Shown piece after piece: positions 1 to 33,076 of a stretch of DNA of 33,076 nt. Origin of the DNA: Ruminococcus sp. (GTDB lineage Bacteria; Bacillota; Clostridia; Oscillospirales; Ruminococcaceae); NCBI GenBank assembly GCA_020860605.1, contig JAJBTZ010000056.1, positions 1-33,076 of the forward strand, given 5' to 3'. The notes under the pieces were generated by a model, which made no database searches, had not been told where the DNA came from, and saw nothing but the letters and a program-made list of their open reading frames with translations. The first letter of the stretch is position 1; each line of letters opens with the position of its first letter. The position numbers were made by a program, and so were the translations under genes.

Positions 1-80
1 TGGGGGAGCTGGCAGCTGCGAAGCAGCTGACTGAGAGGGCGCGAGCCCCGAAGGGGCGAGCGGTCGCCCGCAGGGCGACA
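1..80 (+). repeat. Dispersed hairpin repeat, copy 1 (cut by window edge)
   Basis: The right half of a GC-rich hairpin (GGGGGAGC) is followed by a stem CAGCTGC-gaa-GCAGCTG, the tail ACTGAGAGGG, a stem GCCCC-gaa-GGGGC and a stem GTCGCCC-gca-GGGCGAC. The same order (GC-rich hairpin, GAA-loop hairpin, TGAGAGG tail, optional extra hairpins) recurs near 4747, 9905, 11954, 12074 and 14312. No coding potential is apparent. Confidence 0.8.
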
Positions 81-108
81 TGAATTTCGCTGAGCCTATC
101 CTCGAGTC

Positions 109-135
109 AAAAAAAGCCTCCCCCGAAGGGGGAGG
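109..135 (-). terminator. Intrinsic terminator after rlmH
   Basis: Read on the minus strand, an 8-bp stem CCTCCCCC-ttc-GGGGGAGG is followed by C and seven T (109-115 are A on the plus strand). It lies about 80 nt after the rlmH stop and ends the murA-walJ-rlmH block. Confidence 0.85.
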
Positions 136-138
136 GGG

Positions 139-213
139 ACCGCCACGCGAAGCGTGGTGGTGGAGGGATGGAATTTCGGCGAAGCCGAAATTCCGCAGTT
201 GCGAAGCAACTGC
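139..213. repeat. Row of three GAA-loop hairpins after rlmH
   Basis: Three hairpins with 8-11 bp stems and a 3-nt GAA loop lie close together: 139-161 (stem ACCGCCACGC with one wobble), 170-194 (stem GGAATTTCGGC, perfect) and 195-213 (stem GCAGTTGC, perfect, directly abutting the previous one). The rlmH stop codon follows at 217-219. Together with the terminator at 109-135 this makes the rlmH 3' UTR a chain of four hairpins. The core GCGAAGC seen in two of them (143-161 and 195-213) is known as an unusually stable DNA mini-hairpin. Confidence 0.75.
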
Positions 214-216
214 TCT

Positions 217-699
217 CTACTTATGGTACTTCACCCCACCATTAATCGTCATCGCCCTATAAACCTGCTCACTAAGCACAACCCTCGCCAGCTGATGTGG
301 AAGCGTCATCCTTGACATCGAAATTCTCAGTTTGCAGGATTTTTTGACGGCGTCAGAAAGGCCGTAGGAGCTGCCGATGAAGAAGTTGATGGTCGAATAG
401 CCGTTGACGCCGGCAGCGTCAATCTCGCCTGCAAGCTCCTCGCTCGAGACGAGCTTGCCCTCGACACACATAGCGATGTTAAAGGCTCCCTTCTTCTCGA
501 GATATGGCTGCATCAGCTTCGCCTCATTCTCGAGTCCCGAGAAAATCTCGGCATCAGATGGATTCTCGCTGAGCCTTGATTCCGCCAGCTCCACTATCTC
601 AAATCTCGCGAAGCGAGAAATTCTTTTGGAGTACTCGGTGACCGCCTCCCGCCAGTAGCTCTCCTTGAGCTTCCCAACGGCAATAACCGCAATGTTCAT
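217..699 (-). CDS. rlmH: RlmH, 23S rRNA pseudouridine-1915 N3-methyltransferase
   Basis: A 160-aa SPOUT-class methyltransferase, the normal length of the family. RlmH methylates pseudouridine 1915 in helix 69 of 23S rRNA on the assembled 70S ribosome. The knot region carries FFIGSSYGLSD (about 106-116), and the C-terminus ends in the family's hallmark YHK. The ATG overlaps the TGA of the upstream walJ-like gene by one base (TGATG at 701-697), which suggests translational coupling. The pairing of a WalJ-type hydrolase with rlmH resembles the yycJ...rlmH neighbourhood in Firmicutes. Within the coding region, 603-617 forms a GAA-loop hairpin (TCTCGC-gaa-GCGAGA) like those found downstream. The function is confident. 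Confidence 0.97.
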   Translation of the reverse strand: MNIAVIAVGKLKESYWREAVTEYSKRISRFARFEIVELAESRLSENPSDAEIFSGLENEAKLMQPYLEKKGAFNIAMCVEGKLVSSEELAGEIDAAGVNGYSTINFFIGSSYGLSDAVKKSCKLRISMSRMTLPHQLARVVLSEQVYRAMTINGGVKYHK

Positions 700-1484
700 C
701 AGAAGGTCACCGCCATTCCGCTGGTCTCGATGGGCGCTATGTACAAAAGATAATCCCGGTTCCTTTGGAACTCGTCCCCGAGCTCTCTTGAGAGCGTGTT
801 TTCGGCAATCTGCGGAGTGTTGTTCTCACGGCTTAAGTGCCCCAAAATTATCTTCGTGAGCCCATTTTCGATGAGCCGATGGAGCTCCTTCGCCGAAGCG
901 CTGTTCGAAAGATGCCCGTCAGGCGAGGCAATTCTCTGCTTCAGATGGTAGGGGTAGGGCCCATTTCGAAGCATATTCTCATCGTAGTTCGATTCTAAGA
1001 AAACGAGATCCGCAAGCCTTAAGTTCTCGTCAACCTCTTTCGTGACATGCCCAAGGTCGGTGCAATAGACACAGGTCTTGCCGTCGGGCATCTCAATGCG
1101 ATACCCAACGCTCTCGATGGCGTCGTGAGGCGTTTTGAAGGAGGTGATGGCGAAATCCCCGATGACAATCTCCTCGCCGACCTCCTGCTGGCAGCAGTTC
1201 CGGCAGAGATATCCGCCGTCGATAAGCCACCTCATCGTCTTCGCCGAGGCATAGACGGGGATGTCGTAGCGCTTGTTGAAGACCTTCAAGGCCCCAATGT
1301 GGTCGGTGTGGTCGTGTGTTATGAAAACTGCCTTTATCGCCTCGATCGGGATGTCGTTCTGAAGTAAAGCCTGGCCGAGCCTGCGGCAATTGAGCCCAGC
1401 ATCGATGAGAATTCCTTCGCTTGGATTTCCAATAAAACAGGAATTCCCAGAGCTCGACGAAAACAGCGGATAAATTCTTGACAA
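699..1484 (-). CDS. walJ: MBL-fold metallo-hydrolase, WalJ/YycJ-like
   Basis: A metallo-beta-lactamase-fold protein of 261 aa. The N-terminus SRIYPLFSSSSGNS and the metal motif THDHTDH (HxHxDH) are typical of the WalJ (YycJ) family, a putative exonuclease linked to cell-wall and DNA-replication coordination in Firmicutes. I chose a TTG start at 1484: AAAGGA lies nine bases upstream, and the protein then begins exactly where the family does. A longer reading frame runs upstream to 1706, but it overlaps murA and its extra 74 residues look like shadow sequence. The gene sits downstream of murA and is translationally coupled to rlmH. The exact substrate is unknown. Confidence 0.9.
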   Translation of the reverse strand: MSRIYPLFSSSSGNSCFIGNPSEGILIDAGLNCRRLGQALLQNDIPIEAIKAVFITHDHTDHIGALKVFNKRYDIPVYASAKTMRWLIDGGYLCRNCCQQEVGEEIVIGDFAITSFKTPHDAIESVGYRIEMPDGKTCVYCTDLGHVTKEVDENLRLADLVFLESNYDENMLRNGPYPYHLKQRIASPDGHLSNSASAKELHRLIENGLTKIILGHLSRENNTPQIAENTLSRELGDEFQRNRDYLLYIAPIETSGMAVTF

Positions 1485-1523
1485 CTTGACACGTCCTTTA
1501 TAAAAATTTCGGGCATAGAAAAC

Positions 1524-1556
1524 CCTGCGTAAATCCCACAAGAGGAGATACGCAGG
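1524..1556 (-). terminator. Hairpin between murA and the walJ-like gene
   Basis: Perfect 8-bp arms CCTGCGTA/TACGCAGG with a 17-nt loop are followed on the minus strand by GTTTTCT. It may be a weak terminator or attenuator after murA. The loop is pyrimidine-rich in the transcribed strand (TCTCCTCT). Confidence 0.5.
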
Positions 1557-1587
1557 AGCTATTTTCTTGGTGAATGATCGCGTATGA

Positions 1588-2874
1588 TCAGCCGGTTTTC
1601 TTGACGGCTTCATACTCCCTGACTCTGACAATGTCAGCGCCCAAGCCCATAAGCTTGTCCTCGATGTTCTCATATCCACGTTCGATGTGGTAGATATTCT
1701 CGACAACAGTCGTCCCGCTCGCCATCAGTCCAGCGATGACGAGAGCAATGCCGGCTCTTAAGTCAGTCGCCCTGACAGCAGCTCCCGTGAGCTCAGGAAC
1801 GCCCTGAATGACGGCAGTTGTGCCCTCGACGGTGATATCGGCACCCATTCTTCTCAGCTCATTGGCGTATCTGAAGCGGTTGTCGAAGATGTCGTCTGTA
1901 ACAACGCTTGTCCCTTCGGCAATCGTAAGAAGTGTTGAGAACTGTGGCTGCATATCGGTCGGGAAACCAGGGTGGGGGAGAGTCTTTAAGGTCGTCTTGA
2001 GCAGCGGACCGTCGACATAAACATGAACACATTCGTCATATTCTTCAACCGTCGCGCCAACCTTGCGAAGCTTTGCCGTGATAGACTCAAGATGCTTCGG
2101 GATTACGTTCTTTACCCAGACGTCGCCCTTCGTAGCAGCAGCTGCAACCATATAGGTTCCAGCCTCAATCTGGTCGGGAATGACAGAATAGGTGATGCCC
2201 TTCAGGTAGTCAACACCACGAATCTTGATAACGTCGGTGCCGGCACCCATGATGTCAGCTCCCATCGAGTTGAGGAAGTTGGCAAGGTCGACAATATGAG
2301 GCTCCTTGTTGGCATTTTCGATAACCGTCAAGCCTTTAGCCTTTACAGCAGCACAGATGGCGTTGATGGTGCCTCCGACGGTGTGCTTGTCGAAGAAAAT
2401 CTGGCTTCCGATGAGCTCTTTCGCTCTTAAGTGAACGATTCCGCCTTCGAGGGAATATTCAGCTCCCAAGGCGTTGAAGGCCTTGATATGCTGGTCGATC
2501 GGCCTGTCACCCAGGTCGCATCCGCCAGGAAGCGGAACATCCGCCTTCTTGAAGCGTCCGAGAAGGGTCCCCATAAAGTAGCTCGAAGCCCTTATCGAGC
2601 GGGCAAGCTCATAGGGGACAACCGGGTCGGAAATCCCTCTTGTGTCTATACGAATTGTACTTTTGTCTATAATTTTGATACTTGCGCCCATCTCATAGAG
2701 GATTTTGACGCAGATTCCGATGTCTCCGATTTCTGGGACATTCTCGAGTGTTACTGGCTCGTCACACAAAATTGTGGCAGCAACAATGGCTACGGCTGCA
2801 TTCTTAGCGCCGCTGATATAGACGTCGCCCTTGAGGGGCTTTCCGCCGTTGATGACTAATTTTTCCTGATCCAT
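1588..2874 (-). CDS. murA: UDP-N-acetylglucosamine 1-carboxyvinyltransferase (MurA)
   Basis: MurA transfers enolpyruvate from phosphoenolpyruvate to UDP-GlcNAc, the first committed step of peptidoglycan synthesis in the cytoplasm. At 428 aa it is a full-length EPT-family protein. SGAKNAA (21-27) supplies the conserved lysine, and GGCDLGDRPIDQH (117-129) holds Cys119, the PEP-reacting and fosfomycin-target cysteine, so the usual fosfomycin-sensitive chemistry is expected. AGGAG precedes the ATG, and a sigma-A-like promoter lies at 2969-2997. Firmicutes often carry two MurA paralogues; which one this is cannot be told from the sequence. Confidence 0.97.
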   Translation of the reverse strand: MDQEKLVINGGKPLKGDVYISGAKNAAVAIVAATILCDEPVTLENVPEIGDIGICVKILYEMGASIKIIDKSTIRIDTRGISDPVVPYELARSIRASSYFMGTLLGRFKKADVPLPGGCDLGDRPIDQHIKAFNALGAEYSLEGGIVHLRAKELIGSQIFFDKHTVGGTINAICAAVKAKGLTVIENANKEPHIVDLANFLNSMGADIMGAGTDVIKIRGVDYLKGITYSVIPDQIEAGTYMVAAAATKGDVWVKNVIPKHLESITAKLRKVGATVEEYDECVHVYVDGPLLKTTLKTLPHPGFPTDMQPQFSTLLTIAEGTSVVTDDIFDNRFRYANELRRMGADITVEGTTAVIQGVPELTGAAVRATDLRAGIALVIAGLMASGTTVVENIYHIERGYENIEDKLMGLGADIVRVREYEAVKKTG

Positions 2875-2968
2875 ATATGTTATCTCCTAAGAGTAAATAG
2901 CAAAATTTTAATTTTAATGTACAGACATGCCCTCACTGTTGAAAAACATGCCTCTTTCAATCCATATT

Positions 2969-2997
2969 ATTGTATCACACTTGGCGAGAAATTACAA
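2969..2997 (-). promoter_or_regulatory. Predicted sigma-A promoter of murA
   Basis: On the minus strand, TTGTAA (2997-2992), a 17-nt spacer and TACAAT (2974-2969). It is the best match upstream of murA, about 95 nt from the start codon. Confidence 0.6.
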
Positions 2998-3026
2998 TTA
3001 CAATTTTGTTACAATTTTGTCCCGAA

Positions 3027-3045
3027 TTTGTGCATGTTGCACAAA
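3027..3045. promoter_or_regulatory. Palindrome in the murA/FGGY-kinase divergent region
   Basis: A perfect inverted repeat TTTGTGCA-tgt-TGCACAAA lies between the two divergent promoters, about 30 bp upstream of the kinase -35 box. It could be an operator for a dimeric repressor or activator of the sugar kinase. No regulator gene lies next to it. Confidence 0.45.
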
Positions 3046-3075
3046 CTGAAATCTTCGAAAGTTTTCTCTTCACGA

Positions 3076-3104
3076 TTGACAATTGTCGCATTTACGGGTA
3101 TAAT
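3076..3104 (+). promoter_or_regulatory. Sigma-A promoter of the FGGY kinase
   Basis: Consensus TTGACA (3076-3081), 17-nt spacer, TATAAT (3099-3104). The start codon is 33 nt downstream of the -10 box. Confidence 0.85.
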
Positions 3105-3137
3105 TAAAGGTAACATTTTACTTTGGAGGACTATACA

Positions 3138-4727
3138 ATGACAACTGCAATAGATCAGAAGAAAACTTTTTTAGGAATAGAATTCGGCTCAACCCGAATC
3201 AAGGCCATCCTTACAGGCTGTAACGGCGAAGTCCTTGCCAGCGGTGCTCACGACTGGGAAAACCGCCTCGAGAACGGCATCTGGACCTATTCGCTTGACG
3301 ACATCCACACAGGCCTTCAGGACTGCTACGCCTCACTCGAGAGCGATTTTGAGTCGAAGTACGGCGAGCCCCTCACAACGATGGGAGCAATGGGCTTCAG
3401 CGCGATGATGCATGGCTATATGGCCTTCGATAAGGCTGGAAACCTCCTCGTTCCCTTCAGAACCTGGCGAAACACCATTACCGAGCAAGCAGCAAGTGAG
3501 CTCTCAGAGCTCTTCCAGTTCAACATCCCCCAGCGCTGGTCGATAGCCCACCTCTATCAGGCGATCTTAAACGGCGAAGAGCATGTCAAGGACATCTCCT
3601 ACGTCCTCACCCTCGCTGGCTACATCCATTATATGCTGACAGGAAACCGCGTCTTAGGAGTAGGCGAGGCCTCTGGAATGTTCCCGATCGACAGTGAAAC
3701 CGGCAAGTTCGATGCTGGAATGGTCGCGAAGTTCGACGAGCTCGTCAAGCCGAAGGGCTACCCCTGGACTCTTTCCGAGATTTTCCCTGACATTCTCAAT
3801 GCGGGAGAAGATGCAGGCTACCTCACCCCTGAGGGAGCGAAGTTCTTAGACCCCACCGGCAAGCTCCAGCCTGGAATCCCGCTCTGCCCTCCCGAAGGCG
3901 ACGCCGGAACCGGCATGGCAGCGACAAACAGCGTCAGAGTAAAGACTGGCAACGTCTCAGCCGGAACCTCAGTATTCGCGATGGTCGTCCTTGACAAGCC
4001 CCTCTCGAAGTACTATCCCGAGATCGACATGGTCACCACTCCCGACGGCAAGCCAGTCGCGATGGTTCACTGCAACAACTGCTCGTCCGACCTCGACGCC
4101 TGGATGAAGATTTTCATGGAATTCGCGACACTTTCTGGCCATCCGATGAGAAAGCCCGACCTCTATGACCTCTTGCTCACTCACGCGATGACAGGCGACC
4201 CCGATTGCGGAGGCGTCTGCTCCTGCAACTACTTCTCTGGCGAGAGCATCACAAAGCTTGACGAGGGCAGACCTCTCCTCGTAAGAGTTCCCGACGGCAA
4301 CTTCACCCTCGCTAATCTCATTAGAAACAATCTGTTTTCAGCTTTGGCAACTCTGAAAATGGGTCTTGATATCTTGGCAGCTGAAAAAGTCGAAATCGAC
4401 CGAATCACCGGCCACGGTGGCTACTTCAAGACAAAAGGCGTTGGCCAGAAGCTTCTTGCAGCTGCCATGAACACCCCAGTTTCCGTCATGGAAACCGCTG
4501 GTGAAGGCGGAGCATGGGGAATGGCTCTCCTGGCCCAGTACATGGCCCTAAAGTCCGAAGGCCAAACCCTTGCCGATTATCTCGAGGGTAACATCTTCTG
4601 TGGCGACAACATGACTTCGACAACCGAAGCTCCTGCTGAAAGCGACATCGAAGGCTTCAACGCTTATATGAAGCGTTATGAAAATATGCTCCCCGCTGAA
4701 AGGGCAGCAGTAGAAAGTTATAAGTGA
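3138..4727 (+). CDS. FGGY-family carbohydrate kinase
   Basis: A 529-aa sugar kinase of the FGGY family, which phosphorylates sugars such as xylulose, ribulose or gluconate with ATP. The N-terminal phosphate-binding motif is GIEFGSTR (13-20), GDAGTG lies in the middle, and the C-terminal domain has [18 protein letters not shown] sits 7 nt before the ATG; the start 15 nt further upstream lies inside this ribosome site and is rejected. Homologues of this length occur in arabinose/ribulose gene clusters of gut bacteria, so ribulokinase or xylulokinase activity is possible, but no isomerase or epimerase is adjacent and the substrate is not assigned. It has its own strong promoter and a possible palindromic operator. 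Confidence 0.88.
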
Positions 4728-4746
4728 ATAATAGAAGCTCTTGCCT

Positions 4747-4802
4747 GGCTCTCCCTTTGGGAATGAGCGCAGAAGTTCGCATGCGAACTTCGACTGAGAG
4801 GG
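4747..4802 (+). repeat. Dispersed hairpin repeat, copy 2
   Basis: First hairpin GCTCTCCC-ttt-GGGA(at)GAGC (4748-4768), then a perfect 20-bp palindrome GAAGTTCGCATGCGAACTTC (4772-4791), then ACTGAGAGGG. It differs in sequence from the other copies but has the same layout. It lies in the leader of the next gene, whose ribosome site begins about 7 nt after it. Confidence 0.75.
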
Positions 4803-4820
4803 CTCACGAAAGGAGTTACA

Positions 4821-6407
4821 ATGAAAAACAAATGGCTGTTTTACGCCACGGCGTTCTTCTCAGGACTGTCGGTAATGGCGATAGAACTTGGAGCGCAGAG
4901 GCTCCTGGCACCCTATTTCTCATCGAGCCAGATAGTCTGGACGATAGTCATCGGAACGATAATGATCGCGATGGCGATAGGAAACGTCTTAGGCGGAAAG
5001 ATGGCGGACAAGCACAACAACCCCGACTATCTTTTCGGCTGGCTTTTCGGAGCGGCCACCTGGACGATGCTCATTCCGCTTGTCGGCAAGTTTATCATCG
5101 CTGGAGTAGCGCTGGTACTCGCAATGTTTGTGACGACGAACTACCTAATCGTGGCAGCCTTCGTCTCCTGCATAATCGTCTTCGTTTTCCCGCTTCTGGT
5201 TCTCGGAATGGTAACTCCTAACCTCGTCAAGTACGCAACCTCGAGCCTCGAAGAAAGCGGAAGAACTGTTGGACGTATTGAAGCCTGCAACACAATCGGC
5301 TCGATAATCGGCACATTCCTGCCGACCTTCGTCACAATCCCGAACATCGGCACTTCAATGACCTTTGTCCTCTTCGCGAGCATTCTTTACATCGTCTGCA
5401 TCGTCTACTGGATCATGAAAAAGAAGCGCTTCGTCGGAAAAGGCGTTGCGATGGTCGTTGTGTTCGCTTTAGGAATCCTTTCGAACAACATCGGCGTCGC
5501 CTTCTGGGAGACAGACATCCTCTACGAGGGCGAATCAATTTATAACTATTTAAGAGTTGAGGAGGACGAGGACTCGATTTATCTGTCGACAAACGTCCTC
5601 TTCGGCGTTCAGTCGGTCAAGATGAAGGAGCCCGGCCTGACTGGCATGTACTATGACTACGCTCTCGCTGCTCCCATAATGGCAGGAGCTGCCGAGGATG
5701 ACAGCGTTTCTGTCCTTATTTTAGGACTCGGAACTGGCACATTCGCGACACAGTGTGAGGACTACTTCGGAATCACCGACATCGACGGAGTCGAAATCGA
5801 CCAGAAGATTATCGACCTGGCCTACGAATATTTCGACCTCTCCGACTGCGTCACAACCTACACCCAGGACGGCAGAGCCTACATCAATCTCACCGATAAG
5901 ACCTATGACGTAATAATGGTCGACGCCTATCAGGACATCACAATCCCGTTCCAGATGTCGAGCGTCGAGTTTTTTGAAGAAGTCTCCGACCACCTCAACG
6001 ACGGCGGAGTCATGGTCGTCAACATGAATATGTATTCAACAAGCGACGAAGACAGCATCAATGACTACCTCTGCGGAACGATAAAGTCAGTCTTCGATAG
6101 CGTCTATACCGTCGCAACAAGTGGCTCAAACCTCGTCCTCTACGCCTCCAATAGCTACGACTGTTACGACCAACTTGGCGCAAACCTCGACTCCCTCGAC
6201 GGCACCGTCGAAACTTTCATGACCCGAGTCTATAATCGAATGACTGAGGTAGAGGAGAGCGACCTAATCCTCACCGACGACAAAGCCCCCGTCGAACTCT
6301 TAGGAATGCGCGTCCTCGACGAAATGATCTCAAGTGAACTCGAATACCTCAAAAACATGATGAGTAGTATGAGCATAGGGGAGTTGTATCAGTATTTGGT
6401 GGCATAA
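4821..6407 (+). CDS. Membrane-anchored spermidine-synthase-like methyltransferase-fold protein
   Basis: A 528-aa two-part protein. Residues 1 to about 225 hold roughly seven hydrophobic helices; the rest is a spermine/spermidine-synthase-type Rossmann domain. The cofactor loop is LGLGTGTF (301-308), followed by GVEID (323-327), DGR (350-352) and VDAY (367-370), whose Asp is the proton-abstracting residue in spermidine synthases. The transporter-like half with a SpeE-like half is a known but functionally unclear family ('fused MFS/spermidine synthase'). Neither S-adenosylmethionine decarboxylase nor putrescine genes are nearby, so polyamine synthesis is only a possibility. AAAGGAG precedes the ATG. 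The gene sits after the FGGY kinase and a dispersed repeat; no promoter is visible in the 93-nt gap. Confidence 0.85.
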   Translation: MKNKWLFYATAFFSGLSVMAIELGAQRLLAPYFSSSQIVWTIVIGTIMIAMAIGNVLGGKMADKHNNPDYLFGWLFGAATWTMLIPLVGKFIIAGVALVLAMFVTTNYLIVAAFVSCIIVFVFPLLVLGMVTPNLVKYATSSLEESGRTVGRIEACNTIGSIIGTFLPTFVTIPNIGTSMTFVLFASILYIVCIVYWIMKKKRFVGKGVAMVVVFALGILSNNIGVAFWETDILYEGESIYNYLRVEEDEDSIYLSTNVLFGVQSVKMKEPGLTGMYYDYALAAPIMAGAAEDDSVSVLILGLGTGTFATQCEDYFGITDIDGVEIDQKIIDLAYEYFDLSDCVTTYTQDGRAYINLTDKTYDVIMVDAYQDITIPFQMSSVEFFEEVSDHLNDGGVMVVNMNMYSTSDEDSINDYLCGTIKSVFDSVYTVATSGSNLVLYASNSYDCYDQLGANLDSLDGTVETFMTRVYNRMTEVEESDLILTDDKAPVELLGMRVLDEMISSELEYLKNMMSSMSIGELYQYLVA

Positions 6408-6456
6408 TGAAAAGTTACGACATGTGAACAGAATCATCTGGACATATGGAAATCAA

Positions 6457-6484
6457 AACCGCCTCGAAGTAAATCGAGGCGGTT
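6457..6484. terminator. Bidirectional terminator, left flank of the toxin-antitoxin pair
   Basis: Perfect 11-bp arms AACCGCCTCGA and TCGAGGCGGTT. T-rich tracts follow on the plus strand (TTAATTTAATTTTT) and on the minus strand (TTTTGATTT). It ends the spermidine-synthase-like gene from one side and the AbiEii-like gene from the other. The core CCGCCTCGA/TCGAGGCGG is repeated at 7920-7942. Confidence 0.85.
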
Positions 6485-6487
6485 AAT

Positions 6488-7195
6488 TTAATTTTTAGGG
6501 AGAATATCCTTGATGTAGTTTTTCACATCCGAATAAACTTCGCTAAATTGTGGTTTATTGACATCACCAGTAAGTCTGAATTTATCGTAGGCATGTTTCA
6601 GATCGTTTTGCCTGTTAAGAAATCCGTCAAACGAACCAAGTTCCCTGTTATTGTTGTCTAGAATTCTCATAATTTCTGACTTGTCAAAATCAAAGGCTTT
6701 TGAGAGATAGTAGAGATCAATTACGTCCTTGATTCTGTAAAAAATCCTGTCTGTAGATATTGCAGAAACCTTGTCTGCTATCATCTGTGACGGTGAAACG
6801 CCACGAAAGTGGAAGCCTTCAATTTCATATATCTTTGTCGATGAAACGGGGCGATTGACGTCTATGTCCATTGAAAACAGCACCTTGCCAGAGCTATCCG
6901 ATAATTCGAAGCCAGCAGAACATCTTTCACCATACATTCTGTACAAGCTGACTTGTAAATCGATATTGCTCCTGTCAAGAGCCTTCTGCAACGAACCCGT
7001 CATCTGCTCTGCAGTTGGATAATTATCCGAGTACCAGTTGGCATCGATATCAACCGTATGTCTGATTTCTTCGTTGTAACCAGCTTCAAGAAGACATGCT
7101 TTCAGCACCATTGATCCCTTAAAATCAATCGGAATCCCACTGTCATAAATCGCCTTCATAACCTGATACATCAGCTTTTCCTCAGTAGTAATCAT
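6488..7195 (-). CDS. Nucleotidyltransferase of the AbiEii/AbiGii toxin family
   Basis: A 235-aa protein of the AbiEii/DUF1814 nucleotidyltransferase group. KGSMVLKA (about 25-32) followed by VDIDANW (48-54) gives the GS...DxD active site of this fold, and ADKVSAIS...RIKDVIDLYYLS is the family's C-terminal helix signature. AbiEii proteins are toxins of type IV toxin-antitoxin or phage-abortive systems that modify RNA with nucleotides. The gene starts 8 nt after the stop of the HTH gene, with AGGTG as ribosome site, so the two are co-transcribed. All key residues are present. The toxin role is inferred from the family and the pairing. Confidence 0.85.
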   Translation of the reverse strand: MITTEEKLMYQVMKAIYDSGIPIDFKGSMVLKACLLEAGYNEEIRHTVDIDANWYSDNYPTAEQMTGSLQKALDRSNIDLQVSLYRMYGERCSAGFELSDSSGKVLFSMDIDVNRPVSSTKIYEIEGFHFRGVSPSQMIADKVSAISTDRIFYRIKDVIDLYYLSKAFDFDKSEIMRILDNNNRELGSFDGFLNRQNDLKHAYDKFRLTGDVNKPQFSEVYSDVKNYIKDILPKN

Positions 7196-7203
7196 AACAT
7201 CAC

Positions 7204-7854
7204 CTAACTTCCGTAATATTCCACCGCCACCTCAGTCAGCCTTTCAAAGCTTTCCTGATACTCTGGCGCTACCGACAATCCTTCGAAGCTGTCGCCGTTT
7301 TCGTAGTAATAACGGCTCAGGGCCTCTATAGTTCCTTGCATGTCTAAAATAGGCTCATTTGCAATTGCATCGGCGATAGTTCTGTTAAAATCTGTGTACT
7401 TAAGGCCATCCTTTTCCTTGATATTGTAAGAGCTGACGCTGTTTCCGAGCAAAACAACTCCGTTAAATCGTGAAGCTTCGTCGCTTCCATAACCACAAAC
7501 GAGAAACTCATCACTTCTTCCACCAAAGCTGCCCTGGCACATCAGAGCTTCATCCAGAGCGAATACAAACGGCTCTCCAATGCAGTCCTGAACAGCCTTG
7601 AGCCACGAAATCGCCCCGACATAGCCACTCCTCTTGGGAAGGTCTTGTTTTTGAGGATCATAATCAGGAAGCCTCACTGTCCTTCTGTTGACAATATCCG
7701 ACCTATATCTGCTCTCCAGAAGCTCCACTATATACTCAGGTGGCTTCCTTGAACCAGTTTCCCAATTCTGAATGGTCCTGAAGGGAATGTTATATCTCGC
7801 TGCAAACTCACTTTGAGTGTCGCCTAAGTTAGTTCTCATTTCACGGATCGTCAT
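7204..7854 (-). CDS. XRE-type HTH protein, putative antitoxin/autoregulator
   Basis: A 216-aa protein. Residues 1 to about 50 are a Cro/C1-type helix-turn-helix (TQSEFAARYNIPFRTIQNWE is the core). The remaining roughly 165 residues I do not recognise; they are acidic and end in AVEYYGS. I chose the ATG at 7854 because AGAGGTG lies 6 nt upstream; the frame extends to 7959, but that part covers the promoter and a terminator. It precedes the AbiEii-type gene in a two-gene operon, the usual place of an antitoxin. It is not an AbiEi-type winged-helix antitoxin, so the pair is a variant arrangement. Autoregulation is likely because the promoter spacer contains the short palindrome AATGcactCATT. Confidence 0.75.
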   Translation of the reverse strand: MTIREMRTNLGDTQSEFAARYNIPFRTIQNWETGSRKPPEYIVELLESRYRSDIVNRRTVRLPDYDPQKQDLPKRSGYVGAISWLKAVQDCIGEPFVFALDEALMCQGSFGGRSDEFLVCGYGSDEASRFNGVVLLGNSVSSYNIKEKDGLKYTDFNRTIADAIANEPILDMQGTIEALSRYYYENGDSFEGLSVAPEYQESFERLTEVAVEYYGS

Positions 7855-7873
7855 CTTCATCACCTCTATAACA

Positions 7874-7902
7874 ATAATACACCCAATGAGTGCATTTGTC
7901 AA
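7874..7902 (-). promoter_or_regulatory. Promoter of the toxin-antitoxin operon
   Basis: Minus strand: TTGACA (7902-7897), 17-nt spacer, TATTAT (7879-7874). The spacer starts with AATGcactCATT, a small palindrome that could bind the XRE protein. Confidence 0.8.
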
Positions 7903-7910
7903 GGCTTGCC

Positions 7911-7951
7911 AAAATAAAACCGCCTCGAATAATTCGAGGCGGCATTTTTTT
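7911..7951. terminator. Bidirectional terminator, right flank of the toxin-antitoxin pair
   Basis: Perfect 10-bp stem CCGCCTCGAA-taa-TTCGAGGCGG (7920-7942), with seven T on the plus side (7945-7951) and TTTTATTTT on the minus side. It ends the diacylglycerol-kinase-family gene. Nine base pairs of the stem are identical to the terminator at 6457-6484. Confidence 0.88.
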
Positions 7952-7955
7952 GCAA

Positions 7956-8855
7956 TCATTTCTTCTCCACCAACACCTTCATCCCCCTACTCCTAACCTC
8001 CACCGTCGTCTCCTTAAACTCCCCACCTTTCTCCCCATCAACTGTCCATGCGATAGGAGTCCGACACTTGAACGTGATTTTCGATGTCTTGAACCCGTCC
8101 ATGTACTCGTTGTCGAAGTCGAGCTTCATGACGGAAGAGATGATTTTGTTGAGCTCGGCGGTGTTTTTCGGGTTTTTGATGAGGAGGACCTCGAACTTTC
8201 CGTCATCGAGACGGATGTCGTCGACGCCTCGAATCTTCATCCCACCGACATGAACAGTGTTCAGGATAAGCCCAAGGATATAGTCGCCCTTGCCGCTTCT
8301 TTCCTCCGACTCGAAGCTCAGTTCATATGAGGTCATTGCGGGGAGGGAAGCCAGCCCTTCGAGGATGTAAGCGCTGAACCCAAGCTGATTCTTGGCGTTC
8401 TGAGGAGTGCTGTAGGAGACCTCCGCAAGCGTCCCGAAGGCTGCAACATAGGTGAAATACCTGCCGTTCAGGTTTCCGACATCGCAGACAAACGGCACCC
8501 CATCGATGGCTGTTTTCGCAGCCTCAATCGTCCTCGTCGGAATCCCGACAGACTTCGAGAAATCGTTCGTCGAACCGCAGGGGATGTAGCCGAAGCTGCC
8601 CTGATAATCGGCAGAAATGAACCCGTTGACGGCCTCGTTCAAGGTCCCGTCGCCACCGGCGATAACAATCCTGTCGTAGTCCTCATGGCAGCACCCTTGG
8701 ACTGTCTCGATGCAGTCGAGCCTCCTCTGGGTCGGGTGAACGGTGACGGTGTAACCGCCTTTAGTGAAAGTGTCCACAATATCGGACAGCTTCTTCGCGA
8801 TGGTTTTCGTCCCGGAATTGGGGTTATAGATGAGCAGCAGCTTTTTAGAATTCAT
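7956..8855 (-). CDS. Diacylglycerol kinase family lipid kinase (YegS/BmrU-like)
   Basis: A 299-aa lipid kinase with the diacylglycerol-kinase catalytic fold, which phosphorylates diacylglycerol or related lipids at the inner membrane face. Signatures are LLLIYNPNSG at the N-terminus, IVIAGGDGTLNEAVNG (nucleotide-binding GGDGT) and YIPCGSTNDFSKS. The ATG at 8855 has GGAGG 7 nt upstream; the frame starts seven codons earlier without a ribosome site. It is the last gene of a maf - small ORF - lipid kinase operon, with 48 nt between this start and the preceding stop. Whether it is the DgkB-type enzyme for recycling diacylglycerol or acts on another lipid cannot be told. Confidence 0.9.
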   Translation of the reverse strand: MNSKKLLLIYNPNSGTKTIAKKLSDIVDTFTKGGYTVTVHPTQRRLDCIETVQGCCHEDYDRIVIAGGDGTLNEAVNGFISADYQGSFGYIPCGSTNDFSKSVGIPTRTIEAAKTAIDGVPFVCDVGNLNGRYFTYVAAFGTLAEVSYSTPQNAKNQLGFSAYILEGLASLPAMTSYELSFESEERSGKGDYILGLILNTVHVGGMKIRGVDDIRLDDGKFEVLLIKNPKNTAELNKIISSVMKLDFDNEYMDGFKTSKITFKCRTPIAWTVDGEKGGEFKETTVEVRSRGMKVLVEKK

Positions 8856-8903
8856 GAAATCGCCTCCATTTCTCACAGACTGAGAATTCTCATTTCCAAA
8901 GAT

Positions 8904-9218
8904 TTATTTTCTGTAGTAGGAATAATGCGCCGTGACAAACCGCTTCTCGCCAGTGTTGTCGTCAATTCCAACGATTTCCACGCCATTCCCGCTGAGCAGT
9001 TCACCCATGGTCGCATCCTTGATCCTGCACCTGAAGACCTCGTGAGCCTCACACATGACGACGATAACGTCCGGCAGGATGATGATTCCGCCATCTTTTC
9101 CGAGGACTTTCTCCTGCCCGTCAATCCTCTCGACAGCGTACTGGATCGACTTGCCGTTGAACTTGGCCAGGTCCTTCTGGGAGAGCGCGTACTTGTCCTT
9201 CTTCTTGAAAAGTCCCAT
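8904..9218 (-). CDS. Small conserved-looking protein between maf and the lipid kinase
   Basis: A 104-aa soluble protein that I do not recognise. It begins MGLFKKKDKYALSQKD, contains a hydrophobic beta-rich centre (GGIIILPDVIVVMCEAHEVFRC) and ends AHYSYYRK. The ATG has AGGAGG 7 nt upstream and starts 3 nt after the maf stop, so the two are translated together. No signal peptide, membrane segment or catalytic motif is visible. Its place in the operon is the only functional hint. Confidence 0.75.
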   Translation of the reverse strand: MGLFKKKDKYALSQKDLAKFNGKSIQYAVERIDGQEKVLGKDGGIIILPDVIVVMCEAHEVFRCRIKDATMGELLSGNGVEIVGIDDNTGEKRFVTAHYSYYRK

Positions 9219-9221
9219 CTC

Positions 9222-9797
9222 TCAGCCTCCTGCCAGCATGATGAGCTTGTCAATCTCCCGCTTCAATTTCGCAATCGGCAGCCCCATCACGTTGTAATAG
9301 TCGCCCTTGATCCCCTTGATAAAGAGCGCTCCGCCATCCTGAACGCCATAGGAGCCAGCCTTGTCAAAAGGCTTGAACTCGGTTATGTAATTCCTGATTT
9401 CCGAATCTGAAAGGGGATAGAATTCGACATCCGTCTCCTGTGAGAACGAGAGCGTCTTGCCTTTGTAGCAGATGCAGACGCCACTGACCACCGCGTGGGT
9501 TCTTCCCGAAAGCGTCCCCAGCAAGTCGTAGGCGTTCTTTTCATCCTTAGGCTTCCCAAAGATGACGCCGTCGAGGATCACAACCGTGTCGCACCCGACG
9601 ACCATCTCGTCAGGATGACTCTTCGCGACACTCAGCGCCTTCCTCACCGCCAGCATCTCCGGCACCGAATAGGGTTCAATCCCTTCAGGCAAAACCTCGT
9701 CACAATCGGGCGAAATCACCTCGAAATCCTTGGTGATATACCCAAAAAGCTCGTGCCTTCTAGGCGAACTCGACGCCAAAATATATTTCATGTCCAT
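9222..9797 (-). CDS. maf: Maf family nucleotide pyrophosphatase
   Basis: A 191-aa Maf/HAM1-fold enzyme that hydrolyses dTTP, UTP or modified nucleotides to monophosphates and is linked to septum control. It begins YILASSSPRRHELF, the family's phosphate-binding start. It also has EVISPDCDE, VVGCDTVVILDG and GSYGVQDGGALFIKGIKGDYYNVMGLP, the usual conserved blocks. I chose the ATG giving MDMKYI because GGAGG lies 7 nt upstream; the 14 codons upstream of it overlap the ribosome site. It heads the operon with the 104-aa ORF and the lipid kinase, and a promoter is visible at 9828-9856. Confidence 0.93.
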   Translation of the reverse strand: MDMKYILASSSPRRHELFGYITKDFEVISPDCDEVLPEGIEPYSVPEMLAVRKALSVAKSHPDEMVVGCDTVVILDGVIFGKPKDEKNAYDLLGTLSGRTHAVVSGVCICYKGKTLSFSQETDVEFYPLSDSEIRNYITEFKPFDKAGSYGVQDGGALFIKGIKGDYYNVMGLPIAKLKREIDKLIMLAGG

Positions 9798-9827
9798 ACC
9801 GAGACCTCCAATTTTCAATCTAAGACT

Positions 9828-9856
9828 ATTGTAGCACAAAAATTGGTGAAAATCAA
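9828..9856 (-). promoter_or_regulatory. Predicted promoter of the maf operon
   Basis: Minus strand: TTGATT (9856-9851), 17-nt spacer, TACAAT (9833-9828), about 30 nt before the maf start. Its -35 box lies one base from the -35 box of the divergent promoter at 9858. Confidence 0.65.
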
Positions 9857-9857
9857 C

Positions 9858-9887
9858 TTGACAGAACCAACTATTCTAATGTACAAT
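9858..9887 (+). promoter_or_regulatory. Predicted promoter of the metal-exporter operon
   Basis: TTGACA (9858-9863), 18-nt spacer, TACAAT (9882-9887). The transcript would start near 9894 and carry the dispersed repeat at 9904-9948 as its leader. Confidence 0.75.
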
Positions 9888-9903
9888 AGTATGGTGTAAT
9901 TAA

Positions 9904-9948
9904 GGCTCCCCTTATTAAGGGGAGCTGTCGCCGAAGGCGACTGAGAGG
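9904..9948 (+). repeat. Dispersed hairpin repeat, copy 3
   Basis: Hairpin GCTCCCCTT-att-AAGGGGAGC (9905-9925, 9 bp), hairpin GTCGCC-gaa-GGCGAC (9927-9941), then TGAGAGG (9942-9948). It fills almost the whole predicted 5' leader of the exporter gene, 14 nt before its ATG. Confidence 0.85.
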
Positions 9949-9962
9949 TTCCGGGGGTTTGT

Positions 9963-10814
9963 ATGGATTTAATCATAGACGTATTTCTTGACGCGCTCGT
10001 AGACACGGCGAAAATGCTGCCGTTCTTATTCGGAGCGTACTTACTAATAGAGTTTTTGGAGCACAAGGCGAGCGACAAGCTGGCGAATTCGCTTCGGAAA
10101 ATGGGCCCATTCGGGCCAATTGGAGGAGCAGTCATCGGCTGCGTCCCTCAGTGCGGTTTCTCGGTTGCTGTGACGAATCTCTTCTCAGGAAGACTCGTCA
10201 GCCTCGGAACCCTTATGGCCGTCTACATCGCGACGAGCGACGAGGCGATCCCGATTCTCCTTTCAGGAGGAAACGCCTCCGATGTCGGCAAGCTGATTTT
10301 AGCGAAGCTCATAATCGCCATTCTCGCAGGCCTTCTGATAGACACAATCCTCAGGTTCTTCCACCGCAAAGGCAACGAGGAGGAAGAGCCCTTCAGCGAC
10401 CTCTGCGAGGGCTGTGGCTGCGAGGAGCACGGAGTGGTCTACTCCGCCCTGAAGCACACTGTCCAGATTTTCATATTCCTGTTCATAACGTCGCTTGTCC
10501 TGGGCTTCGCAATGGAGCTCTTGGGCGAGGACAGGCTCGGCAGCATCCTCATGACCGACAGCATTTTCCAGCCGTTCTTAGCAGCTCTCATCGGCCTCAT
10601 CCCGAACTGTGCTGCATCGGTGCTGCTGACGAATCTCTACGCTGCTGGAAGCCTCTCTTTCGGCTCAGTAGTGGCGGGACTCTCGACCGGCGCTGGCCTC
10701 GGAATCGTGGTTCTCTTCAGGACCAACAAGCGCCTTAAGGAAAACATCGCAATCCTTCTGCTTCTGTACCTCATCGGGTCACTCAGCGGATTGATAATAA
10801 ATCTTGTAATGTAA
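9963..10814 (+). CDS. Putative heavy-metal/arsenic exporter, ArsP_2-type (10TM) permease
   Basis: A 283-aa membrane protein matching the 'putative 10TM heavy-metal exporter' (ArsP_2) family, often annotated as arsenic efflux or manganese transporter. Two homologous halves are visible: GCVPQCGFSVAVTNL (59-73) and GLIPNCAASVLLTNL in the second half, each putting a Pro-X-Cys in a membrane segment. A cytoplasmic or periplasmic loop holds CEGCGCEEH (148-156), a likely metal site. The substrate is not known from sequence. The Shine-Dalgarno is poor (GGGGGT), and the repeat's GAGAGG lies nearby, so translation start may depend on leader structure. The FakA-like small gene follows after 16 nt. Confidence 0.82.
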   Translation: MDLIIDVFLDALVDTAKMLPFLFGAYLLIEFLEHKASDKLANSLRKMGPFGPIGGAVIGCVPQCGFSVAVTNLFSGRLVSLGTLMAVYIATSDEAIPILLSGGNASDVGKLILAKLIIAILAGLLIDTILRFFHRKGNEEEEPFSDLCEGCGCEEHGVVYSALKHTVQIFIFLFITSLVLGFAMELLGEDRLGSILMTDSIFQPFLAALIGLIPNCAASVLLTNLYAAGSLSFGSVVAGLSTGAGLGIVVLFRTNKRLKENIAILLLLYLIGSLSGLIINLVM

Positions 10815-10830
10815 TATAGGAGGTTCAAAA

Positions 10831-11106
10831 ATGGACGAACAGCTTAACAGTGAAGAGATAGAATCCAGGTATGACACCCAGCTTCTCATCGACGGCGAGA
10901 ACCTTGACGAGGACGAAATCGACGATTACTTCGTCGAGAATTTCAAGGGCGACTGCCTCTTGGCATATGGCGACGAGGAGACCATCAAGATCCACTACCA
11001 CACAAACGAGCCCTGGAAGGTTCTTGAGTACTGCTCAACCTTAGGCGAAATCTACGACATAGTCGTCGAGGACATGGTCCGTCAGGCAAAGGGCTTAAAA
11101 GGCTGA
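10831..11106 (+). CDS. Small protein resembling the C-terminal part of FakA/YloV-type (DAK2) proteins
   Basis: A 91-aa protein. YDTQLLIDGE...DCLLAYGDEETIKIHYHTNEPWKVLEY...GEIYDIVVEDM resembles the segment of DAK2/FakA-family fatty-acid-kinase subunits usually reading GDSLVVVGD...KVHVHTNDPGKVLE...GEL..I.I.NM. No DAK2 nucleotide-binding domain precedes it, so it is a free-standing module rather than a kinase. TAGGAGG lies before the ATG. It shares an operon with the metal exporter and ends at the terminator at 11114. Its role might be to bind an acyl-phosphate or partner protein; that is inference. There is no sign that it is a broken gene: it has its own start, ribosome site and an intact frame. 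Confidence 0.75.
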   Translation: MDEQLNSEEIESRYDTQLLIDGENLDEDEIDDYFVENFKGDCLLAYGDEETIKIHYHTNEPWKVLEYCSTLGEIYDIVVEDMVRQAKGLKG

Positions 11107-11113
11107 TAAAACC

Positions 11114-11148
11114 AAAGCGCAGCACCCGTCAAGGAGTACTGCGCTTTT
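11114..11148. terminator. Bidirectional terminator between the exporter operon and the M23 gene
   Basis: Arms AAAGCGCAG and CTGCGCTTT with a 16-nt loop, T tract on the plus side and TTTGGTTTT on the minus side. It serves two convergent genes. Confidence 0.8.
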
Positions 11149-11158
11149 GCAAATCCTG

Positions 11159-11872
11159 TCATTTCACCGGCTCGATATAGGAAATCGGGTCGATCCAGGT
11201 TCCCTCATACTTGAGGGCAAAGTGTAGATGCGACTCGAGGTCCGACTCGATATCCGCCGTGTTACCGACAGACCCTATAACCGTTCCCGATGCGACCTTA
11301 TCGCCAACGCTCACGGAAATATCGTCAGCAAGGCCGTAGTAATACCCGAAAACGGTGTCTCCGTGGTCGATCACCACACAGTTGCCCCAGAGCGTGTCGC
11401 TGTAGATTTCAGAGACTGTTCCAGAAGTCATCGATTTGACCGGCGTCCCCTCGGCAGCTGCGATGTCGATTCCGTCATGAGTCTTCCAGACGCTTCCAGT
11501 CATCTTGACGAGCTCGCCCCACGAGTATTCTGTGAGAATTTCACCCGACACCGGCAGCATCTTCGCCTCTTCATAGAAGAGCGTCTCAAGCTCCTCTGTG
11601 ATGTCCGAAGCGGTGACCTCTTCGACGGTCTCCTCCTCAATCACAGCCTCTTCCTCAGATTTGGCGGCGTCGGTGACAACGCTGTCGACGGTCGCCGAAT
11701 CGAGCTCCGGCAGCCCCATAGTGTCGCTCGTGCCTGGAAGCAGCGTCTCGGTGAGCGACCCCACCGCAGCTCGATACCCCACAGCCGTGACCACGCCAAC
11801 CGCCAGTATCCCCACACAAAGGGCAATGTACACGCCACTTTTCTTAAGACTATTTTTGATTTTATTATCCAT
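11159..11872 (-). CDS. SpoIIQ-like M23-family membrane peptidase
   Basis: A 237-aa protein with one N-terminal membrane helix (about 13-35), an acidic linker (55-100) and an M23 LytM-type domain. The metal-site residues are present: His132 and Asp136 in THDGIDI, and HLH (215-217). The usual third active-site His (YxHL) is Gly here (YYYGL, 177-181), as in SpoIIQ-type proteins, where this position is also replaced. SWGELVKMTGSVWKTHDGID resembles SpoIIQ as well. SpoIIQ anchors the forespore-mother-cell channel in spore formers, so this gene suggests a sporulation heritage. No clear Shine-Dalgarno precedes the ATG; a dispersed repeat lies 80 nt upstream. Confidence 0.8.
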   Translation of the reverse strand: MDNKIKNSLKKSGVYIALCVGILAVGVVTAVGYRAAVGSLTETLLPGTSDTMGLPELDSATVDSVVTDAAKSEEEAVIEEETVEEVTASDITEELETLFYEEAKMLPVSGEILTEYSWGELVKMTGSVWKTHDGIDIAAAEGTPVKSMTSGTVSEIYSDTLWGNCVVIDHGDTVFGYYYGLADDISVSVGDKVASGTVIGSVGNTADIESDLESHLHFALKYEGTWIDPISYIEPVK

Positions 11873-11953
11873 ACTGCACTTCGCTTTCTGCCCAAAGGGC
11901 GTTCTTTAAAGCTAAGTATTAGCAGAAATTCTGGAAATATTCATGCAAGTGGT

Positions 11954-12031
11954 GTCGGCTTCGCCGACCGCCCCTTCGGGGCGCCCTCTCAGTCTGCCCT
12001 TCGGGCAGCCAGCTCTCCCAGAGGGAGAGCC
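11954..12031 (-). repeat. Dispersed hairpin repeat, copy 4 (inverted)
   Basis: Read on the minus strand: GCTCTCCC-tct-GGGAGAGC (12030-12012), CTGCCC-gaa-GGGCAG (12108-like core at 12008-11994), TGAGAGGG, CGCCCC-gaa-GGGGCG (11983-11969) and GTCGGC-gaa-GCCGAC (11968-11954). It points toward the M23 gene, so it lies 5' of that gene in sense orientation and back-to-back with copy 5. Together copies 4 and 5 fill most of the 303-nt gap between the M23 and Nudix genes; I saw no clear promoter between them. Confidence 0.85.
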
Positions 12032-12072
12032 GAGATTTCCGCTTGTCAAAGCCTTCTTTGAGGCAGCAACTT

Positions 12073-12155
12073 GGCTCCCCCTCTGGGGGAGCTGTCAGCC
12101 GAAGGCTGACTGAGAGGGCGCGCGACCGAAAGGAGCGCGGTCGCCGTCAGGCGAC
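12073..12155 (+). repeat. Dispersed hairpin repeat, copy 5
   Basis: GCTCCCCC-tct-GGGGGAGC (12074-12092), GTCAGCC-gaa-GGCTGAC (12094-12110), TGAGAGGG, then GCGACC...GGTCGC (12122-12144) overlapping GTCGCC-gtca-GGCGAC (12140-12155). The last two stems compete with each other. It lies directly upstream of the Nudix gene's ribosome site. Confidence 0.85.
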
Positions 12156-12175
12156 AAATTGAAAGGAGCCTCATA

Positions 12176-12643
12176 ATGGACAACTCAACCCTATGTTACA
12201 TAGAAAAAGACGACTGCTATCTCATGATGCACCGCGTCAAGAAGCATAACGACATGAACCACGACAAGTGGATCGGCATCGGAGGCCATTTCGAATTCGG
12301 CGAGTCGCCCTATGACTGCGTCAGACGCGAAGCCTTCGAGGAGACAGGCGTCACCCTCCTGAACCCCCGCTACCGCGGCATCGTAACCTTCGTCTCCGAC
12401 GACACCTACGACGAGCAAATGCACCTCTTCACCTGCACCGCCTACGAGGGCGAGCTAACCCTCGATTGCAACGAAGGCGACCTCGAATGGGTTAAGAAGT
12501 CGGAAATAAAAAACCTCCCCATCTGGGAAGGCGATAAGATATTCCTGGACCTCCTCGATAGAGAAGAGCCATTCTTCTCCCTGAAGCTTGTGTATGAGGG
12601 AGATGAACTCAAAGAAGTGGTTCTGAACGGAAAGCGTATTTGA
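12176..12643 (+). CDS. Nudix hydrolase, MutT/8-oxo-dGTP-diphosphatase-like
   Basis: A 155-aa Nudix hydrolase. The Nudix box GHFEFGE-SPYDCVR-REAFEETGV (about 38-60) fits the consensus GX5EX7REUXEEXGU exactly, with the metal-binding REAFEE. Length and the N-terminal TLCYIEKDDCYLMMHR are like the 8-oxo-dGTP diphosphatases of Firmicutes, which remove oxidised nucleotides, but substrate range cannot be read from the motif. AAAGGAG precedes the ATG by 7 nt. The gene stands alone between dispersed repeat copy 5 and its own terminator at 12662. Confidence 0.92.
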   Translation: MDNSTLCYIEKDDCYLMMHRVKKHNDMNHDKWIGIGGHFEFGESPYDCVRREAFEETGVTLLNPRYRGIVTFVSDDTYDEQMHLFTCTAYEGELTLDCNEGDLEWVKKSEIKNLPIWEGDKIFLDLLDREEPFFSLKLVYEGDELKEVVLNGKRI

Positions 12644-12661
12644 AGATTGAAAGGATGATTT

Positions 12662-12691
12662 AAAAGTCGATGCCTCACCGCATCGGCTTTT
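12662..12691 (+). terminator. Terminator of the Nudix gene
   Basis: AAAAGTCGATGC and GCATCGGCTTTT pair (one wobble) around a 6-nt loop, followed by TTTTATTTT. Confidence 0.85.
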
Positions 12692-12763
12692 ATTTTGTGC
12701 ATTTTCAACAATTTTTGCTTTGTTAGACGTTCTGTTTTGTGCTTGCGGGGGGTAACGGTGTGT

Positions 12764-12769
12764 TATAAT
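12764..12769 (+). promoter_or_regulatory. Likely -10 box upstream of the lipoprotein gene
   Basis: TATAAT preceded by a G-rich stretch; possible -35 boxes TGCTTG (18-nt spacer) or TTGCGG (15 nt) are poor, so an activator may be needed. Just downstream lies the dyad GAAATTT-gtattt-AAATTTC (12776-12795), which could be an operator. Confidence 0.5.
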
Positions 12770-12823
12770 GTAGGTGAAATTTGTATTTAAATTTCATCTT
12801 ATTTAGTACATACTGGAAGGAGG

Positions 12824-12850
12824 GCACGGTTTAATGGTTATAAATCGTGC
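12824..12850 (+). promoter_or_regulatory. Hairpin presenting a leader-ORF start codon
   Basis: A 10-bp stem (12824-12833 with 12841-12850, one G.U pair) closes a 7-nt loop, ATGGTTA, whose first three bases are the start of a leader ORF. The strong ribosome site GGAAGGAGG lies directly before the stem. The arrangement can gate translation start. Confidence 0.6.
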
Positions 12851-12863
12851 AAAAGTGATATGA
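12834..12863 (+). CDS. Nine-codon leader ORF overlapping the lipoprotein start
   Basis: ATG at 12834 encodes MVINRAKVI and ends in TGA at 12861-12863, which overlaps the lipoprotein ATG as ATGA. The strong Shine-Dalgarno of the locus (GGAAGGAGG, 12815-12823) serves this ORF; the lipoprotein itself has only AAGTGA. The layout implies that ribosomes finishing the leader restart on the lipoprotein. I infer translational coupling. The peptide itself need not have a function. Confidence 0.55.
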   Translation: MVINRAKVI

Positions 12864-14260
12864 AATTTAGAAAGACTATTGCGGGTATTTTGTGTGTCAT
12901 TATTTTTGTTATGTCTACTGGCTGCTCTGGCGTGGCTGCCGACCCTGTTGAACAAGTAATCGATGCTATCAACAGCTCGGAATATTTGACGGCCAATGAG
13001 ATTTACTACGAGAGCATTTCTGGAAATCTCCAACTTGAGAATGAGGTGGAAAATCAGCTTTCCGAGATTATTTCCAATGCTATTGAAAGTTACAATAGTG
13101 GAGTAATGACCTACAACGAAGCGGAACTCATCCTCAACGTTATAGATCGTGCTGATATTTATAGCTATTCAGCACTATCCAACTCTTATGCTGAGTTAGA
13201 GAACTTGCAGACCTCAAAAAATTATTATGAAGAAGCAGTTGCACTTGAGGAAAGTGGCGAGTACTTAGATGCCTATGAGGCTTATGAGCAAGTATCATCT
13301 GATGACACCAACTATGAGTCAGCTCAGTCTAAAAGAGATGAAGTTCTTGAAACTCTTCTTGATAGCCTCATTACTGAGGCTGATGAGCTGGTCGCAAATG
13401 GCGAGTATGAAACCGCTCAGACTATTCTCCTCAGTTATTTGACCATCTATATTGGCAGTGATGAGTACTGGGCTGAGCTCGATTTCATTGACAACTCATG
13501 CATGGAAGCACTGATTGCTGATGCCGAGGCTCTCGTTGCAGAAAGAAACTACAGTGAAGCATATGATGTTCTTCTGAATGAGTACAGCTCATTTGACTTT
13601 GAGGGCGTAGACCTCTACGATGCCGAAGTAACCAAGGTCGCTTCCCTATGGGAAGCCGCAGTCATCGACGAAGCCGAAGAAGCCTTCGGTTCTGACAAGG
13701 ATTATGAAGCCGCTATCCTCGTTCTTCAGCGTTCTGGTCTTACTGGCGACAATATCGATGCTAAAATAGCGGAGTATCAGGAATATGTGCCTATTGCACT
13801 TACTTCTCTTGAGTATACTCAAAGGGGAAAACACATTAGAATTAAACCTAGTTCTTCATCGGACTATACTGATGTCGAAGGGAACGTATATGATGCGGCA
13901 GGAGTTATTTATCCGTGGACCAATACGTCATCTGGTGATAATTACATTGTATACTATCTGAATGCTGAGTATTCAAAGCTGACTGGAACTTTGTATCGAC
14001 CTTACTGTACATTACAATTCAGCGATGAATGGACGAGTAGTGTCGAGATATATGGTGATGGTGTTCTTCTTTATGAAACTAAGGCAGTAACAAGTAATAC
14101 TTATGAAACTTTAAATTTCGAAGTTGACATAACTGGCGTTAGAGAATTGAAAATTTGCATGTCTGGCACATTGGGAGTCTCCGTGGCTGATGGATTTGCT
14201 GTACTGACTACTACTTCTAATCCTTGTGTATGTGCAACAAATTTGATGATTAGCAAGTAG
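12860..14260 (+). CDS. Lipoprotein with tetratricopeptide-like helices and NPCBM-like C-terminus
   Basis: A 466-aa exported lipoprotein. MKFRKTIAGILCVIIFVMSTGC is a signal peptide with lipobox MSTGC (Cys22). Residues 30 to about 310 are acidic helical repeats like tetratricopeptides, for example SGEYLDAYEAYEQV and NGEYETAQTILLSY. The last 150 residues are beta-rich (GNVYDAAGVIYPW...VEIYGDGVLLYE...LNFEVDITGVRELKI) and resemble the NPCBM carbohydrate-binding module. A role in binding surface glycans is plausible but unproven. Codon use is more AT-rich than in the neighbours, hinting at acquisition. Its weak ribosome site and overlap with the leader ORF suggest coupled translation. The frame is intact and a terminator follows. 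Confidence 0.78.
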   Translation: MKFRKTIAGILCVIIFVMSTGCSGVAADPVEQVIDAINSSEYLTANEIYYESISGNLQLENEVENQLSEIISNAIESYNSGVMTYNEAELILNVIDRADIYSYSALSNSYAELENLQTSKNYYEEAVALEESGEYLDAYEAYEQVSSDDTNYESAQSKRDEVLETLLDSLITEADELVANGEYETAQTILLSYLTIYIGSDEYWAELDFIDNSCMEALIADAEALVAERNYSEAYDVLLNEYSSFDFEGVDLYDAEVTKVASLWEAAVIDEAEEAFGSDKDYEAAILVLQRSGLTGDNIDAKIAEYQEYVPIALTSLEYTQRGKHIRIKPSSSSDYTDVEGNVYDAAGVIYPWTNTSSGDNYIVYYLNAEYSKLTGTLYRPYCTLQFSDEWTSSVEIYGDGVLLYETKAVTSNTYETLNFEVDITGVRELKICMSGTLGVSVADGFAVLTTTSNPCVCATNLMISK

Positions 14261-14267
14261 TAAATAC

Positions 14268-14297
14268 AAAAACCGACGCTCATCACGTCGGCTTTTT
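14268..14297. terminator. Bidirectional terminator between the lipoprotein and MGMT genes
   Basis: CCGACG-ctcatca-CGTCGG (14273-14291), with CTTTTT on the plus side and TTTTTGT on the minus side. Confidence 0.85.
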
Positions 14298-14311
14298 GAG
14301 AGAAGAAAATT

Positions 14312-14359
14312 GGCTTCCCTACGCTTAGGGGAGCTGTCAGCCGAAGGCTGACTGAGAGG
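14312..14359 (+). repeat. Dispersed hairpin repeat, copy 6, overlapping the MGMT 3' end
   Basis: GCTTCCCT and AGGGGAGC pair (14313-14334, one wobble), then GTCAGCC-gaa-GGCTGAC (14336-14352), then TGAGAGG. The second hairpin is identical to that of copy 5. The MGMT gene, read on the other strand, runs into it: its last seven codons and its stop lie inside. Confidence 0.85.
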
Positions 14360-14660
14360 TTTCCCACCGACATTTCCCCATATCAACCCTGCCATCTGTC
14401 AAAAACTCCACCCCTTCACTCTCCAGCATCTCCCTCTGCCGACTCTCCCCACCAAACGCAAACGCTGGCGTGAGCGAGCCATCCTTCATGACGACCCTGT
14501 GGCAGGGGATAACCCCAGGTTCAGGGTTGCGGTGTAGGGCGTAGCCGACAACGCGGGACCACCTTGGATTACCAGAAATAGTCGCCACCTGACCATAGGT
14601 GGCGACTTTTCCTTTGGGAATAAGTTTAACAGTCTCGTAGATTATATCGAAGCTCGACAT
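14337..14660 (-). CDS. MGMT-family DNA alkyltransferase-like protein
   Basis: A 107-aa protein consisting only of the C-terminal domain of O6-alkylguanine-DNA alkyltransferases. KGKVATYGQVA is the helix-turn-helix DNA-binding part, and GVIPCHRVV holds the reactive Cys in PCHR. Because Cys is present it is not an ATL protein, which has Trp at this position. It should repair or recognise O6-alkylguanine; small Cys-containing relatives are often poorly characterised. It starts 3 nt after the GH31 stop as the last gene of the uronate operon. Its final seven residues (TSQSAFG) and stop come from dispersed repeat copy 6. Confidence 0.88.
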   Translation of the reverse strand: MSSFDIIYETVKLIPKGKVATYGQVATISGNPRWSRVVGYALHRNPEPGVIPCHRVVMKDGSLTPAFAFGGESRQREMLESEGVEFLTDGRVDMGKCRWETSQSAFG

Positions 14661-14663
14661 GGT

Positions 14664-17003
14664 TTAAATCTCGATAGTAACCTCAGTCGATCCAGCAGGG
14701 CAGGCGACCGCCTTGTCGGAGCCACTCAGCTTGACCGTGAACTCACAATCGCACTTGTCATAGCTTACAGTAACGACGTTTCCACTTCTCGAAGCGGTGA
14801 TTTCGGTAACCTTGACAGCTTCCTTGTCGTAAACAACAGCCGAAGCGGTCTTGCCGTCGTCGAGCTCGTAGATAACGACCTCGGCACCGTTCATGTAGTC
14901 ATATTCGAAATCTCTCTTGAAGTCGCCCCAGACGATGATCGAGTTGGGCTTCGCAAGAACCGGCATACGGAAGTAGTTCATGGTTTCGCGGTGCCACTTC
15001 TCGCCCTCGTAAACCTCGCCAGTGATGACGTCTGTCCACTTGCCAGCTGGCAGATACCAGAGCGCCTCACTTCTGTCGTTCATGATAGGAGCGCAAAGAA
15101 GATTGTCGCCGAGCATGTACTGAGTGTCGATGGTCTTGCAGGTCGGATCTTCAGGGAATCCCATAACCATCGCTCTCATCATCGGAACGCCCTTCTGGTG
15201 AGTCTTGACAGCCTGAGAGAAGATGTAGGGCATCAGCTTGCCCTTGAGCTTGGTGAAGAACCCTAAGACGTCGCAAGCCTCGTCGTCAAAGAGCCACGGA
15301 ACTCTGTAGGAGCTGTTTCCGTGAAGTCTCGAGTGGGTCGAGAGGAGGCCGAAAGCGCACCAGCGCTTGTAGATATCAGGTGTAGCAGTCTGCTCGAAGC
15401 CTGAGATATCATGAGAGAAGAATCCAAAGCCAGAGAGTGACAGCGAAAGTCCGCCACGGAGGGTCTCAGCCATCGAGCTGTACTCTGCCGAGCAGTCGCC
15501 TCCCCAATGGACAGGGAACTGCTGTGAGCCGACGGTGGCACTTCTTGCAAAGAGGCAAGCCTTGTTCTCGCCGTAGTAGTCCTTCAGAACGTTGAAAACG
15601 GTCTTGTTGTAGAGATAAGTGTAGTAGTTATGCATCTTGATCGGGTCAGCGCCGTTGTAGTAGACACACTCGGTCGGAATTCTCTCGCCGAAGTCGGTCT
15701 TGAAGCAGTCAACACCCATCTCGCAGAGGGTTCTGAGTTTAGAAGCATACCACTCGCAGGCCTCAGGATTAGTGAAGTCGACAATAGCCATTCCTGGCTG
15801 CCACATGTCGCACTGGAAGACGGAGCCGTCAGGGTTCAGGATGAAGTAGTCGTTCTCAACACCCTCGTCAAAGAGCTTTGAGCGCTGGGAGATATAAGGG
15901 TTGATCCAGACGCAGGTCTTGAGCCCCTTGTCGTCATGAAGTCTCTTGAGCATTGCCGGAGGGTCAGGGAACTGCTTAAGATCCCATTCAAAGTTGCACC
16001 ACTCATACTCCTTCATCCAGAAGCAGTCGAAGTGGAAGACGGAAAGGGGAATATCCCTCTCAGCCATGCCATCGATGAAGGACGTGATCGTCTCCTCGTC
16101 ATACTGAGTAGTGAACGAAGTGGTGAGCCAGAGTCCGAAGGTGTAAGCCGGAGGAAGCGAAGGCTTGCCAGTGAGGGTGGTGTAGTTAGAAAGAACCTCT
16201 TCCAGGTTCTCACCGCCGATAACAAAGTATTCAAGGCTCTCACCAGGAAGGGTGATCGAAACTTTGGAAACAGTATCCGAAGCGACCTCAAACGAAACGT
16301 TGTCCGAAGAATTGACGAACACGCCGTAGCTGTTCGAAGAAACATAGAACGGAATCGACTTGTAGGACTGGTCGCAGCAGGTTCCGCCGTCAGCGTTCCA
16401 AACCTGAACATTCTGGCCGTTCTTGACAAACGGAGTGAACTTCTCGCCGAAGCCGTAGACATACTCCCCAACGTCCAAGGTCAGCTGCTCACGGATGTAG
16501 GAGGTGTGAGCATCGGCAGGATAAGCCCAGAAGGTATCGTCGATGTGGGTAGCAAGGCGCTTCTCGGCATGGCTGTTCTGCTCCGTGATGTAGCTGAGAG
16601 CCCTGTAACTTCCGCCAGTCAGGTGCCTGTCCCCATAGTAATATTCGATTCCCCAGTTTTCCTTGTTGATGACGACCTTCGTCTTGCCACTTACGATGGT
16701 GGCACACTTCTCGCCGTTCTCAACAACTGGCTTGAAGCCAGTGTCCTCGTTGAGCTCGAACTTCGGAGAATCATCGATGGTTCCCTTGAAGTGGACAACC
16801 GAGACCTTGATAACGTTCTCCATGGTGGAGGTGATTTCAAGCTCGAGGGTAGGTCCTCCAAGAGTCTGTCCACGGTTCCAGATTTTAGCGTTCGTTGCAA
16901 GAATCTTGACACCGTTCGGGATTTCGTCAACCTCATAAGCCTGATTGGCGTAGTTGACCGAATACCCGACCTGATTAAGCCAATATCCGTCTGCAAATTT
17001 CAT
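14664..17003 (-). CDS. yicI: GH31 alpha-xylosidase, YicI-like
   Basis: A 779-aa glycoside hydrolase of family 31, cytoplasmic (no signal peptide), full length compared with E. coli YicI (772 aa). The nucleophile is Asp437 in KTDFGERIP and the acid/base Asp503 in HWGGDCSAEYSSMAETLRGG. Their 66-residue spacing equals that of YicI. YicI releases alpha-xylose from isoprimeverose-type xyloglucan fragments, so this enzyme likely works on imported hemicellulose pieces. GAAAGGA lies upstream of the ATG. It is the fourth gene of the uxuA-uxuB-capA-like-GH31-MGMT operon, 29 nt after the capA-like stop, which ties uronate and xylose release to common control. Confidence 0.93.
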   Translation of the reverse strand: MKFADGYWLNQVGYSVNYANQAYEVDEIPNGVKILATNAKIWNRGQTLGGPTLELEITSTMENVIKVSVVHFKGTIDDSPKFELNEDTGFKPVVENGEKCATIVSGKTKVVINKENWGIEYYYGDRHLTGGSYRALSYITEQNSHAEKRLATHIDDTFWAYPADAHTSYIREQLTLDVGEYVYGFGEKFTPFVKNGQNVQVWNADGGTCCDQSYKSIPFYVSSNSYGVFVNSSDNVSFEVASDTVSKVSITLPGESLEYFVIGGENLEEVLSNYTTLTGKPSLPPAYTFGLWLTTSFTTQYDEETITSFIDGMAERDIPLSVFHFDCFWMKEYEWCNFEWDLKQFPDPPAMLKRLHDDKGLKTCVWINPYISQRSKLFDEGVENDYFILNPDGSVFQCDMWQPGMAIVDFTNPEACEWYASKLRTLCEMGVDCFKTDFGERIPTECVYYNGADPIKMHNYYTYLYNKTVFNVLKDYYGENKACLFARSATVGSQQFPVHWGGDCSAEYSSMAETLRGGLSLSLSGFGFFSHDISGFEQTATPDIYKRWCAFGLLSTHSRLHGNSSYRVPWLFDDEACDVLGFFTKLKGKLMPYIFSQAVKTHQKGVPMMRAMVMGFPEDPTCKTIDTQYMLGDNLLCAPIMNDRSEALWYLPAGKWTDVITGEVYEGEKWHRETMNYFRMPVLAKPNSIIVWGDFKRDFEYDYMNGAEVVIYELDDGKTASAVVYDKEAVKVTEITASRSGNVVTVSYDKCDCEFTVKLSGSDKAVACPAGSTEVTIEI

Positions 17004-17032
17004 GTTGCGTTCATCCTTTCATATTTTGGTGT

Positions 17033-18280
17033 TTATTCTATACTTAAGTATTCCTCAGGAATATAACTGAGCACTTTGTCAATGGTATCCTGTGTGAACC
17101 CTGAGCAGCCGTGTGACGACAGGAGATCGTCGGTATAAGTGGCATAGGGCTCAATGTGAATATTTGAGTAGTTATAGCCGTATTGAGTGATAATCGGGAT
17201 CGCCTTGACGTTCTCAATGGTGATTTCTCCCGTGTCCATGTTCTTGGTGACTTCAAGCTTCCCGATGATTCCGACCATCGCCAACGGGTCAGCCATCGCA
17301 GAAACGAGATTTCCCAGCCCATAGTATACAAACGCCTGTCCGCCGTCAGGCTTGTCTATGTACTCCATCGTCTCGACAGTGTGAGCCTGAGTCCCTATGA
17401 TGAGGTCAGCGCCCCATTCAACAAGCTTCGGAGTGAAGGTCTTCTGAAGCGTCGAGAGCTCGTTCGAGACCTCCGTCCCATAGTGAACCGAAACAACGAC
17501 GACATCCGCAATGCTGTCAGCATACCGAACCTGCTCTTCGATCAAGTCCATATTCGCATCGGTAATCCTGATAACCCAGCAATCTGTGTCAGACGGCAAA
17601 TAGAGCCCGTTTGTGTGCTCGGTGTAGCCTAAGAACGCAAAGGTTATCCCATTAACCTCCATGGTTCGGATGTTGTTCATGTCCTCTTCGCTCTCGTAAG
17701 CTCCATAGCAGATGACTCCCTCCTGCTCCTTCCAGTAGTTAAGAGTGGAGATAAGCCCGGTTTCGCCTCTGTCAAGAACGTGATTATTGCCGATAGAGAT
17801 AACGTTGAACCCAAGATCAACCATCTTTCTCCCCAGGTCTCCCGGAGAGCAGAAATTCGGATAATCGCTCGGCTCGAGCTCGTCGGTGACGATAGTCTCC
17901 TGATTCAGGATGGCAATGTCGACATCCTCGAAATAGCTTTCGATCTTCTCGTAGACATAGTCGAAGTCATACCCGTCCTCGTCGCCATTCGCCTTGGCTC
18001 TTCTGTGAGCCTGATTGTAGATGGATGAATGGATGAGGTTGTCTCCGGCACAAAGAAGCGTGACAGTCCTTATGTCCGGCTCCGGCTCGGCAGTTGTGGC
18101 GGTGGTCGCCTCGGTTGTGACGGTAGTCGGAGCAGTAGTGGCCTCGGTAGCGACAGTTGTCGCTTCTGTTACTTCCTGAGAAGTCACCTCGTCGGGGTTC
18201 TCCTCGACGAGGCTTGTGCAGGCAACAGTGCTCATGAGGAACACTGCTGCCAATATTGTTGCAAAAATTCTTTTAAGCAT
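17033..18280 (-). CDS. CapA/PgsA-family lipoprotein (metallophosphatase fold)
   Basis: A 415-aa exported lipoprotein. The signal peptide ends in lipobox STVAC (Cys21), followed by a Thr/Glu-rich linker (about 35-70, repeated TTEATT-like units). The domain begins VTLLCAGDNLIHSS and has ILNQETIV, SIGNNHVLDRGE and VSVHYGTE...IGTQAHTVETMEY. This is the CapA (PGA_cap) fold used in poly-gamma-glutamate or other surface-polymer export. No capB or capC is nearby, so the polymer link is weak. The ATG follows the uxuB stop by one base, so it belongs to the uronate operon, an unusual partner for it. Confidence 0.88.
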   Translation of the reverse strand: MLKRIFATILAAVFLMSTVACTSLVEENPDEVTSQEVTEATTVATEATTAPTTVTTEATTATTAEPEPDIRTVTLLCAGDNLIHSSIYNQAHRRAKANGDEDGYDFDYVYEKIESYFEDVDIAILNQETIVTDELEPSDYPNFCSPGDLGRKMVDLGFNVISIGNNHVLDRGETGLISTLNYWKEQEGVICYGAYESEEDMNNIRTMEVNGITFAFLGYTEHTNGLYLPSDTDCWVIRITDANMDLIEEQVRYADSIADVVVVSVHYGTEVSNELSTLQKTFTPKLVEWGADLIIGTQAHTVETMEYIDKPDGGQAFVYYGLGNLVSAMADPLAMVGIIGKLEVTKNMDTGEITIENVKAIPIITQYGYNYSNIHIEPYATYTDDLLSSHGCSGFTQDTIDKVLSYIPEEYLSIE

Positions 18281-18281
18281 T

Positions 18282-19883
18282 TTAACCTAAATACTCTTTC
18301 AGAGTAGCTCTTACGGCGCCAGCGCCTGAAACTTCCTTCAGGAATATCTCAGTAATCTTCTTAGAAAGCCCGTTAGCAACAAGGTCTGTGCCAAAGATCT
18401 GAGAATTCGAGAGGATAACGTCAAGCTTCTCTCCAACGCTCTCAGGCTTCCCAAGCTCGATTCCTTCGAGATGGCCCTTAAGCTCGTCCTTAAGAGGATC
18501 GTTCGAAATCTCCATCGGCTTGCCCTCATCGTCAACACCCAGGAGATATCTGAGCCATCCAGCAATCGCAAGGGGAACAGCAACGAGCTTGTCGACGTTT
18601 CCATTCGCCTCGTAGCTCTTGATAGTCTCGCCGAATCTGATTCCAACCTTCTGAGAAGTATCCGTAGCGATTCTCTGAGGAGCATCCGGCATGAACGGGT
18701 TCGGAAGTCTCTCGTTGATAACCTCGTCAATAAATGCCTTCGGCGAGAGGATTCCAGGGTCAGTAACAACCGGCAAGCCCTCATCATATCCGAGCTTTCT
18801 TACGAGCTTGACCAAATCCTCATCCTTCATCTCTTCGCAGATAAGAGTATATCCGAGCAGGCATCCATAAACCGCAAGTGCCGTGTGAAGCGGATTCAGG
18901 CAGGTTGTGACCTTCATACGCTCAACGTTATTGACGGTGTCCCTGTCGGTCATGTAAACGCCAGCCTTTTCGAGTGCAGGCCTTGAATTCGGGAAGCTGT
19001 CCTCGATAACGAGGTACTGAGGCTTTTCAGCGTTGACAAACGGAGCGATAAAGGTCTTCTTCGATGTGATAATCGGCGACATCTCCTCGAGTCCAGCAGC
19101 GGTGAGGATAGCCTCAACCTTCTCAGACGGACGGGGAGTGATCTTATCAATCATGCTCCATGGGAACCCGACAACGCTCTCGTTGTTAAGATAATCAACA
19201 AAGCCCTTGTCAGCATAGCCATTCTCAACCCAACCGTTAGCAATAGTCATAACAGAGCTCTTCAGCTTCTCGCCATTATGCGAGCAGTTATCCATACTTA
19301 CAAGCGCGACAGGAAGCTTCCCAGCCTTGTATCTCTCGAGCATAAGCCCAGTAACAAAGCTCATAGCGTGCCGAGCGTGCTTCGGACCCTCAGCAATATC
19401 GGCTTGAACAAGGGGGGTGAGCTCGCCCTGAGTGTTGGTGACGGCATAGCCCTTCTCGGTGATGGTAAAGCTTATCATCTGTAAAGACGGGCTTCTGGCG
19501 ATTTCGTAGAACCTCGCCATCTCAGCCTCATCAGTGATATCAGCCTTCAACGCTTCGCAAACGGAAGCGATAACCTCGCTCTCGACGGAACCGTCAGGAA
19601 GAAGACTTGCGCTGACCGTCAGATTGTCGTGAGCCTTGAAAATCCTGTCGATAATCTCGTAGTCAAAGGTGTCGGCAGCGATGATTCCGATGTCCGAAAG
19701 CCCCTGATCGAGCAGGCTCTGCTGCAGGCTCGCAATGAACCCTCTGAAGATATTTCCAGCGCCAAAGTGGAGCCATGTGGGGTTCTTGTGGGTATTCTCA
19801 GTGACTTTTTCAACGTCATACTTCGGGAGCTTTATCTCTCCCCAAGCAGAGGTGTTCTTAAGTGATTCCAAAGAAAGCTTCAT
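18282..19883 (-). CDS. uxuB: Mannitol dehydrogenase family, fructuronate reductase (UxuB)
   Basis: A 533-aa long-chain mannitol-dehydrogenase-family oxidoreductase. Next to uxuA the expected reaction is NADH-dependent reduction of D-fructuronate to D-mannonate. LHFGAGNIFRGFIASLQQ (about 38-55) is the nucleotide-binding start, with SMDNCSHNGEKL and the substrate-binding block MKVTTCLNPLHTALAVYG. The ATG at 19883 has AAGGAG 11 nt upstream and begins 2 nt after the uxuA stop; a GTG four codons earlier overlaps the ribosome site and is rejected. Tagaturonate reductase (UxaB) belongs to the same family, but the uxuA neighbour favours UxuB. Confidence 0.92.
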   Translation of the reverse strand: MKLSLESLKNTSAWGEIKLPKYDVEKVTENTHKNPTWLHFGAGNIFRGFIASLQQSLLDQGLSDIGIIAADTFDYEIIDRIFKAHDNLTVSASLLPDGSVESEVIASVCEALKADITDEAEMARFYEIARSPSLQMISFTITEKGYAVTNTQGELTPLVQADIAEGPKHARHAMSFVTGLMLERYKAGKLPVALVSMDNCSHNGEKLKSSVMTIANGWVENGYADKGFVDYLNNESVVGFPWSMIDKITPRPSEKVEAILTAAGLEEMSPIITSKKTFIAPFVNAEKPQYLVIEDSFPNSRPALEKAGVYMTDRDTVNNVERMKVTTCLNPLHTALAVYGCLLGYTLICEEMKDEDLVKLVRKLGYDEGLPVVTDPGILSPKAFIDEVINERLPNPFMPDAPQRIATDTSQKVGIRFGETIKSYEANGNVDKLVAVPLAIAGWLRYLLGVDDEGKPMEISNDPLKDELKGHLEGIELGKPESVGEKLDVILSNSQIFGTDLVANGLSKKITEIFLKEVSGAGAVRATLKEYLG

Positions 19884-19885
19884 GA

Positions 19886-20971
19886 TTATTTGCACTCCTT
19901 CTTAGACTTATCAATAGCTTCCCAGAGGCCGTTCAGGTAGCAAACGCCAAGCGCTCTGTCATAAAGACCATAGCCGGGTCTGCCAGTTTCGCCCCAGATC
20001 ATTCTTCCGTGGTCAGGACGGATGTAGGTGTCGGGGCAGACCTCATAGATAGCCTTCATAATCTCATACATGTCGAGCTCGCCATCCGAGGAAAGGTGGC
20101 TTGTCTCGCAGAATCTGCGATCGGATCCCAAGTGCTTTATGTTTCTTACATGCATACACCCGATTCTTCCCATCTCGCCGAAGTGGCGGATGATTGAGAC
20201 GACATCGTTATTGGTGTTCGAGCCTAAGGACCCAGTGCAGAGGCAAAGTGTGTTGCAGGGGCTGTCGACGAGCTTGACAATCTTGTCGTAGCCCTCCTGA
20301 GAATGAGCAAGTCTCGGAAGTCCGAAAATCTTCCATCCCGGATCGTCCGGGTGGCAAGCCATCACGACTCCACACTCTTCACATGTCGGGATAATTCCTT
20401 CGAGGAAATACTTGTAATTCTTAAGAAGCTGCTCTTCATCTACATCCTCATAAAGCTTCAAGACTTTTTCCAAATCAGCAAGTCTCTCAGGCTCCCAACC
20501 GGGAAGGGTGAAGCCGTTCGAGCCCTCAGCGGTCTTCTGGACGATTTCAAGAGGAGTCATGCTTCCTAATTCTTCTTCATCGTAGTACATGCTCGTAGAC
20601 CCATCGGGATTAGGCTTAGCTAAATCTGTTCTCAGCCAGTCAAGAACCGGCATAAAGTTATAAACGATGCACTTGACGCCATATTTTGCAAGGTTGCGAA
20701 TTGTGATGCGGTAGTTTTCGATATACTGATCCCTCGTGGGAAGACCGAGCTTGATATCCTCGTGGACATTGACGCTCTCGATGACCTCACACTCAAGACC
20801 AGCAGCGTGAACCTCATCCATATAAGCCTTGATTTCCTCCTCGGTCCATACCTCGCCTGCTGCCTTGTAGTCGAGTACTCCCATGAGTCCGCTTACGTTC
20901 GGAATCTGGCGAATCTGCGAGAGAGTGACACTGTCCCTTCCTGTTCCGAACCATCTGAATGTCATTTTCAA
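19886..20971 (-). CDS. uxuA: Mannonate dehydratase (UxuA)
   Basis: A 361-aa UxuA-type enzyme that dehydrates D-mannonate to 2-keto-3-deoxygluconate, using a divalent metal. It begins [17 protein letters not shown], like other Firmicutes UxuA proteins, and contains [20 protein letters not shown] and [13 protein letters not shown], the conserved metal and substrate blocks. The first codon would be TTG at 20971, with GAAAGG 11 nt upstream. The ATG two codons later is the alternative, but its spacing to the ribosome site is too long. It is the first gene of the minus operon, transcribed from the promoter at 21055-21083. Confidence 0.95.
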
Positions 20972-21002
20972 TTAAATCACAGCCTTTCAATTATATAGAG
21001 AG

Positions 21003-21034
21003 TCTGCCACCTGGGGAACACTGTTCCTGGCAGA
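21003..21034. promoter_or_regulatory. Dyad in the uxuA leader / uxu-kdg divergent region
   Basis: Outer arms TCTGCCA and TGGCAGA enclose GGAACA-c-TGTTCC. It falls in the 5' leader of uxuA, just downstream of its start point, where a repressor could block transcription. It may be an operator for a uronate regulator; no regulator gene is in the window. Confidence 0.5.
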
Positions 21035-21054
21035 GCTCAGTATTTCACAAGATA

Positions 21055-21083
21055 ATAATAACATTTTATCGGCCTCTTTTCAA
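21055..21083 (-). promoter_or_regulatory. Predicted promoter of the uxuA operon
   Basis: Minus strand: TTGAAA (21083-21078), 17-nt spacer, TATTAT (21060-21055). Confidence 0.75.
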
Positions 21084-21134
21084 GACTTTTTTAAGTATTG
21101 CATAGACTTTTTTCTGAATTTGAAATTAGCCTTA

Positions 21135-21163
21135 TTGACAATTATGCCCGAAGCCTTTATAAT
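21135..21163 (+). promoter_or_regulatory. Sigma-A promoter of the KDPG aldolase - KDG kinase operon
   Basis: TTGACA (21135-21140), 17-nt spacer, TATAAT (21158-21163): full consensus. It lies inside the upstream extension of the aldolase reading frame, which rules out the start at 21120. Confidence 0.88.
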
Positions 21164-21200
21164 TAAGGTGTACAAAAATTCAAAAGGAGCGGATAAAGCG

Positions 21201-22160
21201 ATGTCTTATCAAGCTATTGCAGATAAAATTTATAATCTCGGAATCCTCCCTGTAATCGCAATTGAGGATCCCGACAAGGCAGTGCCTCTTGCAAAGGCTC
21301 TTTGCGACGGTGGTCTTCCCGCAGCTGAAATCACCTTCAGAACATCATGTGCCAAGGAAGCCATCATGAGAATAAGAAAAGAGCTTCCTGAAATGCTCGT
21401 AGGAGCAGGAACTGTTCTTACAAAAGAGCAGGTTGACGATGCGCTCGATGCCGGAGTAGAATTCATAGTCACTCCCGGTTTCAACCCTGAGATCGTCAAG
21501 TATGCACTCTCGAAAGGCGCAGTAATAATGCCCGGAACCGCAACACCTGGTGAGATGGAGCAGGCGATGAGCATGGGTCTTGACATAGTCAAGTTCTTCC
21601 CAGCAGAGCAGAACGGCGGTGTCGCCAAGCTTAAAGCAGTCGCAGCGCCCTATCAGAAGCTTCGTTTCATCCCGACAGGCGGAGTAAACGCCACAAACCT
21701 CGTTGATTACATCAAGTTCAACAAGATTGTCGCCTGCGGCGGCACATGGATGGTCAAGAAGGATCTTATCGATGCCGGAAACTGGGCTGAAATCACAAGA
21801 CTTACCAAGGAAGCAGTTCACTCGATGCTGGGCTTAGAGTTCGCCCACATGGGAATCAACTGCGATGCTCCTGAAGAGGCTTTAAAGGCAGCCAAGCTCC
21901 TTGAGACAATGTTTGGCTTTGGTTATAACGAGGGTAACTCTTCTATCTTCACAGCAGACAAGAAGATCGAAATCTGCAAGACTCCGAAGCCCGGAAAGTA
22001 TGGCCACATCGCAATCGCAACCAATTCAACAGCCCGTGCTGTTGCATACTTCAAATCTCAGGGCTACGAATTCGCAGACGAGTCCACAATTCCTACTGGA
22101 GCGGTCTATTTCAAGGACGAATTCATGGGCTTCGCAATTCATCTCGTTCAGAAAAAGTAA
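21201..22160 (+). CDS. kdgA: KDPG/KHG aldolase with extra C-terminal VOC-like domain
   Basis: A 319-aa protein. Residues 1 to about 208 are a class I KDPG aldolase, cleaving 2-keto-3-deoxy-6-phosphogluconate to pyruvate and glyceraldehyde-3-phosphate: AAEITFRT (Glu44, Arg48) and DIVKFFPAE (Schiff-base Lys131) are in place. Residues about 212-319 (LEFAHMGINCDAPEEA...GKYGHIAIATNS...GFAIHLVQ) look like a glyoxalase/VOC-fold domain. Its metal ligands are not obvious, so it may be structural or ligand-sensing. The ATG at 21201 has AAAGGAG 10 nt upstream. The KDG kinase follows after 17 nt. Ordinary aldolases of this family are only about 210 aa. Confidence 0.92.
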   Translation: MSYQAIADKIYNLGILPVIAIEDPDKAVPLAKALCDGGLPAAEITFRTSCAKEAIMRIRKELPEMLVGAGTVLTKEQVDDALDAGVEFIVTPGFNPEIVKYALSKGAVIMPGTATPGEMEQAMSMGLDIVKFFPAEQNGGVAKLKAVAAPYQKLRFIPTGGVNATNLVDYIKFNKIVACGGTWMVKKDLIDAGNWAEITRLTKEAVHSMLGLEFAHMGINCDAPEEALKAAKLLETMFGFGYNEGNSSIFTADKKIEICKTPKPGKYGHIAIATNSTARAVAYFKSQGYEFADESTIPTGAVYFKDEFMGFAIHLVQKK

Positions 22161-22177
22161 TATAGGAGGATTCTAAG

Positions 22178-23203
22178 ATGGGAAATAAGGCAGTAACCTT
22201 CGGTGAAATAATGCTGAGACTCAACCCGGAGGGCTATTTAAGATTTTTGCAGGCCAACACCTATGAGGCAACCTTCGGAGGAGGAGAGGCCAACGTTGCA
22301 GTGTCTCTCGCCAACTATGGCGTAGACGTTTCGTTTGTCACAAAGCTTCCCAAGCACGAAATAGGTCAGGCAGCCGTTAACGAACTGAGACGCTATGGCG
22401 TCGACACCAGCGATATCATCAGAGGTGGCGACAGAGTCGGAATCTACTTCGCCGAGAAGGGCGCTTCTCAGAGACCTTCAAAGGTCATCTACGACAGAGC
22501 CTACAGCGCTATCTCGCTCGCCAAGCGTGACGAATTCGACTGGGACAAGATTTTCGAAGGCGCCAAGTGGTTCCACTTCACCGGCATCACTCCGGCACTC
22601 GGTGGTGAGCTTCCTGAAATCTGCCTCGACGCCGTCAAGGCAGCACACGCTAAGGGCGTAACAGTCAGCTGCGACCTTAACTATCGTAAGAAGCTCTGGA
22701 CAAGAGACCAGGCTCGTGAATGCATGAGTAAGATTGTTCCTTATGTCGATGTCTGCATCTCTAACGAGGAGGATGCCAAGGACGTCTTCGGAATCGAAGC
22801 TGAGAACACCGACATCGACTCCGGCAAGCTCAATCACGAGGGCTACATCAGCGTTGCCCGCCAGCTCCACGAGAGATTCGGCTGCAGCCATGTTGCAATC
22901 ACACTTCGCTCCTCCATCTCCGCCAACGACAACGACTGGGCAGGTATGCTCTACACAGGCGACAACGCCTATTTCTCTAAGCAGTACCACATGCATATTG
23001 TCGACCGTGTCGGCGGTGGCGACAGCTTCGGTGGCGGACTCATCTATTCGCTTATGAATGATTATGAGCCCCAGAAGGCTATAGACTTCGCAGTCGCAGC
23101 CTCCTGCCTGAAGCACTCTATCGAGCACGACTTCAACCTCTGCTCAGTTGCAGAAGTAGAGTCCCTGGCTGGCGGAAACGCCTCTGGCAGAGTTCAGCGC
23201 TAA
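22178..23203 (+). CDS. kdgK: 2-keto-3-deoxygluconate kinase (PfkB family)
   Basis: A 341-aa ribokinase/PfkB-family kinase that phosphorylates KDG to KDPG with ATP. The N-terminal FGEIMLRLNPEG and GGGEANVAVSLANYG are the sugar-binding part; the second signature, DRVGGGDSFGGGLIY, holds the catalytic Asp. TATAGGAGG precedes the ATG. It is co-transcribed with the aldolase that uses its product, and its substrate is made by UxuA on the other side of the shared promoter region. The terminator at 23244 follows. Confidence 0.95.
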   Translation: MGNKAVTFGEIMLRLNPEGYLRFLQANTYEATFGGGEANVAVSLANYGVDVSFVTKLPKHEIGQAAVNELRRYGVDTSDIIRGGDRVGIYFAEKGASQRPSKVIYDRAYSAISLAKRDEFDWDKIFEGAKWFHFTGITPALGGELPEICLDAVKAAHAKGVTVSCDLNYRKKLWTRDQARECMSKIVPYVDVCISNEEDAKDVFGIEAENTDIDSGKLNHEGYISVARQLHERFGCSHVAITLRSSISANDNDWAGMLYTGDNAYFSKQYHMHIVDRVGGGDSFGGGLIYSLMNDYEPQKAIDFAVAASCLKHSIEHDFNLCSVAEVESLAGGNASGRVQR

Positions 23204-23243
23204 GCGCTTAATCATCGTCAAAAATGTGAAGGGCATCCTATAG

Positions 23244-23285
23244 AAAAAGCTCGGACAAGGCGACTAACCTTGTCCGGGCTTTTTT
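23244..23285. terminator. Bidirectional terminator between kdgK and the small membrane protein
   Basis: Arms CGGACAAGG and CCTTGTCCG with a 7-nt loop, flanked by AAAAAGC on the left and GCTTTTTT on the right. The stop codon of the convergent gene lies in the loop. Confidence 0.88.
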
Positions 23286-23647
23286 AGGGTTTTGAATATG
23301 GAGGATAGATGTATACAGATTGAAATTGCTATAAGCCCGAACCCGACAACCCAGTAAACGGCGGTCAGTCGGTTCGTAGTCCCGTAAATCTCTAAAACGC
23401 CTGTGAAGACTGATCCCACAGACAGCGCTGCGATCCCGGAATTATATAGATTCTGAGCTGCTCTTTTTGGAATCCCTTTTCCGAAGTAGGCGTATAGAAA
23501 CGCCGGCAGCGCTCCGCCTGCAAGTGGAATCGCGAAGGCATAGAGCATGAAGTAAGAGTAAACCTCGTGGCTATAGACCTCATAAACCGCTCCGAATAGC
23601 GCTAAGAACAGTGAGCAACCGAGGTACGTAAGCCCAGTCTTCATCAT
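23264..23647 (-). CDS. Small four-helix membrane protein, unknown function
   Basis: A 127-aa protein (from ATG 23647) with four hydrophobic segments (roughly 6-22, 30-50, 70-88 and 95-112), a basic C-terminus (KTLKKPGQG), and no motif I recognise. A TTG start at 23671 is also possible, with AGGAAGG upstream, and would overlap the preceding gene by about 20 nt. TAAGGGC before ATG-ATG makes 23647 or 23644 more likely. It is the last gene after the GT2/GtrA and phosphodiester-glycosidase genes. Its final codons are encoded by the arm of a terminator. Confidence 0.7.
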   Translation of the reverse strand: MMKTGLTYLGCSLFLALFGAVYEVYSHEVYSYFMLYAFAIPLAGGALPAFLYAYFGKGIPKRAAQNLYNSGIAALSVGSVFTGVLEIYGTTNRLTAVYWVVGFGLIAISICIHLSSIFKTLKKPGQG

Positions 23648-23651
23648 GCCC

Positions 23652-24623
23652 TTAGTATCCGATGTAGACAATGTCGCTCACCTTCCTTTCCTTGATGGAG
23701 TTGCCACTGGAGGTGGGATTATTTATAACCTCGCCGTTAAAGACCATCGTCGAGGACCCTCCGCCATCGAGGTTGTAAGCTGTCTCAACTCCCAAGCCCT
23801 GCATAAACTCCGCAAGCTCATAGAGCGACAGCCCTTCGCTCTCGTCGGTTCTTCCGTCAGCAACTACGAAAACATAGTGAAGGTCACTGATAATTCCGAT
23901 AGCAGTACGTGGATTGCTCGTCTTCGCCTTTCCGACCTCTTCGTCCACGGTGACACTGATTTCGCCACTCTGAACGAGTGCTGGGCCAAACGACAGAACC
24001 TGAACAGCACCATTCGCCAGCAGCTCTTCCGCTGTCATATCGCCTTCAGAAATAATCTCAAAGCTCCCATCCGAGTAGATGACCAGGTCCTCGTTGTCAG
24101 AAGAACCAGTACTTCTGTAGAGAACCCCATTTCGGATGACATACCCCGTCTCCTGGGTTCCATAGTAGTCGCCGTTGATGGCCAAGATAGCGCCAACACT
24201 GTCGGCGATGGATGAAGTCTTTTCGGTGACATTCTTCCCATAAGCGCTCTTCGCAAACGCTGTTTTCAGGTATTCAGCCGAGGAGAGCACAACGTCTGCA
24301 ACATAAATAGTCGTGTCATTCTCCCGATACTCGGTTAAAGTAATCGTAATGTTCCCATCGCTGTAGTAATTGTCTGTGATGACAGTCTCCACCTCGGTGA
24401 CAACAGCAGCCTCAGTTGTGGCAGGAGTTGTTGTAGTCTCAGGCACTGTGGTCTCTTCTGTCACCTCGGTAACAGCAGTTGTAACTGAGCTTGTAGCTTC
24501 AGCTGTATTTTCAGCAATTTCGCCGTAGACGGTCTCCAAGACAAAAGTATCGAGTGCAATATAAACAGTAAACCCGACAAGAGCAATCGTGTAAAGAATC
24601 GCCCAAAGGTGACGCCTGAACAT
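23652..24623 (-). CDS. Phosphodiester glycosidase (NAGPA-domain) membrane-anchored protein
   Basis: A 323-aa protein with an N-terminal membrane helix (about 7-27), a Thr/Glu-rich linker (about 35-80) and an extracellular NAGPA domain. Family motifs are AILAINGDYYG, NPRTAIGI and YNLDGGGSSTMVFNG. Bacterial relatives remove phosphodiester-linked sugars or act on phosphoglycosylated surface polymers. The ATG at 24623 has AAGGAGA about 9 nt upstream and overlaps the end of the GT2 gene; a GTG two codons earlier is less likely. With a glycosyltransferase upstream, the pair may build and trim a surface glycan (inference). Confidence 0.88.
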   Translation of the reverse strand: MFRRHLWAILYTIALVGFTVYIALDTFVLETVYGEIAENTAEATSSVTTAVTEVTEETTVPETTTTPATTEAAVVTEVETVITDNYYSDGNITITLTEYRENDTTIYVADVVLSSAEYLKTAFAKSAYGKNVTEKTSSIADSVGAILAINGDYYGTQETGYVIRNGVLYRSTGSSDNEDLVIYSDGSFEIISEGDMTAEELLANGAVQVLSFGPALVQSGEISVTVDEEVGKAKTSNPRTAIGIISDLHYVFVVADGRTDESEGLSLYELAEFMQGLGVETAYNLDGGGSSTMVFNGEVINNPTSSGNSIKERKVSDIVYIGY

Positions 24624-24625
24624 GC

Positions 24626-25675
24626 TCACAAGTCTCCTTTGCTCGGTTTACGCCATCCCACAAAGCCGTCAAAAATCCTTATAATCATAAACACAACCAC
24701 TTGTCCCAAAATCTTCGAAGGATAAACACTCCATCCTCCGCAGACCGCCAGAAGCCATATAAGAATTGTGCCTAAGATGACCGACAGTGCTCCTTCCGCC
24801 ACAAACCGTTCAATCTGCTTCGAAGCCCCGCTTTGCAAGGGCAGGGAAGTGCTGAGGTCCCGCCTTATCGCCCGGCTTAAAATCCCTGCAATGACGTTTG
24901 CAGCCACGATTCTCAGTGGCCCTTCGATCCCCATCGCCAGCATGAATATCACTGAAAAGATGGTTATGTCGAGTAGCGCTCCGATTATCGAAGCCTCCTT
25001 AAATCTGAGAATCTCCCGATACACTCTCACCGAATCCCTTATAGGGTCGAAGTGTGAGGAGAAATTCCCGTCAATATAAATGGTTTTTATCTCTCGCTCG
25101 ACAATCTCAGTTCCCGATTCGGGGAGCATGAGCAGAGCGTTCATCTCATATTCATATCTCTCGCCAGGGATTTCAAGGAGCTTACTTACGAGTTCCCCAG
25201 AAAAAGCTCTGAGCCCTGTCTGCGTGTCGCTGACTGATTTGCCTGTCGCAAGAAAGTAGACAATCTTCGTGACCGTGTTCCCAAACCTGCTCCTTAGTGG
25301 CACTTTCCCGTCAAAAGCTCTCACGCCGATTACCATCGCCTGAGGGTTTTCCTCGGCGACTTTTATTACCTTGAGGGCATCAAGGTGAGAGTGCTGCCCG
25401 TCAGCGTCCATAGTGACGACGGTGCAGTCAGCGCCATAGTGGAGCTGAATATACTTGAGCCCTGTTTTTATAGCAGCTCCCTTGCCCTTGTTTTCCTTGT
25501 GGGAGAGCAGCATCGCATAGTTGGAAGCCTCAAGAAATATGCTCTCGTATTCTTCTGAGCTTCCATCGTCTATGAGAACAGCATCAAAGCCAGAGGAGGT
25601 GACCTCTTCAAGAAGAGTTATAAGACCGTCTGATGGCTGATATGCAGGAATCAGCGCTATACGTGTTTTTGCCAT
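24626..25675 (-). CDS. Bifunctional glycosyltransferase family 2 / GtrA-like membrane protein
   Basis: A 349-aa fusion. Residues 1 to about 225 are a GT2 domain of the dolichyl-phosphate-mannose-synthase type: IALIPAYQP, VLIDDGSS, ENKGKGAAIKTGL, TMDADGQHS (metal-binding DxD-like) and SDTQTGLRAFS. Residues 230 to 340 hold four membrane helices of the GtrA/DPMS type. Such enzymes load a sugar on polyprenyl phosphate and flip it for wall-polymer or protein glycosylation. GAAAGGGA is the ribosome site. A terminator hairpin lies only 15 nt upstream of the start, so expression depends on readthrough (see 25691-25877). It leads an operon with the phosphodiester glycosidase. Confidence 0.88.
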   Translation of the reverse strand: MAKTRIALIPAYQPSDGLITLLEEVTSSGFDAVLIDDGSSEEYESIFLEASNYAMLLSHKENKGKGAAIKTGLKYIQLHYGADCTVVTMDADGQHSHLDALKVIKVAEENPQAMVIGVRAFDGKVPLRSRFGNTVTKIVYFLATGKSVSDTQTGLRAFSGELVSKLLEIPGERYEYEMNALLMLPESGTEIVEREIKTIYIDGNFSSHFDPIRDSVRVYREILRFKEASIIGALLDITIFSVIFMLAMGIEGPLRIVAANVIAGILSRAIRRDLSTSLPLQSGASKQIERFVAEGALSVILGTILIWLLAVCGGWSVYPSKILGQVVVFMIIRIFDGFVGWRKPSKGDL

Positions 25676-25690
25676 AGTGGTTCCCTTTCG

Positions 25691-25718
25691 AAAAACTGGA
25701 GATGCCAGGCATCTCCAG
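25691..25718 (-). terminator. Terminator/attenuator directly before the GT2 gene
   Basis: On the minus strand, a perfect 10-bp stem CTGGAGATGC-ctg-GCATCTCCAG is followed by TTTTT. The ATG of the GT2 gene lies 15 nt after the T run, so no promoter fits in between. Confidence 0.75.
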
Positions 25719-25744
25719 CGATAAAATGCTTTTGTTAAAAAGTT

Positions 25745-25877
25745 TGAAGTTGCGAAGCAACTTCAGCATATAATGCTTTCGGCATTATATGTGGTAATCC
25801 TGCCCGAACGAACACTAAACAGAAGTGAGGGTGAAACGCTTAGTGAAAATGTAAAAGGATGAGCTCGTTCGGGCAGG
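25745..25877 (-). other. Stacked hairpins between the beta-helix gene and the GT2 gene
   Basis: On the minus strand: an outer 13-bp perfect repeat CCTGCCCGAACGA/TCGTTCGGGCAGG (25877-25865 with 25811-25799) encloses CACTAA...TTAGTG (25845-25840 with 25818-25813). Then comes CATATAATGC-cgaaa-GCATTATATG (25791-25767), then TGAAGTTGC-ttc-GCAACTTCA (25765-25745). It may be a structured 3' UTR of the surface-protein operon, a leader of the GT2 operon, or a small RNA. No protein is encoded here. Confidence 0.6.
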
Positions 25878-25889
25878 TTTTACCCGTTG

Positions 25890-28661
25890 TTAAGTTTGGG
25901 CGCCGACGTTCATGTCGCCACCTCTGCCACCTCCGCCGCCGAAGCCGCCTTGATTGCCTCCCATATCTCCGCCTCCTATGTCTCCACCAGGAGCAGAGCC
26001 GGAGTCGGGTGTATTCGTTCCGCTGTCAGAGTTATCTCCTCTGCCACCGCCCATGTCCATGTTTCCGCCACCCATGTTACCGCCAGTCATTCCTCCCATG
26101 CCAGTGGTTTCGCTGTAGATAAGGCTTGAAAGTGTGACCGAGGTGCTGCTCCCGCCATAGGTGACCGTGTAGGTCGAGCCTGTGGTGAGGGATGGGCAGC
26201 TTATAAGGATGCATGAATATGAAGAGCTGCATGTATACGAAGCAAGAACGTTTCCGCTCGAGTCTTTAAGAGTGATAGTGTCGCCTGAAGAACCGCTCGC
26301 CGAGAGGAGCATTGCTCCCTGAGTCGAGCTTGAGCCAAAGTTCTCCTGCATTCCAGAAGCGCCGACCGCTATGAGGGTTCCGCCGGTGATAGTCGCTGAA
26401 GATTCCCAGTCGACAGGTGCATCAGCAGAAGTCGTAGGACCAGAGACATAAAGCTCTCCGCCTGACATTGTGAATGAGCCGTTCGAGTCGATTCCGTCTC
26501 CGCTTGCCTTGACGTAGATGACACCGCCAGAGATGTTTATCGACGAGGATGAGCTGCTCGAGCCGAAGGAATCTCCGCCGAAACCTCCGAATCCGCCGAA
26601 ACCGCTCGAGTCGGCTCCGCCAGCAGCGTTGATGCCGTCGTCGCTCGAAACGAGGTCGATATTTCCGCCTGAGATGTCAACCGTCTCGCCCTCAAGGCCT
26701 TCATAGCTCTGCGAGATGTTGATGGTTCCGCCCTTAATGGTAAGAGTGTCGTCAGCATGAATACCGTCATCGCCGGTAGCGATGTTGAAGGTGCCACCAG
26801 AGATCGTGACGTCTCCGTTCGAGTGGACGCCATCGTCCTCAGAATCGATTTCGAATGAGCCACCAGAAATGGTGACCGACGTTCCGCCTTTGAGGCCCTT
26901 GGTGCTCGAGGAGTCGTCCGAAGATGAGCTCGAACCGCCCCAGCCGTCCCAGCTGAAGGCTCCGCCAGAGGTGTAGGAGGTCGAAACCTCACCTGCACCG
27001 TCAGCAGTTGTGATGTCGAAGTCGCCGTCCTCAATCTGCAAGTAAGTCGCAGCGCTGATTCCGTCGCCATCGGCAGTGATATTGAAGGTTCCTCCTGAGA
27101 TGTAGACAAATCCTATGGAAGTGTCCGAAGAATCCTCAGCGTGAATTCCGTCTTTCGTAGAGTCAATAGTGAAGCTGCCCTTCGCAATTCTGACGCTCTC
27201 GCCAGCCGAAAGCCCGTGACCTCCTGCCGTAATATCGGCAGAGGAGAGGGAAGTGATCTGAAGGGTAGTATCAGCGTGAATTCCATCGTCTTCAGCGTCG
27301 ATAGTAAACGTGCCTCCTGAGATGGTGACGCTTGCATCCGAATGGATAGCGTCGTCAGCTGAATTTATATTAAGAGTTCCGCTTGTAATCTTGACGGAGC
27401 TCACCGCCTTGATGCCCTTGAGGCTCGTGTTCGAGCTCGAAAGCCCAGCATTTATAGTGAAGGTTCCGCCTTCGATTGTGACATAGGTCGCAGCACTGAT
27501 TCCGTCATCATCTGCAGAAATCTTTATGGTGCCACCTGAGATGTAAACAAACCCGATGGTCGAGTCATCAGAGCTTTCTGAGTGAATTCCGTCCTTCGCG
27601 GAAACTATCGTGATGGTTCCGTCAGCGATTCTCACGCTTTCATAAGCCGAAAGTCCGTGTCCGTCCGCATCGATATCGATGGTCGAATCGGTGATTATAA
27701 TAGCCAGGTCAGCCTGAATTCCTTCGTCAGCAGCTGAAATAGTGAAGTCGCCATCTTTAATAGTGACGTTACTCGAAGCACTTACTCCGTCGTCAGAGGA
27801 GGTGATATCAAAAGTTCCGCCAGTGATATAGATATATCCAAGACTGGTATCATCCGAATTCTCCGAATGAATTCCATCCTTGCCAGAAGAAATCGTGAAG
27901 GTTCCGCCTGCAATCTTGACACAGTCTTTCCCGCTCAGGCCATGACTTGCAGCTGTGATCTTATAAGTTCCACTCGTAATAACTAAATCGTCTTTAGAGA
28001 CAATTCCGTGTCCAGCAGCTGCATTGATGGTAAGAGTTCCAGAGCCGTTAAGAGTCAGGTCGTCTTTCGAATAGATAACCGCATCGATGTTGTTATCGTC
28101 GATTGCAACATAGCTTCCGCCGTTTGCAAGGGTGTTCGAGGTCCCGGAATTGGTCGTGATGTAGACCTTGTCGGCGTTGAGAACGTAAATAGCAGCCGAA
28201 GTCTTGCTGGTGATCGAAACACCGTTCAGGATAATCTGAACTTCATCTTTGCTGTCAGCATCAACAATAATCATGCCGTCAGAAAGCGTTCCGCTGACCA
28301 CATAGGTCCCAGCATCGGTGATAGTGACCGTGCTTCCAGAAATCGAGACGGAGGAAGAAGAGCTCGAAGACGAAGTATCTGAAAGCGTGATAGTCACGCT
28401 CGTATCCTCGTCGTACCCGACCTCATAATCATCATCGCTGAACACTTCGCTCTCGTCAGTGCCGGTGGCGTCTTCAAACATCGTTTCCGGGTCGGCTTCG
28501 ACTATCTCGGAATCGACCGAGAGCTCCGCAAACATCTCCGACTCATCGATTGTAACAAGCTCGATTTCGTCGCTTTCTTCCATTGAGCATCCAGAAAAGC
28601 ATGTAAGGAACAAAGCCACTGAAACCATAAGTGACATAATTCTGCTTATCTTGTAATTCAT
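25890..28661 (-). CDS. Giant Cthe_2159-like beta-helix carbohydrate-binding lipoprotein
   Basis: A 923-aa exported lipoprotein (lipobox FSGC, Cys25). After an acidic region (26-90) come many beta-helix rungs such as VTISGGTFTI, DDGIHAD and SGGTF. They match the family of C. thermocellum Cthe_2159, a polygalacturonate-binding beta-helix. Three long units repeat the order GHGLS - SVRIA - KDGIHSE - GFVYISGGT - DDGISAATY. Residues about 675-715 form a Gly/Ser insert and the last 80 residues are Gly/Met-rich. It is the third gene of the VTC-DUF4956 operon, 35 nt after DUF4956. Pectin binding would suit the uronate genes nearby (inference). Confidence 0.85.
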   Translation of the reverse strand: MNYKISRIMSLMVSVALFLTCFSGCSMEESDEIELVTIDESEMFAELSVDSEIVEADPETMFEDATGTDESEVFSDDDYEVGYDEDTSVTITLSDTSSSSSSSSVSISGSTVTITDAGTYVVSGTLSDGMIIVDADSKDEVQIILNGVSITSKTSAAIYVLNADKVYITTNSGTSNTLANGGSYVAIDDNNIDAVIYSKDDLTLNGSGTLTINAAAGHGIVSKDDLVITSGTYKITAASHGLSGKDCVKIAGGTFTISSGKDGIHSENSDDTSLGYIYITGGTFDITSSDDGVSASSNVTIKDGDFTISAADEGIQADLAIIITDSTIDIDADGHGLSAYESVRIADGTITIVSAKDGIHSESSDDSTIGFVYISGGTIKISADDDGISAATYVTIEGGTFTINAGLSSSNTSLKGIKAVSSVKITSGTLNINSADDAIHSDASVTISGGTFTIDAEDDGIHADTTLQITSLSSADITAGGHGLSAGESVRIAKGSFTIDSTKDGIHAEDSSDTSIGFVYISGGTFNITADGDGISAATYLQIEDGDFDITTADGAGEVSTSYTSGGAFSWDGWGGSSSSSDDSSSTKGLKGGTSVTISGGSFEIDSEDDGVHSNGDVTISGGTFNIATGDDGIHADDTLTIKGGTINISQSYEGLEGETVDISGGNIDLVSSDDGINAAGGADSSGFGGFGGFGGDSFGSSSSSSSINISGGVIYVKASGDGIDSNGSFTMSGGELYVSGPTTSADAPVDWESSATITGGTLIAVGASGMQENFGSSSTQGAMLLSASGSSGDTITLKDSSGNVLASYTCSSSYSCILISCPSLTTGSTYTVTYGGSSTSVTLSSLIYSETTGMGGMTGGNMGGGNMDMGGGRGDNSDSGTNTPDSGSAPGGDIGGGDMGGNQGGFGGGGGRGGDMNVGAQT

Positions 28662-28696
28662 ATTTTTATGCTCCTATAGTTCCAAGCTTTTTATAA

Positions 28697-29392
28697 TCAA
28701 AGCTCCGCAACCTGATTTTCCTGCTTGGAAATGGAAATCTCAAGGTTGCCGTTACGGCAGCGAAGCTGGTCGATAAACTCCTTCTCCTTCGAAGGATCTC
28801 TCAAAACAAGGTCATAGGTGAGCCTGTAGAGGCTTCCCATGTTGGTGGTCTTGACGTGAGTCAGCTCATATTCGGAGGTGTACTCCTTGAGGAGGTCGTC
28901 AAAAACTCCAGTGTAGTCAAGGTCTTCAGGGATAGTTATGTGAAGTGTCTTATACTTCTGTCCTCTCTTCTTTACGCCGAAATCAAGAGTCGAGTAGAGC
29001 ATACTTACAGCTCCGAAGAGAATAGCACACAAGAATCCGAAGCCTATGTATCCCATTCCAACGACAAGTCCTGTTCCCATTGCAAGGAAGATTGCAAGAA
29101 TCTCCTTCGCAGTTCCTGCAGCAGAGCGGAATCTTACGAGACTGAAAGCTCCCGCAACTGCAACCGCAGTTCCGATATTGCCGTTGACCATCATTATAAC
29201 AACGCAGACAACCGCCGGTAAAAGCGCGATTGTCGCGACAAAACTCTTAGTGTATCTGGTCTTATACATGTAACATAACGCCAGAATCAGTCCTATGACG
29301 AGTGCAGACACCACACAGGCTAAAAAGTCGGAAACAGTGATGGTTGAAACGGTGTCTGAGTCAAAAATTCCTTTGAAAAGATTGTTAAGCAT
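28697..29392 (-). CDS. DUF4956 membrane protein
   Basis: A 231-aa protein of the DUF4956 family. About four membrane helices fill residues 22 to 135, including the conserved AVAGAFSLVRFRSAAGTAKEI; the last 90 residues are a soluble domain (KTLHITIPEDLDYTGVFDDLL...). The biochemical function is unknown. It is regularly found next to VTC-domain polyphosphate-polymerase-like proteins, as here. Its start lies 8 nt inside the end of the VTC gene, so the two are translated together and their products probably work together at the membrane. Confidence 0.9.
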   Translation of the reverse strand: MLNNLFKGIFDSDTVSTITVSDFLACVVSALVIGLILALCYMYKTRYTKSFVATIALLPAVVCVVIMMVNGNIGTAVAVAGAFSLVRFRSAAGTAKEILAIFLAMGTGLVVGMGYIGFGFLCAILFGAVSMLYSTLDFGVKKRGQKYKTLHITIPEDLDYTGVFDDLLKEYTSEYELTHVKTTNMGSLYRLTYDLVLRDPSKEKEFIDQLRCRNGNLEISISKQENQVAEL

Positions 29393-30137
29393 AGAGACGT
29401 CCTCCAGTTGTTACTTGAATTTTAGGGGTGTGGTTGTCGAGGGTATGCTCCTCAAACATTCTCTGATAGGCTGTGCCGTACTTCGAGAAGGATGTTTTGA
29501 ATATCCCGAGGCGATTCAGCTCGTGGCTCATCCATAGCGGATATCCGCCAGAAGTTTTTATCTCCATAAGGGTCATTCCTTCAGGAAGAATCGAAAGCCC
29601 ATAGGCGTCGCTTCCCAAAGAGAAGTCGTCCTGCCTGCAAAGAATATTCTCGTCAAACGTGACTCTGAAATCTGAGCCGTCATCCGAATAGAAAGCCTCG
29701 CGTTCATAGGAGATGAACATCGCCGGCATCAGATTGCCATAGTAGTTCCTGAAATACTCAATCTCGTTTGCGATCTGAGTGTGAAGAGGGAGCGGCAGAC
29801 CGTTGAGCAGGCAAAGAGTTGCATCTCCTGCCGGAAGCTCGAGCCTTCTCTTATACACTACCGACTTGTATTTCTTCTTGAGCTCCACAAATGCCGGGTC
29901 CTCAGGCCCAACCTTGCGGTAGCTTCGTAGCCTCAGCTTTTCCTTGTAAGTGGGGCTCTCGAGGGAATGTCTTATCAGACGGTAGTTTTCTGTATCAAAA
30001 TAGATATTTCTAATTGTTGTTCTTCCGTACTTGTCAAGCTCCATGTATGGTCGCATGGCTTCGAGAATCGCATACTTCTGAGCACGTGTTAGCATGTATT
30101 TGACCTCATAGCGTTTGAACGTTGCTTGATAGTCCAT
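29385..30137 (-). CDS. VTC-domain protein (polyphosphate-polymerase-like)
   Basis: A 250-aa cytoplasmic protein of the VTC fold, the tunnel-shaped catalytic domain that in yeast Vtc4 makes polyphosphate. Basic tunnel strands are visible: FKRYEVKYML, IRNIYFDTENYRLIR, YKEKLRLRSYR and ELKKKYKSVVYKRRLELP. The acidic metal ligand lies in TLMEIKTSGGYPLWM. In bacteria the activity is mostly untested, and these proteins usually travel with DUF4956, CotH kinases and beta-helix proteins. AAGGAGG lies 6 nt before the ATG. The gene has a 135-nt structured leader and a promoter with a putative response-regulator site. Confidence 0.92.
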   Translation of the reverse strand: MDYQATFKRYEVKYMLTRAQKYAILEAMRPYMELDKYGRTTIRNIYFDTENYRLIRHSLESPTYKEKLRLRSYRKVGPEDPAFVELKKKYKSVVYKRRLELPAGDATLCLLNGLPLPLHTQIANEIEYFRNYYGNLMPAMFISYEREAFYSDDGSDFRVTFDENILCRQDDFSLGSDAYGLSILPEGMTLMEIKTSGGYPLWMSHELNRLGIFKTSFSKYGTAYQRMFEEHTLDNHTPKIQVTTGGRLYA

Positions 30138-30194
30138 TATTATCCTCCTTAGATTTTAAGGGCCTTTGCGAAATTTCAAATCATAAATGGGGGG

Positions 30195-30270
30195 TCCCTG
30201 AGGCACACCCAAATTGTATTCCGAAAGGAGTTCAGAAGGAGCACGAATTTGAGGAGGTGTACCTCAGGGA
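30195..30270 (-). ncRNA. Long stacked leader hairpin of the VTC operon
   Basis: Minus strand, starting about 2 nt after the predicted transcription start. Stem 1 is 15 bp (30270-30256 with 30209-30195, one U.G pair), stem 2 CAAATT/AATTTG (30251-30246 with 30215-30210), stem 3 TTCTGAA/TTCGGAA (30237-30231 with 30225-30219, one U.G pair), apical loop CUCCU (30230-30226). On the plus strand both wobble positions become A.C mismatches, so the minus-strand RNA is the folded one. The loop is complementary to the VTC Shine-Dalgarno. Confidence 0.6.
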
Positions 30271-30278
30271 ATGATTAA

Positions 30279-30311
30279 AGTATACTTTACATTCCTTAAA
30301 TCTACCTTAAA
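30279..30311 (-). promoter_or_regulatory. VTC operon promoter with OmpR-type direct repeat
   Basis: Minus strand: TTTAAGG-taga-TTTAAGG (30311-30294, 11-bp period), 9 nt, then -10 TATACT (30284-30279). No -35 box is needed if the repeat is bound by an OmpR/PhoB-type activator. The same 18-bp element and 9-nt spacing occur at the two-component promoter at 32324-32356. Confidence 0.7.
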
Positions 30312-30337
30312 CCGGCTGTGAAAGTCAGGTGAAAGTA

Positions 30338-31618
30338 TCATGAAGGAAGTGTGACGGTAATCAAGAGCGATTTCTCGTCGGTAGTAGAGGCTGAAATCTT
30401 CCCCTTGTGAGCTGTAACTATTGCAGCAGCGATCGAAAGCCCCAGGCCATAGCCTCCAGTCTGCGAATTCCTGCTTTCGTCGGTTCTATAGAACCGATCA
30501 AATAAGTGAGGCAGGCTTTCCTTCGGCATATAAGGGCAGGTGTTAAAGACCATAAGTCTAATAGACCCTCTCTGCTGCTCGAGAGTGAGACTAATCGTCC
30601 CATTCTCATCGGAATACTTCATAGCGTTGTCAAGAAGAACCGAAAGCAGCCTTCTTATCGCCTTTTCGTCGCCGTTAAGGCTTATCATCGGCTGAATTGA
30701 GCCTGAAAGGTTCTTTCCCTGAGTCTTCGCCAGAGAGCGATACTCATCAAGCGTCTCCTCGACGATATCCGAAAGAGGGAAGTCGAGCATCTGATACTCT
30801 GGCTCTGCCTCATCCATTCTTGAAAGCATGATAAGGCTGTTCGTCATGTCTGTGAGCCTCGAGACCTGAGTTCGGATGTCTGTAATCCACTCGTTCTCGC
30901 CGATGTCCATCTCGAGTACCTCAGCATCCGCTCCGATAACGGTGAGTGGAGTCTTGAGGTCGTGCCCAGCGTCGGTGATGAACCTCCGCTGCTTTTCATA
31001 GTTTTCCCAGAACGGCTTGACAATCCTTCCCGAAAGGAAAATAAGCAGCACCAGAACCATCACAAGTCCTGCAGCCGAAATCCCGAGGGAAGCCGTGATG
31101 ACAGTCCTGAAAGTCGAGAGATTTCTTGCACAGTCAAGGAACACAACCGTCGTCTCGGTTTCGCCCTCATACACAAGATACCTGTAGTCGTCCATGAAGC
31201 CCTTCGTCTTGCCACTCGCGATAACATTCTCAGCATACTCAACCGCAGCCGAGGTGCCAACAGCAGCAATCTTTCCAGTGTTCACGGAAACGAGATTTCC
31301 AGAGCGGTTGTTGAAGGTGACGGTGAAGTATCTCGACTCATATTCGAGCTCAGGAGATGAAAGAATGTCATTCTGGCGTCTTGAGCCGCTTTCTATGTTC
31401 ATATCTCCGGCGCCAGGGCCTTCGTTATCTACTGGAAGCTCGTCAACCTTGTCGGGAAAAGCTCCGCCATTGTCCGCAAGAAGCGTGAGAATCAGATCCG
31501 CATCGTCGACAATTCCACGATAAGTAGAATAGGTGATTGCCCCAACTACAACCGAAAGAACGATTATGAGCGAAAGCATCGTGGCGCCGATAAGCTTGAG
31601 ACGTAGATTATTAATCAT
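30338..31618 (-). CDS. Two-component sensor histidine kinase
   Basis: A 426-aa membrane histidine kinase. Helix 1 (about 8-30) and helix 2 (173-196) frame a roughly 140-residue extracellular sensor domain that I do not recognise. DAGHDLKTPLT (217-227) is the H-box with phospho-acceptor His219, followed by LSVLLDNAMKYS (N-box) and GGYGLGLSIAAAI (G-box). The ATG at 31618 overlaps the response-regulator stop by 8 nt and has GGAGGAG upstream; a frame extension to 31648 is rejected. It is co-transcribed with the response regulator. The VTC operon starts 26 nt beyond its stop, with no clear terminator between. Confidence 0.94.
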   Translation of the reverse strand: MINNLRLKLIGATMLSLIIVLSVVVGAITYSTYRGIVDDADLILTLLADNGGAFPDKVDELPVDNEGPGAGDMNIESGSRRQNDILSSPELEYESRYFTVTFNNRSGNLVSVNTGKIAAVGTSAAVEYAENVIASGKTKGFMDDYRYLVYEGETETTVVFLDCARNLSTFRTVITASLGISAAGLVMVLVLLIFLSGRIVKPFWENYEKQRRFITDAGHDLKTPLTVIGADAEVLEMDIGENEWITDIRTQVSRLTDMTNSLIMLSRMDEAEPEYQMLDFPLSDIVEETLDEYRSLAKTQGKNLSGSIQPMISLNGDEKAIRRLLSVLLDNAMKYSDENGTISLTLEQQRGSIRLMVFNTCPYMPKESLPHLFDRFYRTDESRNSQTGGYGLGLSIAAAIVTAHKGKISASTTDEKSLLITVTLPS

Positions 31619-32291
31619 CGGGAATCTCCTCCAGTGCATAGCCTGCATTTCTGACAGCCTTGATCTGGATATTCGCCTTCAGGGCGTCAAGCTTCTTTCG
31701 TAAGTAGGAGATATAAACCCAGACGACATTGATTTCCGAGTCGCTGTCATATCCCCAAATCTTCTCAAGGAACCTCTCAGAGGGAATAATAGTGTGGGGA
31801 TTACTCATGAGGAATTCGAGCATCTGAAACTCTTTATTTGCAAGCCTTAAGCTCCCCGAAGGGGTCGAGAGCTCGAATGTGGCTCTGTCAAGCGTCACAT
31901 TCCCAAACTTTATCTGTGAGCTCTGATGCTGAGTTGAGGTCCTCGTCATCGCCCTGATTCTCGCTAAGAGCTCCTGAGAGTTAAACGGCTTCGTAAGGTA
32001 GTCGTTAGCACCCAAATCGAGCCCTGTGACCTTGTCGCTGACCTCAGACCGAGCCGTGAGCATGAGAACAGGGACGTTGTTTCCTTGCTTTCTCATCTCT
32101 TTAAGAACGGTGAACCCGTCCATCTTCGGCATCATGACATCTAAGATAACACCGTCATAGTTGTCGGCATTCAGGTAATTAAGAGCCTCCTGTCCATCAT
32201 AGACAGCATCAACAGAATAGTTATTTCTTTCGAGTATCGCGACCAGCGCTTTTGATAAAGCCTTTTCATCTTCAGCTAAAAGAAGCCTCAT
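31611..32291 (-). CDS. OmpR/PhoB-family response regulator
   Basis: A 226-aa response regulator. The receiver domain has acidic residues EDE (7-9), phospho-acceptor Asp51 in VILDVMMPKMDG, Thr in LMLTARS and Lys in LTKPF. The C-terminal winged helix includes LRLANKEFQMLEFLM and VWVYISYLRKKLD. AGGGAGG precedes the ATG. The promoter at 32324-32356 carries a tandem TTTAAGG repeat of the type this family binds, suggesting autoregulation; the twin site at the VTC promoter suggests that operon as the main target. Confidence 0.96.
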   Translation of the reverse strand: MRLLLAEDEKALSKALVAILERNNYSVDAVYDGQEALNYLNADNYDGVILDVMMPKMDGFTVLKEMRKQGNNVPVLMLTARSEVSDKVTGLDLGANDYLTKPFNSQELLARIRAMTRTSTQHQSSQIKFGNVTLDRATFELSTPSGSLRLANKEFQMLEFLMSNPHTIIPSERFLEKIWGYDSDSEINVVWVYISYLRKKLDALKANIQIKAVRNAGYALEEIPDD

Positions 32292-32323
32292 GCTTAGTCC
32301 TCCCTAAGATTCATCTTTCTATT

Positions 32324-32356
32324 ATAATACAATTCCAACCTAAAATCTACCTTAAA
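32324..32356 (-). promoter_or_regulatory. Two-component operon promoter with OmpR-type direct repeat
   Basis: Minus strand: TTTAAGG-taga-TTTTAGG (32356-32339), 9 nt, then -10 TATTAT (32329-32324). It matches the VTC promoter in 17 of 18 positions with identical spacing. Confidence 0.7.
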
Positions 32357-32393
32357 TTTCGGTGAATGTTTAGAAAAACAGTAGAATATTCAA

Positions 32394-32423
32394 GGACCGA
32401 AGCGAATCTCTTCACTTCGGTCC
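32394..32423 (-). terminator. Hairpin after rqcP
   Basis: Arms GGACCGAAG and CTTCGGTCC with an inner GAA/TTC pairing. On the minus strand it is followed by TTGAATATT, a weak T tract. It is probably the terminator of the hup-rqcP operon. Confidence 0.6.
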
Positions 32424-32439
32424 CGAATTTAAGATGTGA

Positions 32440-32682
32440 TCAAGGAATAATCTCGTATTGTCCAGCAGCGGTTTCTTTCGTTGCATATTCAGAAACCGAA
32501 AGGACTTTCACCTTGAGCGGATTCTTTCCGAGCTTAATCTCGATGATGTCGCCGACCTTCACTTCATAAGAAGCTCTCGCAGGCTTGCCGTTTGCCAAAA
32601 TTCTTCCTGCATCGCAGGCCTCGTTGGCAACGGTTCTCCGCTTGATAAGACGGCTGACCTTTAAGTATTTGTCAAGTCTCAT
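32440..32682 (-). CDS. rqcP: S4-domain RNA-binding protein RqcP (YabO-like)
   Basis: An 80-aa S4-domain protein: MRLDKYLKVSRLIKRRTVANEACDAG...VNGK-type loop (ILANGKPAR)...VKVGDIIEIKLG. RqcP helps RqcH add alanine tails to nascent chains stuck on 50S ribosome subunits. Length and sequence fit the YabO group rather than the longer Hsp15. GGGAG lies upstream of the ATG. It follows hup, a common Clostridia order, but the usual yabP/yabQ/divIC genes do not follow. A terminator stands between it and hup, only 22 nt before its start. Confidence 0.93.
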   Translation of the reverse strand: MRLDKYLKVSRLIKRRTVANEACDAGRILANGKPARASYEVKVGDIIEIKLGKNPLKVKVLSVSEYATKETAAGQYEIIP

Positions 32683-32704
32683 ACTATCTCTCCCTTTTTA
32701 GTCT

Positions 32705-32733
32705 TAAAAAACAAAGCCGACCGAGGTCGGCTT
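32705..32733 (-). terminator. Terminator between hup and rqcP
   Basis: Minus strand: AAGCCGACC-tc-GGTCGGCTT (32733-32714), TG, then six T (32710-32705). Confidence 0.85.
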
Positions 32734-32749
32734 GCCTTTTCGTAAATTA

Positions 32750-33019
32750 TCAGACAGACTCCTTAAGAGCCTTGCCGGGCTTGAAAGCGGGAACCTTTCT
32801 TGCAGGAATTGCAATCTTCTCGCCAGTCCTCGGGTTGATACCCTCTTTAGCCTGACGCTCTCTGACTTCGAAAGTTCCGAAACCGATGAGAGAAACCTTC
32901 TCACCCTCGGAAAGAGCCTCAGTGATGGCGGCAACTACTGCAGATACAGCCTTCTCAGAATCCTTCTTGGAGAGGCCGGACTTATCCGCAACCTTGCTTA
33001 CTAATTCAACTTTTGTCAT
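32750..33019 (-). CDS. hup: HU-family DNA-binding protein
   Basis: An 89-aa nucleoid protein of the HU/IHF family that bends and compacts DNA as a dimer. It starts [20 protein letters not shown] and has the signature [24 protein letters not shown], with the DNA-gripping arm ending [24 protein letters not shown] precedes the ATG. Only 57 nt of upstream sequence is in the window and I see no clear promoter in it. A terminator follows directly, and then rqcP. Confidence 0.97.
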
Positions 33020-33076
33020 GATGACTTCCTCCGTAATTATTTCGCCTGCGTGAACATAGATCCATAAGCTATATTC

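Follow-up and report, generated by a model that had tools for sequence, protein, structure and literature searches.

The stretch of DNA analysed here (the window, 33,076 nt from a Ruminococcus sp.) carries genes for an OmpR-type response regulator and a sensor histidine kinase, together with an operon that encodes a VTC-domain protein, a DUF4956 protein and a secreted Cthe_2159-family protein, and the promoter of each of these two units contains a direct repeat (Table 1). The gene calls had been made in an earlier note from the letters of the sequence, and all five hold by family search; NCBIfam gave no model above cut-off for the five proteins among the matches listed.

Table 1. Features of the two-component locus and of the VTC operon, in positions of the window
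Feature	Position	Strand	Remarks
Direct repeat, regulator/kinase promoter	32339..32356	-	CiaR-type; TTTAAG-GTAGA-TTTTAG + trailing G
-10 box TATTAT, regulator promoter	32324..32329	-	10 nt downstream of repeat
OmpR-type response regulator	31611..32291	-	recognition helix VVWVYISYLRKKL, aa 189-201
Sensor histidine kinase (HisKA/HATPase)	30338..31648	-	likely start 31618 (MINNLRLK)
Kinase extracytoplasmic domain, conserved	about 31073-31543	-	within sensor kinase
Direct repeat, VTC operon promoter	30294..30311	-	CiaR-type; TTTAAG-GTAGA-TTTAAG + trailing G
-10 box TATACT, VTC promoter	30279..30284	-	10 nt downstream of repeat
5' leader, VTC operon	30138..30278	-	about 140 nt from -10; close group
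Long leader hairpin	arms 30256-30270 and 30195-30209	-	covarying
Inner leader hairpin	30219-30237	-	invariant in 9 genomes; loop CUCCU
VTC-domain protein	29385..30137	-	PF09359, E 1.8e-37; polyphosphate-polymerase-like by family
DUF4956 protein	28697..29392	-	PF16316, E 3.9e-14
Cthe_2159-family secreted protein	25890..28661	-	PF14262, E 3.8e-166; lipoprotein-like signal

In phmmer comparisons with PDB sequences the VTC protein reached Vtc4 with an E value of 0.48 only, and the Cthe_2159-family protein, which has 923 aa and four stretches matching the family, reached 4peu with E 2.7e-40 over 230 residues. We take the matched PDB entries 4peu and 4phb to be Cthe_2159 of Clostridium thermocellum. 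Polyphosphate synthesis and pectin binding belong to the named families and are only predicted for the window proteins. According to the part of the source available, members of the Cthe_2159 family have a beta-helix and bind to cellulose and to polygalacturonic acid (PMC6712302). Polyphosphate-polymerase-like and DUF4956 genes adjoin pel polysaccharide clusters according to the available part of another report (PMC7112168), which favours a role in surface polymers, and our guess is that the operon may make or modify a surface polymer. The pel-adjacent accessory genes of streptococci and clostridia, given there as CotH, polyphosphate polymerase, DUF4956 and DUF4832 genes, share the polyphosphate-polymerase-like and DUF4956 pair with the window. 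The window differs in having a Cthe_2159 gene in third place and a linked two-component system, and a scan of nine window proteins, a subset of the window's genes, gave neither a CotH nor a pel family.

The modelled sensor domain of the kinase has a predicted mixed alpha-beta fold (pLDDT 78), and a fold search with it gave no match at E <= 0.001, the CzcS zinc-sensor domain standing at rank 11 with a nonsignificant E of 0.034. In the regulator, the recognition helix VVWVYISYLRKKL occupies the same residues (aa 189-201) as the streptococcal CiaR helix VVEVYVSKVRKKL and is identical to it at 9/13 residues, the differences from CiaR to the window being E to W, V to I, K to Y and V to L. Among the seven Trans_reg_C proteins found in the window's own genome, this helix occurs in the window's regulator only.

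The two promoter elements, TTTAAGGTAGATTTAAGG at 30294-30311 and TTTAAGGTAGATTTTAGG at 32339-32356, both on the minus strand, are the same at 17/18 bases with the 4-base spacer included, at the places where the earlier note had put them. With up to three mismatches allowed, TTTAAGGTAGATTTWAGG matches the window twice, both times exactly, compared with a mean of 0.06 and never two matches in 100 shuffles, and in the whole of the own genome (2.28 Mb) it is found at four places, exact only at the window pair. A site two mismatches from the element (C23:262906) lies inside an ABC-transporter ORF and was taken as chance. Reading both promoters confirmed the gap of 9 nt that had been reported between the 18-mer and TATACT or TATTAT; because the 18-mer includes one trailing G, this is the same distance as the ten bases counted for CiaR. 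For the regulator promoter, TATAAT, 3 bases beyond TATTAT, is an alternative -10. A sigma-70 scan run over 23000-33076 gives no promoter at the two elements, which agrees with the observation that neither has a good -35 box.

As far as the available text of the study describes it, the CiaR box is TTTAAG-N5-TTTAAG, later given as NTTAAG-N5-TTTAAG, with a G reported as invariant in both half-sites and with ten bases between the box and TATAAT in the csRNA promoter search (PMC3091779). The box is exact at the VTC promoter and has one mismatch at the regulator promoter, and likewise at a third promoter in the genome. When the pattern was extended to TTTAAG-N5-TTTAAG-N10-TANNNT and at most 1/16 mismatches were allowed, three places in the own genome were found, these being the VTC promoter (0 mismatches), the regulator promoter (1) and C23:345074-345106 (1), the last of which lies 54 nt upstream of the start of an unlinked gene for a secreted lipoprotein of 663 aa. 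The third site has the half-sites with a spacer unlike that of the window pair, and the G is present in both half-sites at all three places. The genome search proposed in the earlier note thus leaves the element confined to this circuit at high stringency. At up to three mismatches the reversed control gave 166 matches against 77 for the pattern, so weak matches carry no meaning; the own-genome two-mismatch sites L215/L216 (one place), L219 and L221 have no related target, and L217, L218 and L220 were left out. The 663-aa lipoprotein has no Pfam family at cut-off, and its repeats look beta-helical by eye.

Some VTC gene was matched in 31/31 genomes of the genus, and a copy 89-94% identical is present in ten congeners. 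In these ten, the pattern at up to 1/16 mismatches gave 27 matches against 8 for the reversed control, distributed over the VTC promoter (10/10), the regulator promoter (7/10), the third promoter (8/10) and two other places. The lipoprotein gene is present in 9/10 congeners, G207 having a 53-residue piece only, and its box is kept in all 10 genomes found with the gene (nine congeners and the own genome), including G210, where the box stands at 10/12 and the gene is open with 681 aa.

For more distant comparison, a VTC-protein scan of named genomes was made and the best 80 of 511 relatives were kept, so that the loci considered are those whose VTC proteins are nearest to that of the window. Of the resulting 81 loci (the window and the best 80 of 511), 51 have a linked regulator with a VVW helix, 6 carry a different type, 1 carries an intermediate one, and in 23 no regulator lies within reach; a contig end is close by in 11 of these 23 (best 80 of 511), and the strict box is present in 5/12 of the others. 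L160, with helix VVWT, was placed in neither regulator group. Systems of this kind were found in Lachnospiraceae, Oscillospiraceae and other Clostridia, in the order regulator-kinase-VTC-DUF4956-Cthe_2159 or with the regulator pair divergent from the VTC operon. The promoter counts were made over 46 distant loci, of which 44 come from the best 80 of 511 and two are family genomes (L188, L191), with the close group excluded. These counts are not independent, since some members are near-identical (L099, L101, L102) and in others the regulator or kinase ORF is broken or incomplete (L109, L128, L134); L152, whose regulator helix is VVWVHIS, is also included. The duplicates L193, L195 and L196 were excluded from later counts, and L172, L174, L209, L210 and L211, with VTC not over 120 bits, from the locus table.

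An unbiased word search, covering all 4096 hexamers at five periods over these 46 loci (44 from the best 80 of 511), returned the CiaR half-site. At period 11, TTTAAG ranks first both in VTC promoters (25/46, with a mean of 2.0 in three shuffles) and in regulator promoters (31/46 vs 1.7 in three shuffles), and at period 10 it again ranks first in VTC promoters with 31/46, above its period-11 count, while TTTTAA leads in regulator promoters with 32/46 against 21/46 for TTTAAG (all best 80 of 511). A -10 peak stands exactly 10 nt past the box in 25/40 VTC and 31/41 regulator promoters that have a box, and a second -10-like peak at 15 nt occurs in 12/41 regulator promoters (best 80 of 511). In the same selection from the best 80 of 511, the strict box with its -10 is found at 32/46 VTC promoters, at 31/46 regulator promoters and at both in 23/46, compared with 0/46 in coding sequence after the VTC start, 2/46 in reversed sequence and medians of 1 and 0.5 for 60 permuted half-sites; the highest other words under the strict rule, TTAAGT and GTTTAA, are register shifts. 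When read on its reverse strand, the region upstream of VTC satisfies the strict rule in 7/46 loci (best 80 of 511), in part because divergent loci share this region with the regulator. The element is therefore present upstream of these operons in close and distant relatives alike, as the earlier note would have it, and its statement of an 11-bp period, which is clean in the window's close group, does not carry over to distant relatives, where a 10-bp form with TTTTAAG is at least as common. Scored on the core, a spacing of 10 bp prevails over 11 bp by 34 to 10 at operon heads and by 24 to 12 at regulators, with ties given to 10 (best 80 of 511). The cross-species consensus is about TTTTAAGTTcAtTTAAGGT, in which the upstream half is looser than that of CiaR and its G is relaxed or shifted.

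In seven named relatives (L103, L108, L114, L130, L150, L156, L158), the full pattern at up to one mismatch gave only 5 matches, in 3/7 genomes, against 16 for the reversed control; no matching target lies beside four of these matches, and one abuts a run of N. A match at L248 as a regulator promoter was not borne out. Outside the genus, where the period-10 form is common, the full pattern is too strict.

The strict VTC box is absent in 14/46 loci, 7 of which have a protease gene at the head of the operon (best 80 of 511). This trypsin-like gene, placed between kinase and VTC in 7/46 loci (best 80 of 511), encodes Trypsin_2 in 7/7 cases, partial in L125, and no PDZ was listed at E <= 0.01 in the seven products. 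The PDZ domain defines the HtrA family, and the protease is therefore named HtrA-like only. A box of 11-12/12 with period 10 precedes the protease gene in 6/7 such loci, two of the six having a poor -10 (TAAGTT). When the protease gene is counted as the operon head, a box of at least 9/12 with a -10-like hexamer is found in 44/46 loci and one of at least 10/12 in 38/46 (best 80 of 511), so that the looser cut of 9/12 bears part of the claim.

The comparison with streptococcal CiaRH, which draws on the accessible parts of the literature, accordingly has several elements. The half-site, the 11-bp period, the ten bases to the -10, the box in the system's own promoter and the position of a helix with 9/13 identical residues are the same, and an HtrA-like protease gene carries the site in some relatives as htrA does there, htrA being a known CiaR target in streptococci (PMC8317062, in part). 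The hosts, by contrast, are Clostridia, the VTC/DUF4956/Cthe_2159 operon is the main predicted target, and distant relatives have a less strict upstream half-site, with TTTTAAG common. The BAS0540-BAS0541 system of Bacillus anthracis, described as the homologue nearest to CiaRH in that species, binds the CiaR box in vitro, also in its own promoter; FtsA, YflT, a self-immunity gene and an RND transporter subunit are among its bound targets, and the part of the source available names no VTC operon (PMC4938410). The available parts of reports on VTC genes in C. perfringens NE loci and S. sanguinis contained no link to CiaR (PMC2879425, PMC5817204), and no description of the present circuit was found in the titles and abstract starts searched, a coverage of the literature that is incomplete. 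A motif of CiaH was looked for and not found in the literature searched, and it plays no part in the argument. The system would work like CiaRH, judged by box, spacing and helix and not by the full-length CiaR and CiaH.

A further group of loci connects the box with the regulator. In seven loci the operon is the same but the regulator has helix NVEVYMSF[TA]RKKL, and 7/7 of their VTC promoters contain TTCAAT-N5-TTCAAT without a mismatch, followed after ten bases by the -10; the TTCAAT repeat is also present at 6/7 regulator promoters (4 perfect, 2 at 10/12), nine bases from the -10 in 5/6. That box type follows regulator type suggests the neighbouring regulator as the binding protein. In a tree from which six congeners were excluded, the VTC proteins of TTCAAT loci nest among TTTAAG-type ones, with four label changes by parsimony and one forced by well-supported branches, which would allow a single switch or several. 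Some unlinked regulators have helix NVEVY[IV]SF[LI]RKKL and go with TTTAAG at VTC, so the helix-box code is not set by one residue.

Genomes in which the operon has no linked regulator point in the same direction. In 27 such genomes, which are those fetched and not a random draw, the VTC box is strong (at least 11/12) in 7, and a CiaR-like regulator is encoded elsewhere in 7/7 of these, compared with 5/20 of those that have no strong VTC box, the five being G106, G143, G199, G201 and G224 (Fisher test, p 0.0009, uncorrected for kinship). The test took the best-scoring regulator per genome (two in G138), with helices classed by eye and G197 (VVAVYINYLRDKV) counted as having no CiaR-like regulator, and in 13/27 genomes the VTC gene compared was a more distant one (genus-mates at 38-43%).

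In near relatives the leader of the VTC operon may add translational control. It folds better than 200/200 shuffles (z -4.2), and in nine sequences the long hairpin has changes on both sides in 7/22 pairs, a structure that breaks when the pairing partners are slid. Shuffles reached the real value in 9/500 cases for the covariation score, 27/500 for the pair count and 248/500 for the pair-type count. The CUCCU loop of the inner hairpin is complementary to the Shine-Dalgarno sequence AAGGAGG, and one could speculate that the hairpin masks the ribosome-binding site of the operon. The core of the inner hairpin has no exact copy elsewhere in the own genome, and one at 3 mismatches; the absence of exact genomic repeats rules it out as a recurrent DNA-binding site. 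Rfam gave no match at E <= 1 for 29900-32700.

The regulatory interpretation of the earlier note is supported by these sequence comparisons. From what is observed, namely conserved sites of a fixed geometry, the association of site with regulator type and three strong matches in the own genome, we consider it very probable that a self-activating CiaR-like two-component system switches on the VTC/DUF4956/Cthe_2159 envelope operon and its own operon. Binding by the regulator, dependence on phosphorylation and activation are the steps that we infer. Both elements are predicted sites of the adjoining OmpR-family regulator, which would have CiaR-type DNA specificity. The kinase would phosphorylate the regulator, possibly in response to the state of the envelope or cell surface, which is a guess, and a dimer of the regulator would then lie head to tail on the repeat, replacing the -35, 10 nt from the -10, where it would recruit RNA polymerase in a class II activation. 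Such a class II arrangement is known for PhoB and agrees with the CiaR promoters, and it is by analogy that the position over the -35 is read as activation. The regulator would raise expression of its own operon, for which the box in its own promoter implies positive feedback, of the VTC-DUF4956-Cthe_2159 operon and of one unlinked secreted lipoprotein gene, and the outcome would be a small, positively autoregulated envelope regulon.

It is unlikely that the regulator binds both sites and represses from over the -35 region until a signal releases it. A position in the -35 region would fit a steric block too, and the CiaR target manLMN is reported, in the source as available, to be under negative control, but neither promoter has a recognisable -35 and each would be expected to be weak without an activator, and the 10-nt distance kept across species is the one used to find CiaR-activated csRNA promoters in the accessible text (PMC3091779). 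Still less probable is that the element is bound by some other cellular regulator, with the adjoining two-component system as only a co-regulated target, as might be thought from the several family genomes that have a VTC box and no regulator gene found beside the operon; against this, the box changes type with the regulator, different helices stand in the six further Trans_reg_C proteins that the own genome was found to encode, and the seven box-bearing genomes with no linked regulator all encode a CiaR-like regulator elsewhere. That the likeness of the promoters, at 17/18 bases and through the spacer, reflects a recent promoter duplication with no regulatory meaning is hardly credible, since half-sites and -10 distance are kept across genera while spacer and flanks vary, and at the third, unlinked promoter the half-sites enclose a different spacer.

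Activation by the adjoining CiaR-like regulator would give the VTC/DUF4956/Cthe_2159 module, which is widespread in gut bacteria and unstudied, a candidate regulator, a site and a small regulon. A wider reading, offered tentatively and with slightly less than an even chance, is that a CiaR-like envelope-response system is widespread in gut Clostridia with a VTC-DUF4956-Cthe_2159 surface-polymer machine as its core output, that specificity and half-site have switched together from TTTAAG to TTCAAT, and that in the close group a covarying RNA leader can mask the ribosome-binding site. The CiaR-like system had been described as streptococcal, and CiaR-type control would extend well beyond streptococci, while the occurrence of TTTAAG or TTCAAT at the same promoter may serve as a natural experiment in DNA recognition by OmpR-family regulators.

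In seven relatives, the first gene of the operon encodes an HtrA-like protease, and the CiaR-type box that is the predicted regulator site lies upstream of this gene in six of these seven loci; a domain search found no PDZ match in the seven trypsin-fold proteases. In [Ruminococcus] torques ATCC 27756, kinase and VTC are separated by an arylsulfotransferase-like gene. Loci with the other regulator type (helix NVEVYMSF[TA]RKKL) carry an operon identical in kind, and one of them, L197, belongs to the same genus as the window.

Compared loci (L; L254 holds the own-genome lipoprotein gene) and contigs (C) of the window's own genome (G000)
Feature	Location	Strand	Remark
HtrA-like trypsin-fold protease gene	L100, L103, L109, L112, L114, L125, L127		between kinase and VTC
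Arylsulfotransferase-like gene (PF05935)	L156:6298-7917		[Ruminococcus] torques ATCC 27756
5' leader of VTC operon	window 30138-30278	-	structured, covarying
NAGPA and family-2 glycosyltransferase genes	window 23652-25675	-	
Third CiaR-type box and lipoprotein gene	G000:C23:345074-345106, L254:3045-5036	- (C23)	
Second VTC gene	G000:C14:17370-18029	-	distant, 25% identical
TTCAAT-N5-TTCAAT at VTC promoter	L140, L145, L148, L162, L167, L168, L197		other regulator type

A third candidate box in the own genome precedes the gene for a secreted lipoprotein of 663 aa, which has no Pfam family and contains an Asp/Gly/Met-rich stretch; the Met/Gly-rich tail of the window's Cthe_2159 protein resembles this stretch. 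The own genome also holds another, distant VTC gene, and genes for a phosphodiester-glycosidase and a glycosyltransferase, which may be part of this surface system, are found 3' of the VTC operon in the window.

The leader of the VTC operon had no Rfam match (window 29900-32700, E <= 1). Its structure and covariation are seen across nine near-related genomes, in which the inner hairpin is unchanged, and, judging from the sequence, the loop of this hairpin could pair with the Shine-Dalgarno sequence.
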